A stretch of 64,000 nt of DNA from positions 1 through 64,000 of the forward strand of contig NZ_AGUD01000244.1 in the NCBI RefSeq assembly GCF_000240225.1. Direction: 5' to 3'. The stretch comes from Patulibacter medicamentivorans (lineage in GTDB: Bacteria; Actinomycetota; Thermoleophilia; Solirubrobacterales; Solirubrobacteraceae). Shown here one piece after another: positions 1 to 64,000 of this stretch; within the stretch, counting starts at the first letter, position 1; the number at the start of each line of letters is the position of its first letter. Position numbers and translations under genes: made by a program. The notes under the pieces are model-generated. The model saw only the letters and a list, made by a program, of their open reading frames with translations, made no database searches and was not told where the DNA came from.

Positions 1-252
1 CCGGCCGCCGGCGAGCTGCCGTGGGCGGCGCTGCTGGAGCGCGCGCTGCGCTGGGCCGCCAGGCCGCCGGTGGCCCCGATCCGGGGCGACCTGCTCGCCG
101 ATCGCCTGGGGCTGCGTCACGGGCCCGTGCTCGGGGCGCTGCTGCAGGAGCTGACGATCGCCGCCGACGCCGGCCGCGTCGCCTCGCAGGAGGACGCGGT
201 CGCGCTGGCGGGGCGCCTGCTGGCGGCGGGCCCCGGCGCGGGCGACGGATAG
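1..252 (+). CDS. CCA tRNA nucleotidyltransferase, C-terminal fragment
   Basis: The frame is open from the first base of the window and ends at 252, so only the last 83 residues are visible. They carry the pattern PIRGDLLADRLGLRHGPVLG, followed by a helix ending in EDAVALA. This matches the C-terminal tail of class II CCA-adding enzymes/poly(A) polymerase-like nucleotidyltransferases, which build or repair the 3' CCA of tRNAs. The catalytic head domain lies outside the window, so activity cannot be judged. The tRNAs here (15.7-17.8 kb) lack an encoded CCA, consistent with a need for this enzyme. The HIT gene starts 10 bases downstream but has its own -10-like element overlapping this stop codon. 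The family call is inference from a short tail. Confidence 0.7.
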   Translation, partial: PAAGELPWAALLERALRWAARPPVAPIRGDLLADRLGLRHGPVLGALLQELTIAADAGRVASQEDAVALAGRLLAAGPGAGDG

Positions 253-255
253 TCT
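250..255 (+). promoter_or_regulatory. -10-like element of the HIT gene (leaderless type)
   Basis: TAGTCT ends 6 bases before the ATG at 262, and there is no Shine-Dalgarno sequence. Transcription would start at or next to the start codon. Confidence 0.45.
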
Positions 256-261
256 GCGGGC

Positions 262-678
262 ATGGCCGATCGGGATCCCGACTGCATCTTCTGCAAGATC
301 GTCGCGGGCGAGCTGCCCTCGCTGGTGGTGGAGGAGGACGAGCGCACCGTCGCGTTCCTCGACGTCAACCCGGCGACGCCGGGCCACACCGTGGTCGTGC
401 CGCGGGTCCACACCAGGGACCTGCTGACGATCGGCGCCGAGGACCTGGCCGCCTGCGCCGCGACGGCCCAGCGGGTCGCCGCGCGCGCCACCGAGCGGCT
501 CGAGGCGAGCGGGATCAACCTGCTCAACAACCGCGGCTCGCACGCCTGGCAGACGGTCTTCCACTTCCACCTGCACGTGATCCCGCGCTTCGCCGACGAC
601 CCGCTGCGGCTGCCGTGGACGCCGACCCCGGGCGATCGCGACGAGATCGTCGCCAACCACGCGCGCCTGACCGCCTAG
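262..678 (+). CDS. HIT family nucleotide hydrolase/transferase
   Basis: A 138-residue protein of typical HIT (histidine triad) size. The signature HFHLHVIPR is at about residues 101-109, with His101, His103 and His105 forming the HxHxH active site. CIFC at residues 8-11 is the N-terminal cysteine pair found in many Hint/HinT-like proteins. The family hydrolyses purine nucleoside phosphoramidates or dinucleoside polyphosphates in the cytoplasm; the exact substrate cannot be read from sequence. The ATG at 262 follows a TAGTCT hexamer by 6 bases, supporting a leaderless start. The next gene lies in the same direction about 65 bases on. Confidence 0.9.
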   Translation: MADRDPDCIFCKIVAGELPSLVVEEDERTVAFLDVNPATPGHTVVVPRVHTRDLLTIGAEDLAACAATAQRVAARATERLEASGINLLNNRGSHAWQTVFHFHLHVIPRFADDPLRLPWTPTPGDRDEIVANHARLTA

Positions 679-743
679 ATCGCGGACGCGGTCGCCGCGC
701 CCACGGCCGACCCGACCTCGCCCCGACCGCCGACCTCACGCTC

Positions 744-1628
744 GTGCCCGTCGCCCTCAGCTCCGGCCGCTGGATCCACTACCGCGACCTCGGCGCGGGC
801 GCCCAGGATCCCGTCCCGGTGCTGCTGCTGATGGGCCTGGGGGGCTCCGGGCGGCTGTGGTGGCGGCTGGAGCCGCACCTGACGCCGTCGTGGCGGCTGC
901 TGGTGCCCGACCAGCGGGGGACGGGCCTGTCGGACCGGCTGCTGCGCCCGCTGACGATGCGGACGCTGGTCGACGACGCGCTGGCGGTGCTCGACGACGC
1001 CGGGGCCGCGCGGGCCCACGTCGTCGGGATCTCGCTCGGCGGCATGGTGGCGCAGCGGCTGGCGCTGGACCACCGCGACCGGGTCCGGTCGCTGCTGCTG
1101 GCCGCGACGGCGTCGCAGGGCCGACGGCTGGCGCCGCGGCTGCCGTGGCGCGAGGCCGGGATCGCCGCCGCCCGGCCGCTGCTGGGGGCGACCGAGACCG
1201 TCCGCCGGATGGCGCCGGCGCTCTACGGCCCGCGGACGGTCGCCGAGCGTCCGGAGCGGATCGACGAGGACTTGCTGGAGCGCGGACGCGATCCGACCCC
1301 GACGGTCACCGCGGCGGCCCAGCTGGCCGTCGCCGTCGGTCACGACAGCCGCGCCCGGCTGGGCGAGCTGGGAGGGCTGACGGTGACGGTGGTGCACGGC
1401 GAGGCCGACCGGCTGATCGGCGTCGAGCACGGGCGCGCGCTTGCAGCGGCGATCCCGGGCTGCGAATCGGTCATGATCCCGAGTGCCGGGCACCTGCTCG
1501 TCACCGATGCCGAACAGGCCACCGCCCGCGCCGTCGCCGCGCACCTGCGCCGGGCCAACCGGGGACCCACGGTCCCGTCCGGAGCGGCGATCGCCGACTC
1601 GGACGCTGGTCCAGCTGGCCCGCCGTGA
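744..1628 (+). CDS. alpha/beta hydrolase
   Basis: A 294-residue alpha/beta-hydrolase fold protein. The nucleophile elbow GISLGG places Ser97, Asp222 (HGEADRL) is the likely acid, and His250 (SAGHLL) completes the triad. An oxyanion-hole segment LMGLGGSG is near residue 30. No signal peptide is visible, so it is probably cytoplasmic. The frame stays open upstream across the HIT gene, but homology to the fold begins near SSGRWIHY, so GTG 744 was chosen. The substrate is unknown; relatives include esterases, haloperoxidase-like enzymes and lactonases. The C-terminal 20 residues beyond the fold are Pro/Gly/Ala rich and look like an unstructured tail. Confidence 0.85.
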   Translation: MPVALSSGRWIHYRDLGAGAQDPVPVLLLMGLGGSGRLWWRLEPHLTPSWRLLVPDQRGTGLSDRLLRPLTMRTLVDDALAVLDDAGAARAHVVGISLGGMVAQRLALDHRDRVRSLLLAATASQGRRLAPRLPWREAGIAAARPLLGATETVRRMAPALYGPRTVAERPERIDEDLLERGRDPTPTVTAAAQLAVAVGHDSRARLGELGGLTVTVVHGEADRLIGVEHGRALAAAIPGCESVMIPSAGHLLVTDAEQATARAVAAHLRRANRGPTVPSGAAIADSDAGPAGPP

Positions 1629-1664
1629 CGCAACTTCGATCCCCCCGGAGGGTTACCGACCACT

Positions 1665-2363
1665 ATGAGCAGTCGTCGTCTCATCGCATCCCTGGGCCTG
1701 GCGGCCACCGCATCCGTGCTGCTGCCGGCGATCGCCGCGGGAGCAACGATCAGCGAGGTGGGCGAGGTCAAGGACGGCAAGGCCCCACGCTGCCCCGAGG
1801 CCTGCTCCGTCGTGACCCGCACCACCGGCCTGCCGACCTCGATCGCGGGCGATCGCAACATCTTCAAGATCCCGAGCAACGGTCGGGTCGTGGCGTGGAC
1901 GGTGACCCTCGGCGCCCCGGCGACGAAGGACCGCGCCGCGCTCCAGAAGCAGCTCGGCCGCGCCAAGGCCCAGCTGGTGATCCTGCGTCGCGGCAAGAGC
2001 GTCGCGGCGACCGTCGTCGGCGCCTCGTCGGCCAAGACGCTCGACCCGTACTTCGGCGGCTCGGTGACGTTCGCGCTGCCGAAGTCGCTCGCCGTCCGCA
2101 AGGGCGACGTGATCGGCCTCAGCGTCCCGTCGTGGGCGCCGGTCCTGGTCCAGGGCTACGACGCGAACACCTCGTGGCGCGCCAGCCGTCCCCGTGGCCG
2201 CTGCGGCGGCACGACCGACGAGCGCAAGCAGGACTACTACGTCGACACCACGCTCGCCGCCGGCAAGTCGGGCACGTTCAACTGCCTCTACAAGTCGGAG
2301 CGGATGGCCTACAGCGCCACCTTCATCCCGACGCCCGTGCCGAAGAAGACCACTACCCGCTAG
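1665..2363 (+). CDS. secreted protein of unknown function
   Basis: A 232-residue protein with a clear Sec signal: basic MSSRR, a hydrophobic core, and likely cleavage after AIAAGA near residue 27. A strong GGAGG lies upstream (1647-1651). The mature part has four cysteines (two in PRCPEACS near residue 45, two more in GRCGG and FNCLY), suggesting two disulfides, and predicted beta-rich segments such as GRVVAWTVTLGAP. No enzyme motif was recognised. It ends in a basic TTTR tail. Proteins with this layout are common as exported proteins of Thermoleophilia, but I cannot assign a function. It converges on the lipoprotein gene, with a hairpin repeat between them. Confidence 0.8.
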   Translation: MSSRRLIASLGLAATASVLLPAIAAGATISEVGEVKDGKAPRCPEACSVVTRTTGLPTSIAGDRNIFKIPSNGRVVAWTVTLGAPATKDRAALQKQLGRAKAQLVILRRGKSVAATVVGASSAKTLDPYFGGSVTFALPKSLAVRKGDVIGLSVPSWAPVLVQGYDANTSWRASRPRGRCGGTTDERKQDYYVDTTLAAGKSGTFNCLYKSERMAYSATFIPTPVPKKTTTR

Positions 2364-2438
2364 CCGTCGGGACGTTGCGGTCGCCCAGCGACCGCGACGT
2401 CACAAGCCCCGGCCAGTACTGCCGAGCGAACACCGGCG

Positions 2439-2472
2439 CGAGATGCGAAGCGTCCACGGACGCCTCGCGCCG
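2439..2472 (-). repeat. 34-base hairpin element, copy 1 (terminator of the lipoprotein gene)
   Basis: This 34-base sequence is identical, in reverse complement, to 11718-11751. Read on the minus strand it begins 4 bases after the lipoprotein stop codon. It folds into an 11-bp stem (one G-U pair) with a two-base GT centre. In both copies the element has the same orientation and distance to the preceding stop codon, so it behaves like a reused 3' terminator or processing hairpin. Confidence 0.75.
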
Positions 2473-2476
2473 CGGC

Positions 2477-2995
2477 CTAGCGGCAGACGCCGGGATTCGT
2501 CTGGCAGAACTCGTTGAACTCGCCCGGGGCGGCGCCGCCGGAGGAGCCGCTGCCGGACGAGCCACTGCCCGAGGAACCGCTGCCCGACGAGCCGCTGCCC
2601 GACGAGCCGCTGCCCGACGAGCCGGTCCCGGTCCCGCTGCCGGTCGACGCGCCGCCGGAGGTGCCGCCGGAGGTCCCCGTGCCGGTGCCCGTGCCGCCGC
2701 TGGAGGTCCCGCCGGAGGTGCCGCCCGAGGAGCCGTCGCCCGACGACGTGTCGGAGCTGCCGCTCGAGTCGGTCGACGTGGCGGGGGTGGGGCCGGTGGT
2801 CGACTGGGGCAGGTCGCTCAGCGAGCTGACCTGGTCGCCGGCGCCGGGCGAGCTGTCGCCGCTCGGGGGCCGCAGGGCCGGTGCCGACTTGGGCTCGACG
2901 TCGGAGACGGCGTCGCCGCCGCAGGCGGCCAGGCCGGTGGTCGCGACCGCGAGGGCCACGAGGGTGAGCAGCTGGGGGAGGCGTCGAGCGAGCAT
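2477..2995 (-). CDS. Ser/Gly/Thr-rich lipoprotein
   Basis: A 172-residue protein starting MLARRLPQLL with a lipoprotein signal. The lipobox LAAC puts the lipidated cysteine near residue 24, followed by GGD. The mature part is almost entirely low complexity: Ser-Gly-Thr repeats including five 5-residue SGSGS-type units, ending in a short tail with two cysteines (FCQTNPGVCR). It is likely anchored to the outer face of the membrane with the repeats acting as a flexible stalk. No catalytic domain is present. The frame is open farther upstream, but the ATG at 2995 gives a perfect signal peptide. The DNA repeat may vary in copy number. The function is unknown. Confidence 0.75.
   Translation of the reverse strand: MLARRLPQLLTLVALAVATTGLAACGGDAVSDVEPKSAPALRPPSGDSSPGAGDQVSSLSDLPQSTTGPTPATSTDSSGSSDTSSGDGSSGGTSGGTSSGGTGTGTGTSGGTSGGASTGSGTGTGSSGSGSSGSGSSGSGSSGSGSSGSGSSGGAAPGEFNEFCQTNPGVCR
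2544..2618 (-). repeat. 15-base tandem repeat in the lipoprotein gene
   Basis: Five near-identical 15-base units (2544-2558, 2559-2573, 2574-2588, 2589-2603, 2604-2618) encode repeated SGSGS-type pentapeptides. Because the unit is a multiple of three, slippage would change stalk length without shifting frame. Confidence 0.85.
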
Positions 2996-3027
2996 CGATC
3001 GGGCCGGACCGCGTCGCGGCCGCGGCG

Positions 3028-3300
3028 TCAGGCGGTGGTGATCGGCCCCATGCGACGGCCGCAGGTCGGGCAGTCGTTGAGGTCGCGCTGGGCCATCTGG
3101 TCGCACCAGGGGCAGTGGCGCAGGTTCTCGATCGCCCACGGGAGGTTTGACGGGCTCGGCGCCAGCGGCGTGAGCTTGGCCACGACCTCGAGCGGCTCAC
3201 CGCTGTCGCTGTCGCGGTAGGTGTGGCCGGGCTCGGCCTCGATGATCACCTCGCGGCCCGTGGAGGGCGCGCGGAAGCGGTAGCGCTGACGGACGGCCAT
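3028..3300 (-). CDS. small zinc-ribbon protein
   Basis: A 90-residue protein. The N-terminal half is a small beta-rich domain (RQRYRFRAPSTGREV, then PGHTYRDSDSGEPLEVV). The C-terminal third holds two CxxC pairs, CPWC and CPTC, separated by about 12 residues, the pattern of a rubredoxin-like or RanBP-type zinc ribbon. No membrane segment or signal is present, so a cytoplasmic location is likely. It starts at the ATG at 3300 and is followed on the same strand, 32 bases later, by the lipoprotein gene. The frame upstream overlaps the AraC-like gene in another reading and is not used. Specific function unknown; protein- or nucleic-acid-binding is possible. Confidence 0.75.
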   Translation of the reverse strand: MAVRQRYRFRAPSTGREVIIEAEPGHTYRDSDSGEPLEVVAKLTPLAPSPSNLPWAIENLRHCPWCDQMAQRDLNDCPTCGRRMGPITTA

Positions 3301-3391
3301 GACTGAGAATCTACCTGCTCGTGCGGCCACTCGCGCAGCCGCCGCGTCGGTCGGTGGCGAGGCGCCAGCGCCCGGAGGGCCTTCGGGGCGC

Positions 3392-3790
3392 TCAGGCCGC
3401 CTGGGCCTGGCCGATCGCCTCGCGCAGGTCGCGCAGGCGGCCGATCTGACGGCCGACGCGGTACTGCGAGGGCGACATGCCGTGGTGGCGCCGGAACGCC
3501 TTGGCGAACTGCGCCGGCTGGCGGTAGCCGACCTGGCGCGCCGCGTCGCGGACCGAGACCGGGCCGCTGGCGAGGATGTCCGCCGCGCGGTCCATCCGGA
3601 TGCCCGTGAGGGAGGTCCGGAAGCTGGTGTCGCCGACCTCGTGGAAGGCGCGCTGCAGCTGCCGGCAGGAGCACGCGACGCGTCCCGCCAAGTCGGCCAC
3701 GGTGAGGTCGGAGGCGTACTCCTGTTCGAGGATCGACACCGCCTCCTCGTAGAGCGCGGTGCGGATGCAGATGGTGTCAGGACGCTGCAT
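3392..3790 (-). CDS. stand-alone AraC-type HTH regulator
   Basis: A 132-residue protein that is almost only an AraC/XylS DNA-binding domain. Two helix-turn-helix units are visible: the first around LTVADLAGRVACSCRQLQRAF (residues about 30-50), the second around SVRDAARQVGYRQPAQFAKA, followed by the family signature FRRHHGMSPSQYR. The N-terminal ligand-binding or dimerisation domain usual in the family is absent. Position is probably as a small cytoplasmic transcription factor acting without an effector domain, like MarA/SoxS. It is divergent from the CBS gene, with 233 bases between starts, so it might regulate that gene or itself. ATG 3790 was chosen because homology starts soon after it; an in-frame start exists at 3856. 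Confidence 0.85.
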   Translation of the reverse strand: MQRPDTICIRTALYEEAVSILEQEYASDLTVADLAGRVACSCRQLQRAFHEVGDTSFRTSLTGIRMDRAADILASGPVSVRDAARQVGYRQPAQFAKAFRRHHGMSPSQYRVGRQIGRLRDLREAIGQAQAA

Positions 3791-3939
3791 GTCGTCTGGG
3801 GTACGGGCGAGCGGCCGCTGGGGATCACCGCCCGGCGAATATTGGCGCGTTGCCACTCGTGCGTGCGCCGCGCCGCAGGCCGCCGGCGGTGGGCTCCCGG
3901 TCGCCGTCGCGGACGCTCGTGCGGGGCCGGTCAGTGCGC

Positions 3940-4023
3940 TACGATTGTCACGATCTATGAGCTTGTGCCGAACGGCACGAGCAGAATCCGACGCCCCACC
4001 GGGGCGGGAAAGGCGCCGAATCG
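3940..4023 (+). promoter_or_regulatory. -10-like element and structured 5' leader of the CBS gene
   Basis: TACGAT (3940-3945) resembles the -10 elements seen elsewhere in the window. The roughly 70-base leader that would follow contains a 9-bp hairpin with GAAC loop (about 3960-3982, stem GTGCC/GGCAC extended by GCT/AGC) and a second hairpin CGCCCC-ACC-GGGGCG just upstream of the start. I cannot match it to a known riboswitch class. Confidence 0.4.
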
Positions 4024-4455
4024 ATGCTGGTCCGCGATGCGATGAGCCCGAAGGTCGTCGAGGTGGGGCCGTCCCACACGCTCCGCCAGGCGGCCGAGCA
4101 GATGACGGCCGCCAAGGTCGGATCGGCGGTGGTCAGCGATCCCGACGGTGCCGGGCCCGGCATCGTCACCGAGCGCGACGTCCTGATCGCGGTCGCGCGC
4201 GGGCTCGACCTCGACCGGGTCGTGGTCGGCGACCACGTCGGCTCCTCGGTCGTCTACGCCGCGCCCGACTGGTCGCTGGACGACGCGGCCGACGCGATGG
4301 CCCGCGGGCGCTTCCGCCACCTGGTCGTCCTCGACGGCGCCTCGATCGTCGGCGTCGTCTCGGTCCGCGACATCATCCACGCCTGGGCCAACGAGCGGGC
4401 CGAGCGCGGCGCCGTCGAGCACCACGCCGCCGCGGGCGTGATCGGGACCGCCTAG
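4024..4455 (+). CDS. two-CBS-domain protein
   Basis: A 143-residue protein made of two CBS repeats, about residues 8-60 (MSPKVVEVGPSHTLRQAAEQM...GIVTERDVL) and 72-130 (APDWSLDDAADAMARGRFRHLVVLDG...GVVSVRDII). Both end in the typical (V/I)-(T/S)-x-R-D-(V/I) segment that contacts the ribose/phosphate of adenine nucleotides. Such stand-alone CBS pairs bind AMP, ATP, SAM or NAD and act as energy or redox sensors in the cytoplasm. No effector domain is fused, and the partner is unknown. It has a structured leader and ends at a strong shared terminator with trxB. Confidence 0.88.
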   Translation: MLVRDAMSPKVVEVGPSHTLRQAAEQMTAAKVGSAVVSDPDGAGPGIVTERDVLIAVARGLDLDRVVVGDHVGSSVVYAAPDWSLDDAADAMARGRFRHLVVLDGASIVGVVSVRDIIHAWANERAERGAVEHHAAAGVIGTA

Positions 4456-4465
4456 GGCAGCCGCT

Positions 4466-4497
4466 CGCCTGGCTCCACCCGCGGGCGGAGCCAGGCG
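4466..4497. terminator. bidirectional terminator between the CBS gene and trxB
   Basis: A perfect 11-bp inverted repeat (CGCCTGGCTCC / GGAGCCAGGCG) with a 10-base loop sits between two convergent genes, 10 bases after one stop and 6 after the other. Confidence 0.85.
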
Positions 4498-4503
4498 CGG
4501 GGC

Positions 4504-5493
4504 CTAGGCCCGGGCCGCGACCGTGCCGGCGTCGGTCGCCAGCGCGGGAACGTCGCGCAGGTAGCGCTCGGCGTCCAGCGCGGCCTTGCAGCCGGAGCCG
4601 GCGGCGGTGACCGCCTGGCGGTACGAGGAGTCGATCAGGTCGCCGGCGGCGAAGACGCCGGGGCGGTTGGTCCGGGTGGTGACCCCGTCGACCAGCACGT
4701 AGCCCTCGTCGTCGACGTCGATCTGGCCGCGGACCAGCTCGCTCTGCGGGTCGTGGCCGATCGCGATGAAGGCGCCGGCGATCTCGATCGTCTCCAGCTC
4801 GCCGGTCTCGACGTGCTTGAGGACCGCGGTCTGCAGCGGCTTGAGCCCCTCGCCCGGCTCGGCCGCGAAGTGGTCGATCACGTACGGGGTCTTGAAGCGG
4901 ATGTTCTCGACGGCCTTGGCACGGTCGAGCATGATCGCCGACGCGCGGAACTCGTCGCGGCGGTTGACGATCGTCACCGAGCGGCCGAACTTGGCCAGGA
5001 AGATCGCCTCCTCCATGGCGCTGTCGCCGCCGCCGACGATCAGCGTGTCGCGGTCCTTGAAGAACGCCGCGTCGCAGGTCGCGCAGTAGGAGACGCCGCG
5101 GCCCGACAGCTCGTCCTCGCCGGGCACGCCGAGCTTGCGGTGCTCGGCGCCGGTGGCGACGATCACCGCGCGGGTGCGGTACTCGGTGTCGTCGACCCAG
5201 ACGCTGTGCAGGCCGCCGGGCTCGCTGGCGAAGTCGACCTTCGTCACCTGCTCGGTCTTCAGTCGCGCGCCGAACCGCTCGGCCTGGTCGCGCAGGTCCT
5301 GCATCATGTCCGGCCCCATGATGCCCTTGGGGTAGCCGGGGAAGTTCTCGACGTCGGTCGTCTGCTGCAGCAGGCCGCCCCAGTTCCAGCCCTCGATCAC
5401 GAGCGGCTCGAGCTCGGCGCGCGCGGTGTAGAGCGCCGCCGTGTAGCCCGCGGGGCCGCTGCCGATGACGATGACGTTCTCGGGGTCGGGCAT
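4504..5493 (-). CDS. trxB: thioredoxin reductase
   Basis: A 329-residue low-molecular-weight thioredoxin-disulfide reductase that uses NADPH and FAD to reduce thioredoxin in the cytoplasm. Visible motifs are the FAD dinucleotide fold GSGPAG at residues 11-16, the redox centre CATC at 137-140, the NADPH site GGGDSA at 154-159, and the C-terminal FAD motif GVFAAGDL. The length is normal for the family. Two ATGs are possible, at 5502 and 5493. A GAGG lies directly against the first but 9 bases before the second, so 5493 is preferred. No thioredoxin gene is adjacent. Confidence 0.95.
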
Positions 5494-5618
5494 GGCGTTC
5501 ATCCTCGTGGATTCTGGCGGACGGTGGGGTCGCGGGCTGAAAGCGCAGCTGCGCTCCTTCACTTTACAAAATGAAGTAGCCGTCGTGCGTGACCGCGGCC
5601 ACGTTGGCGCGGGCCTGC

Positions 5619-6554
5619 TCAGCCGCGCTGGGCGCGGGCCTCGAGGCGGCTCACCAGCCGCGCCAGCCGCCCCAGCGGCCGAGCCGCGCGCGGGGCCGAC
5701 CGGCGGACGCCCTCGGCGAGCGCGCCGCCGGCGATCAGGTCGGTGACGTAGTGCTCGCCCAGGTAGACGAGGGCGAAGCCGAGGGTGCTGGCGTAGGTCC
5801 AGCCGATCACGCCCTGGACGGGGCCGATGTCGCGCAGGACCTGGGCCGCGGCGACCGAGGTGCCGAAGTGCAGCGACGGCATCGCCGCCAGCGGGTTGCC
5901 GCCGAGGGTGCCGTAGAGCTGGCCCCAGCGCGCGCCGAAGACGCGCTCGCCGTACTCGCGCATCAGCCGGCGCAGCGGCGGCCCGTCGCCGTGGTCGATC
6001 CGGCCGGTCTCCGCGGCGTACCACGGGGGCGCGGTCGGGACCGCCCAGTAGACGACGGCGCCGAGGTCGAAGGTCGCGTAGATCCGGGCCGCGGCCTGGG
6101 GGAACTGGTCGCGGTGGCGCAGCAGGACGTAGGCGGCGGTCGTGTGCGGAACCGCGAACCAGACCCAGTGGCTCCAGACGAGGACCTTCTCCCAGAGCCC
6201 GTAGCGGCCCTCGCGGTGCAGGGCCTGCTGCAGGCGGACGCTCGGGATCCGGCCGAGGCCGAGCACGGTGTCGCTGCGGACGGGGTAGTCGACGCGGACG
6301 CGGGCGCGCAGGCGCTCGGGGTCGTCGGCGGGCATCTCGTAGGCGGCGAAGTAGGCCCACATCTGCAGGCAGGCGACCGCCACGTCCCGCGCGCGGGAGC
6401 GGGGGACGGCGACGCAGAGGGCGGCCGGCGCGGTCGCGGCGGCGCCGATCACCGTCGAGGGCCGCAGGCGCAGGCGCCGGCGGACGACTGGTGCGGCCGC
6501 TCCGAGCGCCACCGCCGCCCATGCGGCCGTGCGGATGGCTTTCCCGGACGACAC
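5619..6554 (-). CDS. PAP2-superfamily membrane phosphatase/transferase
   Basis: A 311-residue polytopic membrane protein. The PAP2/AUR1-like catalytic motifs are present: PSLHF at residues 226-230 (His229) and GEHYVTD at 266-272 (His268, Asp272), within hydrophobic segments. The family cleaves or transfers phosphate from lipid or polyprenyl phosphates. Relatives of this subtype (inositol-phosphorylceramide-synthase-like) are often annotated as phosphatase PAP2 proteins acting in mycobacterial-type lipid synthesis. The substrate is not deducible. It starts at the ATG at 6554, with five or six predicted membrane spans. It stands alone between trxB and a divergent crotonase gene. Confidence 0.85.
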
Positions 6555-6703
6555 GACCGCGGGAGCCTATCGCTCACCGGCGAGCGCTACGGCGTGGCGC
6601 GACGGCGCTCCCGTCGGCCCGGGGGGAACGGGCTCGCGGAGGCGCCCCGGGAGCCGTCGCGGGGCTCGCGGCGCGCTCGGCTGGCTGTCCAGCCAGTCTC
6701 TGG

Positions 6704-6709
6704 CAGACT
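6704..6709 (+). promoter_or_regulatory. -10-like element of the crotonase gene
   Basis: CAGACT ends 6 bases before the ATG at 6716. It differs from TAGACT, seen elsewhere, only at the first base. Confidence 0.35.
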
Positions 6710-6715
6710 CCCGGC

Positions 6716-7537
6716 ATGAGCGAGTTCGAGACGGTCCAGTCCTTCGAGACGGTGAACCTCCTGCGCGACGACGCCGCGGCGATCGTCGAGATGAACCGTC
6801 CCGAGGTGCTCAACGCCTGGAACGGCCAGGTCGGGGAGGACCTGGTCGCCGCCCTCCAGGCCTGCGCCGCCGACGACGTGCGCGCGGTGATGGTGACCGG
6901 CGCCGGTCGCGCGTTCTCCGCCGGCGCCGACCTGTCCTCGTTCGGCGAGGGCGGGATCCCGCTGCTGCCGAGCGGCCGCCCGAACCTCGAGCAGGTCCTC
7001 CAGAGCCGCTACCACCCGATCATCCGCCTGGTCCGCCGGCTCGAGAAGCCGGTGCTCGCCGCCGTCGACGGCGCGGCCGCGGGGATCGGGATGTCGTTCG
7101 CGCTCGCGTGCGACCTGGTCACGGTCAGCGAGCGCGCCAGCCTCAACCACGCCTTCACCAAGATCGGGCTCGGTCCCGACGGCGGCGCGTCGGTCTTCCT
7201 CGTCAACCGGGTCGGCTGGACCCGCGCGGCCGAGATCATGTTCGAGGGCCGCAAGGTCCCGGCGGCCGAGGCGCAGGCGATCGGGCTGGTCAACCGGGTG
7301 CTGCCGGTGGAGGGCTTCCGGGCCGCGGCCGAGGAGCAGCTGCGGGCGCTGGCGGGTGGGCCGACGGCGGCCTACACGGCGATCAAGCGGACGCTCAACG
7401 CGCAGGTCGTCCGCCACCTCGAGGAGCTCTTCGCGATCGAGGCCCGCGAGCAGAGCCGGATGGCGGAGACCGAGGACTTCGTGTCCGCCGCGATGGCCTT
7501 CATGAGCAAGCAGGAACCGGTCTACAGCGGCCGATGA
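6716..7537 (+). CDS. enoyl-CoA hydratase/isomerase family protein
   Basis: A 273-residue crotonase-fold protein. The acyl-CoA oxyanion-hole segments are present: GAGRAFSAGADL near residues 60-71 and DGAAAGIGMSFALACDLV near 120-137. The PDGGASVFLVNRVG segment carries the acidic position typical of hydratases and isomerases. It probably acts in beta-oxidation or aromatic acid degradation as 2-enoyl-CoA hydratase (FadB/PaaG-like), but the subfamily cannot be fixed. The start at 6716 is supported by the -10-like hexamer 6 bases before it. The cox cluster follows in the same direction. A second, more divergent crotonase lies at 54312. Confidence 0.9.
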   Translation: MSEFETVQSFETVNLLRDDAAAIVEMNRPEVLNAWNGQVGEDLVAALQACAADDVRAVMVTGAGRAFSAGADLSSFGEGGIPLLPSGRPNLEQVLQSRYHPIIRLVRRLEKPVLAAVDGAAAGIGMSFALACDLVTVSERASLNHAFTKIGLGPDGGASVFLVNRVGWTRAAEIMFEGRKVPAAEAQAIGLVNRVLPVEGFRAAAEEQLRALAGGPTAAYTAIKRTLNAQVVRHLEELFAIEAREQSRMAETEDFVSAAMAFMSKQEPVYSGR

Positions 7538-7658
7538 ATCGGCGACGCTCGCCGAAGTGGCGCGTCGGCGTCCTCCGTCGAGCGGCCCGGGAACGCGTTG
7601 GCAACGGGGGTTCGGCGGGACCGAGGGGGGCGTGGTTCCCTCCCGTCGAGCCCGTCAC

Positions 7659-7664
7659 TAGAAT
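7659..7664 (+). promoter_or_regulatory. -10-like element of coxB
   Basis: TAGAAT is 10 bases before the TTG at 7675, supporting TTG as the start codon and an independent promoter for the oxidase cluster. Confidence 0.45.
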
Positions 7665-7674
7665 CGCGGGCGCT

Positions 7675-8673
7675 TTGCGACGCTCGAACCGGATCCCTCA
7701 CATCTCCCGGGCTGCTCTCGTGACTCTGGCGCTCGCCTTCGGGCTCGCCATGGCGTTCACGCTGGCCCTGGCCGGACCAGCCCACGCATCGTTCTGGGCG
7801 CCCCAGAACGGGGGGTCCCCCAATGCCGATCGCATCCACACGCTCTACGTGATCGTGTTCATCGTCGGCGCGATCATCTTCGTCTTCACGGAGGGCGCGC
7901 TGATCTACGCGCTGTGGAAGTTCCGGGCGAGCCGCGGCCACGAGGCCAAGCAGCTGCACGGCAACACGCGCGTCGAGATCGGCTGGACCGCCGGCGCCGC
8001 GATCGTCGTCCTGATCCTCGGGATCGTGACCTTCGCCTTCCTGCCGGGCATCCGCAACCCCGACGACTCCGACTCCGACGGCTGGCAGATCCCGGCGTCG
8101 TACACGACGGCGAAGGACAAGAAGCTGCTGCCGCCCAACGGCAAGGCGCTGAACATCGACGTCAACGGCCAGCAGTACGCCTGGCGCTTCGTCTACCCGG
8201 ACGGCGACGCCGACCGGCAGAACAACATCTACACGTACGAGGAGCTCGTGGTCCCGGTCGGCACGACGGTAACCCTCGACGTCCGCTCGTCCGACGTCGG
8301 CCACGCCTGGTGGATTCCGCAGCTCGGCGGCAAGGTCGACGCGCTCCCGGGCTACACCAACCACACCTGGTTCAAGGTGCCGGCCAAGGCGCTGCGCAAC
8401 GACCAGGAGCGGCGCGACGGCCGGGTCTTCACCGGACAGTGCGCCGAGCTCTGCGGTCGCAACCACGCCAACATGACCGCGCGGGTCCGCGCCGTCACCC
8501 CCGAGGCGTTCGACGCCTGGCTCAAGCGCCAGAAGGCGGACATCGACGCCGCCGGCCGCGGGGCCCAGCGCTACCGCGACCAGCAGGAGCAGTTCGACCG
8601 CCAGCAGGCAGCGACCGCCGCCGCCCAGGCGGCGCCGACCGCCACCACGCCCGTCCCCGCTTCGCAGCGCTAG
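7675..8673 (+). CDS. coxB: cytochrome c oxidase subunit II
   Basis: A 332-residue subunit II of an aa3-type oxidase. It takes electrons from cytochrome c through the Cu-A centre on the outer face of the membrane. A signal-like segment (residues about 14-38) precedes two transmembrane helices (about 53-80 and 105-125). The Cu-A ligands are all visible: His210 (GHAWWIPQLGG), Cys256 and Cys260 (CAELC), His264 and Met267. The tail is Gln/Ala rich. Start choice: a TTG at 7675 lies 10 bases after a TAGAAT hexamer. An ATG at 7534 overlaps the previous stop but adds 47 residues not expected in the family, and GTG 7720 is also possible. Confidence 0.92.
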   Translation: MRRSNRIPHISRAALVTLALAFGLAMAFTLALAGPAHASFWAPQNGGSPNADRIHTLYVIVFIVGAIIFVFTEGALIYALWKFRASRGHEAKQLHGNTRVEIGWTAGAAIVVLILGIVTFAFLPGIRNPDDSDSDGWQIPASYTTAKDKKLLPPNGKALNIDVNGQQYAWRFVYPDGDADRQNNIYTYEELVVPVGTTVTLDVRSSDVGHAWWIPQLGGKVDALPGYTNHTWFKVPAKALRNDQERRDGRVFTGQCAELCGRNHANMTARVRAVTPEAFDAWLKRQKADIDAAGRGAQRYRDQQEQFDRQQAATAAAQAAPTATTPVPASQR

Positions 8674-8697
8674 TCCAGAGATTCCGAGGAAGCTCCG

Positions 8698-10395
8698 ATG
8701 GCATCCGCAACCGTCACCCCGATCCCTCAGGTCGTCGCGCACCAGGTCGAGAAGCCGAAGCGCGGCTGGGTCGACTGGGTCACCACGACCGATCACAAGA
8801 AGATCGGGATCATGTACCTGGTCCTCACCTTCGCCTTCTTCGGCGTCGGTGGCATCGAGGCGCTCCTGATCCGGCTCCAGCTGGCCGTGCCGGACAACAC
8901 GCTGCTCGAGTTCCAGACGTACAACGAGCTGATCACGATGCACGGCACCACGATGGTGTTCCTGTTCGTGGTCCCGGTGATGGCCGGCTTCGGCAACTAC
9001 TTCGTGCCGCTGATGATCGGCGCCAAGGACATGGCGTTCCCGAAGCTGAACGCGCTGTCGTTCTGGATGCTGGCCGCCGGCGGCCTGGTCTTCTACGCCT
9101 CGGTCTTCTTCAACCCGCCCGAGTGCGGATGGACCTGCTACGTCCCGCTGGCGTCCAAGGACTACCTGCCCAACGGCGGCGTCGACGCCTGGATCTTCCT
9201 GGTCCACCTGACCGGCATCGGCTCGCTGGTCGGCTCGGTCAACTTCTACGTGACGATCGCGAACCTGCGGGCGCCGGGGATGACCTGGAGCCGCCTGCCG
9301 CTGTTCTGCTGGTCGATCCTGACCTACTCGGTGCTGCTGATCCTGGCCCTGCCGGCGATCGCCGCCGCGGTCACGATGCTGCTGACCGATCGCCACTTCG
9401 GCACCAACTTCTACGACCCGGGCGAGGGCGGATCCCCGCTCCTCTGGCAGCACCTGTTCTGGTTCTTCGGGCACCCCGAGGTCTACATCATGGTGCTGCC
9501 CGGGTTCGGGATCATCTCCGAGGTCCTACCGGTCTTCGCCCGCAAGCCGATCTTCGGCTACAAGGCGATCGCGGCCGCGACCCTGGTGATCGCGTTCCTC
9601 GGCCTGATGGTGTGGGCGCACCACATGTTCACCACGCCGAGCCCGAGCGTCGTGCTCGTGTTCTTCATGGTCAGCTCGATGCTGATCTCGATCCCGACCG
9701 GCATCAAGATCTTCAGCTGGATCGGGACGCTATGGCAGGGCACGATCCACTTCACGACCTCGCTGCTCTACGCGGTCGGCTTCCTCGGCACGTTCCTGAT
9801 CGGCGGCATCACCGGCGTCTTCCTGGCGATCTACCCGGTCGACTGGCAGCTGCACGACACCTACTTCGTCGTCGCGCACTTCCACTACGTGCTGATGGGC
9901 GGCGCGGTCTTCGCGGTCTTCTCGGGCCTCTACTACTGGTTCCCGAAGATGACCGGCCGGATGATGGACGAGAAACTCGGCAAGATCAGCTTCTGGACGA
10001 TGTTGATCGGCTTCCACACCACGTTCCTGGTCCAGCACTCGATCGGCCTCGACGGCATGCCGCGACGGATCCCCGAGTACGCCGACGTCGGCAACCTGGC
10101 GACCTTCAACCTGATCTCCACGATCGGCGCCTTCATCCTCGGCGTCGGCATCCTGGTGACGGCCGTCAACGCCCTCCGCAGCCTCAAGCACGGCGCGATC
10201 GCGGGTCCCGACCCGTGGAAGGCGAACACGCTCGAGTGGTTCACCCAGTCGCCGCCGCCGCAGAACAACTTCGACACGGTGCCACGCGTCCGCTCGGTCG
10301 AGCCGATGAAGGACATTCGCGCGGAGATCGAGCGGCGGCAGGGCGAGCGCGAGCGCGTTCCGGCCGGCGCCGCCGCGGCCGAGACGCACGCGTGA
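8698..10395 (+). CDS. ctaD: cytochrome c oxidase subunit I
   Basis: A 565-residue haem-copper oxidase subunit I with about 12 transmembrane helices, the catalytic core that reduces O2 to water and pumps protons. Ligands and channel motifs are visible: MHGTTMVF (low-spin haem His), GHPEVYI (Cu-B His with the cross-linked Tyr, K-channel), AHHMF (the Cu-B His pair) and the HDTYFVVAHFHYV segment binding both haems. The D-channel start appears as NYFVPLMIGAKDMAFPKLN. These features place it in the A-type (aa3) class. An AGGAAG Shine-Dalgarno lies 6 bases before the ATG, and the gap to coxB is 24 bases, so it is co-transcribed. Confidence 0.97.
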   Translation: MASATVTPIPQVVAHQVEKPKRGWVDWVTTTDHKKIGIMYLVLTFAFFGVGGIEALLIRLQLAVPDNTLLEFQTYNELITMHGTTMVFLFVVPVMAGFGNYFVPLMIGAKDMAFPKLNALSFWMLAAGGLVFYASVFFNPPECGWTCYVPLASKDYLPNGGVDAWIFLVHLTGIGSLVGSVNFYVTIANLRAPGMTWSRLPLFCWSILTYSVLLILALPAIAAAVTMLLTDRHFGTNFYDPGEGGSPLLWQHLFWFFGHPEVYIMVLPGFGIISEVLPVFARKPIFGYKAIAAATLVIAFLGLMVWAHHMFTTPSPSVVLVFFMVSSMLISIPTGIKIFSWIGTLWQGTIHFTTSLLYAVGFLGTFLIGGITGVFLAIYPVDWQLHDTYFVVAHFHYVLMGGAVFAVFSGLYYWFPKMTGRMMDEKLGKISFWTMLIGFHTTFLVQHSIGLDGMPRRIPEYADVGNLATFNLISTIGAFILGVGILVTAVNALRSLKHGAIAGPDPWKANTLEWFTQSPPPQNNFDTVPRVRSVEPMKDIRAEIERRQGERERVPAGAAAAETHA

Positions 10396-10432
10396 TCGCC
10401 GGTGCCCCCGAGCCGAGGGTGAGGTGACCGCG

Positions 10433-11341
10433 ATGCCGATCTCGGTCACCGCCCGCCCCACCGCGGCGCCGCTGGTCGCGTCGGGTGCTCGCCAGCGCGT
10501 CTCCGACCTCGTCGCCCTGACGAAGCCGAAGGTCCAGCTGCTGCTGCTGCTGACCACGGTCACGGCGATGTACGCCGCGGGCGACCCGTCGCCGCAGCTC
10601 GTCCTCGCGACGCTGCTCGGCGGGTCGCTGTCCGCGGGCGGCGCCAGCGCGATCAACCACTGGTTCGATCGCGACATCGACGCCGACATGCCGCGGACCC
10701 AGGACCGCCCGATCCCGTCGGGACGGATGGAGCCGCACGTGGCGCTGTGGGTCGGCCTGTGGCTGACGATCGCGTCGTTCTTCCTGCTGGCGCTCGCGGC
10801 CAACATGACGGCGGCGTTGCTGTCGCTGGCCGGGTTCGGCTGGTACGTCGGCGTCTACACGATGTGGCTCAAGCGCCGCACCACCCAGAACATCGTGATC
10901 GGCGGCGTCGCCGGCGCGTTCCCGCCGATGGTCGGCTGGGCCGCGGTCACCGGCGGCTTCGCGGTCGACTCGCTCTACCCGTTCGCGATCGTGTTCGCGT
11001 GGACGGCGCCGCACTTCTGGGCGCTGTCGCTGCTGATCAAGGACGACTACGCGGCGGCGGGCGTGCCGATGCTGCCGGTCGTCAAGGGCGACCAGGCGAC
11101 CTACCGGGCGATCCTGGCCTGGTCCGCGATCACGGCGATCGTGTCGATCGTGCCGGTGATCGCGGGCGCCTTCGGGACGATCTACCTGGTCGTCGCCGTG
11201 CTGCTGGCCGTCGAGCTGCTGCGCCGCTCCTGGCTGCTGCTGCGCGACGGCACGCGGGCACGGGCCGTGTCCCTCCATCTGTACGCGCTGGCGTACCTCG
11301 CGGCGCTGTTCGCCGCGATGGTCGTCGACGCCAAGCTCTGA
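10433..11341 (+). CDS. ctaB: protoheme IX farnesyltransferase (haem O synthase)
   Basis: A 302-residue UbiA-family prenyltransferase that attaches farnesyl to haem b, giving haem O, the precursor of haem A for the adjacent oxidase. The diagnostic segment NHWFDRDIDADMPRTQDRP contains the Mg-pyrophosphate-binding Asp residues. A second motif region around KRRTTQNIVIGGVAG is also typical. About nine membrane helices are predicted. Two starts are in frame, GTG 10424 and ATG 10433. A GAGG 8 bases before 10433 favours that ATG. It follows ctaD by 37 bases. No haem A synthase gene is seen in the window. Confidence 0.95.
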   Translation: MPISVTARPTAAPLVASGARQRVSDLVALTKPKVQLLLLLTTVTAMYAAGDPSPQLVLATLLGGSLSAGGASAINHWFDRDIDADMPRTQDRPIPSGRMEPHVALWVGLWLTIASFFLLALAANMTAALLSLAGFGWYVGVYTMWLKRRTTQNIVIGGVAGAFPPMVGWAAVTGGFAVDSLYPFAIVFAWTAPHFWALSLLIKDDYAAAGVPMLPVVKGDQATYRAILAWSAITAIVSIVPVIAGAFGTIYLVVAVLLAVELLRRSWLLLRDGTRARAVSLHLYALAYLAALFAAMVVDAKL

Positions 11342-11368
11342 ACCGAGAAGACGAACGAAGGACCCTCC

Positions 11369-11479
11369 ATGGACCGCAACCTCGCCAAGCGCAACCTCCG
11401 CGACGCGCTGATCAGCGGCATCGTCATCCTGGTGATGTTCCTGCTGACGTTCGTCGCCGCCGTCATCTACGTCTCCTAG
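11369..11479 (+). CDS. 36-residue single-span membrane protein in the cox cluster
   Basis: A small gene between ctaB and subunit IV. The product, 36 residues, begins MDRNLAKRNLRDALISG and continues into one hydrophobic helix ending VIYVS. A GAAGGA lies about 8 bases before the ATG, and the gap to subunit IV is only 3 bases. Position, spacing and a basic N-terminus (positive-inside) argue that it is a real accessory subunit or assembly peptide of the oxidase. Comparable mini-subunits occur in actinobacterial respiratory supercomplexes, but I cannot show homology. It could easily be missed by gene finders. Confidence 0.75.
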   Translation: MDRNLAKRNLRDALISGIVILVMFLLTFVAAVIYVS

Positions 11480-11482
11480 ACC

Positions 11483-11713
11483 ATGACCGAGCTCGACAAG
11501 CCCGTCCCGCCCGCCGGCGAGGACATCCACCTGCCCGGCAACAGCGCCCAGCCGCTGGTGCTGACCGTCGGCGTCACGATCCTCCTGATCGGCCTGACCA
11601 CCACCTGGTGGCTGATCCTGGTCGGCGCCATCATCACCATCGGCACCCTGGTCGCCTGGATCCGCGACGCGATCCACGAGATCAACGAGTTCCCGCTCCA
11701 CTCCGACCACTGA
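11483..11713 (+). CDS. cytochrome c oxidase subunit IV-like protein
   Basis: A 76-residue protein with the segment EDIHLPGNSAQPLVLTVGVT leading into two transmembrane helices (about 23-42 and 45-62). This layout matches the short actinobacterial aa3-oxidase subunit IV (CtaF-like) family, a structural subunit in the membrane. It starts 3 bases after the 36-residue peptide gene and closes the operon. The 34-base hairpin repeat follows its stop after 4 bases. No subunit III gene is found before or after it in this window. Confidence 0.8.
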   Translation: MTELDKPVPPAGEDIHLPGNSAQPLVLTVGVTILLIGLTTTWWLILVGAIITIGTLVAWIRDAIHEINEFPLHSDH

Positions 11714-11717
11714 GACC

Positions 11718-11751
11718 CGGCGCGAGGCGTCCGTGGACGCTTCGCATCTCG
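11718..11751 (+). repeat. 34-base hairpin element, copy 2 (terminator of the cox cluster)
   Basis: An exact reverse complement of 2439-2472, starting 4 bases after the subunit IV stop. The RNA would form an 11-bp stem including one G-U pair. There is no U-tract; it is a probable terminator or 3' end processing hairpin. Confidence 0.75.
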
Positions 11752-12004
11752 GGCCGCACGACGCCCTCGTGCCGCCCGCAGGATCGGGGGCGCGGGCGGT
11801 GAAGAGGTGTGGCAGACCTCGAAGCACGCTCGCTGCGCCCGTTTCCGCGGGCGGGTGATCGATCGTCCGTTTGCGCGGCGGGCTGGATCGTTCGTCCGTT
11901 CCGCGGGTCGACCGGCGCATGACGTCCGGCTGGAGGTCGATCATCGAACCATCAACAGGAGTCGCGGAACCTCAGGCCGACTCCGGTGTTCCTCGAGATA
12001 GACC
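11752..12004. other. gene-free stretch after the cox cluster
   Basis: About 250 bases with no convincing open frame, no tRNA and no perfect hairpin beyond the repeat at its left edge. It is slightly less GC-rich near its end (11940-12003) and probably contains the promoter of the next small gene. Confidence 0.4.
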
Positions 12005-12166
12005 ATGGATCAGCACACGTACAGCTTCCCCAAGGTGACGCCGGTCGACGCGCGCGAGCTGCGCGAGGACCTGCGAGCGGCCCGTCGCTCCTCGGCGGCC
12101 GGCGATCAGCGCCAGAGCGAGCGCGACGGCGAGCGCCGCGACACGCCCGTTCGCCGCGACGACTGA
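12005..12166 (+). CDS. hypothetical 53-residue charged protein
   Basis: A short open frame beginning MDQHTYSFPKVTPVDARELR and continuing as a charged, Arg/Glu/Asp-rich helix ending RRDD. It has no membrane segment and no known motif. The N-terminal part has codon-position-3 GC like true genes of this genome. A TAGACC sequence lies directly before the ATG, but no Shine-Dalgarno sequence is visible. It converges on the WS/DGAT gene with a 21-base gap. It could be a small regulatory or adaptor protein, or a spurious frame. Confidence 0.4.
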   Translation: MDQHTYSFPKVTPVDARELREDLRAARRSSAAGDQRQSERDGERRDTPVRRDD

Positions 12167-12187
12167 GCCGCGGCGGCCCCGCGCCGC

Positions 12188-13633
12188 TCAGCCCGACGAT
12201 CGGCTGCGACGCCGGCGCGGGCCGGGACGGCCCTCCGACGCGCACTCCAGCAGTTCCCGCAGCGCCAGCTGGACGCCATCCGCCAGGACGTCGAGGTCGG
12301 GCAGCTTGTCGAGGTCGCCCAGCAGGCCGAACTCCGCGCGACCGCCGTACGACATCACGGCGATCGCCAGCGACCGGTCCCCGGAGAGGAACGGGACCGG
12401 GACCATCGTCTCCATCTGACGGCCCATCAGGTACATCGGCACCTGCGGCCCCGGGATGTTCGTGACCAGCAGGTTGAAGCGGCTGGGGGCGAAGCTCAGG
12501 CGCGATGCCTGGGCCAGCACCGACGGGGGCGAGAACGACTCCGACGAGGCGGTCATCGCCTGGGCGGTCACCGCCCGCTTGCCCGCGAGCGCCTCCGACG
12601 TCGCCCGGCGGATCCGTTCCAGCCGGGTCAGCGCGTCCGGCTCGCCGATCGGCAGTGGCGCGTAGGCGAGCGCGATCGGTCGCGGCTCGCCCGGGCCGGC
12701 CCCGCGTGAGCGCTCGCCCTCGACCGCCACCGGGACGGCGGCGCGCAGCTCCAGGTCGTCGGTCCGCAGGCCCCGCTCGTGCATCCAGTGACGGATCGCG
12801 CCCGCGACGGTGGCCAGCACCACGTCGTTGACCGAGCCGCCGAAGGTGTCCTTGACCCGCTTGAGGTCGCTGATCGCCACCGACGTCCACGAGAGCCGCC
12901 GGTGCGGGCCGATCGGGACGTTCAACGGGGACGATGGCGCCGGGGCTCGGACGCCGACCCGCTCGCCGACGGCCTCGGCGATCCCGCGCACCCGCCCGGC
13001 GGCGTCGGCAGGTCGAGCGAGCCCCTGCAGCACCCGCAGCGGGGCCGACACGAGCTGCCGCCCGGCGTCGCCGACCGTCGCCATCAGCAGCTGCGCCGAG
13101 CTCGGCAGCGGCGGCGCCAGCCAGCCGCCGTGCGCGGCGACCGGCGGCGGATCGGGCTCGGCGTCGAGCAGCGTCGTCATCAGGTCGACCGCGACCACGC
13201 CGTCGACCAGCGCGTGGTGGGACTTGGTGACGATCGCGAAGCGGTCGGCGTCGACCCCCTCGACGACCCACAGCTCCCACAGCGGCTTGGTCCGGTCCAG
13301 CCGCTGGGAGAAGAGCCGGGCGGCGGCCGTCCGCAGCTCGTCCTCGCCGCCGGGGCAGGGGAGGGCCGTGTGGCGGACGTGGTACTCGAGGTTGAAGCTC
13401 GGGTCGACCGCCCAGCGCGGGCGCCCGAGGCCCAGCGGCGGCGTCACCAGCTTCGTGCGATAGCGGGGGACCCGCTGCAGCCGGGCGCGGACGTGCTCGC
13501 GGACGGCCTCGATCGGCGGCAGCTCACCGCGGAAGACCGCGATCCCGCCGACGTGCATGTGGGCGCCGCCGTGCTCCTCGCGCAGGAGCGCGACGTCAGC
13601 GGCGGTCAGCTCCGCGAGGTGATCGTGGGCCAT
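12188..13633 (-). CDS. wax ester synthase/diacylglycerol acyltransferase
   Basis: A 481-residue WS/DGAT protein. The active-site motif HHALVDG is at residues 139-145 (HHxxxDG). The supporting family motifs TKPLWELWVVEG (about 115-126), GGSVNDVVLATVAGA and NLLVTNIPGP are also present. The family transfers fatty acyl groups from acyl-CoA to fatty alcohols or diacylglycerol, making wax esters or triacylglycerol storage lipid at the inner face of the membrane. The start is the ATG at 13633. The C-terminus is Arg/Ser rich. It stands alone. Whether TAG or wax is the product cannot be decided from sequence. Confidence 0.93.
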   Translation of the reverse strand: MAHDHLAELTAADVALLREEHGGAHMHVGGIAVFRGELPPIEAVREHVRARLQRVPRYRTKLVTPPLGLGRPRWAVDPSFNLEYHVRHTALPCPGGEDELRTAAARLFSQRLDRTKPLWELWVVEGVDADRFAIVTKSHHALVDGVVAVDLMTTLLDAEPDPPPVAAHGGWLAPPLPSSAQLLMATVGDAGRQLVSAPLRVLQGLARPADAAGRVRGIAEAVGERVGVRAPAPSSPLNVPIGPHRRLSWTSVAISDLKRVKDTFGGSVNDVVLATVAGAIRHWMHERGLRTDDLELRAAVPVAVEGERSRGAGPGEPRPIALAYAPLPIGEPDALTRLERIRRATSEALAGKRAVTAQAMTASSESFSPPSVLAQASRLSFAPSRFNLLVTNIPGPQVPMYLMGRQMETMVPVPFLSGDRSLAIAVMSYGGRAEFGLLGDLDKLPDLDVLADGVQLALRELLECASEGRPGPRRRRSRSSG

Positions 13634-13756
13634 CGGTCTCGTCCTCCGGCCGCGACGATACCCGACCACCGCGCGGATCGAGCGTCGGTCGGGCGCCGAT
13701 CCCCGCCGGTCCGCGGGGTCGGCCGACCCTGCCGGGCCGGAGCGTCCCGCGCCGCG

Positions 13757-13762
13757 TAGACT
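13757..13762 (+). promoter_or_regulatory. -10-like element, leaderless type
   Basis: TAGACT ends 6 bases before the ATG at 13769, with no Shine-Dalgarno sequence. It is one of the clearest examples of the pattern in the window. Confidence 0.5.
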
Positions 13763-13768
13763 CGGCCC

Positions 13769-14107
13769 ATGGCGGCCCCCTCGGGCGTCTCGTTCATCCT
13801 CGTGAGCACCCTGATCGTGTTCGCGGTGGTGGCCGCGCTGGTGCTGCTGGGCCTGTTCTGGCCCGGCAACGGCTCGGCCCAGCTGGACTGGCGCCCGAGC
13901 CGCTCCCCCGAACAGGCCGCGATGGACGAGATCGACGACGTGCAGCAGATGCTCCAAGCCACCAACGAGCGCCGGCGCCTGCGCGGCGCGCCCGAGCTGA
14001 CCGAGGAGGACCTCGAGGCTCGCGTGCAGGAGGACCGCCAGGCGATGGCCGAGTGGATCGCCCGCCGCGACGCCCTCGAGCGCCCCGACGCCGGCGGCGA
14101 GCGCTGA
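13769..14107 (+). CDS. small membrane-anchored protein of unknown function
   Basis: A 112-residue protein. One hydrophobic helix (about residues 7-31, GVSFILVSTLIVFAVVAALV) is followed by a charged helical domain with probable coiled coil (MDEIDDVQQMLQATNERRRLRG, then EEDLEARVQEDRQAMAEW). It is probably anchored in the cytoplasmic membrane with the charged part inside. No known domain was recognised. The stop codon shares a base with the ATG of the following Rossmann-fold gene (TGATG), so the two are translationally coupled and probably work together. Confidence 0.75.
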   Translation: MAAPSGVSFILVSTLIVFAVVAALVLLGLFWPGNGSAQLDWRPSRSPEQAAMDEIDDVQQMLQATNERRRLRGAPELTEEDLEARVQEDRQAMAEWIARRDALERPDAGGER

Positions 14108-14607
14108 TGCGGCTGCTCCTGATCGGCGGCGGCGAGCGCGGCCTGCGCCTGACCCGGACCCTGACCGCCGACGGCCACGCCGTCCGCGTCGTGACTCGCG
14201 ACCCGGCGCGCCACGCCGCGATCCGCGACGCCGGCGGCGAGCCGTGGGACGGCGACCCGGACCGGATCGGCACGCTGCGCTATGCGCTCGACAACGTCAC
14301 CGTCCTGGTCTGGGCGCTCGGCACCGCCGACGGCGACGACGCCGACAAGGTCCGCGCGCTCCACGGCACCCGCCTGGAGATGCTGCTCGAGCGGACGATC
14401 GACACCACCGTGCGCGGCGTCCTCTACGAGTGCTCGGGGACGTTGCCGGTCGAGGTCCTGAGCCAGGGCGCCCGGATCGTCGAGCGGATGTGCCGCCACA
14501 ACGAGATCCCCTGGGGCCTGCTCTACCACGAGCCCGAGGACGTCGACGGCTGGGCGGCGTCGACCGCGGACGCGATCGACCGCATCCTCGCCCGCGACCG
14601 CGGCTAG
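14107..14607 (+). CDS. NAD(P)-binding Rossmann-like protein
   Basis: A 166-residue protein beginning MRLLLIGGGERGLRLTRTL, a glycine-rich first beta-alpha unit close to GxGxxG and typical of atypical SDR/NmrA-like dinucleotide folds. Later segments (TVLVWALGTADGDD, RGVLYECSGTLP) fit the fourth and fifth beta strands of the fold. No catalytic YxxxK is present, so an enzymatic redox role is doubtful; a sensor or epimerase-like fold is possible. It overlaps the stop of the membrane-anchored protein upstream by one base and converges on the Nudix gene, overlapping it by 4 bases at the 3' ends. Confidence 0.75.
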   Translation: MRLLLIGGGERGLRLTRTLTADGHAVRVVTRDPARHAAIRDAGGEPWDGDPDRIGTLRYALDNVTVLVWALGTADGDDADKVRALHGTRLEMLLERTIDTTVRGVLYECSGTLPVEVLSQGARIVERMCRHNEIPWGLLYHEPEDVDGWAASTADAIDRILARDRG

Positions 14608-15206
14608 GGCGGCGTGAGCATCTCGGGCGGCATCCGCTCGAAGAGGTCGCCGAGCATCCGCGCCGTGGCGCCCCAGACCAGGTGCTCGTCGACGACGTAG
14701 GCGTCGGTCTGGAAGGGGATCCCGCGGCGGATCAGGCGCCGGCGCTCGTAGCCGGCCAGCAGCGCCCCGAGGTCCAGCTCGAGGACCGCGTCGACCTCGC
14801 GCGGAGACGGCACCCAGGCCGCGGGCCGCTCGATCCAGCCGACGATCGGATAGACGACGTAGCCGGTCACGATCGTGCCGGTCGGGGGGAGCGCGCCGAG
14901 GACCTCGACGCTGGCGGCCGGCAGGCCGACCTCCTCGTGGGCCTCGCGCAGCGCGGTCGCCGTCGGCGTCGGGTCCTCGGGGTCGCAGCGGCCGCCCGGG
15001 AACGAGATCTCCCCGGCGTGCCGGCGCATGTCGCTGCGACGACGGGTGAGGACGACGTGGACGCGCCCGCCGAGGTCGAGCAGCGGGACGAGGACCGCCG
15101 CCCGGGTGGTGCCGTGCGCGGACAGCGTCGCTGCGTGGGCCGGCTCGATCAGCGCCTCGCGGAGGCGCTGACGTGACTCACTTGACGTGGGAGATCCGCT
15201 CGACAC
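14604..15206 (-). CDS. CoA diphosphatase-type Nudix hydrolase
   Basis: A 200-residue Nudix protein. The segment RRHAGEISFPGGRCDPED precedes and enters the Nudix box, which continues ALREAHEEVGL. The GEISFPGGR(x)(D)PxD form is the signature of the NudL/CoA pyrophosphatase group (UPF0035), which cleaves CoA or acyl-CoA to 4'-phosphopantetheine and 3',5'-ADP. The catalytic Glu residues of REAHEE are intact. The only good start is the ATG at 15206, which lies 29 bases inside the end of the osmC-like gene, so the two are translationally coupled. Confidence 0.88.
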   Translation of the reverse strand: MSSGSPTSSESRQRLREALIEPAHAATLSAHGTTRAAVLVPLLDLGGRVHVVLTRRRSDMRRHAGEISFPGGRCDPEDPTPTATALREAHEEVGLPAASVEVLGALPPTGTIVTGYVVYPIVGWIERPAAWVPSPREVDAVLELDLGALLAGYERRRLIRRGIPFQTDAYVVDEHLVWGATARMLGDLFERMPPEMLTPP

Positions 15207-15591
15207 GCTCGTCGAACATGACCTCGCCGTCGAGCACCCGGTGGACCGGGCACTTGGTGGCGATCACCCGCAGGCGCTCGAGCTGCTCGTCGTCCATCGC
15301 GTCGTCGACGTGCATCACCAGCTCGAAGCGGGTCGGACAGCCGCGCTCGGGCGCCGGCTTGTAGTTGCACTCGACCTCGAGGTCGCCGATCTCCCAGCCC
15401 TTGCGCTCGGCGTACATCTGGAGCGTGATCGCGGTGCACGCCGCGAGGCTCGCGGCGAGCAGCTCCTGCGGCGTCGGACCACCGTCCTCACCCCCCAGCT
15501 CGGTGGGCTCGTCGACGGTGATGCCGTGCTGGCGCATGTGGACGCCATGGCGGAAGTGTTCCTCGCGAACGGCGCGAGCGCTGACCTTCAT
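15178..15591 (-). CDS. OsmC/Ohr family peroxide-related protein
   Basis: A 137-residue OsmC-fold protein. The two redox cysteines of the family are visible: Cys52 in SLAACTAITLQMYAERKGW and Cys114 in ATKCPVHRVL. The family reduces organic hydroperoxides with a dithiol cycle in the cytoplasm. The protein is closer to the OsmC-like YhfA-type group than to Ohr, judging by the KCPVH motif. Its 3' end overlaps the Nudix start. The upstream region toward tRNA-Pro is about 137 bases. The reductant and inducer are not evident. Confidence 0.9.
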   Translation of the reverse strand: MKVSARAVREEHFRHGVHMRQHGITVDEPTELGGEDGGPTPQELLAASLAACTAITLQMYAERKGWEIGDLEVECNYKPAPERGCPTRFELVMHVDDAMDDEQLERLRVIATKCPVHRVLDGEVMFDERVERISHVK

Positions 15592-15707
15592 CGTTCATCC
15601 CGGATCGGGGCCGAACGCCCAGTATGGCACTGCGCCGATCGCGGCAGGCGCCACCGGCCGGAACGGTCCGTAGCACGTCGTTTCGCGTCGGGCGGCGTCC
15701 ACCGACC

Positions 15708-15713
15708 TATACT
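15708..15713 (+). promoter_or_regulatory. -10 element of the tRNA-Pro gene
   Basis: TATACT is 15 bases before the first base of the mature tRNA. No good -35 was identified. Confidence 0.5.
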
Positions 15714-15728
15714 CCCGGCCGCCAGTCT

Positions 15729-15802
15729 CGGGGCGTAGCGCAGCCTGGTAGCGCACCGGCTTTGGGTGCCGGGGGTCGCCGGTTCGAATCCGGCCGCCCC
15801 GA
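15729..15802 (+). tRNA. tRNA-Pro (UGG)
   Basis: A 74-base cloverleaf. The acceptor stem CGGGGCG pairs with CGCCCCG (15795-15801). The anticodon stem CCGGC/GCCGG holds the loop TTTGGGT with anticodon TGG at 15763-15765, and the T-arm contains GGTTCGAATCC. The 3' CCA is not encoded, so the CCA-adding enzyme at the window start is needed. Confidence 0.96.
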
Positions 15803-15890
15803 CTGACGAACGCCGTCCGACGACGAGCGGCCGGGCCCGGTGGAGACGCCGGATCCGGCCGCTCGCGGACCGGATCGGGAAGGGAACGCC

Positions 15891-15896
15891 TAATCT
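15891..15896 (+). promoter_or_regulatory. possible -10 element of the peroxiredoxin gene
   Basis: TAATCT lies about 118 bases before the ATG. This would give a leader of about 110 bases, in contrast to the leaderless genes. Confidence 0.35.
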
Positions 15897-16014
15897 CCAC
15901 CCGGTTTTGGCAGAATCAGCATCGGCTCGCGGGGACGTCGATCGCTCGATGCTCCGGCCGGCCGCTCCAGAGGCTCAGATCGGCCCACGCTTCGCACCGA
16001 AGGACAGGACACCT

Positions 16015-16647
16015 ATGACGCTGCACCTCGGGGACACCGCTCCCGACTTCACCGCTGAGACCACGCAGGGCGAGGTCTCGTTCCACAGCTGGCTCGGCGA
16101 CAGCTGGGGCGTGCTGTTCTCGCACCCCGCCGACTTCACGCCGGTCTGCACCACGGAGCTCGGCCGCGTCGCCCAGCTGGCCGACGAGTTCGAGAAGCGC
16201 AACACCAAGGTGATCGCGATCTCGGTCGACCCGATCGAGGATCACGAGAAGTGGGCCTCCGACATCGAGGAGACCCAGGGCGCGAAGCCGGAGTACCCGC
16301 TGATCGGCGATCCGGAGCGGAAGGTCGCGGACCTCTACGGGATGATCCCGCCGGCCGCGGAGAACACCCAGACCGTGCGCTCGGTGTTCGTGATCGGCCC
16401 GGACAAGAAGATCAAGCTGACGCTGACCTACCCGGCCAGCACCGGTCGCAACTTCGACGAGATCCTGCGCGTGATCGACTCGCTGCAGCTGACCGCGAAG
16501 CACCGCGTCGCCACGCCGGCCGACTGGAAGCACGGCGAGGACGTGATCATCACCCCCGCCGTCAGCGACGACGAGGCCAAGGACCTGTTCCCCGGCTACA
16601 CGACGGTCAAGCCGTACCTGCGCACCACCAAGGCGCCGCAGGACTGA
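16015..16647 (+). CDS. 1-Cys peroxiredoxin (Prx6 type)
   Basis: A 210-residue peroxiredoxin that reduces hydrogen peroxide, alkyl hydroperoxides or peroxynitrite. The peroxidatic Cys45 is in HPADFTPVCTTE, the PxxxTxxC motif. No other cysteine occurs in the whole protein, so it is strictly 1-Cys and needs an external thiol for recycling. The extended C-terminal domain (about residues 160-210, ADWKHGEDVIITP...PGYTTVKPYLR) and the segment EDHEKWASDI are typical of the Prx6 subfamily. A GAAGGACAGG Shine-Dalgarno-like stretch precedes the ATG. A strong terminator follows. Confidence 0.95.
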   Translation: MTLHLGDTAPDFTAETTQGEVSFHSWLGDSWGVLFSHPADFTPVCTTELGRVAQLADEFEKRNTKVIAISVDPIEDHEKWASDIEETQGAKPEYPLIGDPERKVADLYGMIPPAAENTQTVRSVFVIGPDKKIKLTLTYPASTGRNFDEILRVIDSLQLTAKHRVATPADWKHGEDVIITPAVSDDEAKDLFPGYTTVKPYLRTTKAPQD

Positions 16648-16667
16648 TCTCGCGACGCCCGTGGGAC

Positions 16668-16698
16668 CGAGGGGCGCGGCCGTCGGCCGCGCCCCTCG
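16668..16698 (+). terminator. terminator of the peroxiredoxin gene
   Basis: A 15-bp perfect inverted repeat with a one-base centre (CGAGGGGCGCGGCCG / CGGCCGCGCCCCTCG), 21 bases after the stop and followed by TGCTTTG. Confidence 0.85.
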
Positions 16699-16830
16699 TG
16701 CTTTGCGGGCGGACGCTCCATCCCCGGCGACGGTCGTCGCGGGGCGCGGGAGCCAGCGCCCCGCCGGGTGCGATCGGGCCCGCGAGGTTCGGGATGCCGA
16801 AGCAGCGGGCCGACCTGCAAGGATTGGGGC

Positions 16831-17511
16831 GTGACGACGACCGAGGAACCACCGTCCCTCGTCGGCGACGGCACCCCGCCCGGCGGTGACGTCCGGCGCA
16901 GCGACGTGCTGCGTGCGTCGCCGCCGATGTTCCGGACGCCGCTGATCGACCGCTTCACCCGCGTCCATCCCGCGGTGCCGCTGGTCATCTTCATCCCGGC
17001 GATCGTGGTGCTGGCCGTCGTCGCGCACCGCCGCGGCGCCTCGACCGCCACCCTGGTCGGCCTGCTCGCGGCCGGATGGGTCCTCTGGGGCCTGGTCGAG
17101 TACTGGGTCCACCGGGTGCTGTTCCACTTCGAGCCCGAGCAGGGCCTCGGCGCGCGGCTGCACTGGATGGTCCACGGCGTCCACCACGACCACCCGAACG
17201 ATCCCCTGCGGCTGGTGATGCCGCCCGCCGTCTCGGTGCCGGGCACGACGCTCTTCGTGCTGGCCTTCACCGGCGCGCTCGGGGTCACCAACGGGTTGGC
17301 GCTGGGAGCCGGGTTCATCCTCGGCTACCTCGTCTACGACACCACGCACCACCACCTGCACCACCACCGGCCGCGGACCGCCGCCGGTCGCTGGCTGCGC
17401 GAGCTGCACATGCGCCACCACTTCCAGGACGACACGCGCGGCTACGGCATCAGCGCTCCCTGGTGGGACGTCGTCTTCCAGACCTTCTCGCGTCGCCAGC
17501 GGCGCTCGTAG
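16831..17511 (+). CDS. fatty acid hydroxylase/sterol desaturase-like membrane protein
   Basis: A 226-residue integral membrane protein with the histidine clusters of the di-metal fatty acid hydroxylase superfamily: EYWVHRVLFH (about residue 90), HGVHHDHPND (about 115-124), TTHHHLHHH (about 170-178) and HMRHHF (about 194-199). The layout with the RYGIS-like segment GYGISAPWWDVVFQTF matches the FA2H/CrtZ-like group, which hydroxylates acyl chains or carotenoids using O2. Two to four membrane helices are present. The product here is unknown. GTG 16831 was chosen; the frame is open upstream, but that sequence overlaps the terminator side of the peroxiredoxin gene. Confidence 0.85.
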   Translation: MTTTEEPPSLVGDGTPPGGDVRRSDVLRASPPMFRTPLIDRFTRVHPAVPLVIFIPAIVVLAVVAHRRGASTATLVGLLAAGWVLWGLVEYWVHRVLFHFEPEQGLGARLHWMVHGVHHDHPNDPLRLVMPPAVSVPGTTLFVLAFTGALGVTNGLALGAGFILGYLVYDTTHHHLHHHRPRTAAGRWLRELHMRHHFQDDTRGYGISAPWWDVVFQTFSRRQRRS

Positions 17512-17539
17512 CGCGGCCGCTGCCGGGGGCCCGGCCCGC

Positions 17540-17545
17540 TACCGT
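17540..17545 (+). promoter_or_regulatory. -10 element of the tRNA-Arg gene
   Basis: TACCGT ends 9 bases before the first base of the tRNA, implying almost no 5' leader. Confidence 0.5.
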
Positions 17546-17554
17546 GCCCACCAC

Positions 17555-17628
17555 GCCCCCGTAGCTCAGCTGGATAGAGCAGCGGCCTTCTAATCCGCCG
17601 GTCGGTGGTTCGAATCCACCCGGGGGCA
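17555..17628 (+). tRNA. tRNA-Arg (UCU)
   Basis: A 74-base cloverleaf. The acceptor GCCCCCG pairs with CGGGGGC (17621-17627), the D-arm is GCTCAGCTGGATAGAGC, and the anticodon loop CTTCTAA carries TCT at 17589-17591. The T-arm is GGTGGTTCGAATCCACC. The closing pair of the anticodon stem is a C-T mismatch (31-39), which is unusual. No CCA is encoded. Confidence 0.93.
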
Positions 17629-17715
17629 TCCACCCGCGGACGTTTCGGCGAACGGCACCCGCCCGCCCCCGGCGGGTGGAGCCGCACTTGGAGGGCATCG
17701 GTGCGGGTCGGCCTG

Positions 17716-17721
17716 TACCCT
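17716..17721 (+). promoter_or_regulatory. -10 element of the tRNA-His gene
   Basis: TACCCT is 12 bases before the tRNA. The same hexamer precedes several protein genes in this window. Confidence 0.5.
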
Positions 17722-17732
17722 CCACACGACGC

Positions 17733-17806
17733 GGCGGACGTAGCTCAGTTGGTAGAGCTCCTGGTTGTGATCCAGGCGGTCGCGGGTTCGAGTCCCGTCG
17801 TTCGCC
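17733..17806 (+). tRNA. tRNA-His (GUG), including G-1
   Basis: The acceptor GCGGACG (17734-17740) pairs with CGTTCGC (17799-17805) with one G-T wobble. An encoded G at 17733 can pair with discriminator C17806, as expected for histidine tRNA. The anticodon stem CCTGG/CCAGG holds the loop TTGTGAT with GTG at 17767-17769. No CCA is encoded. Confidence 0.96.
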
Positions 17807-17817
17807 CCTCGTCGCCG

Positions 17818-17840
17818 ACGCCGCTGCCCCGCAGCGGCGT
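17818..17840 (+). terminator. terminator of the tRNA-His gene
   Basis: A 10-bp perfect stem (ACGCCGCTGC / GCAGCGGCGT) with a CCC loop, 11 bases after the tRNA, followed by TCTGCGTT. Confidence 0.85.
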
Positions 17841-18028
17841 TCTGCGTTCAGGGACGCGGCGCGATCGTGAGGATTCCTTGCGCACCGCAACTCTTCCGGC
17901 GACGGCCGGTTTCGAGGGAGTGCAGGGTCGCGCTGGCCGCACGACGTCCGCGAGGACGAAGCGTGCCGATCGGCACCGGACGTGCGCCGGCCGCGCCCCG
18001 AGATCCCCCCGATCCAGGAGGAACACCC

Positions 18029-18778
18029 ATGTCCCGTCTCCGGGCCATTCTTCGCGACACCCGTGGTCGCGTCCTGACCGTCCTCGCCGCCACGCTTGCG
18101 GCCGTCGCCGTCGCATCGCCGTTGGCGATCGGCGCCGGCGAGGGCTCGACCCTCAAGGGCGGCGAGCGCAACCCCTCGGGTGGGCGCGCGCTCAGCAGCG
18201 AGACCCAGGTGATCGCGTCCAACTCGAGCTTCGGCACCCGCCAGTCGAACAAGGGCAGCGGCGGCGGCGCGATCTACGGCTGCCGTGCGCCGCTCGGCAA
18301 CGAGGGCTGCATCGAGGCCTCGAACCTGTCCAGCGGCAACGCGTTCAAGTTCCGCTTCCGCGGCGAGTCGGGCGGCTCGATCACGACCTCGGGCACCAAC
18401 AAGGCCGAGGCCAAGCCGTTCACCACCAACGCCCTCGGCGTGGCCGACGGCCTCAACGCCGACAAGGTCGACGGCAAGGACGCCAACCAGATCGTCGAGG
18501 ACACCCTCGCCCGGACCAAGATCGCGGTCGTCTCCGCCGACGGCAAGATCGCCAACCAGCGCGGCCTGACCGCCGCCGTCAAGGAGGACACCGGCAAGTA
18601 CCTCGTGACCGCCGACGGCGACATCTCGAAGTGCGTGCCGAACGTCACCGCCTACGGCACCGCCCCGGGAGCCAACGCGGCCCTCGAGCCGGTCGGCACC
18701 ACCCAGCTGCGGGTCTACACCCAGACCAGCGCCGGCACCGCGGCCGACCGCCAGTTCGCGATCACCGTCAACTGCTGA
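18029..18778 (+). CDS. secreted protein with an NADKVDGKDA-type motif
   Basis: A 249-residue exported protein. The start at the ATG at 18029 is fixed by AGGAGG 8 bases before it and by the signal peptide (basic MSRLRAILRDTRGR, then a hydrophobic stretch to about residue 36). The segment GVADGLNADKVDGKDANQIVE (residues about 135-155) resembles the linker repeats in many exported proteins of Thermoleophilia and other actinobacteria, often before a coiled-coil or tail-fibre-like domain. Four cysteines (GCRAPLGNEGC, SKCVP, VNC-end) suggest disulfides. The C-terminal cysteine is the last residue. Function unknown; surface or matrix protein is the likely class. Confidence 0.75.
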   Translation: MSRLRAILRDTRGRVLTVLAATLAAVAVASPLAIGAGEGSTLKGGERNPSGGRALSSETQVIASNSSFGTRQSNKGSGGGAIYGCRAPLGNEGCIEASNLSSGNAFKFRFRGESGGSITTSGTNKAEAKPFTTNALGVADGLNADKVDGKDANQIVEDTLARTKIAVVSADGKIANQRGLTAAVKEDTGKYLVTADGDISKCVPNVTAYGTAPGANAALEPVGTTQLRVYTQTSAGTAADRQFAITVNC

Positions 18779-18793
18779 TCCAGGGGACAGCGG

Positions 18794-18820
18794 CGGGCCG
18801 GCGCCCTGGGCGCCGGCCCG
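18794..18820 (+). terminator. terminator of the secreted-protein gene
   Basis: A 13-bp perfect inverted repeat (CGGGCCGGCGCCC / GGGCGCCGGCCCG) with a one-base centre, 16 bases after the stop. Confidence 0.8.
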
Positions 18821-18862
18821 AGCTCCGCGGCACGGCGCCTGGGACGGGTGCCGCGCCGCACG

Positions 18863-18904
18863 CCTCGACGGCCCGGCGCTCGCGTCGGGCCGTCGTCGTT
18901 CCCG
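18863..18904. terminator. terminator family B, copy 1
   Basis: The stem GACGGCCCG / CGGGCCGTC (18867-18875 and 18886-18894) is flanked by CCT on the left and GTCGTTCCCG on the right. The same outer arms and the same right tail recur at 39209-39270 after rpmA with a different, longer inner part. Here it lies between a plus gene end and a minus gene end. Confidence 0.65.
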
Positions 18905-18928
18905 CCCGCGCCGCGGCCGGCGGCGGGC

Positions 18929-19093
18929 TCAGCGCCCGCCGAGCCGCCGCCCGACGGCCCGCGCGAGCCGTTGGCGGGCGCCGACGGCGGCGTACGCGGA
19001 GAGGTCCAGGAGGGTCCCCGCGAGCTGGCCGAGCGGCCCCGACGCGAACGCCAGCAGCGCGCGGTCCAATGGTGAGGGAGCCCGATCGCTCAT
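18929..19093 (-). CDS. hypothetical 54-residue protein divergent from tig
   Basis: A short open frame starting MSDRAPSPLDRALLAFASGP, followed by a mildly hydrophobic amphipathic stretch (LGQLAGTLLDLSAYAAVGAR) and a basic tail ending RRLGGR. It stops at 18929, just before the family-B hairpin, which would terminate it. The start is 24 bases from the trigger-factor start on the other strand, so the two share a compact divergent promoter region. No known family was recognised. Coding character is supported by the GC pattern only. Confidence 0.5.
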   Translation of the reverse strand: MSDRAPSPLDRALLAFASGPLGQLAGTLLDLSAYAAVGARQRLARAVGRRLGGR

Positions 19094-19100
19094 CGCGAGC

Positions 19101-19106
19101 TATCGT
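19101..19106 (+). promoter_or_regulatory. -10-like element of tig
   Basis: TATCGT is 11 bases before the ATG at 19118, implying a leader of only a few bases. Confidence 0.45.
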
Positions 19107-19117
19107 TGCCGATCCTC

Positions 19118-20560
19118 ATGTCCACCGTCACGACGACCGTCACCGAGCTTCCCGAGTCCCGCGTCAAGGTCGAGGCCGAGGTGACTCCCAAGGCGCTCGA
19201 GCAGGCTCTGCTCGAGACGGCCAAGGTCCTCTCCCGCGATCTCCGCGTTCCCGGCTTCCGCAAGGGCAAGGTCCCGCCGCCGGTCGTCCTGCGCCGCTAC
19301 GGCCGCGAGGCCGTGCTCGACGAGGCGCTGCGCCGCTCGATGGGCGAGTGGCTGGCGGCGGCCGTCGAGGACGCCAAGCTCAGCACCGTCGGCGAGCCGA
19401 GCGTCAACATCGGCTCCGCGCCGAAGGCTGGCGAGGGCGTCAAGTTCGACTTCGAGATCGGCGTCCGCCCGGCCGCCAAGCTCGGCGACACGAAGAAGAT
19501 CGAGGTCGGCCGCCGCGAGGCCGTCGCCTCCGACGAGCGCGTCGACGCCGACCTCGAGCAGCTGCGCGAGCGGCACGCCAAGCTCGAGCCGGTCGATCGC
19601 CCGGCGGCCGAGGGCGACACCGTCCTGGTCAGCTTCGTCGGCCGCATCGACGGCGAGGAGTTCGAGGGCGGCGCCGGCCGCGACCAGCTGATCGAGCTGG
19701 GCTCCGGCCGCCTGATCCCCGGCTTCGAGGACCAGCTCCAGGGCGCCGTCAAGGACGAGGAGCGCGACGTCCGCGTCAACTTCCCCGACGACTACGGCGC
19801 CGAGCACCTGCAGGGCGCCGAGGCCGTCTTCGCCGTCACGGTCCACGAGGTCCAGGAGCGCAAGCTCCCCGAGCTCGACGACAGCTTCGCCGAGGAGGCC
19901 GCCGGCGCCGACTCGCTCGCCGAGCTGCGCGACGAGATCGCCGAGCGGCTCAAGGAGCAGGACGAGGCCTCGATCGAGAGCCAGTTCCGCGAGGCGGTCA
20001 TCGACACGCTGACCCTTGCCGCCGAGGTCGAGGTCCCGGACTCGCTGGCCGAGGCCCGCGCCGGCGAGCTGCTCGAGCGCACGCTGCACCAGCTCTCCCA
20101 CCAGGGGATCTCGCGCGAGCTCTACTTCCAGATGGCCGGCAAGACCGAGGCCGAGCTGGTCGCCGAGGCGCGCCCGGAGGCCGCTCGCAGCCTTCGCCGC
20201 GAGGCCGCCGTCAACGCCTACGTCGAGGCCGAGGGCATCGACCCCGCCGAGGGCGACCTGCTCGACGCGATCACCGGCCCGGCCGCCCAGCAGGGCACCA
20301 CGCCGGAGAAGCTGCTCAAGCGGCTCACCAACCAGGGCCACCTGGACGAGCTGAAGTCCGACGTCGCCGAGCAGCAGGCGATCGAGCGCCTCGTCGAGGG
20401 CGCGACCGCCGTCTCGGTCGAGGACGCCAAGGCCAAGGGCCTGCTCTGGACCCCGATCCCGGGGGACGAGGAGGACACCGGTGGCCGCCCGTGGGTCGCC
20501 GAGGAGCGCGCCGCCCGCGCCGCCGCCGAGGCATCCGAGGACGAGGGCTCGAAGGACTGA
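19118..20560 (+). CDS. tig: trigger factor
   Basis: A 480-residue ribosome-associated chaperone and peptidyl-prolyl isomerase. The order is the expected one: an N-terminal ribosome-binding domain with the signature VPGFRKGKVPPPVV (residues about 46-60), an FKBP-type PPIase domain (about 165-245, EGDTVLVSFVGRIDGEEFEGG), and a long helical C-terminal chaperone domain. The tail is acidic (about the last 25 residues). ATG 19118 was chosen over the in-frame TTG 19106 because the -10-like TATCGT at 19101 would leave TTG partly inside the promoter. It is upstream of clpP-clpX in the classic tig-clpP-clpX order, but a terminator separates tig from clpP. Confidence 0.96.
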   Translation: MSTVTTTVTELPESRVKVEAEVTPKALEQALLETAKVLSRDLRVPGFRKGKVPPPVVLRRYGREAVLDEALRRSMGEWLAAAVEDAKLSTVGEPSVNIGSAPKAGEGVKFDFEIGVRPAAKLGDTKKIEVGRREAVASDERVDADLEQLRERHAKLEPVDRPAAEGDTVLVSFVGRIDGEEFEGGAGRDQLIELGSGRLIPGFEDQLQGAVKDEERDVRVNFPDDYGAEHLQGAEAVFAVTVHEVQERKLPELDDSFAEEAAGADSLAELRDEIAERLKEQDEASIESQFREAVIDTLTLAAEVEVPDSLAEARAGELLERTLHQLSHQGISRELYFQMAGKTEAELVAEARPEAARSLRREAAVNAYVEAEGIDPAEGDLLDAITGPAAQQGTTPEKLLKRLTNQGHLDELKSDVAEQQAIERLVEGATAVSVEDAKAKGLLWTPIPGDEEDTGGRPWVAEERAARAAAEASEDEGSKD

Positions 20561-20572
20561 CGCCGCCGCGAC

Positions 20573-20597
20573 CGCCGCCACGGCGTCCGTGGCGGCG
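20573..20597 (+). terminator. terminator after tig
   Basis: An 11-bp perfect stem (CGCCGCCACGG / CCGTGGCGGCG) with a CGT loop, 13 bases after the stop. Confidence 0.75.
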
Positions 20598-20617
20598 GGA
20601 CCGCGAAGACCGGTTGG

Positions 20618-20623
20618 TAGGCT
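20618..20623 (+). promoter_or_regulatory. possible -10 element of clpP
   Basis: TAGGCT between the tig terminator and clpP would give a leader of about 95 bases containing a short CCTGC/GCAGG hairpin near 20670. Confidence 0.35.
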
Positions 20624-20725
20624 CCGACCGGGTCGATCCGAACCCCGGTAGCCGCTGCGTCCACCTGCCAGGCAGGCGGGGCGGGCGGGATCACCATTCA
20701 GCACAGCGAAGAGGGAATCTCCCGC

Positions 20726-21310
20726 ATGAGTCCACTGGTCCCCATGGTCGTCGAGCAGACGTCGCGCGGTGAGCGCGCGTTCGACATCTACAGCCGCCTG
20801 CTCAACGAGCGGATCATCTTCCTGGGGACCCCGGTCGACGACCAGATCGCCAACCTGATCGTCGCCCAGCTGCTGCACCTGGCCTCGGACGACGAGGACA
20901 AGGACATCTCGCTCTACATCAACTCGCCGGGCGGGTCGGTCTACGCCGGGCTGGCGATCTACGACACGATGCAGTTCATCAAGCCGCAGGTGCGGACGAT
21001 CTGCGTCGGGATCGCGATGTCGATGGGCGCCGTGATCCTCGCCGGCGGCGCGAAGGGCAAGCGGATGTCGCTGCCGAACTCGAAGATCCTGATCCACCAG
21101 GTCAGCTCCGGGTTCCAGGGCCAGGCGACCGATGTCGAGATCCACGCGAAGGAGATCATCGATCTCCGTGGAAAGCTCGACGAGATCATCGCCCACCACT
21201 CCGGCCAGCCGCTGGAGAAGGTCAAGGGCGACACCGAGCGCGACTACTTCATGGACCCGGAAGAGGCCGTGGCCTACGGGATCATCGACCGGGTGATCGA
21301 CAAGGCCTGA
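20726..21310 (+). CDS. clpP: ATP-dependent Clp protease proteolytic subunit
   Basis: A 194-residue serine peptidase that forms the double-heptamer chamber degrading proteins delivered by ClpX. The triad is visible: Ser99 in GIAMSMGAV, His124 in LIHQ and Asp173 in TERDYF. The length is normal, with only a short N-terminal propeptide-like segment. A GAAGAGGGA purine stretch precedes the ATG. clpX follows after 61 bases. Only one clpP copy lies here; actinobacteria often have a second, and its presence elsewhere is unknown. Confidence 0.97.
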
Positions 21311-21371
21311 CGCCGGCGCTCGGCCGTCGTCGTCCCGACCACCAGCACCACGACCGGAGAAGGAGACTGAG

Positions 21372-22655
<1,284 letters not shown>

Positions 22656-22672
22656 CGCGTCCGGCGACCTCG

Positions 22673-22678
22673 TACGCT
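22673..22678 (+). promoter_or_regulatory. -10-like element, leaderless type
   Basis: TACGCT ends 6 bases before the ATG at 22685. Confidence 0.45.
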
Positions 22679-22684
22679 TCGGGC

Positions 22685-22981
22685 ATGTCCCTGATTCGTC
22701 GTGGCACCGGCCGGGTCGTCGGCCGCAAGGTGCTGCCCTGGCTGCTGTTGCTGGACCTCCTGCGCGAGACGCACGCCCACTGGCAGGACCAGCTGACGGA
22801 CAAGGAGCGTCGGCGACTGACCGAGCTGCTGCGGACCAGCAAGGGCCGGCCGTCGAACCTCAGCGACCGCCAGCGGCGCGAGGTCCGCGAGCTGGCCGGC
22901 AAGCTGGACCTGCTGGCCCTCGGCAAGCGGGCGGCGCTGACGACCGCCGGCGCCAAGGTCGGCCGCAAGGGCCGGCGCTAG
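22685..22981 (+). CDS. hypothetical 98-residue basic protein
   Basis: A small, strongly basic protein. The N-terminal part ([20 protein letters not shown]) includes a short hydrophobic stretch [10 protein letters not shown]. The middle is a charged helix with the repeated pattern [20 protein letters not shown] and [17 protein letters not shown], two similar helical units of about 20 residues. The end is Arg/Lys rich. This looks like a nucleic-acid- or membrane-associated helical protein. I do not recognise a family. The leaderless-type -10 element supports the start. It lies between clpX and a convergent hydrolase gene. Confidence 0.65.
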
Positions 22982-23039
22982 CCGCTTCGGCGTTCCGGTC
23001 GCTGGCGGTCCGCGACGCGGCAACCGCCTGATCCCCCTC

Positions 23040-23058
23040 CCGGCCCGCCCCTGGCCGG
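23040..23058. terminator. small hairpin between convergent genes
   Basis: A 6-bp stem CCGGCC/GGCCGG with a 7-base loop, 7 bases before the 3' end of the hydrolase gene. Confidence 0.4.
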
Positions 23059-23064
23059 GGCTGG

Positions 23065-23889
23065 CTAGTCCCCGACGGCGGCCGTCAGCAGGCCATCCTC
23101 GGCCGCCCCGACGGCGGCGCGGATCCGGGCGACGACGGCCTCGGGCTCGTCGAACATCGGCAGGTGGCCGGCGTTGGGCAGGTGGTGCTGGTGGACGGTG
23201 TCGGGCAGCGGCGTCCGCGGCGGGGTGACGAGCCGGTCGCGGCCGCACCAGACCAGGTGGACGGGCAGGGACGCGGCCAGTTCGGCAAGGCGGGAGCGGT
23301 CGAAGACGTTGGCGCGCATCGCGGCGTCGACGCGGGCGAAGTCGGGAGCGCCGACGTAGCCGCGGATCAGCGCCAGGGCGTCGCGGTGCTCGATCCGGTC
23401 GAGCCCGCCGAGGATCCCTCCGAGCACCTGGACCCGCAGCGGCGGGACGCGCAGCAGCGGCGACAGCAGCGGTCCGAGCCTGCGGCCGACGCGGCGGGCG
23501 CTGCCGCTCGCCGGCGCCAGCGGCTTCGACCAGAAGCCGGCGGGCGCCAGCGCCACGACCGAACGCGCGCGGCCGAGCAGCGCCAGCTCGAGCGCCGTCC
23601 AGCCGCCGAGCGAGACGCCGACCACGTGGAGCCGCTCCAGGCCCTCGTGGTCGAGCATCGCGGCGACGGCCGCCGCCAGCGCCGGCGGGGTCGGGGCGAC
23701 CGCTGCCGGCAGCGGGGGAGAGGCGCCGAACCCGGGCAGCTCGGCGACCAGGACGTCGCGGTTTCGGCGCAGCCCGTCGAGCACCGGCCGCCAGCTGTGG
23801 CGGTCGCCCCCGAGCCCGTGCAGCAGCAGGAGCGGCTCGCTCGCGCTGGTCGGGTCGCTCGCCCGATGGCGGTCCACGTGCAGGGCCAT
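23065..23889 (-). CDS. alpha/beta hydrolase
   Basis: A 274-residue alpha/beta-hydrolase fold protein. [13 protein letters not shown] (about 21-33) is the oxyanion-hole loop, GVSLGG (about 91-96) the nucleophile elbow, WCGRDRLV (about 213-220) gives the acid Asp, and [14 protein letters not shown] the catalytic His. No signal peptide is present. The substrate is unknown; the closest type by eye is the MhpC/BioH-like esterase group. The start is the ATG at 23889. It is divergent from valS with about 160 bases between starts. Confidence 0.87.
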
Positions 23890-24034
23890 CGCCGGAATCT
23901 ACGTCGTCGACCGGACCCGCGGGCGTGGCTGGACGGACGTGCCGACCGCCGGGGCGTCACCGCTGGCCGAACGGCCGGCCACCCGCCGCGACGGCGTGGG
24001 ACGGCGCGGGCCGCCGTCTTCGTGGATCGCCGCC

Positions 24035-24040
24035 TAGACT
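24035..24040 (+). promoter_or_regulatory. -10-like element of valS
   Basis: TAGACT ends 9 bases before the ATG at 24050. A leader of at most a few bases would exclude a T-box or similar attenuator. Confidence 0.45.
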
Positions 24041-24049
24041 GGATCGTTC

Positions 24050-26680
24050 ATGTCCGAGACGCAGGATCCGACGCGCTACGAACCGGCCGAGGCCGAGCCG
24101 GCGGTGTTCGATCGCTGGGAGTCCGCGGGCATCTTCGCCGGCGACCCGGAGGGCGACCCCGCGAACAGCTTCTCGATCGCGATCCCGCCGCCGAACGTGA
24201 CCGGCGCGCTGCACATGGGCCACGCGCTCAACGGCTCGATCCAGGACGTCCTGATCCGGCTCAACCGGATGCGGGGCAAGAACGTCCGCTGGACGATCGG
24301 GACCGACCACGCCGGGATCGCGACGCAGACCAAGGTCGAGCAGGCGCTGGTCGACGAGGGCACTAGCCGCGAGCAGATCGGCCGCGAGGCGTTCGTCGAG
24401 CGGACCCAGGCCTGGCGCCAGCAGTACGGCGGCACGATCATCAACCAGTTCCGCCGCCTGGGGGTCTCGGCCGACTACGCCCACGAGCGGTTCACGATGG
24501 ACGAGGGCTACGTTCGCGCCGTCCAGCAGGTCTTCGTCGCGCTCTACGAGCAGGGCCTGATCTACCGCGGCACCTACCTGGTCAACTGGGATCCGGGCTC
24601 GCGCTCGGCGATCAGCGACCTCGAGGTCGAGGACCGCGAGGTCACCGACACGCTCTTCGAGATCGCCTACCCGCTCAGCGACGGATCCGGCGAGGTCGTC
24701 GTGGCGACCGTCCGCCCCGAGACGATGCTGGCCGACGTCGCCGTCGCGGTCAACCCGGCCGACGAGCGGTTCGCCGGCCTGATCGGCAAGAGCGTCGTGC
24801 TGCCGCTGGTCGGGCGCGAGCTGCCGATCATCGGCGACGACTACGTCAAGACCGACTTCGGCACCGGCTGCCTGAAGATCACGCCCGGGCACGACCCCAA
24901 CGACTTCGAGATCGGCCACCGCCACGGGCTCGAGACGCTGACCTGCATCGGCGAGGACGGCCGCATCACCGGCGGCTACGCGCCGGCCTTCGAGGGCCTC
25001 TCGACCGCCGAGGCGCGGACCGCGATCGTCGAGGAGCTGCGCGCCGGGGGCAGCCTCCGCGCCGAGGAGGACTACACCCACACCGTCCCCTTCAGCCACC
25101 GCTCCGGCGAGCGGATCGAGCCGTTGCTGTCGCTGCAGTGGTTCATGAAGATGGAGGAGCTGGCGCAGCCGGCGATCGACGCGGTCCGCGACGGGCGGGT
25201 CCGGATCCACCCCGAGAGCCAGTCGCGCCGCTACCTGCAGTGGCTGGAGGAGATCCGCCCGTGGGTGCTCAGCCGCCAGCTCTGGTGGGGCCACCAGATC
25301 CCGGTCTGGTACCGCGGCGACGAGACCTACTGCGGGATCGAGCCGCCGCGGGGCGAGGGCTGGGAGCGCGACCCGGACGTCCTCGACACCTGGTTCAGCT
25401 CGGCGCTGTGGCCGTTCGCGACCCTCGGCTGGCCGGAGCAGACGCCCGAGCTGCGGACCTTCTACCCGACCTCGGTGCTCTCGACCGCCCGCGACATCCT
25501 CTTCCTGTGGGTGGCGCGGATGGTGATGATGGGCCTGCGGTTCCCGGGCGAGATCCCGTTCGGCGACGTCTACTGCCACTCGGTGATCCAGGCGCCCGAC
25601 GGCCGCCGGATGAGCAAGTCGCTGGGCACCGGCATCGATCCGCTGGCCCTGATCGACGGCGGCCCGCGGCCCGCGGTGTTCGCCAAGAAGAAGGGCGCCG
25701 ACGCCGGCGAGTTCCCGGCCTACGGCGCCGACGCGGTCCGCTTCGGCCTACTGGCGATGTCCTCGACCCAGGACGTCCGCTTCAGCGAGGAGAAGATCGC
25801 GCAGGGCCGGCAGCTGATCACCAAGCTCTCCAACGCGGTGCGGTTCGCCGCCGGCCGCCTGGAGGGGCTCGACGTCGAGCTGCCCGCCGACGGGAGCCCG
25901 CTGGCCCCCGGCGCGGCCAGCCGGCTCGAGGACCGCTGGATCGTCTCGCGGACCGAGCGGATCGCCCGCGAGACCGCTGCCCGGATCGACGAGTTCGACT
26001 TCGCCAAGGCCGCCCTCGGCCTCTACGACTTCGTCTACGGCGAGCTCTGCGACTGGTACCTGGAGCTGGTCAAGGCCCGCGAGGCGGCGACCGACCCGGA
26101 CCTCGGCCGGGTGCTGGCCTGGGCGCTGCGGCGGACGCTCCAGATCGCCCACCCGGTGATCCCGTTCGTGACCGAGGACGCGTGGGGCAGGATCCCCGGC
26201 ACGGACGGCCTGCTGGCCGGCTCGCGACTGCCGGCGCCCGACGACGCGCTGCTCGACGGCGACGCCGAGCACGACCTCGGCCGCGTGATCGAGCTGATCA
26301 GCGCCGTCCGCTCGTGGCGCAGCACCGCCAACGTGCCGCCCGGGCCGATCCTGCCGGCGCGGCTCGAGGCCGACGGCTACGACGACGAGGCGCGTGCCCA
26401 CGCCGCCCGCCTGGCCCGCGTCGAGCTGGTCGACGGCGCCGGCGACGCGGTGCTGGTGGCGGTGCCCGGCGGGCAGGTCGCGATCCTCGCCGGCGAGCAC
26501 GTCGATCCCGACGCGGAGCGGTCCCGGATCGCCAAGCGTCGGGCTGAGGTCGAGGCTGAGATCGAGCGCACCGCCGCGCGCCTGGGCAACGAGAAGTTCG
26601 CCTCCCGCGCCCCGGCCGAGGTCGTCGCCGCCGAGCAGGCCAAGCTCGACGGTCTGCGGGAAGAGCTGCGCACGCTGTGA
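24050..26680 (+). CDS. valS: valyl-tRNA synthetase
   Basis: An 876-residue class I synthetase that charges tRNA-Val. The HIGH motif appears as HMGH at residues 55-58, within PPNVTGALHMGHALN. KMSKS appears as RMSKS at 520-524. The CP1 editing domain lies between them (for example TVRPETMLADVAVAV and the GTGCLKITPGHDPNDFEIG segment). The anticodon-binding helical domain and a C-terminal coiled-coil arm (about 805-876) complete the chain. The length is normal. Its stop overlaps the GTG of folC by 3 bases (GTGA), so the two are coupled. Confidence 0.97.
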   Translation: MSETQDPTRYEPAEAEPAVFDRWESAGIFAGDPEGDPANSFSIAIPPPNVTGALHMGHALNGSIQDVLIRLNRMRGKNVRWTIGTDHAGIATQTKVEQALVDEGTSREQIGREAFVERTQAWRQQYGGTIINQFRRLGVSADYAHERFTMDEGYVRAVQQVFVALYEQGLIYRGTYLVNWDPGSRSAISDLEVEDREVTDTLFEIAYPLSDGSGEVVVATVRPETMLADVAVAVNPADERFAGLIGKSVVLPLVGRELPIIGDDYVKTDFGTGCLKITPGHDPNDFEIGHRHGLETLTCIGEDGRITGGYAPAFEGLSTAEARTAIVEELRAGGSLRAEEDYTHTVPFSHRSGERIEPLLSLQWFMKMEELAQPAIDAVRDGRVRIHPESQSRRYLQWLEEIRPWVLSRQLWWGHQIPVWYRGDETYCGIEPPRGEGWERDPDVLDTWFSSALWPFATLGWPEQTPELRTFYPTSVLSTARDILFLWVARMVMMGLRFPGEIPFGDVYCHSVIQAPDGRRMSKSLGTGIDPLALIDGGPRPAVFAKKKGADAGEFPAYGADAVRFGLLAMSSTQDVRFSEEKIAQGRQLITKLSNAVRFAAGRLEGLDVELPADGSPLAPGAASRLEDRWIVSRTERIARETAARIDEFDFAKAALGLYDFVYGELCDWYLELVKAREAATDPDLGRVLAWALRRTLQIAHPVIPFVTEDAWGRIPGTDGLLAGSRLPAPDDALLDGDAEHDLGRVIELISAVRSWRSTANVPPGPILPARLEADGYDDEARAHAARLARVELVDGAGDAVLVAVPGGQVAILAGEHVDPDAERSRIAKRRAEVEAEIERTAARLGNEKFASRAPAEVVAAEQAKLDGLREELRTL

Positions 26681-28056
26681 GCGGCGCGGCCGGAGGCCCC
26701 GGCGAGCGATGGGACGCGGACGGCTGGCTGCTGGAGCGCGAGCTGTTCGGCATCCGGCCCGGCCTGGCGCGGATGCGGGCCCTGCTCGAGCTGCTGGGGC
26801 GACCGCAGGAGCGCTTCGCGGCGATCCACGTCGTCGGCAGCAACGGCAAGACCTCGACGGTGACGATGGCCGCCGCGCTGCTGCAGCGCCGCGGCGTGCG
26901 CTCCGGGGCCTACGCGTCGCCGCACCTCGTGCGGTTCGCCGAGCGGGTCCAGATCGCCGGCGCGCCGCTCGACGCGGGTCCGTTCGCCGCGGCGGTCGCC
27001 CGGGTCCGCGCCGCGGCCGAGGAACTGGAGGCCCAGCGGACGACCGCCAGCGACGGCCAGGACGTCGGCGACGGCGGGGCCGACGGCGGATGGGACGGCG
27101 GGGAGCGCGTCACCCAGTTCGAGGCGATCACCGCGACCGCCTACCTGGCCTTCGCCGAGGCCGGCGTCGAGTGCGCCGTGATCGAGGCCGGCCTTGGCGG
27201 GCGCTGGGACGCGACCAACGTCCTGCCGCGCGACCCGGCCGGGCCGGGGCGGCCGCCGGTCGCGGTGCTGACCAGCGTCTCACTCGAGCACACGCGCTGG
27301 CTGGGGACGACGAACGCCGCGATCGCGGCCGAGAAGGTCGAGGTCCTGCGGCCGGGCGGGACGCTGGTGCTGGGCCACGGGCTGCCGGCGGAGGCGGTCG
27401 CGGTCGCCGAGGCGTTGGCGGCCGAGCGCGGGGCGACGATCGTGCGGGCGCCGGCCGACCCCGGGAGCGACGTGCCGACGCCCGGGACCGGTCCCGACCG
27501 CGGCGGGGCGCTCTTCCAGCGCCGCAACCTGGCGACCGCGATGGCCGCCGTCGACGCGCAGCTCGGCGCGCCGGACCCGGCCGCCGCTCGTGCCCTGGCG
27601 GCCGGGATCGTCGTGCCCGGGCGCTTCCAGACGGTCGATCCGGGGGGCTCCGGCGGCCCGACGGTGATCCACGACGGCGCGCACAACGAGGCCGGCATGG
27701 TCGCCCTCGCCGACGCCCTCGACGCGGCGCCCCCTGCCCGGCCGCTGGTCGCGCTGATCGGCGTCCTCGACGACAAGGACCCGGCGGCGATGGTGCGGGC
27801 GCTGGACCGCTGGTGCGACCGGGTCGTGGCCGTCGCGCCGGGCAATCCGCGGGCGCTGCCGGCCGCGGATCTGGCGGCGATCGTCGCCCGGGCTCTGCCT
27901 GGCCGACCGGTCGACGTCGCCGCGGGCCCGCACGAGGGTCTGCGCATGGCCCGTACACTGGCCGGGGCGAGCGGTACCGTGCTCGCCACCGGATCGCTGC
28001 ATCTGCTGGCCGACCTGCACCGCGGGCCGGCCGCCGGACCGGCCTCCGCGTTCTGA
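26677..28056 (+). CDS. folC: folylpolyglutamate/dihydrofolate synthase
   Basis: A 459-residue Mur-ligase-family enzyme that adds glutamate to folates, and may also make dihydrofolate. Visible: the ATP loop GSNGKTST (about residues 54-61), the central-domain segment FEAITATAYLAFAE, VIEAGLGGRWDATNV with the Mg ligand, and the C-terminal HDGAHN motif. Between about 119 and 142 there is a Gly/Asp-rich insert (DGQDVGDGGADGGWDGG) not usual in the family. The GTG start overlaps the valS stop. The valS-folC order is widespread. Confidence 0.94.
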   Translation: MSGAAGGPGERWDADGWLLERELFGIRPGLARMRALLELLGRPQERFAAIHVVGSNGKTSTVTMAAALLQRRGVRSGAYASPHLVRFAERVQIAGAPLDAGPFAAAVARVRAAAEELEAQRTTASDGQDVGDGGADGGWDGGERVTQFEAITATAYLAFAEAGVECAVIEAGLGGRWDATNVLPRDPAGPGRPPVAVLTSVSLEHTRWLGTTNAAIAAEKVEVLRPGGTLVLGHGLPAEAVAVAEALAAERGATIVRAPADPGSDVPTPGTGPDRGGALFQRRNLATAMAAVDAQLGAPDPAAARALAAGIVVPGRFQTVDPGGSGGPTVIHDGAHNEAGMVALADALDAAPPARPLVALIGVLDDKDPAAMVRALDRWCDRVVAVAPGNPRALPAADLAAIVARALPGRPVDVAAGPHEGLRMARTLAGASGTVLATGSLHLLADLHRGPAAGPASAF

Positions 28057-28069
28057 TCAACCCACCGTC

Positions 28070-28204
28070 ATGTCCCCGACCGACCCCCGTCACGACGAGT
28101 CCCTCCCGGTCCTGCGCCTCGTCCTCGGCGTGGCCGTGGTCGTGGCCCTGGTCATCCTCGTGTTCTTCGCCATCGGCTACGCGCTCGGCCGTGCCTTCCT
28201 CTGA
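28070..28204 (+). CDS. 44-residue single-span membrane protein
   Basis: A short gene 13 bases after folC in the same direction. The product starts MSPTDPRHDESLPVLRLVLG and continues as one long hydrophobic helix (VAVVVALVILVFFAIGYALG) ending RAFL. The hydrophilic N-terminus, Arg after the helix, and tight spacing after folC support a real gene co-transcribed with valS-folC. Function unknown. No clear Shine-Dalgarno sequence is visible. Confidence 0.6.
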   Translation: MSPTDPRHDESLPVLRLVLGVAVVVALVILVFFAIGYALGRAFL

Positions 28205-28342
28205 TCCCAGCGAGCGGCGGGGCATCCCGCCCGTCTCCGTCGCTGGATCACGGAGCACGCCCCGAACCGCCGTCGATGGGCGTCGTCCGTCACGCGGAGG
28301 AACCACCGGGTCGTCCGACGAACTACCGTTCCTGTGATCACC

Positions 28343-28876
28343 ATGCCCGATCTCCTCGCCGTGTTCGGCATCAACAACGGCACGCTCGACACCGTCGTGA
28401 AGCTGTTGGTGCTCTTCGTCGTCCTGATCTGGCTCGCGCTCGTCTACTACACGTGGGCGGACGCGCGCCGGCGCATCAGCGACCCCGTCCTGATCGGCAC
28501 CGCGACCGTCGCGGCGCTGGTCCTGCCGTTCGCCGGCACGATCATCTACATGGTCGTCCGGCCGCCGGAGTACCTCGACGACGTGCGCGAGCGCGAGCTG
28601 GAGATGCAGGCCGCCGAGGCGCGGCTGCTGCAGTCCGGCGTGCTGCTCTGCCCGCACTGCGAGTACCAGGTGCAGAAGGACTTCCTGCGCTGCCCGTCGT
28701 GCCTGCGCAAGCTGCGCGACCAGTGCACCGGCTGCGCCAAGCCGCTCGATCCGGAGTGGCGGATCTGCCCGTACTGCGAGACCGAGATCCCCGGCCGCAC
28801 GCCGCGCCGCCGTCGTCGCCGGCGAGCGGACGAGGCCGAGCACGATCACGAGCGCCCCGCGGCCGACCTCTCCTAG
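28343..28876 (+). CDS. membrane-anchored double zinc-ribbon protein
   Basis: A 177-residue protein with two or three hydrophobic segments (about residues 20-40 and 52-73) followed by a cytoplasmic part with four CxxC pairs: CPHC, CPSC, CTGC and CPYC (about residues 113-152). This is the pattern of a double zinc ribbon. The tail is a run of Arg followed by acidic residues. Zinc ribbons of this form often bind nucleic acid or partner proteins; linked to a membrane anchor it might be a regulatory scaffold. ATG 28343 was chosen, since the TACCGT at 28324 is too close to GTG 28334 for that codon to be transcribed with confidence. Confidence 0.78.
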   Translation: MPDLLAVFGINNGTLDTVVKLLVLFVVLIWLALVYYTWADARRRISDPVLIGTATVAALVLPFAGTIIYMVVRPPEYLDDVRERELEMQAAEARLLQSGVLLCPHCEYQVQKDFLRCPSCLRKLRDQCTGCAKPLDPEWRICPYCETEIPGRTPRRRRRRRADEAEHDHERPAADLS

Positions 28877-28974
28877 CGCTCTCGTAGCGGCGGGACTGGG
28901 CGCGGGACTGCTTGAATCTCCGGGCCCGGCCGGCACGATCGGCCGCTGACCCCGCAAGGAGAGACTCCGAACCC

Positions 28975-29382
28975 ATGTCCCGCACCCTGATCCTCGTCAA
29001 GCCGGACGGCGTCAAGCGCCAGCTGATCGGCGAGGTGCTCGGCCGCTTCGAGCGCAAGGGCCTGAGCATCGCCGCTCTCAAGCTCGTCCAGCTGGAGACC
29101 TCGGTCGTCGAGGAGCACTACGCGCATCTCAACGACAAGCCGTTCTTCGGCGAGCTGGTCTCGTTCATGACCGGTGGCGCCGTGGTCGCCGCGATCCTCG
29201 AGGGGCCGTCGGCCGTCGAGGTCGGCCGCCAGGTGATCGGCGCGACCAACCCGCTCGAGGCCGCCACCGGCTCGATCCGCGGCGACCTGGCGATCGAGGC
29301 CGGCGAGAACATCGTCCACGGCTCGGACTCGGACGAGAACGCCGAGATCGAGGTCGCGCGCTTCTTCCCCGAGCTGGGCTGA
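28975..29382 (+). CDS. ndk: nucleoside diphosphate kinase
   Basis: A 135-residue NDP kinase that equilibrates nucleoside di- and triphosphates through a phospho-histidine. The catalytic motif is NIVHGSDSDENAEIE, with His about residue 117. The N-terminal TLILVKPDGVKR and central GATNPLEAATGSIRGDLA segments are diagnostic. The length is normal. An AAGGAGAG Shine-Dalgarno precedes the ATG. The maf gene follows 27 bases later, then the mre cluster. Confidence 0.97.
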   Translation: MSRTLILVKPDGVKRQLIGEVLGRFERKGLSIAALKLVQLETSVVEEHYAHLNDKPFFGELVSFMTGGAVVAAILEGPSAVEVGRQVIGATNPLEAATGSIRGDLAIEAGENIVHGSDSDENAEIEVARFFPELG

Positions 29383-29409
29383 GGCATCGGGCGAGGCGGG
29401 GAGCCGACG

Positions 29410-30033
29410 GTGGACGCCACCGTGGCCGGCGGGGAGCTCGTCCTCGCCTCGCGCTCGCCCCAGCGGCGGGCGATCCTCGAGACGCTGGGCGTGCCGTTCC
29501 GCGTCCGGGTCTCGGACGCCGAGGAGCGGACCGACGGCGACCCGATCGCGGTCGCCGTCGAGAACGCCCGCCGCAAGGCGCTGGCCGTCGCCGACGGCGA
29601 GCCGCCGGGGACGCTGGTGCTCGGCGCCGACACCGTGATCGTCGACGACCTCGACGATCGCGCGGTCGCGGGCGAGCGGGCGGTCGGCAAGCCCGCCGAC
29701 GCCGCCGAGGCGGCCGCGATGTTGCGCCGCTGGTCCGGGCGCGGGCACCACGTCGCGTCCTCGGTCGCGGTCGTCCGCGCGGCCGCCGCCGGCGGCCACG
29801 AGCTGGTGCTGGCCGAGGCCGACACGACCCTCGTCCGCTTCCGGGAGCTGGGGGAGGACGAGCTGGACTGGTACGTCGCCACCGGGGAGTGGCGCGATCG
29901 GGCCGGCGGCTACGCGATCCAGCTGCGCGGCACGCTGCTGGTCGACGGGATCGACGGGGACTGGTGGACCGTGGTCGGGCTGCCGGTGGCGCTGCTCGCA
30001 CGCCGCCTCCCGGGGCTGCTACGGCGCCCCTGA
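29410..30033 (+). CDS. maf: Maf-type nucleotide pyrophosphatase
   Basis: A 207-residue Maf/YhdE protein. These house-cleaning enzymes hydrolyse dTTP/UTP or modified pyrimidine nucleotides to monophosphates. Visible motifs: LASRSPQRRAIL (about 12-23), with the substrate-binding SxSPRR-like loop, GADTVIVDD (about 76-84) and the KPADAAEAAAMLRRWSGR segment. The E/KxxR and GxYxIQ-like end (GGYAIQLRG) are also present. The GTG start lies 27 bases after ndk. In enterobacteria maf sits inside the mreBCD-maf-rng cluster; here it is just upstream of mreB. Confidence 0.9.
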   Translation: MDATVAGGELVLASRSPQRRAILETLGVPFRVRVSDAEERTDGDPIAVAVENARRKALAVADGEPPGTLVLGADTVIVDDLDDRAVAGERAVGKPADAAEAAAMLRRWSGRGHHVASSVAVVRAAAAGGHELVLAEADTTLVRFRELGEDELDWYVATGEWRDRAGGYAIQLRGTLLVDGIDGDWWTVVGLPVALLARRLPGLLRRP

Positions 30034-30105
30034 CCGCGATCGGCCCGGACCGCCGAGGCCCCATGCACGCGGCGATTCATGGACGGCGCGTCGAAGGCCC
30101 TCCGC

Positions 30106-30111
30106 TACACT
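30106..30111 (+). promoter_or_regulatory. possible -10 element of the mre operon
   Basis: TACACT about 105 bases before the mreB ATG. The implied leader of roughly 100 bases contrasts with the leaderless genes. Confidence 0.4.
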
Positions 30112-30216
30112 CCGGCCTCGATCCGCGGCGGCGGAGGACGGATGGGACCTGCTCCTCGCCACTGCCGCGCCCGCCGGCCTCCCGGCGCGGCGACGGATCT
30201 GAACCCCCACGCCTCG

Positions 30217-31269
30217 ATGAGCATCTTCAGCTACCTCACCGGGATCGGCAGCCGCGACATGGCAGTCGACCTCGGCACCGCGAACACCCTGGTCTACGTC
30301 CGGGGTCGCGGGATCGTGCTGTCGGAGCCCTCGGTCGTCGCGATCGACTCCCGATCGGGCGAGGTCCACGCCGTCGGCATCGAGGCCAAGCGGATGCTCG
30401 GCCGCACGCCCGGCACGATCCAGGCGATCCGGCCGCTGAAGGACGGCGTGATCGCCGACTTCGACGTCACCGAGGAGATGCTGCGCCACTTCATCCAGAA
30501 GGCGCACCAGAACCGCTTCGCCCACCCGCGGGTCGTCGTCTGCGTCCCCTCCGGCGTGACCGGGGTCGAGAAGCGCGCGGTCGAGGAGGCGTCGATCTCC
30601 GCCGGTGCCCGCCAGGCGTACCTGATCGAGGAGCCGATGGCCGCCGCGATCGGCTCCGGCCTGCCGGTCGCCGAGCCGACCGGCTCGATGGTCGTCGACA
30701 TCGGCGGCGGCACCAGCGAGGTCGCGGTGATCTCGCTCGGCGGGATCGTCGTCTCGCAGTCGGTCCGGGTGGCCGGCGACGAGTTCGACGAGGCGATCGT
30801 CGCCTACGCCAAGCGCGAGTACAAGCTGCTGATCGGCACCCAGATGGCCGAGGACGTCAAGCTCGAGATCGGCTCCGCCTACCCGATGGCGGAGGAGGTC
30901 CAGACCGAGATCCGCGGCCGCGACATGGTCTCCGGCCTGCCGAAGACGGTCGTCATCACCAGCGAAGAGGTCCGGCAGGCGCTCGAGGAGCCGCTGTCGG
31001 CGATCATCGAGGCGGTCAAGGAGACCCTCGACCGCACGCCGCCCGAGCTGTCGTCCGACATCATGGACCGCGGGATCATGCTGGCCGGCGGGGGATCGCT
31101 GCTCCGGGGGCTCGACGAGCGCCTCCGCGAGGAGACGCAGATGCCCGCGCACCTGGCAGAGTCCCCGTTGACCTGCGTCGCGGTCGGCTCCGGTCGCTCG
31201 CTCGAGGAGTTCGACGTCATCCACCGGATGAACCGCGGACACTCCCGCAACCGGCGTCGCCGGTACTAG
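30217..31269 (+). CDS. mreB: rod-shape-determining protein MreB
   Basis: A 350-residue bacterial actin that polymerises under the membrane and directs lateral wall synthesis. Visible actin-fold phosphate motifs: [13 protein letters not shown] (phosphate 1, about 13-25), [18 protein letters not shown] (phosphate 2, about 158-175) and [16 protein letters not shown] (adenosine motif, about 287-302). The frame is open 46 residues upstream, but homology starts at MSIFSYLTG, and the earlier part is not conserved in the family. It opens the mreB-mreC-mreD-mrdA-rodA-rng cluster. The C-terminal tail is Arg rich. Confidence 0.96.
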
Positions 31270-31317
31270 ACCCGCCGGCCGCCCCGTGCGTCGCCCGCCC
31301 CGCCCGTATCGCGTTCC

Positions 31318-32187
31318 GTGAACGATCCGTCCGCACGCCGTCGCCGTCGCCTGGTGCTCGCCGCCCTGGTCGTGGTGTCGCTGATCCTGCTGACCGCCGC
31401 CTTCGGCTCCGCCGGCGGCGGGACCACCGGCGGGGTCGCCGGGCCGCTGGTCGACGGCGCCTCGACGATCGTCAAGCCGGTCCGGGACCTGGTCAACTGG
31501 GTCGGGGACACCGCGGACGCCAAGCAGGAGGTCGCCGACCGCAAGCGCGAGGCGAACCAGCTGCGGGCCGAGAACGCGCGGCTGCTCGACCGCCTGCGGC
31601 GGATCCCGAAGCTGGCACAGCTGCAGGAGCTCGACGACCGGCTGCAGCTCTCCCGCGCCGCGCCGGTGGCTGCCGACGTGATCGTCCAGTCCCCCAGCCA
31701 GTGGGCGCTGACGGTCACGATCGATCGCGGCTCCAACGACGGGATCTCGGTCGGGGACCCGGTGATCGGCGCCGACGCCGACAACGCGGGCCTGGTCGGG
31801 TTCGTCCGCAACGCGCGCGGGGGCCAGGCGGTCGTCGCGCTGCTGCCCGACCAGAGCGTCGCGATCGGCGCCCGCCTGGCGGGCAAGGACCCGATCGGGA
31901 TCATCACGGGGGCGGGGGCGGGGACGACCACCGACCTCGAGCTGTCCGACATCCCGTCGACGGTCGCGATCAACCCCGGGATGCTCGTCACGACCTCGGG
32001 CAGCGCCCGCAACGCCGGCGAGCTGGCGTCGCTGGCGCCGCCCGGGATCCCGATCGGCCGCGTGACCAGCGTCGACCAGGCCAAGGAGGACGACCAGGTC
32101 GCCCACGTCCGCCCGCTCGTCGCCCTCCGCTCGCTCGAGACCGTCCGGGTCCTGACCCAGAGCGTGAACGGGAACCGGCCGCAGTGA
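31318..32187 (+). CDS. mreC: rod-shape-determining protein MreC
   Basis: A 289-residue periplasmic-facing scaffold with a short cytoplasmic tail, one membrane helix (about 11-30) and a coiled coil (about 60-95, KQEVADRKREANQLRAENAR). The two-beta-barrel domain follows (VIVQSPSQWALTVTIDRGSNDGI, then GIITGAG...DIPSTVAINPGMLVTTSG). It links MreB to the transpeptidase MrdA. The GTG start at 31318 gives the expected membrane topology. Its stop overlaps the mreD start (GTGA). Confidence 0.93.
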   Translation: MNDPSARRRRRLVLAALVVVSLILLTAAFGSAGGGTTGGVAGPLVDGASTIVKPVRDLVNWVGDTADAKQEVADRKREANQLRAENARLLDRLRRIPKLAQLQELDDRLQLSRAAPVAADVIVQSPSQWALTVTIDRGSNDGISVGDPVIGADADNAGLVGFVRNARGGQAVVALLPDQSVAIGARLAGKDPIGIITGAGAGTTTDLELSDIPSTVAINPGMLVTTSGSARNAGELASLAPPGIPIGRVTSVDQAKEDDQVAHVRPLVALRSLETVRVLTQSVNGNRPQ

Positions 32188-32831
32188 GCCCGCAGCCGAC
32201 GGTCAGCCGTTCGCGCCGCCAGCGGCGGCGACGGCGGGTCCGGCTGCCCGATCACAGCGTCATCGGGGCCGTCCCGTGGCTGCGGCTGGGCCTGCTCGGC
32301 CTGCTGGTCGGCCTGCTGCAGCTGGTGCTCTTCAGCCGGGTCTGGATCGTCGGCATGCAGATCGACCTGGCGGTCCTGACGCTGCTGATGGTCGGGCTGC
32401 TCGCCGGACCGATCTCGGGGGCGGCCTTCGGCTTCGGGCTCGGCCTGCTGCTCGACGGGGTCTCGGGGCAGACGCTCGGCCTCTCGTCGCTCTCGTTCGT
32501 GCTGACCGGCTACGCCGTCGGTCGCCTCGGGCAGCTGCGCGATCCCGAGTCGAGCGCGGTCCCGGTGGTGGTCGGCGTCTTCGGCACGTTCGCCGCGCTG
32601 GTGCTCTACGGCCTGCTCGAGCTGATGCTCAACCAGAGCACCCGGGTCAGCCCTGGGATGATCTGGGTGATCGTCGGCACGACCCTGATCAACGCCCTCC
32701 TGGCGCTGCCCGTGCATAATCGGGTGAAGCGCTGGTTGTTGCCGATGCTTCCCGAGGAAGCTCGCCGGCGCCGCCGACGGCGGGCCTATGGCAGCCGCTC
32801 CACGTCCGATCTGGACGTCCGCATCCGATGA
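32184..32831 (+). CDS. mreD: rod-shape-determining protein MreD
   Basis: A 215-residue membrane protein with about five helices (first at VPWLRLGLLGLLVGLLQLVLF) and an Arg-rich N-terminus. The position between mreC and mrdA, size and the DLAVLTLLMVGLLAGPISGAA segment fit MreD. It overlaps mreC by 4 bases (GTGA) and mrdA by 4 bases (ATGA). The GTG start was chosen at 32184 because of the coupling. The basic C-terminus (EEARRRRRRRAYGS) lies in the cytoplasm. Confidence 0.88.
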   Translation: MSPQPTVSRSRRQRRRRRVRLPDHSVIGAVPWLRLGLLGLLVGLLQLVLFSRVWIVGMQIDLAVLTLLMVGLLAGPISGAAFGFGLGLLLDGVSGQTLGLSSLSFVLTGYAVGRLGQLRDPESSAVPVVVGVFGTFAALVLYGLLELMLNQSTRVSPGMIWVIVGTTLINALLALPVHNRVKRWLLPMLPEEARRRRRRRAYGSRSTSDLDVRIR

Positions 32832-35074
32832 GCACGCGAGATCGCAGGAACTCGACTCCCCAGCTCGCTCTCCGCGTGGCCGCGTTCGGGATCGTCGCCT
32901 TCGGCGTCTTCGCGGTGCTGTTCCTGCGGCTCTGGTTCATGCAGATCCTGCAGGGCGACGACTACCTGGCGAAGGCGACCGAGAACCCGGCCCGGGTCGT
33001 GCGGGTCGCGGCCGGTCGCGGCGGGATCATCGATCGCAACGGCAACGTCCTGGTCAAGAACGAGGTCGCCAACGTCGTCTCGCTGAAGTCCGACGCGGTG
33101 CCCGAGGCGGACCGCGCGCGGGTCAGCAACTGGGGCCACGACATCGGCGTCCACGAGGTCAAGGTCGAGCGCCGCGCGACCCAGCTGCTGGACCAGTCGG
33201 TCTCGCGGGCCGTGGCCCGGGCCGCCGGCCGATCGCGCAAGGCGCGGCGGAAGGCGCGGATCCCGACGGTCCGCCAGAAGAAGGACGCCGACCGTCAGGC
33301 CGCGCGCGAGCTGGCCGCCGACAAGCCCGACGACCTGACGCTGAAGGACGCCTCGCCGTTGCTGGTGGCCAAGCTCGAGCGGGTCTCGCCGATCCTCAAG
33401 ACGTCGCCCCAGCGCCTGTACCAGCGGGTGGTCGCCGGGATCGTCAAGGTGCCGGCGGGCAACGTGCCGCTGAAGCGCAAGGTCAGCCTGCCGGTCAAGA
33501 ACTACCTGCTGGAGCGCCAGGCCGACTTCCCCGGGCTGACGGTCACCAAGGAGTACATCCGCGAGTACCCGGGCAAGCAGCTGGCCGCCCAGATCTTCGG
33601 CGCCGTCGGCCAGATCAGCGAGAGCCAACTGAAGCAGGAGCGCTATCGCGGGCTGGTGGCCGGCCAGCAGATCGGCCAGGGCGGGCTGGAGCAGGAGTAC
33701 GACAGCGTCCTGCGCGGCAAGGACGGCGAGCAGCGGGTCCAGGTCGACGCTCAGAACCGGCCGACCGGCAAGGTCACCGACGTCAAGCCGAAGCAGGGCC
33801 GGCGGCTGCGCCTGACCCTCGACCTGGGGCTGGAGCGGGTCGGCCAGTTCGGGATGCAGCAGGCGATCGGCCGGAAGATCGACGACAAGACGAAGAAGCG
33901 CGCCGGCGGCGCCTACGTCGCGCTCGATCCGCGTGACGGCTCGGTGCTGGCGATGGGCTCGTACCCCTCGATCGACCCCAACGTCTTCAACCGCGACATC
34001 ACCGCGCAGCAGTTCAAGCAGCTGACGTCGGCCCGCAACGGGGCGCCGCTGATCAACCGCGCGATCCAGGGCCTCTACCCGACCGGCTCGACCTTCAAGC
34101 CGATCACGGCCGCGGCCGGCCTGACGAGCGGCGTGATCGGCCTCCAGACGCGCCAGGGGACCGGCTCCTGCATCAAGCTCGGCGACCAGGACCAGGAGTT
34201 CTGCAACGCCGGCAGCGCCGACCACGGCGACACCAACCTGGTCCAGGCGCTGACGGTCTCGTCGGACACCTACTTCTACCTGGTCGGCTGGAACCTCTTC
34301 CCGCTCCCGAACCAGCCGCTGCAGACCTGGGCCCACCTGTTCGGGTTCGGTCGCACCAGCCACATCGACCTGCCCGGCGAGGACGCCGGCACGGTCCCCT
34401 CGAGCGAATGGCGCAAGCAGCGCGACAAGGACGAGAGGGCCTGCCGCAGGCAGCGCAAGGTCGCCAGCTGCGGGCTGGTCTTCAAGATCGGCGACACCTA
34501 CAAGCGCGGCGACAACGTCAACCTCTCGGTCGGGCAGGGCGACCTGCTGGCGACCCCGCTGCAGCTGGCCGTCGCCTACTCCGGGCTCTACGACCCGACC
34601 GACCGCGTCACCGGTGAGCTGCGGTTCCCGGTCCCGCGGCTCGGCGACCAGGTCGAGAGCTCACAGGGGGTGCTCGAGCAGAAGCTGCCGCGGCCCAAGC
34701 CGCGGGTGGTCAAGTTCCCCGTCGAGTACAAGACGGCGATCCTGACCGGCCTCTGGAACGTCACCCGCGAGGGCGACGGCACCGCCGCCGGCGTCTTCGC
34801 GGGCTGGAACCAGAGCCAGTACCCGGTGATGGGCAAGACCGGCACCGCCGAGCGCTGCCCGAAGACCAAGCCCTGCTCCGACCAGTCGTGGTTCGCGGCG
34901 ATGGTGCCCGACCCGACCCGCCCGATCGTCGTCGTGGCGACGGTCGAGAACGGCGGCTTCGGCACCGAGACCGCCGCCCCGATCGTCTGCCGGATGCTCC
35001 GGAGCTTCTACCAGCAGTCGCCGTCGCAGGCCGCCTGCGACGCCAAGCAGACCGGGTCGAACCCGAACGAGTGA
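32828..35074 (+). CDS. mrdA: penicillin-binding protein 2 (elongasome transpeptidase)
   Basis: A 748-residue class B PBP that cross-links peptidoglycan in the side wall. It has an N-terminal cytoplasmic tail, one membrane helix (about 17-40), a dimerisation/pedestal domain and the transpeptidase domain. Catalytic motifs: STFK with Ser421, SSD at 478-480 and KTGT starting at Lys670. The pedestal region carries a Lys/Arg-rich insert (about 120-165, for example RSRKARRKARIP) that makes the protein longer than most PBP2. The start overlaps the mreD stop (ATGA); the stop overlaps the rodA ATG (TGATG). Confidence 0.95.
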   Translation: MSTRDRRNSTPQLALRVAAFGIVAFGVFAVLFLRLWFMQILQGDDYLAKATENPARVVRVAAGRGGIIDRNGNVLVKNEVANVVSLKSDAVPEADRARVSNWGHDIGVHEVKVERRATQLLDQSVSRAVARAAGRSRKARRKARIPTVRQKKDADRQAARELAADKPDDLTLKDASPLLVAKLERVSPILKTSPQRLYQRVVAGIVKVPAGNVPLKRKVSLPVKNYLLERQADFPGLTVTKEYIREYPGKQLAAQIFGAVGQISESQLKQERYRGLVAGQQIGQGGLEQEYDSVLRGKDGEQRVQVDAQNRPTGKVTDVKPKQGRRLRLTLDLGLERVGQFGMQQAIGRKIDDKTKKRAGGAYVALDPRDGSVLAMGSYPSIDPNVFNRDITAQQFKQLTSARNGAPLINRAIQGLYPTGSTFKPITAAAGLTSGVIGLQTRQGTGSCIKLGDQDQEFCNAGSADHGDTNLVQALTVSSDTYFYLVGWNLFPLPNQPLQTWAHLFGFGRTSHIDLPGEDAGTVPSSEWRKQRDKDERACRRQRKVASCGLVFKIGDTYKRGDNVNLSVGQGDLLATPLQLAVAYSGLYDPTDRVTGELRFPVPRLGDQVESSQGVLEQKLPRPKPRVVKFPVEYKTAILTGLWNVTREGDGTAAGVFAGWNQSQYPVMGKTGTAERCPKTKPCSDQSWFAAMVPDPTRPIVVVATVENGGFGTETAAPIVCRMLRSFYQQSPSQAACDAKQTGSNPNE

Positions 35075-36294
35075 TGGCCAGCGAACCGACCACCACGCCG
35101 ATCGGGATGCGCCGTCCGCGCCGCCGTCGCGGACGCGAGCTGAGCGGCCTGCTCGAGGCGCAGCTGCCGTTCGACCCGGTGCTGGCGATCGCGGCGATCG
35201 GCCTGACGATCTGCTCGGTCGTGGCGATCTCCGGGGCGACCAACGGCGACTCCGCCTACGTCAGCCGCCAGATCGCCTACGGCGTGGTCGGGATCGGCGT
35301 CGCGACGGTCGTCTCGCGCTTCGACTACGCCCGCCTGCAGCGCTATCGCTGGGGGCTCTACGGCTTCATGCTGGCGTCGATCGTGGCCGTCGCGCTGTTC
35401 GGCTCCGCGGTCAACGGCTCGACGCTGTCGATCGACCTGAAGGTCTTCAGCTTCCAGGCCTCGGAGCTGGGCAAGGTGCTGGTCGCCGTCAGCGGGGCCG
35501 CGGTCCTGGTCGAGCGCTCGCGGGCGGTCGACGAGTGGGGCACGACCCTGCGGATGCTGGCCTTCCTGGGGCTGCCGGCGGCGATGGTCGTCACGTCGGA
35601 CCTCGGCTCCGGCCTGGTCTACGCGGCGGTCGGCGCCGGGCTGCTGCTGATCGGCGGAGCGCCCGGGCGGCACCTGGCGATCATCGGCACGACCGCCCTC
35701 TGCGGGGTGATCGCCGTCCTCGGGGTGCTCCCGGCGGCCGGCGTCGACGTCCTCAAGCCCTACCAGGTGGCCCGCCTGACGGCCTTCCTGCACCCGAACA
35801 AGCACGAGCACCAGGTGGCGGGCGGGATCGACCCGACCTACCAGCTGGCGCAGGCCAAGACGGCGATCGGCTCGGGGCAGAAGACGGGCCGGGGCGACGA
35901 GGCCACGCAGCAGAAACTTGGTTACCTGCCGGAGAACCAGACCGACTTCATCTTCGCGTCGGTCGGGGAGCGCTTCGGCTTCATGGGAGCGGCAACGATC
36001 CTCTCCCTCTATGCACTGATCATGTGGCGCGGGTTGCGCATCCTCTCGACCGCGAGGGACTTCTTCGGCGCCGTACTGGCGGCCGGCATCCTGGCGATGC
36101 TCCTGTTCGAAGTCCTGGTCAACGCGGGGATGAACGTGGGCATCATGCCCATCACCGGCATCCCGCTCCCGCTTGTGAGCTACGGCGGTTCCTCGGTGCT
36201 CTCCACCTACCTCGCGATCGGCCTGCTGCAGGCGATCTACGCGCAGGGACGGGCGGCGGCACGACGAGGCCCGACCGTGGCCAGACCCGATTGA
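35074..36294 (+). CDS. rodA: peptidoglycan polymerase RodA
   Basis: A 406-residue SEDS glycosyltransferase that polymerises lipid II in the elongasome, working with MrdA. About ten membrane helices are present. Characteristic segments are visible: FSFQASELGKVLV (about 128-140), the loop QKLGYLPENQTDFIFASVGERFGF-type region (about 286-310) and GIPLPLVSYGGSS near the C-terminus. The start shares one base with the mrdA stop, so the pair is coupled. The N-terminal 30 residues are Arg rich and cytoplasmic. It is followed by rng after 10 bases. Confidence 0.95.
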   Translation: MASEPTTTPIGMRRPRRRRGRELSGLLEAQLPFDPVLAIAAIGLTICSVVAISGATNGDSAYVSRQIAYGVVGIGVATVVSRFDYARLQRYRWGLYGFMLASIVAVALFGSAVNGSTLSIDLKVFSFQASELGKVLVAVSGAAVLVERSRAVDEWGTTLRMLAFLGLPAAMVVTSDLGSGLVYAAVGAGLLLIGGAPGRHLAIIGTTALCGVIAVLGVLPAAGVDVLKPYQVARLTAFLHPNKHEHQVAGGIDPTYQLAQAKTAIGSGQKTGRGDEATQQKLGYLPENQTDFIFASVGERFGFMGAATILSLYALIMWRGLRILSTARDFFGAVLAAGILAMLLFEVLVNAGMNVGIMPITGIPLPLVSYGGSSVLSTYLAIGLLQAIYAQGRAAARRGPTVARPD

Positions 36295-36304
36295 GGTAGC
36301 ACTC

Positions 36305-38572
36305 GTGAAGAAACAGGTCCTGGTGAGCGTGGACCGCGGAGAGACCCGCGTCGCGCTGCTGGAGTCCACCGAAGGAGCAGGCAACGCCGGTCAAGGCGGC
36401 AACCGCCGTCGTGGCGGGCGTGGCAAGAAGCCGGATTCCGGCTATCGCGTCGCCGAGCTCTACTTCGAGCGCCGGTCCAACCGGTCGATCGTCGGCAACG
36501 TCTACAAGGGCCGGGTCGACAACGTCCTCCCCGGGCTCGAGGCGGCGTTCGTCGACATCGGCCTGGAGAAGAACGGCTTCCTGCACGTCGACGAGATCCG
36601 GCTGCCGGGCGTCAAGGTCGCCCGTCGCGGTCACGGCGGCGACAACCACCCGAAGATCAGCGACCTGATCAAGCCCGGCGACGAGCTGGTCGTGCAGGTC
36701 ACGAAGGACCCGCTGAAGACCAAGGGCGCCCGCCTGACGATGGACCTGACCATCGCCGGGCGCTACCTGGTCTACGCGCCCAAGGGCGAGGGCGTCGGCG
36801 TCTCGAAGAAGGTCGACGACGCCGAGCGCAACCGCCTGCGCAAGGAGGTCAAGGGCCTCGAGCTGAACGGCGGCGGCGCGATCGTGCGCACGGCCGCCCG
36901 CGGCGCCGTCCGCGAGGACTTCGAGCGCGAGCTGCCCTACCTCTTCAAGCTCCACGAGGTGCTGGAGCAGCGCGCGGTCGACCTGCCCGGCCCGTGCATG
37001 GTCTTCCAGGAGGCCGACCTCTCGGTCCGCGTCGTCCGCGACATCTTCAGCGCCGAGTTCGAGCGCGCGATCGTCGACGATCCCGGTCAGGTCCAGCGGC
37101 TGAAGTCGTTCTTCACCCGCACCGCCCCCGAGCTGGTCGACAAGGTCGAGCTGTGGGAGGAGTCGGACCCGCTGTTCGAGGCCTTCGACGTCGAGCCGGT
37201 GATCGACGGGCTGATCAGCCGCCGCGTCGACCTGCCGTCCGGCGGCTACCTGATGATCGACTACGCCGAGGCGCTGACGGTCATCGACGTCAACTCCGGC
37301 AGCTTCACCGGCAAGGGCAAGCAGGCCCGGCTGGAGGACACGATCACCCGCACCAACCTCGAGTCCGCCGAGGAGGTCGTCAACCAGCTGCGGCTGCGCG
37401 ACATCGGCGGCATCATCGTCATCGACTTCATCGACATGGCGAAGGCGCGCAACCAGCGCGAGGTGCTGAAGGTCCTGCGGGCCAAGCTGGCCGAGGACCG
37501 GACCAAGACCTTCACGGCCGAGATCTCGAAGCTCGGCCTGGTCGAGATGACGCGCCAGAACGTCACCGAGGGCGCGCGCGAGGTCATCACCCGCGCCTGC
37601 CCGACCTGCGACGGCGACGGCGTGATCAAGAGCGAGGAGACGCTCGCGATCGAGTTCGAGCGCGAGCTGCGCGAGCACGCCTCGCGGGCGCCGAAGCGCT
37701 CGAAGGCGTTCCTCGTCCGGATGCACCCCGACGTGGTGACCGAGTTCACCGGCCAGGGCGCGCGCGTGCTGCACGCGCTGGAGGAGGCGACCGGCCGCTA
37801 CTTCGTGTTCGAGGGCTCCGACCGGCTGCCGCTGGACGAGTTCGAGATCGTGATGGAGGGCTCGATCGAGGACGTCCAGGAGCGGGCGATCCCGTTCCAG
37901 GAGGGCGAGGAGGTCCTCGTCCAGATCGTCGAGCCGCACATGTACAACGTCGACGACGCGGTCGCCAAGGTCGGCGGCTACGTCGTCTCGGTGATGGGCG
38001 GCGGGCGCTTCGTCGGCGAGAAGAAGCTGGTCCGGATCGAGCGCGCCGGCCGCACGTCGGCCAACGCCGTGCTGGTCGGGCCGATCGAGGACCCGAAGGC
38101 CGACGCGCCGGCCGGCGGCGAGCGCACGAGCCGTCGCCGTCGCCGCGGCGGTCGCGGTCGCGGTCGCGGCGGCGCGGGGGAGGCCGGCGGCGACGTCGCC
38201 ACCGACGCGACCGAGGGCGAGATGGTCTCGGCCGAGGACGCGGCATCGGCCGAGGACGTCGTGGCGGACCGCGACGACGCGGTCGTCGCGGCCGACGAGG
38301 TCGCACCGGACGCCGAGAGCGAGGCGGTCGAGGAGGCCTCCCCGGTCGAGGACGAGGCAGCCGACGCGCCGGTGGCGGACGACGACGCGCCGAGCGCGGA
38401 CGGAGCGGCCGACGCCGGCGGCGAGGGCCGGGACGCCAAGGAGGGCGCCGATGGCGTATCCTCCGCTGTCCGGCGCCGCACCCGAGGTGGGCGCCGCTCT
38501 GCTGCGTCCCGAGCGAAGCGCGCTTCTGCGCCCGACGCCGACGAGACCGCAGAGACCATCTCGTCCGAGTGA
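36305..38572 (+). CDS. rng: ribonuclease E/G family endonuclease
   Basis: A 755-residue RNase E/G protein for rRNA maturation and mRNA decay. The S1-type RNA-binding domain (about 40-120, NVYKGRVDNVLPGLEAAFVDIG) is followed by the catalytic DNase-I-like domain: metal-binding acidic residues in TVIDVNSGSFTGKG and IIVIDFIDM, and the Zn-link CPTC at 432-435. After about residue 590 there is a long disordered tail: a short Arg/Gly-rich patch, then about 90 residues rich in Asp/Glu/Ala, then a basic end (RRRTRGGRRSAASRAKRAS). Such tails can scaffold degradosome partners. GTG start, 10 bases after rodA. It is linked to mre genes as in E. coli mreBCD-maf-rng. Confidence 0.92.
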   Translation: MKKQVLVSVDRGETRVALLESTEGAGNAGQGGNRRRGGRGKKPDSGYRVAELYFERRSNRSIVGNVYKGRVDNVLPGLEAAFVDIGLEKNGFLHVDEIRLPGVKVARRGHGGDNHPKISDLIKPGDELVVQVTKDPLKTKGARLTMDLTIAGRYLVYAPKGEGVGVSKKVDDAERNRLRKEVKGLELNGGGAIVRTAARGAVREDFERELPYLFKLHEVLEQRAVDLPGPCMVFQEADLSVRVVRDIFSAEFERAIVDDPGQVQRLKSFFTRTAPELVDKVELWEESDPLFEAFDVEPVIDGLISRRVDLPSGGYLMIDYAEALTVIDVNSGSFTGKGKQARLEDTITRTNLESAEEVVNQLRLRDIGGIIVIDFIDMAKARNQREVLKVLRAKLAEDRTKTFTAEISKLGLVEMTRQNVTEGAREVITRACPTCDGDGVIKSEETLAIEFERELREHASRAPKRSKAFLVRMHPDVVTEFTGQGARVLHALEEATGRYFVFEGSDRLPLDEFEIVMEGSIEDVQERAIPFQEGEEVLVQIVEPHMYNVDDAVAKVGGYVVSVMGGGRFVGEKKLVRIERAGRTSANAVLVGPIEDPKADAPAGGERTSRRRRRGGRGRGRGGAGEAGGDVATDATEGEMVSAEDAASAEDVVADRDDAVVAADEVAPDAESEAVEEASPVEDEAADAPVADDDAPSADGAADAGGEGRDAKEGADGVSSAVRRRTRGGRRSAASRAKRASAPDADETAETISSE
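38457..38462 (+). promoter_or_regulatory. possible internal promoter for rplU-rpmA
   Basis: TATCCT within the last 40 codons of rng would give a leader of about 115 bases before rplU. No SD-like or known L21-leader structure could be confirmed. Confidence 0.3.
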
Positions 38573-38583
38573 GTCGCATCCGT

Positions 38584-38889
38584 ATGTACGCAATCGTCAA
38601 GACCGGTGGCAAGCAGTACCGCGTCGAGCAGGGCCAGGAGCTCCTGGTCGAGAAGCTCGACGTCGAGGCTGGTGCCTCTGTCGCCCTCGAGCCCGTGCTG
38701 GTCAAGGGCGACGCCGTGGCGATCGGTGCCGACGCGCTGAAGTCGGCCAAGGTCGGCGCGACCGTCGTCGAGCACATCAAGGGCCCGAAGATCCGCATCT
38801 TCAAGTTCAAGCCGAAGCGCGGGTACAAGCGGACGACGGGTCACCGTCAGCCGCTGACGCGGATCCGCATCGACTCGATCTCGGCCTGA
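38584..38889 (+). CDS. rplU: 50S ribosomal protein L21
   Basis: A 101-residue ribosomal protein L21, starting MYAIVKTGGKQYRVEQGQ and containing the family signature KGPKIRIFKFKPKRGYKRTTGHRQ-type region. It binds 23S rRNA in the large subunit. The length is normal. It follows rng by 11 bases and precedes rpmA by 19 bases. The wider conserved order rplU-rpmA-obgE is broken downstream. Confidence 0.98.
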   Translation: MYAIVKTGGKQYRVEQGQELLVEKLDVEAGASVALEPVLVKGDAVAIGADALKSAKVGATVVEHIKGPKIRIFKFKPKRGYKRTTGHRQPLTRIRIDSISA

Positions 38890-38908
38890 CCGTCCGGAGA
38901 ACTGACTC

Positions 38909-39190
38909 ATGGCACACAAGAAGGGCCTCGGCTCCTCCCGCAACGGCCGCGACTCCAACGCCCAGCGCCTCGGCGTGAAGGTGTTCGCCGGCCAGGTCGT
39001 CACCGGTGGCGAGATCATCGTCCGCCAGCGCGGCACCGTCTTCAAGCCCGGCAAGGGCGTCGGCATCGGCAAGGACGACACGCTGTTCGCGAAGGACGCG
39101 GGCGTCGTGGCGTTCACCCGCGGCTGGCGCGGCCGGGTCGTGACGGTCGAGCAGCCGGCGGAGCAGCCGGTCGCCGTCGCCGCCGACTGA
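38909..39190 (+). CDS. rpmA: 50S ribosomal protein L27
   Basis: A 93-residue ribosomal protein L27, beginning [21 protein letters not shown], the conserved N-terminus reaching toward the peptidyl-transferase centre. There is no N-terminal extension that would need Prp-type cleavage, as in Firmicutes. A CGGAGAA Shine-Dalgarno-like stretch precedes the ATG. A very strong terminator follows. Confidence 0.98.
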
Positions 39191-39208
39191 CCCCGACGCA
39201 CCACGCTT

Positions 39209-39270
39209 CCTCGACGGCCCGCCGGGCCCGGGTCCACGGATCCGGGCCCGGCGGGCCGTCGTCGTTCCCG
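39209..39270 (+). terminator. terminator of rplU-rpmA; terminator family B, copy 2
   Basis: A 20-bp stem (39212-39231 with 39242-39261) around a 10-base loop, 21 bases after the stop. The outer arm and the right-hand tail GTCGTTCCCG match the element at 18863-18904. Confidence 0.88.
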
Positions 39271-39273
39271 GGG

Positions 39274-40224
39274 TCAGTCCCGCTCACGGGCGGGGCCGCC
39301 GTCGCCGTCGGCCACGGCGGCCCGGTGCTCGTCGAGCGCCGCGCGGTAGTGCTCCTCGGCGAGGGCCCGGGCGTGGACCTCCTCGGCGGCGCGGGCCGAG
39401 GCGTCCGCCTCGCGGACCCGCGCGCGGGCCAGGTCCGCCTCGCGCTGCTGGAGGCTGTCGGGCTCGTGCCCGGGATGGGCGACGCCGCCGACCGCCTGGC
39501 GCAGCCACTCGACGATCCGGGCGGTCCGGCGGTGGGGCCCGAACCGCTCGACGGCCCGCTCCTGGCGTTGCGGGTCGCGCTTGGAGTAGCGCCAGCGGGC
39601 CCACGGCGACGTCGGCTTGCCCAGCCGGATCACCGCCCACAGCCCGACCGGCGGCAGCACGAACGACGCGAACCCGTGCAGGAACCGCGACTTGGCGAAG
39701 CAGACGCCGCTGACCGCGAGCACCATCAGGCTGTAGCCGACCGAGTAGAGCGTGCTGGTGGTGTCGTCGCCGCTGAACTGCAGCGGGTTGACGCCCAGGA
39801 AGACCAGCCCCATGAATGCGGCGGTGACCGCGACCGCGTCGATCGAGGTCCGGCCCTCGCGGGCCCAGTAGACGTCCCGCAGGTAGACCCAGAGCGCGAA
39901 CTCGTCGAAGGTCAGGCCGACGCCGACCCCGAAGATCACCGCGCAGATCTCGAACCACGGCGGCTGGCTGTGGAGCGCGAAGCCGAGCGTCCCGCCGGCC
40001 ATCATCAGCACGATCCCCCAGACCAGGTGGTGCAGGTGGACGCCGCTGTCGGTCACCACGCTGCCGGGCCACCACGGGAAGCGGTCGCTGCGCGACATCC
40101 GGGCGCTGGTGCGGATGAACACGAACGACGTCAGGAACGCGGCGAGGACGAGGAAGATGCCCTGCCGTCCGGGGTCCTGGACGTAGTCTTGCCACAGGTC
40201 GGGGAGGAACCACGTCGCGGTCAT
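39274..40224 (-). CDS. multi-pass membrane protein with a coiled-coil tail
   Basis: A 316-residue protein. About six hydrophobic helices occupy residues 20-205. They include GVHLHHLVWGIVLMMAGG, with a His cluster, and EICAVIFGVGVGLTFDEFALW, where an Asp-Glu pair is inside a hydrophobic helix. The C-terminal 80 residues form an Ala/Glu/Arg-rich coiled coil (QQREADLARARVREADASAR). I do not recognise the family. The intramembrane His and acidic residues could bind metal. ATG 40224 was chosen; the open frame extends upstream by 29 residues that are low complexity. It is the first of the genes between rpmA and obgE. Confidence 0.75.
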   Translation of the reverse strand: MTATWFLPDLWQDYVQDPGRQGIFLVLAAFLTSFVFIRTSARMSRSDRFPWWPGSVVTDSGVHLHHLVWGIVLMMAGGTLGFALHSQPPWFEICAVIFGVGVGLTFDEFALWVYLRDVYWAREGRTSIDAVAVTAAFMGLVFLGVNPLQFSGDDTTSTLYSVGYSLMVLAVSGVCFAKSRFLHGFASFVLPPVGLWAVIRLGKPTSPWARWRYSKRDPQRQERAVERFGPHRRTARIVEWLRQAVGGVAHPGHEPDSLQQREADLARARVREADASARAAEEVHARALAEEHYRAALDEHRAAVADGDGGPARERD

Positions 40225-40312
40225 CGTCAGGTCCGACGGTAGCGGGACGGGCACGGACGACGGCGACCGGCGTGTCGCCGCGGCCGTGCTCTCGCCGCCG
40301 GCGGACGCCACG

Positions 40313-40318
40313 TAGGGT
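40313..40318 (+). promoter_or_regulatory. -10-like element, leaderless type
   Basis: TAGGGT ends 7 bases before the ATG at 40326. Confidence 0.45.
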
Positions 40319-40325
40319 GCCGGGC

Positions 40326-40709
40326 ATGCCTCGTCTGAACCCCGCCAACGTCTCGCGCCTGATCGGCGTCGGCCGGATCGCCGTCGGCGCCGCTCTGCTG
40401 GCGGTCCCCGGCCGCGTCGGGCGCCCGTGGCTCGGCGAGGCCGGAGCGACGCCGGCGGCGCAGGTCGCGCTGCGCGGCCTGGGGATCCGCGACGCGCTGA
40501 TCGGGATGGCCCAGATCCACACCGCCGGAGACCCCGACCGCGGCTACCGCTGGGCGCGGACGAGCGCCGTCGCCGACGTCGTCGACCTGGTCGCGACGCT
40601 GGCGGCGGCGCGGTCGCTGCCCGCGACCGGCGTCGCGGCGACGAGCACCGTGGCGGGCGCCGCGGCCGTGGTCGGCCTGGCCACGAGCCGGGCGATGCAG
40701 GCCGCCTAG
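40326..40709 (+). CDS. small membrane protein of unknown function
   Basis: A 127-residue protein with three or four short hydrophobic segments: IGVGRIAVGAALLAVPG, VALRGLGIRDALIGMA, VADVVDLVATLAAARS and STVAGAAAVVGLATSRA. The layout is like DUF4267-type four-helix membrane proteins, but I cannot confirm the family. The start is supported by the -10-like TAGGGT. It overlaps the 3' end of the SDR gene by 4 bases (convergent). Confidence 0.65.
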   Translation: MPRLNPANVSRLIGVGRIAVGAALLAVPGRVGRPWLGEAGATPAAQVALRGLGIRDALIGMAQIHTAGDPDRGYRWARTSAVADVVDLVATLAAARSLPATGVAATSTVAGAAAVVGLATSRAMQAA

Positions 40710-41398
40710 CCGTCCTGGGCGGTCGGCCGCAGCAGGATCTCGTTGACGTCGACCCGGGGCGGCTGGCCGAGCGCCCACAGGACCGCGCCGGCGACGTCCT
40801 CGGGGTGCAGGGCCTCGATCGACGGCGCGCTGTCGAAGAACGGGGTGTCGACCATCCCGGGCGCGATCAGCGTGACCCGGGCGCCGGTCCCGTTGAGCTC
40901 CTGGCGCAGCGACTCGGCCATCGCGCCGACCGCGAACTTGGTCGACGAGTAGAGGCTGCCGGGAAGCGCCCGCCGGCCGGCGACCGAGCCGGTCAGCAGG
41001 ACGTGGCCGCGGGAGGCCGTGATCGCCGGCAGGGTCGCCCGGATCGTCAGCGCGGCACCGTAGACGTTGGTCAGCACCATCGAGCGCCACTGCTCCGGGC
41101 TCTCCTCGAGGAATCCGCGGCGGGCCCCGAAGCCGGCGTTGGCGAAGACCGCGTCGAGCCGCCCGAACCGCTCCCGCGTCCGCTCGACCGCCGCCTCGAG
41201 CTGATCCCACTCGGTGACGTCGGCCGGCACCACCAGCACCCGCTCGCCGCCGTCGAGCTGCGCCGCCAGCTCGTCGAGCTTGGCCGCCGAGCGGGCGCTG
41301 AGCGCCACGCTCCAGCCCGCCCCGAGCGCCGCCCGGGCCGTGGCCGCGCCGATCCCGGAGGAGGCGCCGGTGATGAACAGGACCCGCTCGTCGGCCAT
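40706..41398 (-). CDS. short-chain dehydrogenase/reductase
   Basis: A 230-residue classical SDR. The cofactor motif TGASSGIG is at residues 10-17, NAG at about 91-93, the catalytic Ser in LLTGSVAG (about 138) and the YxxxK motif YSSTK at about 151-155. It oxidises or reduces an alcohol/ketone with NAD(P)H in the cytoplasm; the substrate is not evident. Start ATG 41398. The same frame is open for 1.4 kb upstream, but that is an antisense artefact of the GC-rich region. Confidence 0.9.
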   Translation of the reverse strand: MADERVLFITGASSGIGAATARAALGAGWSVALSARSAAKLDELAAQLDGGERVLVVPADVTEWDQLEAAVERTRERFGRLDAVFANAGFGARRGFLEESPEQWRSMVLTNVYGAALTIRATLPAITASRGHVLLTGSVAGRRALPGSLYSSTKFAVGAMAESLRQELNGTGARVTLIAPGMVDTPFFDSAPSIEALHPEDVAGAVLWALGQPPRVDVNEILLRPTAQDG

Positions 41399-41500
41399 GT
41401 GGCGAGTGTCGCACGGCGATCGGGCCACGTCGGCCGGCCGAGCGCGGGCCTCTGCAGCCTGGTCACCAGGACGTGTCGCGCCGCGGTCGGGCGGCGCGGA

Positions 41501-41650
41501 GCTGGTGGCGGGTGGCGTTGGGTGGTCGGGGGCGTCGGCGGTAGGCCGTCGGCGAGACCCGGTGGCGGGCGGCGTTGGGCGGCGTTGGGTGGCGCGGTGG
41601 CCGGTGGCGGTTGAGGCGGAGCAGGTCGGGCGGCGGGTGGACGGGTCGTT
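41501..41650 (+). repeat. G-rich array of GGTGGCG/GGCGTTGGG words
   Basis: Degenerate repeats of GGTGGCGGGTGGCGTTGGGTGG type; GGCGTTGGG-like words occur at least three times. The strong G/C strand bias and many GG/GGG runs make G-quadruplex formation possible. A matching C-rich array lies on the other side of the DUF559-type gene (43061-43175), so the two are in inverted arrangement. Confidence 0.65.
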
Positions 41651-41782
41651 CTTTGTGCCGAGAACGTGCAGGCCCGCGGCGGGCGCGTGCCGATCGCGTG
41701 TCGATCGGGGCGGTCGCGGCGAGACGGCGGGGTGAGCGGGAGATCCTTCGCGGATGCGCTGCGAAAGCCGTCTGCGGAACGA

Positions 41783-41831
41783 GCACCAGACGCCAGGGGT
41801 CCGCCGCGGGGGGACCTGTGGCGCCTCGTGC
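41783..41831. repeat. left palindromic element of the DUF559 unit
   Basis: Arms 41783-41802 and 41812-41831 are inverted copies with 16 of 20 bases matching. The left arm, GCACCAGACGCCAGGGGTCC, is close to the 18-base words at 42946, 43006 and (inverted) 43037 on the other side of the gene. Confidence 0.6.
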
Positions 41832-41884
41832 CCGTTGGACGCGGACGACGCGCCACAGCTTGGCGAGATCGGGGGCTCTGGCGG

Positions 41885-42856
41885 ATGATGCCGGTCGTCC
41901 AGGCCGGTCCCCGCGCCGGGGCGCCGCCCGCCGGTCTCGAGGGCGACCACGCGGTGGCGTGGTTCGCCGAGCGGCAGCACGGCGTCGTCGCCCGCCCGCA
42001 GCTGCTTGCCTGCGGCATCACCCGGGCTGGGATCGACCACCGGTCGCGGGCCGGGCGCCTTCACCGGGTGCACCGGGGCGTCTACGCGGTCGGCCACGGG
42101 CTCCTGACCTTCGAAAGATCTGCCATGGCCGGGGTGCTCGCGATGTCGCCGGACGCGCTGATCAGCCACCTCACCGCGGCGCGCTTGTGGGCGATCCTGC
42201 CAGCGGGGACCCACGTGCCCGACTCCGGCGAGCCGATCGACGTGACCGTCGTCGGTCGCAATCCCGGTTGCCACCCGGGCATCCGCCGGCACCGCAGCGC
42301 CGTCCTGGGGCCACGCGACCTCCGCTGGATCGGCCCGATTCCGGTCACCTCGCCGGTCCGGACCGTGCTCGACGTCGCCGCCGCCGGACAGATCTCGTTC
42401 GTCGAACGGATGCTGGCCGAGGCGCTGCGGGCTCGGTTGACCTCCGAAGCCGAGGTCCGCAGGACCCTCGCAGGCTCGCCGGGCCACGCGGGCCTGCGAA
42501 CGCTCGGCCGGGTGCTCCGGATCGGGCCCGCCTTCGATCGCTCGGTCGCCGAGCGGCTGCTGGTCGAGTTGCTCCGTCGCGCCGGGATCCCACGTCCGCG
42601 GACCAATGCTCGCGCCGCCGACTTCGAGGTCGACGCGCTCTGGCCCGACCTGCGGGTCGTCGTGGAGTTCGACAGCTTCACGTTCCACGGCGACCGGATC
42701 GCCTTCCGCCGGGACCGCCGCAAGCTCGCGCGGCTCCAAGCCGCTGGCTATCGGGTGGTGCCGGTCCTCTGGGAGGACCTGCGCGATGCGCCTGCGGCCG
42801 TGGTCGCCAACATCGCCACGGTGCTCGCGGTCGCGCGCGAAGGGCTCCGCCGGTGA
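41885..42856 (+). CDS. AbiEi-like/DUF559 nuclease-like protein
   Basis: A 323-residue protein (ATG 41885, or 41888). The N-terminal part looks like the AbiEi winged-helix antitoxin type: ERQHGVVARPQLLACGIT (HTH, about 29-46), RAGRLHRVHRGVYAVG and LTAARLWAILP. The C-terminal 90 residues have the DUF559/Vsr-like endonuclease pattern: FEVDALWPDLRVVVEFDSFT with Glu261, then HGDRIAFRRDRRKLARLQAAGYRVVPVLWEDL, matching the D/E-x-E and late Arg/Trp pattern of the PD-(D/E)XK-like very short patch repair fold. No toxin partner (AbiEii) is adjacent. It sits between palindromic and G/C-rich flanks in the interrupted rpmA-obgE interval, suggesting acquisition. Function unproven. Confidence 0.8.
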   Translation: MMPVVQAGPRAGAPPAGLEGDHAVAWFAERQHGVVARPQLLACGITRAGIDHRSRAGRLHRVHRGVYAVGHGLLTFERSAMAGVLAMSPDALISHLTAARLWAILPAGTHVPDSGEPIDVTVVGRNPGCHPGIRRHRSAVLGPRDLRWIGPIPVTSPVRTVLDVAAAGQISFVERMLAEALRARLTSEAEVRRTLAGSPGHAGLRTLGRVLRIGPAFDRSVAERLLVELLRRAGIPRPRTNARAADFEVDALWPDLRVVVEFDSFTFHGDRIAFRRDRRKLARLQAAGYRVVPVLWEDLRDAPAAVVANIATVLAVAREGLRR

Positions 42857-42945
42857 CGCGACGGGCATGCCGGCACGGCGCATGAGCGGTTGGGCACCGC
42901 GACGCTGCGGGTCCGTCGGCGCGCGCTTCGCGCGGGCACCAGCCT

Positions 42946-42963
42946 GCACGACACGCCAGGGCC
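42946..42963 (+). repeat. 18-base palindrome arm (single) of the DUF559 unit
   Basis: GCACGACACGCCAGGGCC, 17 of 18 identical to the inverted arm at 43037-43054. It is followed by a GCCCGC/GCGGGC mini-hairpin, and its ACGCCA can pair with TGGCGT near 42982. Confidence 0.6.
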
Positions 42964-43005
42964 CGCAGCGGGCGCCGACTATGGCGTCCAATGCCCGCTG
43001 ACCGT

Positions 43006-43054
43006 GCATGACGCGCCAGGGCCACCGTTCGACGCAGGCCCTGGCGTCTCGTGC
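43006..43054. repeat. right palindromic element of the DUF559 unit
   Basis: Arms 43006-43023 and 43037-43054 match at 15 of 18 bases in inverted orientation, with a 13-base loop. The arm consensus is GCACGAGACGCCAGGGCC, the same word as in the left flank. Confidence 0.7.
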
Positions 43055-43060
43055 TCGCCA

Positions 43061-43175
43061 CCCGCCGCCGCGTGCCCGCTGTCCGCCGCGCGCCCACTGC
43101 CCGCCGCGCGCCCACTGCCCGCCGCTGCGCCACGCCCGCCGGCCCGCCGCACGCGCCGCCCAACCCGCCGCACCG
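43061..43175 (+). repeat. C-rich array with an exact 18-base tandem repeat
   Basis: CCGCC-rich sequence in which GCCGCGCGCCCACTGCCC occurs twice in tandem (43085-43102, 43103-43120) with degenerate copies on either side. It is the C-rich counterpart of the G-rich array at 41501-41650. Confidence 0.75.
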
Positions 43176-43222
43176 GACTGCACCGGGCCGCCCCGTGCCC
43201 GGCGGCCTGCGACCATCAGCGG

Positions 43223-44593
43223 GTGCTCTCCGACAGCGCGCACATCTTCGTCCAGGGCGGTCACGGCGGTGACGGGTGCATGTCGTTCCGTCGCGAGGCG
43301 CACGTGCCCAAGGGTGGTCCCGACGGGGGCGACGGGGGCCGCGGGGGCAACGTCGACGTGATCTGCGACGACTCGCTGCGGGACCTGCAGTCGTTCTCGC
43401 GGCGGGTCCACTTCAAGGCGCCGCGCGGCCGCCACGGCGAGGGCGCGCTGAAGAAGGGCCACGACGGCGAGGACCTGGTGATCAAGGTGCCGCCCGGCAC
43501 GCAGGTCACCGCGCTCGACGGCGCCGTCCACGACCTGATCGTCCCCGGCCAGCACGTGCGGGTCGCCCGCGGCGGCTCCGGCGGACGCGGCAACGCGCGC
43601 TTCGCGTCGCCGATCCGGCAGAGCCCGCGCTTCCGCGAGCACGGGCTCGAGGGCGAGGAGGGCTGGATCGACCTGCGGCTGAAGCTGCTGGCCGACGTCG
43701 GCCTGATCGGCCTGCCCAACGCGGGCAAGTCGTCGCTGCTGTCGCGGATCACCCGCGCCACGCCGAAGGTCGCCGACTACCCCTTCACCACGCTGGAGCC
43801 GGTCCTCGGCACGATCCAGGGCGAGCAGCGGCAGCTGATCCTGGCCGACATCCCGGGCCTGATCGAGGGCGCCAGCGAGGGCAAGGGCCTGGGCCACGAG
43901 TTCCTGGCCCACGTCGAGCGCTGCCGGCTGCTCGTCCACGTGCTCGACCTGCAGCCGCTCGACGGCAGCGACCCGGCCGTCAACCACGCCGCGATCGAGG
44001 CCGAGATCGCCGCCTACGACGAGCGCCTGGCCGCGCTGCCGCGGATCCTGGTGCTGAGCAAGTCCGACCTGGTCTCCCCGGAGGCCGCCGAGGCCGCCGT
44101 CGCCGCCTGGGACGAGCGCCTGAATGGGCCCCGCGGGCCGCAGGGCCAGCGCCTGGGCGCCGACGGCCAGCCGCTCGAGCCGTGGGAGGCCGCCGAGGCC
44201 GCCGAGGTCCCGGTCCTGGTCACCTCCAGCGCCACCGGCGGCGGCCTCGACGAGCTGCGGGCGCTGCTGCTGCGAACCGTCCCGGTGCGACCGGCCGACG
44301 ACGCCCTCGCCCTCGACGCGACGATCGAGTCGATGGCCGAGCACCGGGTCTACCGGCCCAGCGCCGAGCGCGACTGGCGGATCGCCAGGGCCCCCGCCGG
44401 CTTCGCGGTCACCGGCCCCGGCGTCGAGCGGCTGCTCAAGCGCCACGACCTCGAGAACGAGGAGGCGCTGGAGTACCTGGAGTCGCGGCTGCGCAAGATG
44501 GGCGTGATCGAGGCGCTGCGCGAGGCGGGCTTCGAGGCCGGCGACGAGGTCGACATCGCCGGCGTCGCGTTCGAGCTCGACCCGGAGCTGTAG
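43223..44593 (+). CDS. obgE: GTPase ObgE/CgtA
   Basis: A 456-residue ribosome-assembly GTPase. The glycine-rich OBG fold comes first (SAHIFVQGGHGGDGCMSFRR... about 1-158). The G domain follows: G1 GLPNAGKS at 163-170, DIPG for G3, LSKSD for G4 and a SSATGGG G5. The C-terminal OCT domain (about 370-450) is present, as in actinobacteria. GTG 43223 was chosen: the protein starts at the usual place (VLSDSAHIFVQGG), while the upstream open frame is repeat-derived. It is normally directly downstream of rplU-rpmA; here 4 kb of other genes and repeats intervene. Confidence 0.95.
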   Translation: MLSDSAHIFVQGGHGGDGCMSFRREAHVPKGGPDGGDGGRGGNVDVICDDSLRDLQSFSRRVHFKAPRGRHGEGALKKGHDGEDLVIKVPPGTQVTALDGAVHDLIVPGQHVRVARGGSGGRGNARFASPIRQSPRFREHGLEGEEGWIDLRLKLLADVGLIGLPNAGKSSLLSRITRATPKVADYPFTTLEPVLGTIQGEQRQLILADIPGLIEGASEGKGLGHEFLAHVERCRLLVHVLDLQPLDGSDPAVNHAAIEAEIAAYDERLAALPRILVLSKSDLVSPEAAEAAVAAWDERLNGPRGPQGQRLGADGQPLEPWEAAEAAEVPVLVTSSATGGGLDELRALLLRTVPVRPADDALALDATIESMAEHRVYRPSAERDWRIARAPAGFAVTGPGVERLLKRHDLENEEALEYLESRLRKMGVIEALREAGFEAGDEVDIAGVAFELDPEL

Positions 44594-44659
44594 CGCCCGG
44601 GCCCCGGGCTGGCGATCTCGCTGGCCGTCGACTGAGCGGGCGGGCAGGGTCGTGACGTT

Positions 44660-44678
44660 CCGGTCGCCGGCCGACCGG
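44660..44678 (+). terminator. possible terminator after obgE
   Basis: A 7-bp stem CCGGTCG/CGACCGG with a 5-base loop, followed by TTCG, 67 bases after the obgE stop. Confidence 0.55.
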
Positions 44679-44764
44679 TTCGCCACGGCGACTCGCCCGG
44701 CTCGAACCCCGAGCAGCCCGGCGCGCCGGGGTGAGCGGGCCGCTCGTCCCGGCGTCCGGCGCAC

Positions 44765-44770
44765 TACCCT
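44765..44770 (+). promoter_or_regulatory. -10-like element of proB
   Basis: TACCCT ends 9 bases before the ATG at 44780. Confidence 0.45.
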
Positions 44771-44779
44771 GGACCGCCG

Positions 44780-45874
44780 ATGTCCCTGACGGTCGTCAAG
44801 CTCGGATCGAGCATCATCGCCGACGACGGCGGCGCGCTGCGACGCGACGGCCTCGCCGCGCACTGCGCCACGCTCGCCGCCCGCCACGCCCGCGGCGAGC
44901 GGTTCGTGCTCGTCTCCAGCGGCGCGATCGCGCGCGGCGTCGAGGCGCTGAAGCTGCCGGCCCGCCCGACGGCGATCGACGCGCTGCAGGCGGCCAGCGC
45001 GGTCGGCCAGGGGCGGCTGTTCCGGGCCTGGGACGACCTGCTCGACGGCGAGGGCCTGGTCGCGGCCCAGGTGCTGCTGACGCTCCACGACCTCGGCGAG
45101 CGCGAGGCGTTCGTCAACGCCCGCCGGACGCTGCTGCGGCTGGTCGAGTACGGCGCCGTGCCGGTGATCAACGAGAACGACACCACCACCACCGACGAGA
45201 TCAGCTTCGGCGACAACGACCTGCTGGCCGCGCAGGTGGCGATGCTGCTGAACGCCGACCGGCTGGTGCTGCTGACGTCGACCGACGGGCTCTTCACCGC
45301 CGACCCGCGGCGCGACCCGGCCGCCGAGCTGGTGACCGAGGTCGTCGACGTCGAGGAGGCGCTGGCCACCCACGACATCGGCTCGACCACCTCGTCGCTG
45401 GGGACCGGCGGGATGCGCAGCAAGGCGCTGGCGGCCGAGATGGCGGCCGCGGCCGGGATCCCGACGGTGGTCGCCAACGGGCTCCGGCCCGAGGCGCTGC
45501 GGCGGCTGCTCGACGGCGAGGCCGAGGGGACCGCGTTCGCCGCCGGCGAGGCCCGCTGGTCGAGCTTCAAGCTGTGGCTGCGCTACGCCAAGCCGGCCCG
45601 CGGCACGATCGAGGTCGATCGCGGCGCGCTGCGGGCCCTGACCGCCGGCGGCACGTCGCTGCTGCCGGTCGGCGTGACCGGGGTCGGCGGCGACTTCCGG
45701 GCCGGCGACGCCGTCGACATCCGCTGCGGGGACGAGCTGATCGGCAAGGGGATCAGCGGCTACCCCGCCGGCGCCCTGCGGCGGGTGATGGGCCAGCGGA
45801 CCGAGCGCGTCCGCGAGACGCTGCCGGGCGCGCCGGAGGAGGCGGTCCACCGCGACCGCCTGGTGCTCGTCTGA
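44780..45874 (+). CDS. proB: glutamate 5-kinase
   Basis: A 364-residue enzyme for the first step of proline synthesis (glutamate to gamma-glutamyl phosphate). The amino-acid-kinase domain is visible: VVKLGSSIIADDGG, LVSSGAIARG and VINENDTTTTDEISFGDNDLLAA (substrate-binding). A C-terminal PUA domain (about 272-350) is also present. It is the usual target of proline feedback. proA, its partner, is 4.7 kb away, separated by two-component, ABC and CAP genes. The start is the ATG at 44780. Confidence 0.95.
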   Translation: MSLTVVKLGSSIIADDGGALRRDGLAAHCATLAARHARGERFVLVSSGAIARGVEALKLPARPTAIDALQAASAVGQGRLFRAWDDLLDGEGLVAAQVLLTLHDLGEREAFVNARRTLLRLVEYGAVPVINENDTTTTDEISFGDNDLLAAQVAMLLNADRLVLLTSTDGLFTADPRRDPAAELVTEVVDVEEALATHDIGSTTSSLGTGGMRSKALAAEMAAAAGIPTVVANGLRPEALRRLLDGEAEGTAFAAGEARWSSFKLWLRYAKPARGTIEVDRGALRALTAGGTSLLPVGVTGVGGDFRAGDAVDIRCGDELIGKGISGYPAGALRRVMGQRTERVRETLPGAPEEAVHRDRLVLV

Positions 45875-45890
45875 GGCCGGGACGTTCGCC

Positions 45891-46562
45891 CTAGGTCAGC
45901 CCGGCGTCGTGCGCCAGCAGCGCGACCTGGACGCGGTTGTTGAGGTCGAGCTTCTGCAGGACCTTCGAGACGTGGGCCTTGACCGTCGCCACGCTCATGT
46001 ACAGCTCGGCTCCGATCTCGGCGTTCGACTTGCCCTGCCCGAGGGCGACGGCGACCTCGAGCTCGCGCTCCGTCAGCTCGGCCAGCAGCGTCTTGGCCCG
46101 GCCGCGGCGATCCTCGACCTCGGGATCGGCGACGTGCTCGATCAGCTTGCGGGTGACGGTCGGGGAGAGCATCGCCTCGCCGGCCGCGACCAGCTCGATC
46201 GCACGCACGATCTCGGCCGGCGGCGTGTCCTTGAGCAGGAAGCCGCCGGCGCCGACCCGCAGCGCGCGGACGACCTGGTCGTCGGCGTCGAAGGTGGTCA
46301 GCACGATCACCTCGGGCGCGCCGGCGGGAGTGTCCTTGCGCGACCGCAGCCGCTCGGTCGCCGTCAGGCCGTCGACCCGCGGCATCCGGATGTCCATCAG
46401 CACCACGTCGGGGCGGTGGGCGTCGACGGCGGCGGGGACCTCGGCGCCGTCGCTGGCCTCGCCGACGACGCGCACGGTGGTGGTGCCCTCGAGCATCATC
46501 GCCAGCGCCGAGCGCACCAAGGGGTCGTCGTCGACGAGCAGGACGCGGATCGGGGTGCTCAA
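45891..46562 (-). CDS. NarL/LuxR-type response regulator
   Basis: A 223-residue response regulator. The receiver domain has the acidic pocket (LVDDDPLV), phospho-acceptor Asp57 in VLMDIRMPR, the Thr of LTTFDAD and the Lys of LLKDTPP. The C-terminal LuxR-type HTH (about 155-215) reads LTERELEVAVALGQGKSNAE, then YMSVATVKAHVSKVLQKLDLNNR. The likely start is TTG 46562, since no ATG or GTG fits and homology begins at STPIRVLL. It follows its kinase after 53 bases and probably controls the divergent ABC transporter. Confidence 0.9.
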   Translation of the reverse strand: MSTPIRVLLVDDDPLVRSALAMMLEGTTTVRVVGEASDGAEVPAAVDAHRPDVVLMDIRMPRVDGLTATERLRSRKDTPAGAPEVIVLTTFDADDQVVRALRVGAGGFLLKDTPPAEIVRAIELVAAGEAMLSPTVTRKLIEHVADPEVEDRRGRAKTLLAELTERELEVAVALGQGKSNAEIGAELYMSVATVKAHVSKVLQKLDLNNRVQVALLAHDAGLT

Positions 46563-46615
46563 GGCTGCCTCGGGTCGGATCGGTCGGAGGTCGGAGGTCG
46601 GAGTCGGGCGCGGCG

Positions 46616-47923
46616 TCAGCGCGGCCACGGCAGCCAGGCTCGCAGACGGAAGCCCCCGTCGGCGGTCGGCCCGTGGTCCAGTCGCCCGCCGGCCAGCGCG
46701 GTCCGCTCGCCGAGCCCGATGATGCCGGTGCCGGACCCGGGGATCTCGCCCGCGACGGCGGGCCGCGACGCCCCGTCGAGGACGCCGACCGGCGTCGGGT
46801 TGCGGATCTCGATCGTGACCCCGACGGCCGGCGCGCCGGAGACGACGACGTCGACGACCGCCCCGGGCGCGTGCTTGCGGGCGTTCGTCAGCCCCTCCTG
46901 GACGACGCGGTAGGCGTTGCGGCCGACGCTGGTCGGCAGCGCGTCCGGCTGCTCGATCGCCAGCTGCTCGCGGATCCGCATGCCCGCGGCCCGCGACTCC
47001 TCCAGCAGCGCCGGGACGTCGTCGAGCGTCGGCTGCGGGCGGGTCGTCGACGTCGCCTCGCTGGCGCCGGCCTCGTCGCTGCCGCGCAGCACCCCGATCA
47101 CCTCGCGCAGGTCCTCGAGCGCCTGGTGGGCGCTGGAGCGGATCACGCCGGCGGCGCGGGCGACCTCCTCCGGCGGCGCGTCGGGCCGGAACTCGAGCGC
47201 GCCGGCGTGCATGCTCAGCAGCGAGATCCGGTGGGCGAGCACGTCGTGCATCTCGCGGGCGATCCGCGCCCGCTCGTGATCGCGCGCCTGGGAGACCTGC
47301 AGCTGCTGCTCGTTCTCGGCCCGGCGAGCGCGGTCGCGCAGCGACAGGATCAGGTGCCGGCGGCCGCGGACCGCGGTCCCCCAGCCGACGATCGCCGCGA
47401 CGATCACGGCCACCAGCAGGAGCTGCCAGATCAGGGCCATGTCGTCGTCCGGATGGACCGCGGTGTAGACGGAGGCGCTCACCACGTTGAGCGCGATCAC
47501 CGGCAGCACGACCCTCGCCGGCCGGTGGACGGCGACCGTGAACAGCGCGACCGCCGCGGCACCGGCCGAGAACGCGATCGCGCTGCTGAGGACGCCGAGG
47601 ACGATCGCGATCTGGACGGGCCAGCGGCGGCGCCACCAGAGGGCGATGCAGGTCAGCGCCCCGACGACCAGGTCGATCACCGCCAGCGTCTCCTGCCCCG
47701 GCCCGTCGGGGAAGGCGTCGGCGTAGGTCAGGACGCCGACGAGGATCGCGAGCAGGAACGCGACGCCGTCGACGATCCAGTCGCGGGTCAGGCGCTTGAC
47801 CGGCATGCCGGGCGGCAGCAGCTCGCGCTCCGCGATCGCGACCGCGAGCGGCACCTGGCCGTCCTCCCGGTCCCCGGCCGGCGACGGCGAGGCTGCGGGA
47901 TCGCTGGTGGCAGGGGCGGCCAT
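46616..47923 (-). CDS. sensor histidine kinase (HisKA_3 type)
   Basis: A 435-residue membrane sensor. Four or five hydrophobic helices (about 48-190) form an intramembrane sensor without a large outer domain. A short coiled linker leads to the HisKA_3 dimerisation segment with His226 in REMHDVLAHRISLLSMHAG. The ATPase domain has NAYRVVQEGLTNARKHAPGA (N box), with GTGIIGLGERTALAGG (G box) further on. This is the DesK/LiaS class that pairs with NarL-type regulators. The start is supported by TACCCT 8 bases before the ATG. The signal is unknown; cell-envelope stress is the usual one for kinases beside such ABC genes. Confidence 0.92.
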   Translation of the reverse strand: MAAPATSDPAASPSPAGDREDGQVPLAVAIAERELLPPGMPVKRLTRDWIVDGVAFLLAILVGVLTYADAFPDGPGQETLAVIDLVVGALTCIALWWRRRWPVQIAIVLGVLSSAIAFSAGAAAVALFTVAVHRPARVVLPVIALNVVSASVYTAVHPDDDMALIWQLLLVAVIVAAIVGWGTAVRGRRHLILSLRDRARRAENEQQLQVSQARDHERARIAREMHDVLAHRISLLSMHAGALEFRPDAPPEEVARAAGVIRSSAHQALEDLREVIGVLRGSDEAGASEATSTTRPQPTLDDVPALLEESRAAGMRIREQLAIEQPDALPTSVGRNAYRVVQEGLTNARKHAPGAVVDVVVSGAPAVGVTIEIRNPTPVGVLDGASRPAVAGEIPGSGTGIIGLGERTALAGGRLDHGPTADGGFRLRAWLPWPR

Positions 47924-47931
47924 CGTCCCCC

Positions 47932-47937
47932 AGGGTA
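47932..47937 (-). promoter_or_regulatory. -10-like element of the sensor kinase gene
   Basis: On the minus strand TACCCT ends 8 bases before the ATG at 47923. Confidence 0.45.
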
Positions 47938-48139
47938 CGGCGGCGCCGCGGGGCCGGCCAGCGACCAAGGTCGAGCGCCGTGCGACGGAAGTCGGGGGGC
48001 GGGCTCGCCAGGAGACGCCCTTCCGCCGCGTGGCGGCCCGGCCCCGGCCCATCCGGCGGTCGGCGGGAGACCAAGGGCGGGGGTCGCGATCGACCGCCGG
48101 CCGATGTCGCCGGGCTCCGGCGCCGTCACCTTGGATGGC

Positions 48140-49048
48140 GTGATCAACGTCGAGAACCTCAGCAAGCGCTACGGCGTGCACGCTGCCGTCAGCGACGTCT
48201 CGTTCCGCTGCGAGCCCGGCACCGTGACCGGATTCCTCGGGCCGAACGGGGCGGGCAAGTCCACCACCATGCGGATGATCTGCGGCCTCACGCCGCCGTC
48301 GTCGGGCACGTCGACCGTCGTCGGCGTGCCGTACCGCGACCTTCCCAACCCCGGTCGCGAGATCGGCGTCCTGCTGGACGCCTCGGCGCAGCACGCCGGA
48401 CGCACCGGCCGCGAGGTCCTCGGGCTCGCCGCCCAGGTCCTCGGCGTCCCGCCGGTCCGCGTCCAGGAGATGCTCGAGCACGTCGGGCTCTCGGGCGCCG
48501 CCGCCCGCCGGCGGGTCGGCGACTACTCGCTCGGCATGCGCCAGCGGCTGGGCCTGGCCCACGCGCTGATCGGCGACCCGCGGGTCCTGATCCTCGACGA
48601 GCCGGCCAACGGGCTCGACCCCGAGGGGATCTTCTGGATGCGCGGCGTCCTGCGCGACTTCGCCGATCGCGGCGGCACGGTCCTGCTCTCCTCGCACCTG
48701 CTGCGCGAGGTCGAGGCGGTCGCCGACCGGCTGGTCGTGATCTCCGGCGGCAAGATCGTCGCCGACGGGACCAAGGACGAGCTGCTGTCCAACGCGGGGA
48801 TCCTCGTCCGCGCCACCGACCGGACCGCCCTGCTGCGGGCCCTGGCCGAGGCCGGCCTGCCCTCGACGACGACCACCGACGGCGCCCAGCTGGTCGAGGG
48901 CGACGCCGAGGAGATCGGTCGCGCCGCCCTCACGGCCGGCGTGGTCCTGACCGAGCTGCGGCCGGCCGAGACCGCCGGCCTCGAGGAGATGTTCCTCTCG
49001 CTGACCGCCGGCGAGCACGGCGCCAACGCCCAGGAGGTGGCTGCATGA
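48140..49048 (+). CDS. ABC transporter ATP-binding protein
   Basis: A 302-residue ABC ATPase. Walker A GPNGAGKS is at about 34-41, the signature YSLGMRQRLGLAHALIGDP at about 128-146 (LGMRQ in place of LSGGQ, typical of the CcmA/NatA-like exporter ATPases) and Walker B LILDEPANGLDPEG just after. The C-terminal 80 residues are a regulatory domain common in drug or bacitracin export ATPases. GTG 48140 was chosen (TTG 48131 is possible). It overlaps the permease gene by 4 bases (ATGA). It is divergent from the two-component genes. Confidence 0.9.
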   Translation: MINVENLSKRYGVHAAVSDVSFRCEPGTVTGFLGPNGAGKSTTMRMICGLTPPSSGTSTVVGVPYRDLPNPGREIGVLLDASAQHAGRTGREVLGLAAQVLGVPPVRVQEMLEHVGLSGAAARRRVGDYSLGMRQRLGLAHALIGDPRVLILDEPANGLDPEGIFWMRGVLRDFADRGGTVLLSSHLLREVEAVADRLVVISGGKIVADGTKDELLSNAGILVRATDRTALLRALAEAGLPSTTTTDGAQLVEGDAEEIGRAALTAGVVLTELRPAETAGLEEMFLSLTAGEHGANAQEVAA

Positions 49049-49866
49049 GCACCACGGCCCACACCGAGCTGATCCGCGGCGCCGCCGAGGGCGGCCCGGC
49101 CGACTCCGCCGGACCCCGCGAGCGCTTCACCGCCCCGTCGCTCGCCCGCCTGACCAAGGTCGAGCTGCGCAAGGCCGCCGACACCCGCGCCGGCCGCTGG
49201 CTGCTGATCTCCGCCGTCCTGATCGCCGCGGTGGTCGCGGTCGCCCGGGCCCTGAGCGGCGACGTCGCCGACCGCACGTTCGCCGGCAGCCTCGAGCTGA
49301 CGATGCTGCCGCTGGGCATCCTGCTGCCGGTGATCGGGATCCTGCTCGTCACCAGCGAGTGGTCCCAGCGGACGGCGCTGACCACGTTCTCGCTTGTGCC
49401 CCACCGCGACCGCGTGGCGGGCTCGAAGATCCTCGCCGCGCTCGTGCTCGGCCTCGCCGCCGCCGTGATCAGCGTCGCGATGGCGGCTGTCGGCAACATC
49501 GTCGGGATCGTCGCCACCGAGGCCGACGGCAGCTGGTCGATGTCGGCGAGCACGCTCGGCCAGGCCCTCCTGGGTCAGGAGCTGAACCTGCTGATGGGCG
49601 TCGGCTTCGGGTTGCTGCTGATGAGCCCGGCACTGGCGATCGTCGTCTTCTTCGCCCTGCCGACGGTCTTCACGATCCTCGGCTCGATGATCTCCTCGCT
49701 CGAGAAGACGTTCGAGTGGATCGACCCCAACAGCGCCTTCGACCCGCTGACCGACGGCAGCATGCACGGCGACGACTGGGCGAAGCTGCTGGTCTGCTCG
49801 CTGCTCTGGGTCGGGCTGCCGCTGGCCGCCGGCCTCTGGCGGCTGATGCGGCGCGAGGTCAAGTAG
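49045..49866 (+). CDS. ABC transporter permease (ABC-2 like)
   Basis: A 273-residue membrane protein with a hydrophilic N-terminus of about 50 residues and six predicted helices (first at WLLISAVLIAAVVAVARA). The segment LLVTSEWSQRTALTTFSLVP, with an E-W-S/Q-R-T pattern, matches the ABC-2-type permeases of bacitracin/lantibiotic-like exporters. It forms a two-gene transporter with the upstream ATPase by 4-base overlap. The substrate is unknown. A terminator follows. Confidence 0.87.
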   Translation: MSTTAHTELIRGAAEGGPADSAGPRERFTAPSLARLTKVELRKAADTRAGRWLLISAVLIAAVVAVARALSGDVADRTFAGSLELTMLPLGILLPVIGILLVTSEWSQRTALTTFSLVPHRDRVAGSKILAALVLGLAAAVISVAMAAVGNIVGIVATEADGSWSMSASTLGQALLGQELNLLMGVGFGLLLMSPALAIVVFFALPTVFTILGSMISSLEKTFEWIDPNSAFDPLTDGSMHGDDWAKLLVCSLLWVGLPLAAGLWRLMRREVK

Positions 49867-49893
49867 CGCGCCCGTCCCGCGCCCCGGAGCGCC

Positions 49894-49926
49894 CGCGCCC
49901 GGATCGAGATGCTCGGTCCGGGCGCG
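49894..49926. terminator. terminator between the ABC permease and the CAP gene
   Basis: A 10-bp stem CGCGCCCGGA/TCCGGGCGCG with a 13-base loop between two convergent genes. Confidence 0.8.
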
Positions 49927-49936
49927 ACGCGTGGGC

Positions 49937-50482
49937 TCAGCGGCGGACGCCGAACTGCTGCACGAAGGTCGCCCGCGGGCGACCGCTCGCGTGCCCGGGA
50001 GTCCCGGCGACGACGGCCAGGCCGGTGTCGCGGAAGCGCGGGTCGAGGATGTTCCTGCGGTGCTCGGAGGAGGCCATCCAGCCGGCGACGACGCGCCGCG
50101 GCGTCGATCGCCGACCGGTCGCCCAGGCGAGGTTCTCGGCCGCCCGCCACGATCGCCCGCGCCTGGGGTAGCCGCCGGCTCGCAGCCGCTCGACGAAGGT
50201 CGACCCGCCGGGCGTGGTGTGCGAGAAGAAGCCCTGGCGGACCATTTGGTGGGCGTAGTCGCGCGACAGCCGCTGCAGCGTCGATTGCACGTGCAGCGGT
50301 CGCAGCCCGGCCGCGGCGCGCTGCTCGCCGATCAGGCAGAGCGTGGCGGCGCGGACCTCGCGCAGCTGCGAGGCGGCCGCCGGCGTGTCGGCGCCGGGGC
50401 AGCCGGCGGCGCCGGCGGCAGGGGCCAGCAGCAGCAGCGCGGCGGTGACGGCGACAGCGCCGATCGAGGCGGTTCTGGGCAT
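49937..50482 (-). CDS. secreted CAP-domain protein
   Basis: A 181-residue exported protein with a signal peptide (hydrophobic VAVTAALLLLAPAAGAAG, likely cleavage near residue 25). The CAP (SCP/PR1) domain follows: LRPLHVQSTLQRLSRDYAHQM, GFFSHTTPGG and the conserved AAENLAWATG and GWMASSEHRRNILDPRF segments. The His in FFSH and Glu in AAEN and the SEHR His are the cavity residues. CAP proteins of bacteria are often of unknown role; some bind lipids or cut peptides. It is convergent with the ABC genes. Confidence 0.9.
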   Translation of the reverse strand: MPRTASIGAVAVTAALLLLAPAAGAAGCPGADTPAAASQLREVRAATLCLIGEQRAAAGLRPLHVQSTLQRLSRDYAHQMVRQGFFSHTTPGGSTFVERLRAGGYPRRGRSWRAAENLAWATGRRSTPRRVVAGWMASSEHRRNILDPRFRDTGLAVVAGTPGHASGRPRATFVQQFGVRR

Positions 50483-50601
50483 CGCGAGCGGGCCGGAGAA
50501 GGGGGAGCCGGCCGTTCCGCGGCGGATTGTCGCTGGTCGTCGCCAATCGCGCGACCCCCGATCGGCGAACGGCGGGGCGCTGGGCGCGGTCGACGGGCGG
50601 G

Positions 50602-50607
50602 TACCCT
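50602..50607 (+). promoter_or_regulatory. -10-like element of proA, leaderless type
   Basis: TACCCT ends 6 bases before the ATG at 50614, the same hexamer as for proB. Confidence 0.5.
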
Positions 50608-50613
50608 TGGTCG

Positions 50614-51891
50614 ATGGCCACTCCGACCGAGGTCCGCACCGTCACCGACGTGGCCCGGCAGGCACGCGCCGCCGGCCGCCGCCTGGCCGCCGTCGACACG
50701 CGCACGAAGGACGCGGCGCTGCACGCGATCGCCGACGCGCTGCAGGCACGGGCGCCGGAGATCCTCGAGGCCAACCGCCGCGACCTCGACAACGGTCGCG
50801 AGAGCGGGCTCAGCAGCGCCCTGATGGACCGGCTGGCGCTCGACGACGCGCGCCTGGCGAAGATCGCCGACGCCGTCCGCGACGTGATCGCGCTGCGCGA
50901 TCCGGTCGGCGAGACGATCGAGGGCTACCGCCTGCCCAACGGCCTCGACGTGGCCCGCCAGCGGATCCCGCTCGGGGTCGTGGCGGTCGTCTACGAGGCG
51001 CGCCCGAACGTCACGATCGACGCCGCGGCGCTGGCGATCAAGAGCGGCAACGCGATCGTGCTCCGCGGCTCCTCGAGCGCGCTGCACTCCAACGCGGTCC
51101 TCGCCCAGGTCGCCGCCGAGGCGGCCGAGAGCGCCGGCCTGCCCGAGCACAGCATCCAGATCGTCGGCGGCGGCGGCCGCGAGGAGCTGGCCGAGCTGGC
51201 GACCCAGGACCGCTACATCGACCTGATCGTGCCGCGCGGCGGCGAGGGCCTGAAGGCGGCCCTGAAGGGCGTCGCGACGGTGCCCGTGATCTTCGCCGCG
51301 GCCGGCGTCGGGCACGTCTACGTCGACGCCTCGGCCGACCTCGACCAGGCCGTCGAGATCGCCCAGAACAGCAAGGTCCAGCGGCCGAGCGCCTGCAACG
51401 CGGCCGAGACGCTGCTCGTCCACCGCGACGCGGCCGCGGCGTTCCTGCCCCGGATCGCCCGCCGGCTGGCCGACGACCAGGTCGAGCTGCGCGCCGACGA
51501 GGCCGCGCGGCCGCTGGTCGAGGGCCAGGGCACGCCGGTCGTCGCCGCCACCGAGCAGGACTGGGACACGGAGCACCTGGCGCTGATCCTGGGCGTGCGG
51601 GTCGTCGACGACGTCCACGCCGCGATCGACCACATCGAGACCCACGGCTCCGGCCACAGCGACGCGATCGTCGCCCGCGACGCCGGCGCCATCCGGGCCT
51701 TCGAGCGCGGCGTCGGCTCGGCCGCGGTCTACGTCAACGCGTCGACCCGCTTCACCGACGGCGGCGAGTTCGGGATGGGGGCGGAGATCGGCATCTCGAC
51801 CCAGAAGCTGCACGCCCGCGGGCCGATCGGCCTGCGCGAGCTGACGACCTACCGCTACCTCGTGCGCGGCGACGGCCACGTCCGCTCCTGA
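50614..51891 (+). CDS. proA: gamma-glutamyl phosphate reductase
   Basis: A 425-residue NADPH-dependent reductase of the proline pathway (gamma-glutamyl phosphate to glutamate semialdehyde). It belongs to the aldehyde-dehydrogenase superfamily. The catalytic Cys261 is in PSACNAAETLLVH. VYEARPNVTIDAAALAIKSG and the glycine-rich VPRGGEGLK segment are diagnostic. The length is normal. The TACCCT -10-like element 6 bases before the ATG matches that of proB, suggesting parallel expression. It leads the proA-nadD-rsfS group. Confidence 0.96.
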   Translation: MATPTEVRTVTDVARQARAAGRRLAAVDTRTKDAALHAIADALQARAPEILEANRRDLDNGRESGLSSALMDRLALDDARLAKIADAVRDVIALRDPVGETIEGYRLPNGLDVARQRIPLGVVAVVYEARPNVTIDAAALAIKSGNAIVLRGSSSALHSNAVLAQVAAEAAESAGLPEHSIQIVGGGGREELAELATQDRYIDLIVPRGGEGLKAALKGVATVPVIFAAAGVGHVYVDASADLDQAVEIAQNSKVQRPSACNAAETLLVHRDAAAAFLPRIARRLADDQVELRADEAARPLVEGQGTPVVAATEQDWDTEHLALILGVRVVDDVHAAIDHIETHGSGHSDAIVARDAGAIRAFERGVGSAAVYVNASTRFTDGGEFGMGAEIGISTQKLHARGPIGLRELTTYRYLVRGDGHVRS

Positions 51892-51907
51892 GCGGCAGGA
51901 GCGCGCG

Positions 51908-52525
51908 GTGCGGATCGGGCTGCTCGGCGGCACCTTCAACCCGCCCCACCTCGGCCACCTGGTGCTGGCCGAGTGCGCGCGCGACGCGCTCGGCCTGGAC
52001 CGGGTGCTGCTGGTGCTGGCCCCGCGGCCGCCGCACAAGGTCGTCGACGGCGACCCGGGGCCGGAGGAGCGGCTGGCGCTCTGCCACGCGGCGGTCGCCG
52101 GCGAGGAGCAGCGGCTCGAGGTCTGCGACGTCGAGCTGCACCGCGCGGGCCCGTCCTACACCGCCGACACGCTCGCCGAGCTGCGGGCGCTGCGGCCCGA
52201 CGACGAGTTCGTGCTGCTGCTCGGGGGCGACGCCGCGGCCGGCCTCGGATCGTGGCACCGGCCCCACGACGTGCTGGCGTTCGCGGCGATCGGGGTCGCG
52301 GAGCGCGGCGACGACGATCACGAGCGGGCCCGCGCGGCGCTGCGGGAACTCGGCGCCGAGGAGCGGCTGCTGCCGTTCGCGATGCCCGCGATGGCCCTCT
52401 CCTCGACCCTGATCCGCGCCCGCGTGCGGGCGGGCAGGACCATCCACCACCTGGTTCCCGGCGGGGTCGAGCAGCGCATCGTCGCCCGGGGGCTCTACCG
52501 TGTGCCCCAGGGCCGCGCCGCGTAG
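51908..52525 (+). CDS. nadD: nicotinate-nucleotide adenylyltransferase
   Basis: A 205-residue nucleotidyltransferase that makes deamido-NAD from nicotinate mononucleotide and ATP. The HxGH motif is in GGTFNPPHLGHLVLAE (His14, His17), and the C-terminal SSTLIRARVRAG is the ISSTxIR-type signature. GTG start 17 bases after proA. rsfS begins 25 bases downstream, the usual nadD-rsfS pair. Confidence 0.94.
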   Translation: MRIGLLGGTFNPPHLGHLVLAECARDALGLDRVLLVLAPRPPHKVVDGDPGPEERLALCHAAVAGEEQRLEVCDVELHRAGPSYTADTLAELRALRPDDEFVLLLGGDAAAGLGSWHRPHDVLAFAAIGVAERGDDDHERARAALRELGAEERLLPFAMPAMALSSTLIRARVRAGRTIHHLVPGGVEQRIVARGLYRVPQGRAA

Positions 52526-52550
52526 CAGGGCGGGGCGGGCCGACTTCCTC

Positions 52551-53009
52551 ATGAGCAAGCGCACCTACATCTCCGCCGACGCGGGTCCCGAGACGTCCGA
52601 CGACGTCCTGCCGCCCGACCCCGAGCTGGAGGGGCTGGTCGGCCGGATCGCCGAGCTGGCCTCGGAGCGCAAGGCCCAGGATCCGGTCGCCGTCGACCTG
52701 CGCGGCGCGTCGGCCTACACCGACGCGTTCGTGATCCTGACCGGCAACACCGATCGCCAGGTCAAGGCGATCCACGACGCGATCCACGAGGGCCTCAAGC
52801 ACGACGGCGAGCGGCGGCTGCCGCGGCGCGTCGAGGGGGTCCAGGAGGCGCGCTGGATCCTGCTCGACTACGGCGACGTGGTCGTCCACGTCTTCGTTCC
52901 CGAGACCCGCGACTTCTACCGCCTGGAGTCGCTCTGGGGCGATCGCCCGCGGTTCGACATCGCGCACCACTTCGGCCCGCCGGAGCCCGCGTCCGGCGAC
53001 GAGGGCTGA
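52551..53009 (+). CDS. rsfS: ribosomal silencing factor RsfS
   Basis: A 152-residue RsfS/Iojap protein that binds L14 and blocks subunit joining in starvation. The conserved region is visible: VDLRGASAYTDAFVILTGNTDRQVKAIHDAI, GVQEARWILLDYGDVVVHVF and the RDFYRLESLWGD end. The N-terminal 35 residues and acidic tail extend beyond the core. ATG 52551 was chosen. It ends the proA-nadD-rsfS group. Confidence 0.94.
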   Translation: MSKRTYISADAGPETSDDVLPPDPELEGLVGRIAELASERKAQDPVAVDLRGASAYTDAFVILTGNTDRQVKAIHDAIHEGLKHDGERRLPRRVEGVQEARWILLDYGDVVVHVFVPETRDFYRLESLWGDRPRFDIAHHFGPPEPASGDEG

Positions 53010-53072
53010 GACCCCCCGAACGATCGTCCAGCGCCCGTCGCCGCGGGTGGCGTGAGCGCGGACCGCTTCCCG

Positions 53073-53078
53073 TACCCT
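53073..53078 (+). promoter_or_regulatory. -10-like element of the glycosidase-like gene
   Basis: TACCCT ends 7 bases before the GTG at 53086. Confidence 0.5.
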
Positions 53079-53085
53079 TTCGCGG

Positions 53086-54198
53086 GTGCCTACGTCCCAT
53101 CCGGTCGGGCCGCGCCAGACGGCTGCGCGCCCGCGAACGCTCACGCTGCTGCTGCTCCTGCTGACCGCCGCGACCCCCGCCCTCGCGCTTCCCGCCGGCG
53201 CCTCGGCGATGGCCAAGGGCCTCGCCGACGAGGTCACCGCGCGCGGTGACGACCCGACGCTCCGCGGCGAGTTCTTCAAGGTCGCCAAGGACGCGAACGT
53301 CACCTTCGCCCGCACCTTCATCCACTGGGACGGCAAGCACGCCTTCCCGTTCCCGCACGAGGTCGCCTCGATCCGCCGGATGGCGACCGAGGGCGCCGCG
53401 GCCGGGATCGACACCCTCTTCGTCAGCTTCAACGGCGAGCTGGGGACGCTCTACAAGACCGACGCCCGCAAGGTCAGCCTGAAGCGCTACCGGACCCTGG
53501 TGCGCAAGTCGGTGACGGCGCTGAAGGGCCTGCCGGTCAAGCTCGTCTGGTCGCCGTGGAACGAGTCGAACTACCAGACCCAGCTGCCGAAGAAGCACGG
53601 CCCCGAGATCTGGCGCAAGATGCAGAACATCGCCTACGACGAGGTCAAGAAGCAGACCCCGAAGGCGCTGGTCGTCGCCGGCGAGCTGGCCCCCTACGCC
53701 CGCAGCACCAAGAAGTCGTCGAACCCCGGACCGTTCCTGCGCGAGGCCCTGGGCCTGGACAAGAGCTGGAAGCCGCGCAAGGGCACCCGGACCAAGGACT
53801 ACGCCGTCAAGGCCGACGCCTTCACGATCCACTCCTACGACTACAAGAACAACCCGGCCAAGCGCCTGCGCAGCAACGACATGTGGACGATCCGCAACCT
53901 GTCGACGCAGCGCACGCTGCTGCGGCGGGCGGCGAAGACGAAGCGGATCCCCGGCTCGGCGGTCAAGCGGCTCTACATCACCGAGTTCGCCTACATCTTC
54001 AAGACCAGCAGCCAGACGATCCCGGACACCACCGCCGCCAGCTGGCTGCAGAGCGCCTGGAACATCGCGGCCAAGAACGGCATCCGCGGGCTGCTCTGGT
54101 TCAACGTCCGCGACCCGCAGGCGATCTTCTTCTCCGGGCTCAAGGACGAGGCGGGCAACGACCGCGCGGTCCTGCCGGTCTTCACCAACCTGAAGTAG
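53086..54198 (+). CDS. secreted glycoside hydrolase-like protein (clan GH-A fold)
   Basis: A 370-residue exported protein. The signal covers about residues 17-42 (LTLLLLLLTAATPALA core). The rest looks like a TIM-barrel glycosidase: FARTFIHWDG and SIRRMATEGAAAGIDTLFVSF are barrel repeats. LVWSPWNESNY (Glu160) fits the acid/base N-E pair after strand 4, and RLYITEFAYIF (Glu300) the nucleophile at strand 7 of clan GH-A (GH5/GH39-like). The two glutamates are 140 residues apart, as expected. The substrate is unknown; a plant- or envelope-glycan enzyme is possible. GTG start is supported by the -10-like element. Confidence 0.75.
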   Translation: MPTSHPVGPRQTAARPRTLTLLLLLLTAATPALALPAGASAMAKGLADEVTARGDDPTLRGEFFKVAKDANVTFARTFIHWDGKHAFPFPHEVASIRRMATEGAAAGIDTLFVSFNGELGTLYKTDARKVSLKRYRTLVRKSVTALKGLPVKLVWSPWNESNYQTQLPKKHGPEIWRKMQNIAYDEVKKQTPKALVVAGELAPYARSTKKSSNPGPFLREALGLDKSWKPRKGTRTKDYAVKADAFTIHSYDYKNNPAKRLRSNDMWTIRNLSTQRTLLRRAAKTKRIPGSAVKRLYITEFAYIFKTSSQTIPDTTAASWLQSAWNIAAKNGIRGLLWFNVRDPQAIFFSGLKDEAGNDRAVLPVFTNLK

Positions 54199-54208
54199 CG
54201 CGGCACCG

Positions 54209-54235
54209 GGGCGCGCGGCCGCTCGCCGCGCGCCC
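54209..54235 (+). terminator. terminator after the glycosidase-like gene
   Basis: A perfect 11-bp stem (GGGCGCGCGGC/GCCGCGCGCCC) with a 5-base loop, 10 bases after the stop. Confidence 0.85.
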
Positions 54236-54311
54236 TCGCGGTCCCGGGTCGCCGGGGTCGATGTGGGACGATCGCCGCCTCGCGGCGCCCACCACGACCT
54301 CCCCGGATCCC

Positions 54312-55004
54312 ATGACTGCATCGACTCCCTCCCTCCGTCGCGACGGCGACGTGCGCGTCCTCGACCTCGGCGACGGCGAGAACCGCTTCAACCCCGACTG
54401 GCTCGGCGCCGTCGGCGCGCTGCTGGACGAGGTCGAGGCGGCCCCGGCCCCGCGGGCCCTGGTCACGACCGGCAGCGGCAAGATCTGGTCCAACGGGCTC
54501 GACCTCGACTGGATGGGCGCCAACCCCGACGCGATCCCCGGGTTCGTCGATCAGGTCCACGACCTGCTCGCGCGGGTGCTGGTGCTCGGCGTCCCGACGG
54601 TCGCCGCGATCCAGGGCCACGCCTTCGCCGGCGGCGCGATGCTGGCGATCGCCCACGACCACCGGATCATGCGCGCCGACCGCGGCTTCATCTGCCTGCC
54701 CGAGGTCGACATCCGGATCCCGTTCTCGCCGGGGATGACCGAGCTGCTGGTCGCGCGGCTGCCGGTCTGGACGAGCAACGAGGCGCTGACCACCGGACGT
54801 CGCTACGGCGGGACCGACGCCGCGGCCGCGCGGGTCGTCGACGAGGCGGTGGCCGAGGACGAGCTGCTGCCGCGGGCGATCGAGCGCGCCGCCGGGCTGG
54901 CGGGCAAGGACCCGGCGACGCTGGCCGCGATCAAGCAGCGGCTCTACGCGCGGGCGGCGACGGCGCTGCGCGACCGCGACGCCAACCAGCTGCGCCAGGG
55001 CTGA
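54312..55004 (+). CDS. crotonase-fold protein, enoyl-CoA isomerase-like
   Basis: A 230-residue crotonase-family protein. TTGSGKIWSNGLDLDWM (about 56-72) and IQGHAFAGGAMLAIAHDHRIMR (about 100-121) are the two oxyanion-hole segments. The form with KIWSNGLDLDW and LPEVDIRIPFSPGM (about 135-148) resembles the small delta(3),delta(2)-enoyl-CoA isomerases of plants and actinobacteria more than hydratases; a conserved Glu in PEVD fits. It probably acts on unsaturated acyl-CoA in beta-oxidation. It is short for the family but complete. It is unrelated in detail to the crotonase at 6716. Confidence 0.87.
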   Translation: MTASTPSLRRDGDVRVLDLGDGENRFNPDWLGAVGALLDEVEAAPAPRALVTTGSGKIWSNGLDLDWMGANPDAIPGFVDQVHDLLARVLVLGVPTVAAIQGHAFAGGAMLAIAHDHRIMRADRGFICLPEVDIRIPFSPGMTELLVARLPVWTSNEALTTGRRYGGTDAAAARVVDEAVAEDELLPRAIERAAGLAGKDPATLAAIKQRLYARAATALRDRDANQLRQG

Positions 55005-55306
55005 GCCGGGCGCTCAGCCGGCGAGCGGCGCCGTCGTCGGCGGCGAGCCGCTCGCGCGCTCGCTGCCGGCGCAGGCGCGAGCGCCCGATCGTGCACGGCG
55101 GCGCTGGGCGAGCGCGTCAGCGGCGAGCAGCGAAGCGACGAGCGCCGATTCCGAGGTGGTGGGGGCGAGGGAGGAGCGAAGCATGCATCGATGGTCGCAA
55201 CCGCCGGCCCGCCTGTCGCTGGCCCGCTGTCCAAGCCGGCCGCGGCGGCCGTCGCCCGCCCGTCGGACGCCGTGCGGGCGCCCCGCTCGCGCGGCGCCGG
55301 GCCGGA
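55005..55306. other. GC-rich gene-free stretch
   Basis: About 300 bases with no convincing gene. The first 50 bases hold a terminator hairpin; the rest is low-complexity GC-rich sequence with many GCGAG/GAGCG words and no open frame with codon bias like a gene. Confidence 0.5.
55021..55055 (+). terminator. terminator after the crotonase gene
   Basis: A 9-bp stem GCGAGCGGC/GCCGCTCGC (55021-55029 and 55047-55055) with a 17-base loop, 16 bases after the stop. Confidence 0.55.
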
Positions 55307-55702
55307 TCAGGTCGTGTGGACGATCAGGACCGACGCGCCCGCGTGGTGCGAGATCTTGTCGGGGACCGATCCGAGCAGGAAGCGCTTGGTGCCGGTCATG
55401 CCCTTGTTGCCGACCACGATCAGGTCGCCGCCGACGCGATCGGCGAGGGCGATGATGACCTCGGCCGGATCGCCGGGCTGCGCGTGGGTGCGGACGTCGG
55501 AGATCCCGCCCTCGCGGACGACGGCCTCGGCGTCGCGCAGGAGCGTGTCGATCGCGTCACCGGCGGACGGCGTGGCCTGCGGGTCGTGGGCGGTGACGAT
55601 CTCGACCGACGATCCTCCCGCGGCGGCGAGCCGGACCGCGTGACGCAGCGCCACCAGGGCGGTCTCGGATCCGTCGGTCCCCACCACGATCTTCTTGAAC
55701 AC
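55307..55702 (-). CDS. universal stress protein (UspA family)
   Basis: A 131-residue single-domain Usp. The ATP-binding pattern GNKGMTGTKRFLLGSVPDKI (G-2x-G-9x-G-S/T) is intact, and the N-terminus KKIVVGTDGSETALVAL is typical. It is a cytoplasmic stress protein, probably ATP-binding. The GTG start at 55702 follows a probable promoter with TATGAT about 55 bases upstream on the minus strand. hrpA ends about 100 bases upstream, with a terminator between. Confidence 0.92.
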   Translation of the reverse strand: MFKKIVVGTDGSETALVALRHAVRLAAAGGSSVEIVTAHDPQATPSAGDAIDTLLRDAEAVVREGGISDVRTHAQPGDPAEVIIALADRVGGDLIVVGNKGMTGTKRFLLGSVPDKISHHAGASVLIVHTT

Positions 55703-55756
55703 CGCTCACGACTCCCTTCGCCGACGACCACCACGGCCATCGTGCGCTCCGGCGCG

Positions 55757-55762
55757 ATCATA
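55757..55762 (-). promoter_or_regulatory. -10 element of the Usp gene
   Basis: On the minus strand TATGAT, the closest match to consensus TATAAT in this part of the window, 54 bases before the GTG. This implies a normal leader. Confidence 0.45.
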
Positions 55763-55775
55763 GAGCGGTCGGAGG

Positions 55776-55799
55776 CGGCCGGCCGGGGCGGGCCGGCCG
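55776..55799 (-). terminator. terminator after hrpA
   Basis: A 9-bp stem CGGCCGGCC/GGCCGGCCG with a 6-base loop that starts directly after the hrpA stop codon. Confidence 0.75.
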
Positions 55800-58700
55800 T
55801 CAGGCGCCGGGACGAGGGAGCTCGTCGAGCGCCCGCCGGATCCGCTTGGCGGAGACCGGTCCGCCGCGCCCGCCCGCGAAGCCCTGGGCGAAGTGCGTCA
55901 GCCGCAGCTCCTCGATCATCCACGGGATCTCCGCCAGCGCCGGCGGGCGCGGCGTCCCGGCCGGCCACGACTCGACCCGCTCGCGGTAGGCCCGCTCGAG
56001 CTCGTGGATCGCGCTCATCCGGTCGCGATCCTGGGCGACGGTGTCGGGCAGCCGCTCCAGCCGGCGGGCGGCGCCCTGGACGTAGCGCAGGACGTCGGGC
56101 AGCCGCCGCGGGCCGCTGTCGGTCACGAAACCCGGCCGGACCAGCCGCCGCAGCTGGGCTTCGACGTCGCGCAGGGCGGGACCGAACGCGGCCTCGGTCG
56201 CCGGCTGCAGGGAGAGGTCCTCGAGCCGCCGGCGGACGTCGCGCTCGGCGTCGACGATCAGCACCACCTGCTGGAGGACCTTCGGCGCGGCGCCGGGCAG
56301 GCGGGCGGCGACGTCGGCTCGCAGCGCGGCGAACGCCGCCGCGTCCCAGACCGGCCCGCCCGCGAACCGCAGCAGCCCGTCGACCGTTCCCACCACGACG
56401 TCCTCGAGCAGCGCGTCGACGCTGCCGTGCGGGGCGGTCGCGAGGATCAGCTGGGTGCGGGCGTCGAGGCCCTTGGGCAGCTGGCGGGCCGGCGACGGGA
56501 CGGTCAGCAGCAGCAGCCGGCGGGTGCCCCGCCACATCGCCTCGGCCTGCGCCGCGGGCGTGTCGAGGACCCGGACCCCGACGCTGTCGCCCTCGTCGAC
56601 CAGCGTCGGGTAGGCGCGGATCGTGTCGCCGGTCCCGGGCAGCGCGATCGACCGCGGCAGCGCGCCGATCGTCCAGTCGCGGAGCCCGTGGCGCTCGATC
56701 GACGGCGTCGCCGCGGCCAGCGCGGCGCGCAGCTTCGGCTGGACCTGGGCGCGCAGCTGCGCCAGGTCGTGGCCCTCGGCGATCAGCGCCGGCGGGTCCT
56801 GCTCGTCGTCCTCGACCCGGAAGCTCATCCGCAGGTGCCCGGGCAGCTTGCCGACGTCGAGCATCGCCGGGCGGACCTGGGTGGGGGGGTGCCAGGGTCC
56901 GGCGTTCAGCTCGCGCGCCAGCGCGACCGGCAGCGGGGCGCTGCGGGGGGTCATCCGCTGGAGGATCCGCTCGACCGTCTCGGGGATCGGGACCAGCTCG
57001 CGCCGGACCTCCTTCGGCAGCAGCCGCAGCAGGGTGGTGACCAGCTCGCGCCGGAAGCCGGGGACCAGCCACTCGAAGCCGATCGGCTGCAGCTGGGGGA
57101 GCACCTTCAGCGGGACGTGGGCGGTGACGCCGTCGTGCTCGCTGCCCGGCTCGAAGCGGTAGCTGAGGCGGAGCGTGATGTCGCCCTGCTTCCAGGCGGT
57201 CGGGCGCAGCCGGGCGTCGGTCAGGTCGCCCTCGGGCTGGGCCTGCTCGTGGATCAGCAGCTCGCGGGGGTAGACGAGCAGGTCGGGCCGGCGCTCGCGC
57301 TCGTCGCGCCACCAGCGATCGAACTCGACGCCGCCGACGACCGCGGGCGGGACCCGCTGGTCGAAGAAGTCGAACAGGACCTCGTCCTCGACCAGCAGGT
57401 CGCGCCGGCGGGCCCGCTCCTCGATCGCCTCGACCTCGGCGATCCGGCGCGCGTTCTCGGCCAGGATCTCGGCCCCGCCGGCGCGGCCGCCGTCCCAGTC
57501 GCCCTCGACCAGCGCCGAGCGCAGGAAGATCTCGCGGGACACCGCGGGATCGAGGCGCCCGTACTGGACGGTGCGCCCCGCCACCACCGGCAGGCCGTAG
57601 AGGATCGCCCGCTCGGTCGCGACCACCGAGCCGCGCTTGCGGTCCCAGCGCGGCTCGGCGTAGGTGCGCTTGATCAGGTGCTCGGCCAGCGGCTCGATCC
57701 AGCCCGGCTCGATCCGGGCGGCGGTGCGGCCGAACAGCCGCGAGGTCTCGACCAGCTCCGACACCATCACCCAGGCGGGCGGCCGCTTCGCCAGCGCCGA
57801 TCCGGGGAACAGCTGGAAGCGGGCGTTGCGCGCGCCGATGAACTCCGGCCGCGGCGGTCGCCCCTTCGGCGGCTTGGGGCGGCCCTTGCCGGCCGGCTCC
57901 TTGACGTCCTTCAGGCCGATGTGCGACAGCAGGCCCGAGAGCAGCGCGACGTGGATCCGCTCGGCGTCGGCGGCCGCGATCCGGTCCTCGGGGTCGCCCT
58001 CGCCGAGCCGCTCCTCGGCCCGGGCGTCGCGGGGCACGGTGATCCCGACCTGCTTGGCGGCTTGGCGCAGCTGGGCGACGAGGTCCTGCCACTCGCGGAT
58101 CCGCAGGTAGTGCAGGTACTCGTTCTTGGTCCGCTTGCGGAACTGGTTGCCCGACAGCGCCCGCTGCTGCTCGCGCAGGTACCGCCACAGGTGCAGGTAG
58201 GCCAGGAAGTCCGAGCGCGGGTCCTTGAAGCGCGCATGGGCCTGGTCGGCCGATCCCTGCTCCTCCTGGGGGCGCTCGCGCGGGTCCTGGATCGAGAGCG
58301 CGGCCGCGATCACGATCACCTCGTCGGTGCAGCCCAGGCGGTCGGCCTCGAGCACCATCCGCGCCATCCGCGGGTCGACCGGCAGCCCGGCCAGCTTGCG
58401 GCCGATCGGGGTCAGGCGCGAGCCGCGTCGGGTCGCGGCTCCGGCGGCGTCGGCCCGCTCCTCGCCGTCGACCGCCAGCGCGCCCAGCTCCTCCAGCAGC
58501 AGCACGCCGTCGCGGATCTGACGGCCGTCGGGCGGCTCCAGGAACGGGAAGTCCTCGATCGCGCCGAGCTCGAGCGCGGCCATCTGCAGGATCACCGAGG
58601 CCAGGTTGGTGCGCAGGATCTCGGGGTCGGTGAACTCGTCGCGACCCTCGAAGTCCTCCTCCGAGTAGAGCCGGATGCAGACGCCGTCGGAGGTCCGCCC

Positions 58701-60005
58701 GCAGCGACCCTTGCGCTGGTTCGCCGACGCCTGCGAGATCCGCTCGATCGGCAGCCGCTGGACCTTCAGCCGCGAGCTGTAGCGGCTGATCCGGGCCGTT
58801 CCCGGGTCGATCACGTACTTGATGCCCGGGACCGTCAGCGAGGTCTCGGCGACGTTGGTCGCCAGCACGACCCGGCGGCCGCCGCCGCGGTCGCGGCGGA
58901 AGACCCGCTGCTGCTCGGACGCCGCCAGCCGCGCGTACAGCGGCAGGATCTCGATCGACTGCCGGGCGCCGCGGAAGCGCCCGGAGAGCGCCTCGGCGGT
59001 GTCGCGGATCTCGCGCTCGCCGGAGAGGAAGACCAGGATGTCGCCGTCGCCTCCGCCGGCGTCCCGCGCGTGGTCGGACAGCAGCTCCTCGACCGCGTCG
59101 CCGATCGCGTCGGCCTGGTCGCGATCGGCGCCCGTCCGCCCCGCGGCTCGCGGCCCGGGGCGACCGGCCGGCCGCCGGCGGTCCTGGTCGTCGGGGTCGT
59201 CGCTGTCGGCGTCGAGGTCCTCGATCGGCCGGTAGCGGACCTCGACCGGGAAGGTGCGGCCGGAGACCTCGACGATCGGGGCGTCGTCGAAGTGGGCGCT
59301 GAAGCGCTCGGGGTCGATCGTCGCCGAGGTGATGACGACCTTCAGCTCGGGCCGCCGCGGCAGGATCTGCTTGACGCAGCCGAGCAGGAAGTCGATGTTC
59401 AGCGACCGCTCGTGGGCCTCGTCGATGATGATCGTGTCGTAGCGGCGCAGCAGCCGGTCGCGCTGGATCTCGGCCAGCAGCAGGCCGTCGGTCATCAGGC
59501 GCACGAGCGTGTTCTCGCCGGCCCGGTCGTTGAACCGCACCGAGTAGCCGACCGCCTCGCCGAGCGGCACCGACAGCTCGTCGGCGATCCGCTCGGCGAC
59601 CGTCCGGGCGGCGATCCGACGCGGCTGCGTGTGGGCGATCGTGCCGCGGACGCCGCGCCCCAGCTCGAGGCAGATCTTCGGCAGCTGGGTGGTCTTGCCG
59701 GATCCGGTCTCGCCGGCGACGACCACCACCTGGTGGTCGCGGATCGCCGCCAGCAGGTCCTCGCGGCGGGCGCTGACCGGCAGCTGCTCGGGGTAGGAGA
59801 CGGCGGGCACGACGGCCCGGCGGCCGGCGATCCGCGCCTCCGCCCGCTCGATCTCGGGCAGCAGCTTGGCCAGCTCGCGAGCGCGGGCCTCGTCGTCCTT
59901 CGTGTGACGCAGGCGATCGACCCGGCGGGCCAGCCGGTGCTCGTCGCGCAGGGTCAGGGTCCCCAGCCGCTCGCGCAGGTCGGGGGTGGTGGCGCCGTCC
60001 GGCAT
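55800..60005 (-). CDS. hrpA: ATP-dependent RNA helicase HrpA
   Basis: A 1401-residue DEAH-box helicase. Motif I GETGSGKT is at 98-105, DEAH at 195-198, then SATID (motif III), and GKTT/QPRRIAA (Ia). The RecA-2, winged-helix, ratchet and OB-fold (DUF1605) regions follow, with the long HrpA C-terminal extension (DUF3418) that distinguishes it from HrpB. It unwinds RNA and rescues stalled or collided ribosomes. ATG 60005 was chosen; the frame is open for another 53 residues upstream, but these are Arg/Pro-rich and precede no homology. A low-complexity insert (DADSDDPDDQDRRRPAGRP) lies near residue 255. Confidence 0.94.
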   Translation of the reverse strand: MPDGATTPDLRERLGTLTLRDEHRLARRVDRLRHTKDDEARARELAKLLPEIERAEARIAGRRAVVPAVSYPEQLPVSARREDLLAAIRDHQVVVVAGETGSGKTTQLPKICLELGRGVRGTIAHTQPRRIAARTVAERIADELSVPLGEAVGYSVRFNDRAGENTLVRLMTDGLLLAEIQRDRLLRRYDTIIIDEAHERSLNIDFLLGCVKQILPRRPELKVVITSATIDPERFSAHFDDAPIVEVSGRTFPVEVRYRPIEDLDADSDDPDDQDRRRPAGRPGPRAAGRTGADRDQADAIGDAVEELLSDHARDAGGGDGDILVFLSGEREIRDTAEALSGRFRGARQSIEILPLYARLAASEQQRVFRRDRGGGRRVVLATNVAETSLTVPGIKYVIDPGTARISRYSSRLKVQRLPIERISQASANQRKGRCGRTSDGVCIRLYSEEDFEGRDEFTDPEILRTNLASVILQMAALELGAIEDFPFLEPPDGRQIRDGVLLLEELGALAVDGEERADAAGAATRRGSRLTPIGRKLAGLPVDPRMARMVLEADRLGCTDEVIVIAAALSIQDPRERPQEEQGSADQAHARFKDPRSDFLAYLHLWRYLREQQRALSGNQFRKRTKNEYLHYLRIREWQDLVAQLRQAAKQVGITVPRDARAEERLGEGDPEDRIAAADAERIHVALLSGLLSHIGLKDVKEPAGKGRPKPPKGRPPRPEFIGARNARFQLFPGSALAKRPPAWVMVSELVETSRLFGRTAARIEPGWIEPLAEHLIKRTYAEPRWDRKRGSVVATERAILYGLPVVAGRTVQYGRLDPAVSREIFLRSALVEGDWDGGRAGGAEILAENARRIAEVEAIEERARRRDLLVEDEVLFDFFDQRVPPAVVGGVEFDRWWRDERERRPDLLVYPRELLIHEQAQPEGDLTDARLRPTAWKQGDITLRLSYRFEPGSEHDGVTAHVPLKVLPQLQPIGFEWLVPGFRRELVTTLLRLLPKEVRRELVPIPETVERILQRMTPRSAPLPVALARELNAGPWHPPTQVRPAMLDVGKLPGHLRMSFRVEDDEQDPPALIAEGHDLAQLRAQVQPKLRAALAAATPSIERHGLRDWTIGALPRSIALPGTGDTIRAYPTLVDEGDSVGVRVLDTPAAQAEAMWRGTRRLLLLTVPSPARQLPKGLDARTQLILATAPHGSVDALLEDVVVGTVDGLLRFAGGPVWDAAAFAALRADVAARLPGAAPKVLQQVVLIVDAERDVRRRLEDLSLQPATEAAFGPALRDVEAQLRRLVRPGFVTDSGPRRLPDVLRYVQGAARRLERLPDTVAQDRDRMSAIHELERAYRERVESWPAGTPRPPALAEIPWMIEELRLTHFAQGFAGGRGGPVSAKRIRRALDELPRPGA

Positions 60006-60115
60006 CGCGACCGCCAACGCTACGGGTCGCGGCCGGGCGGCCGTCGCCTCGCTGGAGCGGGGGCCGCGGGGTTCGGGCCCGTGGTTCCACCGATGCCGGT
60101 CGCGACGGCCGTGCC

Positions 60116-60121
60116 TATCGT
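60116..60121 (+). promoter_or_regulatory. -10-like element, leaderless type
   Basis: TATCGT ends 8 bases before the ATG at 60130. Confidence 0.45.
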
Positions 60122-60129
60122 TGGCGACG

Positions 60130-60939
60130 ATGCGCAGTTCACGGCTTCTCCTCGGCCTCTCCACGACCGTCGTCGCCGGGCTGCTGGTAGCGCCGGCGAC
60201 CGCGCCGGCGGTCTACTACCCGGGGCTTCGCTACTACAAGGCGACCCTCGACCTGGCCGGGCGGATCGTGATCTCGCGCCACGTCGACTCGACGCGCGAG
60301 TGCACGCCGGGCCGCGCCTACACCCAGGTCAGCACGGTCGACGTCGAGATGGGCCGGGCGCGCCCGATCCAGGTGACGATCTCGCCGCGCGTCATCGGGA
60401 CGACCACGGCGCGGACGAACGGGCTCGGAGAGGCGAAGACCGACGTCGCGATCGAGGACTTCAAGACCACCAGCGGCTGCGCGCCGAACCCGCCCGCCAC
60501 CCCGCAGGAGCCGGGGCCGTGCGGCAGCGTCGAGGGCGACATCTCGGCGGCGCTCGTCGGCTCCTACAAGGACGGCAAGACGCCGGTCTACGTGCAGATC
60601 TACCGCCGCAACGGCAACCAGCTGCGGTTCAGCGACGGCTGCGAGCCGATGGAGGCGGGCGCGCTCGACAGCAAGAACCGGCCGCTTCCCGGCGTCGGCC
60701 TGACCCAGATGCCGGTGCCGGGCACCGGGATGATCGCCCCGCTCGGCATCACCGCCACGACGCTGCGCAAGCTCGGCCGCGGCGACGCGGTCGCGCGCAA
60801 GATCAGCTTCTCCGGGCCCTGCGAGAACGTCGACGTGCAGACGGCGCGGGCCCGCACGGTCGGCCCCGACGGGCAGCTGATGCGCAACTGGTGCAAGGTC
60901 AAGGGCTCGCTCTGGGTGCGGTTGAAGCGCACCTCCTGA
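60130..60939 (+). CDS. secreted protein of unknown function
   Basis: A 269-residue exported protein. The signal is residues 1-27 (LLLGLSTTVVAGLLVAPATA). The mature part is beta-rich, with six cysteines (RECTPG, SGCAPN, PGPCGS, DGCEP, GPCEN, NWCKV) that may form three disulfides. Repeated segments such as YKATLDLAGRIVISRHVDS and TPVYVQIYRRNGNQLRFS look like beta-sandwich strands. No enzyme motif was recognised. It is divergent from hrpA, with 124 bases between starts. A similar exported class occurs at 1665 and 18029, but I see no clear sequence similarity to them. Confidence 0.75.
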   Translation: MRSSRLLLGLSTTVVAGLLVAPATAPAVYYPGLRYYKATLDLAGRIVISRHVDSTRECTPGRAYTQVSTVDVEMGRARPIQVTISPRVIGTTTARTNGLGEAKTDVAIEDFKTTSGCAPNPPATPQEPGPCGSVEGDISAALVGSYKDGKTPVYVQIYRRNGNQLRFSDGCEPMEAGALDSKNRPLPGVGLTQMPVPGTGMIAPLGITATTLRKLGRGDAVARKISFSGPCENVDVQTARARTVGPDGQLMRNWCKVKGSLWVRLKRTS

Positions 60940-60965
60940 GCGCGGCTCCCGCCCGGCGCGGTCGC

Positions 60966-60971
60966 TACCGT
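60966..60971 (+). promoter_or_regulatory. -10-like element of the MYG1-like gene
   Basis: TACCGT ends 10 bases before the ATG at 60982. Confidence 0.45.
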
Positions 60972-60981
60972 GCCAGGCCGC

Positions 60982-61899
60982 ATGTCGCTCGACGCCCCGC
61001 CCACCGCCCCGCCGCTGCGTGTCGGCACCCACTCGGGGTCGTTCCACGCCGACGAGGTCTTCGCGATCGCGGCCCTCGGGCTCGCGCGCGGGCCGCTCGA
61101 CGTCGTCCGGACCCGCGACCGCGAGCAGCTGGCGGCGTGCGCGCTGCGGATCGACGTCGGCCGCGGCTACGACCCCGCGACCGGCGACTTCGACCACCAC
61201 CAGGGCGGCGTCGGCGAGCGCGCCAACGGGATCCGCTTCGCGTCGTTCGGGCTGATCTGGCGCGAGGTCGGCGAGCAGCTGACCGGCAGCGCCGAGGTCG
61301 CCGCCGAGGTCGACGCGCTGCTGGTGGCGCCGATCGACGCCGGCGACAACGGCCAAGAGCTGTACGACCCGAAGATCGACGGGGTCGCACCGTACGCGGT
61401 CAGCGGCCTGATCGCCGCGCTCAACCCGCCCTGGGACGCCGACGGCGGCGCCGCGGCGGAGCGGGCGGCCTTCGACGCGGCGATCGCGATCGCCGAGCAG
61501 GCGCTGAAGGGCGAGATCGCCCGCGCGACCGCGCGGGCGCGGGCGGCCGACATCGTGCGGCAGGCGCTGGAGCGCCGCGGCGACCCGCGGCTGCTGGAGC
61601 TGGACCGCGGCCTGCCGTGGCGCGACGTCGTGATCGGCGAGGCGCCCGAGGTGCTGTTCGTCGTCTACCCGCGGACCGGCGACTGGGGCCTGCAGGCCGT
61701 GCCGGCCGCGGCCCACGGGTTCGCCAACCGCAAGTCGCTGCCGGAGCCCTGGGCCGGCCTCGAGGGCGAGCCGTTGCAGCAGGTCACCGGCGTCGCCGAC
61801 GCGGTCTTCTGCCACGTCGCGCGGTTCATGGCCGTCGCCGGCAGCCACGACGGCGTGCTCGAGCTGGCGCGCCAGGCGCTGGCGGCGCCGGACGCCTGA
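60982..61899 (+). CDS. MYG1/UPF0160 family metal-dependent hydrolase
   Basis: A 305-residue protein of the MYG1 (GAMM1) family of DHH-like phosphoesterases. The N-terminal GTHSGSFHADEVFAIAALG holds His17, His22 and Asp24. DFDHHQGG (about 70-76) is the DHH-like motif, and APIDAGDNG the third metal site. Eukaryotic MYG1 is a 3'-5' RNA exonuclease; the bacterial members are not well characterised. ATG 60982 was preferred to GTG 60970, which would overlap the -10 element. Confidence 0.9.
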   Translation: MSLDAPPTAPPLRVGTHSGSFHADEVFAIAALGLARGPLDVVRTRDREQLAACALRIDVGRGYDPATGDFDHHQGGVGERANGIRFASFGLIWREVGEQLTGSAEVAAEVDALLVAPIDAGDNGQELYDPKIDGVAPYAVSGLIAALNPPWDADGGAAAERAAFDAAIAIAEQALKGEIARATARARAADIVRQALERRGDPRLLELDRGLPWRDVVIGEAPEVLFVVYPRTGDWGLQAVPAAAHGFANRKSLPEPWAGLEGEPLQQVTGVADAVFCHVARFMAVAGSHDGVLELARQALAAPDA

Positions 61900-61918
61900 G
61901 CGGCGCGCCGGCCGGCCG

Positions 61919-62587
61919 CTACGGCGTCGCCGGCAGCACCAGCAGGGGACCGTCCCCGGCGGGCAGGTCGGCGAGCGCGAAGGTCGCACCGGCGGTCCGC
62001 TCGACCCGTGTGAAGCGCTCCGCGAACGCGTCCGCCGGCTCGAGGAAGTTCGTGCGCGCCGTCCGGTAGTGCATCGGCACGACCCAGCGCGCGCCGACCC
62101 GCTCGGCGATCGCGGCGGCCTGCGGGGCGCCGATCGTCGGGCCGCCGCCGACCGGGACGAGCAGCAGGTCGACCGACCCGAGCGCCGCGGCCTGCGGATC
62201 GCGCAGCGCGTCCTGGCCGAGGTCGCCGAGGTGGGCGACCCGCACGCCGCCGAGGTCGAAGGCGTAGATCGTGTTCGCGCCGCGCTCGGTGCCGGCGGCG
62301 GCGTCGTGCTCCGATGCGATCCCGAGCACCTCGCCGATCGGCGACGGGTGGCGGCCCGCGGTCGAGCGGACGACGACCGGGTCGCCGGTCACCGCCTCGA
62401 CCCCGTTGTGGTCGCGGTGCTCGTGGGTCACGAGCAGGAGGTCGGCGCGGATCGGCGGGATCGGCGGGTAGTCGAAGCGGATCCCGCGGGCCGCCGCGGC
62501 GGACATGTCGCCGAAGGGGTCGATCACGACCGTCGTCGCGCCGTCGGTCAGACGGAACGCGGACTGGCCGTACCACTCAACCTGCAT
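61919..62587 (-). CDS. metallo-beta-lactamase fold hydrolase (UlaG-like)
   Basis: A 222-residue metallo-beta-lactamase fold protein. The THEHRDHN motif (residues 54-61) binds two metals, with the strand VIDPF (about 21-25) carrying the preceding Asp. Further His/Asp ligands lie in VAHLGDLG (about 115-122) and MHYRTA (about 171-176). It resembles UlaG-like or YtkL-type hydrolases acting on small phosphorylated or lactone substrates. The ATG lies 11 bases inside the end of the MFS gene, so it is coupled to the exporter. Confidence 0.9.
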   Translation of the reverse strand: MQVEWYGQSAFRLTDGATTVVIDPFGDMSAAAARGIRFDYPPIPPIRADLLLVTHEHRDHNGVEAVTGDPVVVRSTAGRHPSPIGEVLGIASEHDAAAGTERGANTIYAFDLGGVRVAHLGDLGQDALRDPQAAALGSVDLLLVPVGGGPTIGAPQAAAIAERVGARWVVPMHYRTARTNFLEPADAFAERFTRVERTAGATFALADLPAGDGPLLVLPATP

Positions 62588-64000
62588 GCTGCTCCCTCGG
62601 TCGCGGGGGTGGACCGCCGTGGTCGGCTGCGAGCCTCTCGCCGGCCTGGCGCCCGCCGCGCAGCCCGGACGCGGCGGCCGCGACCAGGCAGGCGACGATG
62701 GCGAACCCGAAGGCCGCGTGGAGGCCGTCGCGGAACGGCGGCGAGATCAGTCGCGGGAAGAAGTCGGGGCCGGTCACCAGCGCCTGCTGGTGCGCCGACA
62801 GCGCGTGCAGGGCGGCGGGGTCGAGCAGGTGCTGGACCGGGTCGTAGCCGAGGAAGGCGGCGAACAGCACCGACACCGGCGGCTGGTCGGCGACCTGCTG
62901 GGCGGCGGGCGCGGCGACGCCGTGCGCCATCAGCCCGTCCCGCAGCGTGCCGGGCAACGTGGCGGCCAGGCCGATGATCATCAGCGTGAAGAAGATGCCG
63001 ATCGACAGCACCTGCGCCGAGTTCTGGAAGGTCTGGTTCATCGCCCCGCCGGCGCCGCGGTGCTCGGCGGGCAGGCTGTTCATCACCGCCGCCCGGTTGG
63101 GCGACGCGAACATCCCCATCGAGACGCCGAGCAGCAGCAGGATCGCGCCGAACGGCGGGTAGGCGAAGTCGGTCGGCAGCGCCAGCAGCAGGCCGAAGCC
63201 GAGGGCGGTCAGCAACATCCCGGTGGTCGCGAACGGGCGCGCGCCGAAGCGGTCCGACAGGTAGCCGGAGGCCGGTCCCGCGATCAGCATCCCGAGCGTC
63301 AGCGGCAGCATGTAGATGCCGGCCCACAGCGGCGTCTGCTCGAACGAGTAGCCGTGCTGCGGCAGCCAGATCCCCTGCAGCCAGATGATCAGCATGAACA
63401 TCAGGCCGCCGCGCGCGACCGACGACAGGAACGTCGAGAGGGTGCCGAAGGTGAAGGCGCGGATCCGGAACAGCGAGAGCCGGAACATCGGCTCCGCCAC
63501 GCGGCGCTCGACCAGCACGAACGCCGCCAGGCAGGCGACGGCCGCCGCCAGCAGCGCCAGCACGCGGGGGCTGCCCCAGCCGGTCGCGTGGCCGCCGGCC
63601 GGCCGGATGCCGTGGGTGACGGCGATCATCACCAGCACCAGGCCGAGCGCGAAGGCCAGGTTCCCCGCCCAGTCGATCGGCGCCCGTCGCGGCCGGCTCA
63701 GCTCGCGCAGGCTGCGGTAGGCCCAGACGGTCCCGGCGAGCCCGACCGGCACCGAGATCAGGAACACCAGCCGCCAGTTCACCGGGGCCACCAGGCCGCC
63801 GACGACGAGCCCGATGAAGACCCCGCTGACGCCGACGATGTTGTTGATCCCGAGCGCCATCCCGCGCTGGTGGGGCGGGAAGGCGTCGGTGATGATCGCC
63901 GCCGCGTTGGCGAGCAGGCAGGCGCCGCCGACGCCCTGCACGACCCGCAGCACGACCAGGTACATCGCGCCGGCCGAGCCCGTCATCCAGTCGATCGCCA
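62577..64000 (-). CDS. MFS drug exporter (EmrB/QacA type), 5' end outside the window
   Basis: An exporter fragment of at least 474 residues running off the right edge; the N-terminus lies beyond 64000. Visible helices and motifs: LRVVQGVGGACLLANAAAIIT (motif C-like, antiporter), LFLISVPVGLAGTVW and ISFEQTPLWAGIYMLPLTLG-type central segments. There are about 12 remaining spans, consistent with the 14-span DHA2 family. These proton-coupled exporters pump drugs or metabolites. The gene overlaps the downstream hydrolase by 11 bases. Confidence 0.9.
   Translation of the reverse strand, partial: AIDWMTGSAGAMYLVVLRVVQGVGGACLLANAAAIITDAFPPHQRGMALGINNIVGVSGVFIGLVVGGLVAPVNWRLVFLISVPVGLAGTVWAYRSLRELSRPRRAPIDWAGNLAFALGLVLVMIAVTHGIRPAGGHATGWGSPRVLALLAAAVACLAAFVLVERRVAEPMFRLSLFRIRAFTFGTLSTFLSSVARGGLMFMLIIWLQGIWLPQHGYSFEQTPLWAGIYMLPLTLGMLIAGPASGYLSDRFGARPFATTGMLLTALGFGLLLALPTDFAYPPFGAILLLLGVSMGMFASPNRAAVMNSLPAEHRGAGGAMNQTFQNSAQVLSIGIFFTLMIIGLAATLPGTLRDGLMAHGVAAPAAQQVADQPPVSVLFAAFLGYDPVQHLLDPAALHALSAHQQALVTGPDFFPRLISPPFRDGLHAAFGFAIVACLVAAAASGLRGGRQAGERLAADHGGPPPRPREQHAG

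What the first reader, a model, noticed from the sequence alone, without database searches (positions are those of the whole stretch)
41399..43222. AbiEi/DUF559 nuclease-like gene enclosed by a family of palindromic words, wedged between rpmA and obgE
Seen: a word near GCACGAGACGCCAGGGCC occurs at least five times within 1.3 kb: in the left flank (41783-41802 and, inverted, 41812-41831) and in the right flank (42946-42963, 43006-43023 and, inverted, 43037-43054). In pairs they form hairpins (16/20 and 15/18 arm identity). They flank one gene whose protein combines an AbiEi-like winged helix with a DUF559/Vsr-like nuclease pattern. I did not notice the word elsewhere in the window. Known: AbiEi domains usually bind inverted repeats at their own promoter, and REP-type palindromes can be tied to a dedicated nuclease (RAYT). 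Inference: the palindromes are the target or the mobile ends of this protein, a repeat-plus-nuclease unit, without an AbiEii toxin.
Basis: partly seen in the sequence, partly recalled or inferred. Interest (0 to 1): 0.75.

Follow-up and report, generated by a model that had tools for sequence, protein, structure and literature searches.

The report
Nuclease with its own scattered DNA repeats
A bacterial gene for a DNA-cutting protein starts inside a 109-letter, four-part DNA signal, and near-copies of that signal lie scattered through the same genome; the same pairing, with different signal letters each time, was predicted and found in three other genomes, which points to an undescribed kind of repeat-plus-nuclease system whose action has still to be tested in the laboratory.

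Summary
The words are real, but they are pieces of a larger object. Each is one arm of a 109-bp array: four 13-bp arms in alternating orientation with exact spacers 23/11/23 (two 49-bp units, period 60). Array 1 (41783-41891) ends on the start codon of the AbiEi-nuclease gene; array 2 (42946-43054) lies between its stop and obgE. About seven more array loci lie elsewhere in this genome. A letter-blind scan of 118 homologues in Solirubrobacterales finds the same geometry at the start codon of about 13, each with different arm letters (about 0.1 expected). Arms read from such genes predicted dispersed arrays in three further genomes: 4, 3 and about 22. In the last, whole elements were copied and one site is empty in three congeners. 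AlphaFold plus Foldseek gives an AbiEi antitoxin fused to an EDxHD (I-Bth0305I/Vsr-like) homing-endonuclease domain with invariant catalytic-type residues. AbiEi proteins are known to bind four-repeat operators. Best reading: a self-repressing, array-reading nuclease whose arrays spread like REPs, RAYT-like but with an unrelated enzyme. The gene sits at rpmA-obgE by vertical descent, not recent insertion. Cleavage and mobilisation are inferred.

The parts
41783..41891 (+). Array 1: four 13-bp arms at 41783-41795, 41819-41831 (inverted), 41843-41855, 41879-41891 (inverted); last arm holds the ATG codons 41885 and 41888
42946..43054 (+). Array 2: arms at 42946-42958, 42982-42994 (inverted), 43006-43018, 43042-43054 (inverted); between the gene's stop codon and obgE
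41885..42856 (+). AbiEi-EDxHD nuclease gene, 323 aa (start 41885 or 41888; both lie in the last arm of array 1)
41963..42091 (+). AbiEi_4 winged-helix domain, residues 27-69
42539..42817 (+). EDxHD/Vsr/DUF559-like nuclease domain, residues 219-311; invariant E223, D250, W253, E261, D263, H268, D277
43223..44593 (+). obgE, right neighbour
38909..39190 (+). rpmA (ribosomal protein L27), left marker of the junction
40706..41399 (-). short-chain-dehydrogenase-like gene, divergent left neighbour (translation reads MADERVLFITGASSGIGAAT; no Pfam hit in the frame submitted)

Best explanation
The gene encodes an AbiEi-type DNA-binding protein (winged helix plus AbiEi second domain) fused to an EDxHD homing-endonuclease-like domain. 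Up to four subunits read a cognate array of four 13-bp arms (period 60 bp). At its own array, which covers the start codon, it represses itself, as AbiEi antitoxins do. At other sites its nuclease breaks or nicks DNA, and repair copies the array to new intergenic sites, giving a low-copy REP-like family. Each gene lineage changes its arm letters, and its dispersed arrays change with it. Shown: geometry, start-codon position, gene-array cognate pairing within genomes, copying of whole elements, one empty site, domain folds, invariant catalytic-type residues. Inferred: binding, repression, cleavage, and that this nuclease drives the copying.
For: Geometry and dispersal. Start-codon location in 118 homologues: 13-14 genes against 0-3 in control regions and off-by-one spacings; background about 4 per 795 kb. 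Start codon inside the last arm, with the reading frame closed upstream, in L075, L076 and L115. Predicted and found dispersed arrays: G009 four, G025 three, G095 about 22. A second gene-array family in this genome. In G095 copies are homologous over about 115 bp including spacers, with an empty hypF site in three congeners. Dispersed arrays carry no relic of the gene and lie mostly between tandem or convergent genes (23 tandem, 14 convergent, 5 divergent). Folds 6y8q AbiEi and 3r3p I-Bth0305I. M. tuberculosis Rv2827c binds four 23-bp inverted repeats with 13-bp gaps up to its start codon (PMC7319586). EDxHD enzymes dimerise on about 60 bp, and I-TevI is both homing enzyme and autorepressor (PMC3943268).
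Against: No binding or cleavage data. Only about 12% of homologues carry a detectable array. Arm similarity does not track winged-helix similarity across 14 genes (Mantel p=0.48). The array-linked gene of G095 is frameshifted in the winged helix as assembled, and the P. minatonensis junction orthologue matches in two pieces. The extra DNA at the empty site is about 212 bp, so its borders are not the array ends. The gene itself does not move with its arrays.
Confidence: 0.55

Rival explanations
1. Plain transcription-factor regulon: the protein represses itself and also regulates genes next to the dispersed arrays; the nuclease domain serves something else, for example defence.
For: AbiEi proteins are autorepressors (PMC7319586); arrays keep intact arms although spacers drift.
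Against: Of 42 dispersed arrays, 14 lie between convergent genes and only 5 between divergent genes; neighbours share no function; in G095 whole elements including spacers were copied.
Confidence: 0.15
2. Borrowed repeat: the arrays are miniature elements spread by another enzyme, and the AbiEi-nuclease merely adopted one as its operator.
For: The gene stays at its place while arrays spread; the assembled G095 gene looks frameshifted although its arrays are many; element borders are not settled.
Against: The pairing recurs with different arm letters in at least five genomes (and the own genome), which would need repeated independent adoption in the same start-codon position.
Confidence: 0.2
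3. Anti-toxin-like arrangement: the nuclease is the toxic part and dispersed arrays act as harmless decoy sites that hold it, or as targets whose loss triggers cutting.
For: AbiEi comes from toxin-antitoxin systems; all 30 homologues match PADLOC AbiEi models.
Against: No toxin partner; nothing links arrays to phage or plasmids.
Confidence: 0.07
4. The arrays are RNA or DNA hairpins such as terminators, and the gene link is incidental.
For: Inverted arms; frequent position behind genes.
Against: No covariation of arms, no Rfam match, exact spacing to the base, and gene-cognate pairing.
Confidence: 0.03

Closest known systems
AbiEi antitoxins of type IV toxin-antitoxin systems (S. agalactiae AbiEi, M. 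tuberculosis Rv2827c)
   Same: Winged helix plus AbiEi second-domain fold (6y8q is the best structural match); inverted-repeat operator up to the start codon; Rv2827c has four repeats in two pairs with 13-bp gaps, matching this geometry if the arms are extended to 23 bp
   Different: No AbiEii toxin gene; a nuclease domain is fused on; cognate arrays are dispersed in the genome; period 60 instead of 63 bp
EDxHD homing endonucleases (I-Bth0305I) and Vsr/DUF559 nucleases
   Same: Fold (3r3p, TM 0.81 on the target) and invariant E, D, H, D-type residues; known members use a long target of about 60 bp per dimer
   Different: Not in an intron or phage; no homologue in the phage collection; DNA binding by AbiEi modules; presumed target is its own dispersed array
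REP/REPIN elements with RAYT (TnpA_REP)
   Same: Family of extragenic inverted elements, a dedicated nuclease gene flanked by the repeats, lineage-specific sequence, location between tandem or convergent genes
   Different: Nuclease is not HUH/Y1; no hairpin constraint; four-arm 109-bp unit; copy number about 4-23 instead of often more than 100
I-TevI
   Same: Homing enzyme that is also an autorepressor at an operator resembling its target (PMC3943268)
   Different: GIY-YIG enzyme of a phage intron, no dispersed arrays

Membership tests
REP/RAYT system | dedicated gene is an HUH (Y1_Tnp) transposase | tested here: not met
   nuclease domain matches MTES_1575/DUF559 and folds like I-Bth0305I/Vsr
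REP/RAYT system | palindrome acts as a hairpin | tested here: not met
   partner arms vary independently in three genomes
REP/RAYT system | repeats extragenic and next to the dedicated gene, with further copies in the same genome | tested here: met
AbiE type IV toxin-antitoxin | AbiEi winged-helix and second-domain fold | tested here: met
AbiE type IV toxin-antitoxin | AbiEii (DUF1814) toxin gene downstream | tested here: not met
   next genes are obgE and an AA_kinase/PUA gene (proB-like)
AbiE type IV toxin-antitoxin | autoregulation through inverted repeats at the promoter | tested here: inconclusive
   sites are present at the start codon; repression cannot be measured here
EDxHD homing endonuclease | EDxHD/Vsr-like catalytic fold with invariant acidic residues and His | tested here: met
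EDxHD homing endonuclease | cleaves an allele lacking its own gene and copies itself there | not testable with these tools
   gene stays at rpmA-obgE by descent; cleavage needs biochemistry
MITE | defined ends and target-site duplication | tested here: inconclusive
   copies share about -3..+111, but the one empty site shows about 212 bp extra

The most novel reading that the evidence does not exclude
A previously unrecognised class of repeat-plus-nuclease system: AbiEi-EDxHD fusions that each recognise a private four-arm array, repress themselves with it, and spread it through their genome by targeted cutting, with arm sequence and protein specificity turning over together.
Probability: 0.5. 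Interest if true: 0.9.

Novelty: categorically new. Interest (0 to 1): 0.85.

Why it matters
Dispersed palindromic repeats with a dedicated enzyme are known for HUH transposases (RAYT), while the CGTC REP family is reported to lack one (PMC3733652). A second, unrelated enzyme family with private arrays would show that operator sites can become selfish dispersed elements. It would also give a role to the AbiEi subset of the abundant, largely uncharacterised DUF559 proteins. The gene-to-array relation supplies ready-made enzyme-target pairs with long, evolvable specificity that can be tested directly.

Tried and rejected
Single-word search: barely above chance in the window. Hairpin/RNA reading: no covariation and no Rfam match. 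Recent mobile insertion between rpmA and obgE: rejected by synteny. Dispersed arrays as relics of lost genes: none of 45 stretches without a known linked gene has a homologue. My first geometry score also rises on plain tandem repeats of 61 or 70 bp in P. minatonensis, so I recounted with inverted pairs only. The 'Bacillus subtilis SK7B5' hits are plain tandem repeats. Correlation of arm letters with the winged helix: none seen with 14 genes (one of the 14 sequences was read in a shifted frame, so this test is weak). Regulon reading weakened by gene orientation. A second attempted empty site (DUF3516 helicase locus) was uninformative because its two flanks lie on different contigs in congeners. 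Plasmid and phage collections: one weak plasmid hit, no phage hit.

Full report
What is there. They are parts of two identical layouts. Each has four 13-bp arms (consensus GCANSASRCGCCA) in alternating orientation, with exactly 23, 11 and 23 bp between them. One unit is 49 bp, two units sit 60 bp apart, and the whole is 109 bp: array 1 at 41783-41891 and array 2 at 42946-43054. The 49-bp pattern has 16 hits in this 5.09-Mb genome at up to 2 mismatches and none with the reversed control. The other loci are on contigs C28, C114, C124, C137, C160, C296 and C336, mostly as pairs exactly 60 bp apart.

Not hairpins. At the variable positions, partner arms agree no better than arms dealt at random: p = 0.80 in this genome, 0.61 in Patulibacter minatonensis, and 0.90 for 40 units of genome G095. 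In G095, seven of 13 arm positions are nearly invariant over 80 arms. This is what independent protein contacts would produce. No Rfam family matches.

The same layout in other genomes, with other letters. In P. minatonensis (same genus) there are six arrays with arm GCANGATCCGACA, all with 60-bp pairing. A genome-collection scan found seven arrays in Solirubrobacterales MAG JAFAYP (core CGTCA) and single ones in two further MAGs.

The gene link. In JAFAYP one of the seven arrays lies directly at the start of an AbiEi_4/DUF559 gene. In P. minatonensis one array lies about 105 bp after such a gene. In MAG CATPBV the best homologue of the window protein has an array at its start. To test this without using the letters, I scored the four-arm geometry alone around 120 homologues. 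Counting only inverted-pair matches, 13 of 118 genes score 36 or more at the start region. The count is 0 of 120 in each of two places inside genes, 1 of 112 far upstream, 2 of 119 downstream, and 0-1 for spacings changed by one base. A 795-kb stretch of P. minatonensis has about 4 such positions, so about 0.1 would be expected by chance. Arms differ from gene to gene (for example GCATGACACGTCA, GAACGAGTGACGG, CGTCAACGTCGGT, GGCGAACGTTACA, GCACAACTGACGG). Array ends mostly cluster 4-21 bp before the codon equivalent to residue 21. In L075, L076 and L115 the only possible start codon before the AbiEi domain lies inside the last arm. Because arms of the GCAY type contain RTGC on the other strand, such a start codon can also arise by chance in one of three frames, as seen at some ordinary genes; the three closed-frame cases are the firm ones.

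Prediction tested. If gene and dispersed arrays belong together, arms read at a gene should recur in its own genome. G009: four dispersed arrays, 60-bp pairs. G025: three, control 0. G095: about 22. In this genome a paralogue (C332:7906) has an array with arms like GNCCGATCGYCAT, and arrays of that kind occur on C137 at 5807 and 5926 and, weaker, on C95. The paralogues otherwise lack the window's word.

Copying. In G095 the dispersed arrays are homologous over about 115 bp including spacers and linker (roughly 75-88% identity), usually ending at about -3 and +111; a few pairs extend further. At the hypF site three congeners have the two genes nearly abutting, whereas G095 has about 212 extra bp with the array inside. 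The borders therefore do not equal the array ends, and the roughly 50 bp on each side is unexplained. Dispersed arrays carry no remnant of the gene. Of 42 dispersed arrays, 23 lie between tandem, 14 between convergent and 5 between divergent genes by a simple G+C-based gene call, as described for REPs (PMC3733652).

The junction. An AbiEi-DUF559 gene sits between rpmA and obgE in G002, G004 and JAFAYP, and next to obgE in G007 and P. minatonensis, where rpmA lies outside the fetched stretch. The position is therefore inherited. What changes is the array: P. minatonensis and G004 have array-like repeats downstream of the gene with other arm letters.

The protein. AlphaFold model pLDDT 90.7. The best PDB matches are the AbiEi antitoxin of S. 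agalactiae (6y8q, about 204 columns) and the catalytic domain of homing endonuclease I-Bth0305I (3r3p, TM 0.81 of target), then Vsr. A profile search also finds 3hrl and 3r3p. E223, D250, W253, E261, D263, H268 and D277 are invariant in 30 homologues. All 30 match PADLOC AbiEi models. No AbiEii toxin is adjacent.

Mechanism. AbiEi of S. agalactiae represses its operon from two 23-bp inverted repeats, and M. tuberculosis Rv2827c binds four, with 13-bp gaps inside pairs, ending at the start codon (PMC7319586). With arms extended to 23 bp the present arrays have the same 13-bp gap. EDxHD enzymes dimerise on nearly 60 bp, and I-TevI is at once homing enzyme and autorepressor (PMC3943268). I therefore propose self-repression at the gene's own array and nuclease-driven copying of arrays elsewhere. 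Rough personal estimates: gene-array pairing 0.95, binding 0.85, autorepression 0.75, nuclease-driven spread 0.5. Against it: no biochemistry, arrays detectable at only about 12% of homologues, no correlation of arm letters with the winged helix in a small test, and a frameshift in the assembled G095 gene.

Novelty. A search of the open paper library for AbiEi with DUF559 gave nothing, and the 14 papers naming DUF559 do not, by title and abstract, describe repeats of this kind. Papers outside that library were not seen. By function the closest kind is REP/RAYT; by parts it is neither that nor an AbiE toxin-antitoxin pair nor a known homing enzyme, so I rate it categorically new, with the mechanism open.

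Noticed in passing
L012 (G000:C332:7906-8793) upstream; L054 5807-5915 and 5926-6034; L059 13588: A second gene-plus-array family in the window's own genome, arms like GNCCGATCGYCAT.
   Followed up: partly
L046 4655; L048 19135: Further arrays of the same geometry in P. minatonensis with arms GGGNNNCCCGACA, one of them 66 bp from a GCACGATCCGACA-type array; their gene was not identified.
   Followed up: no
L077/L099 (P. minatonensis C1:5105997-5106693): The closest orthologue of the window protein there (65% identity in its nuclease part) matches as two separate pieces, so it looks broken, yet keeps an array-like repeat before obgE.
   Followed up: partly
L264 (G095:C43): The nuclease gene whose array family has about 22 dispersed copies appears frameshifted within its winged helix; real decay or assembly error not decided.
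   Followed up: no
L118 about 1148-1265 (reverse-complemented locus): Upstream of the rpmA-obgE nuclease gene in G004 there is a nearly perfect 60-bp tandem repeat, the same period as the arrays.
   Followed up: no
L068, L071 (JAHREJ010000061, JAHREJ010000074): Contigs labelled Bacillus subtilis SK7B5 have 67-68% G+C, so they are probably contamination.
   Followed up: no
G001:C1 14757, 142456, 249000, 279466, 770075: P. minatonensis carries several tandem repeats with periods of about 60-61 and 70 bp and weakly palindromic units.
   Followed up: no
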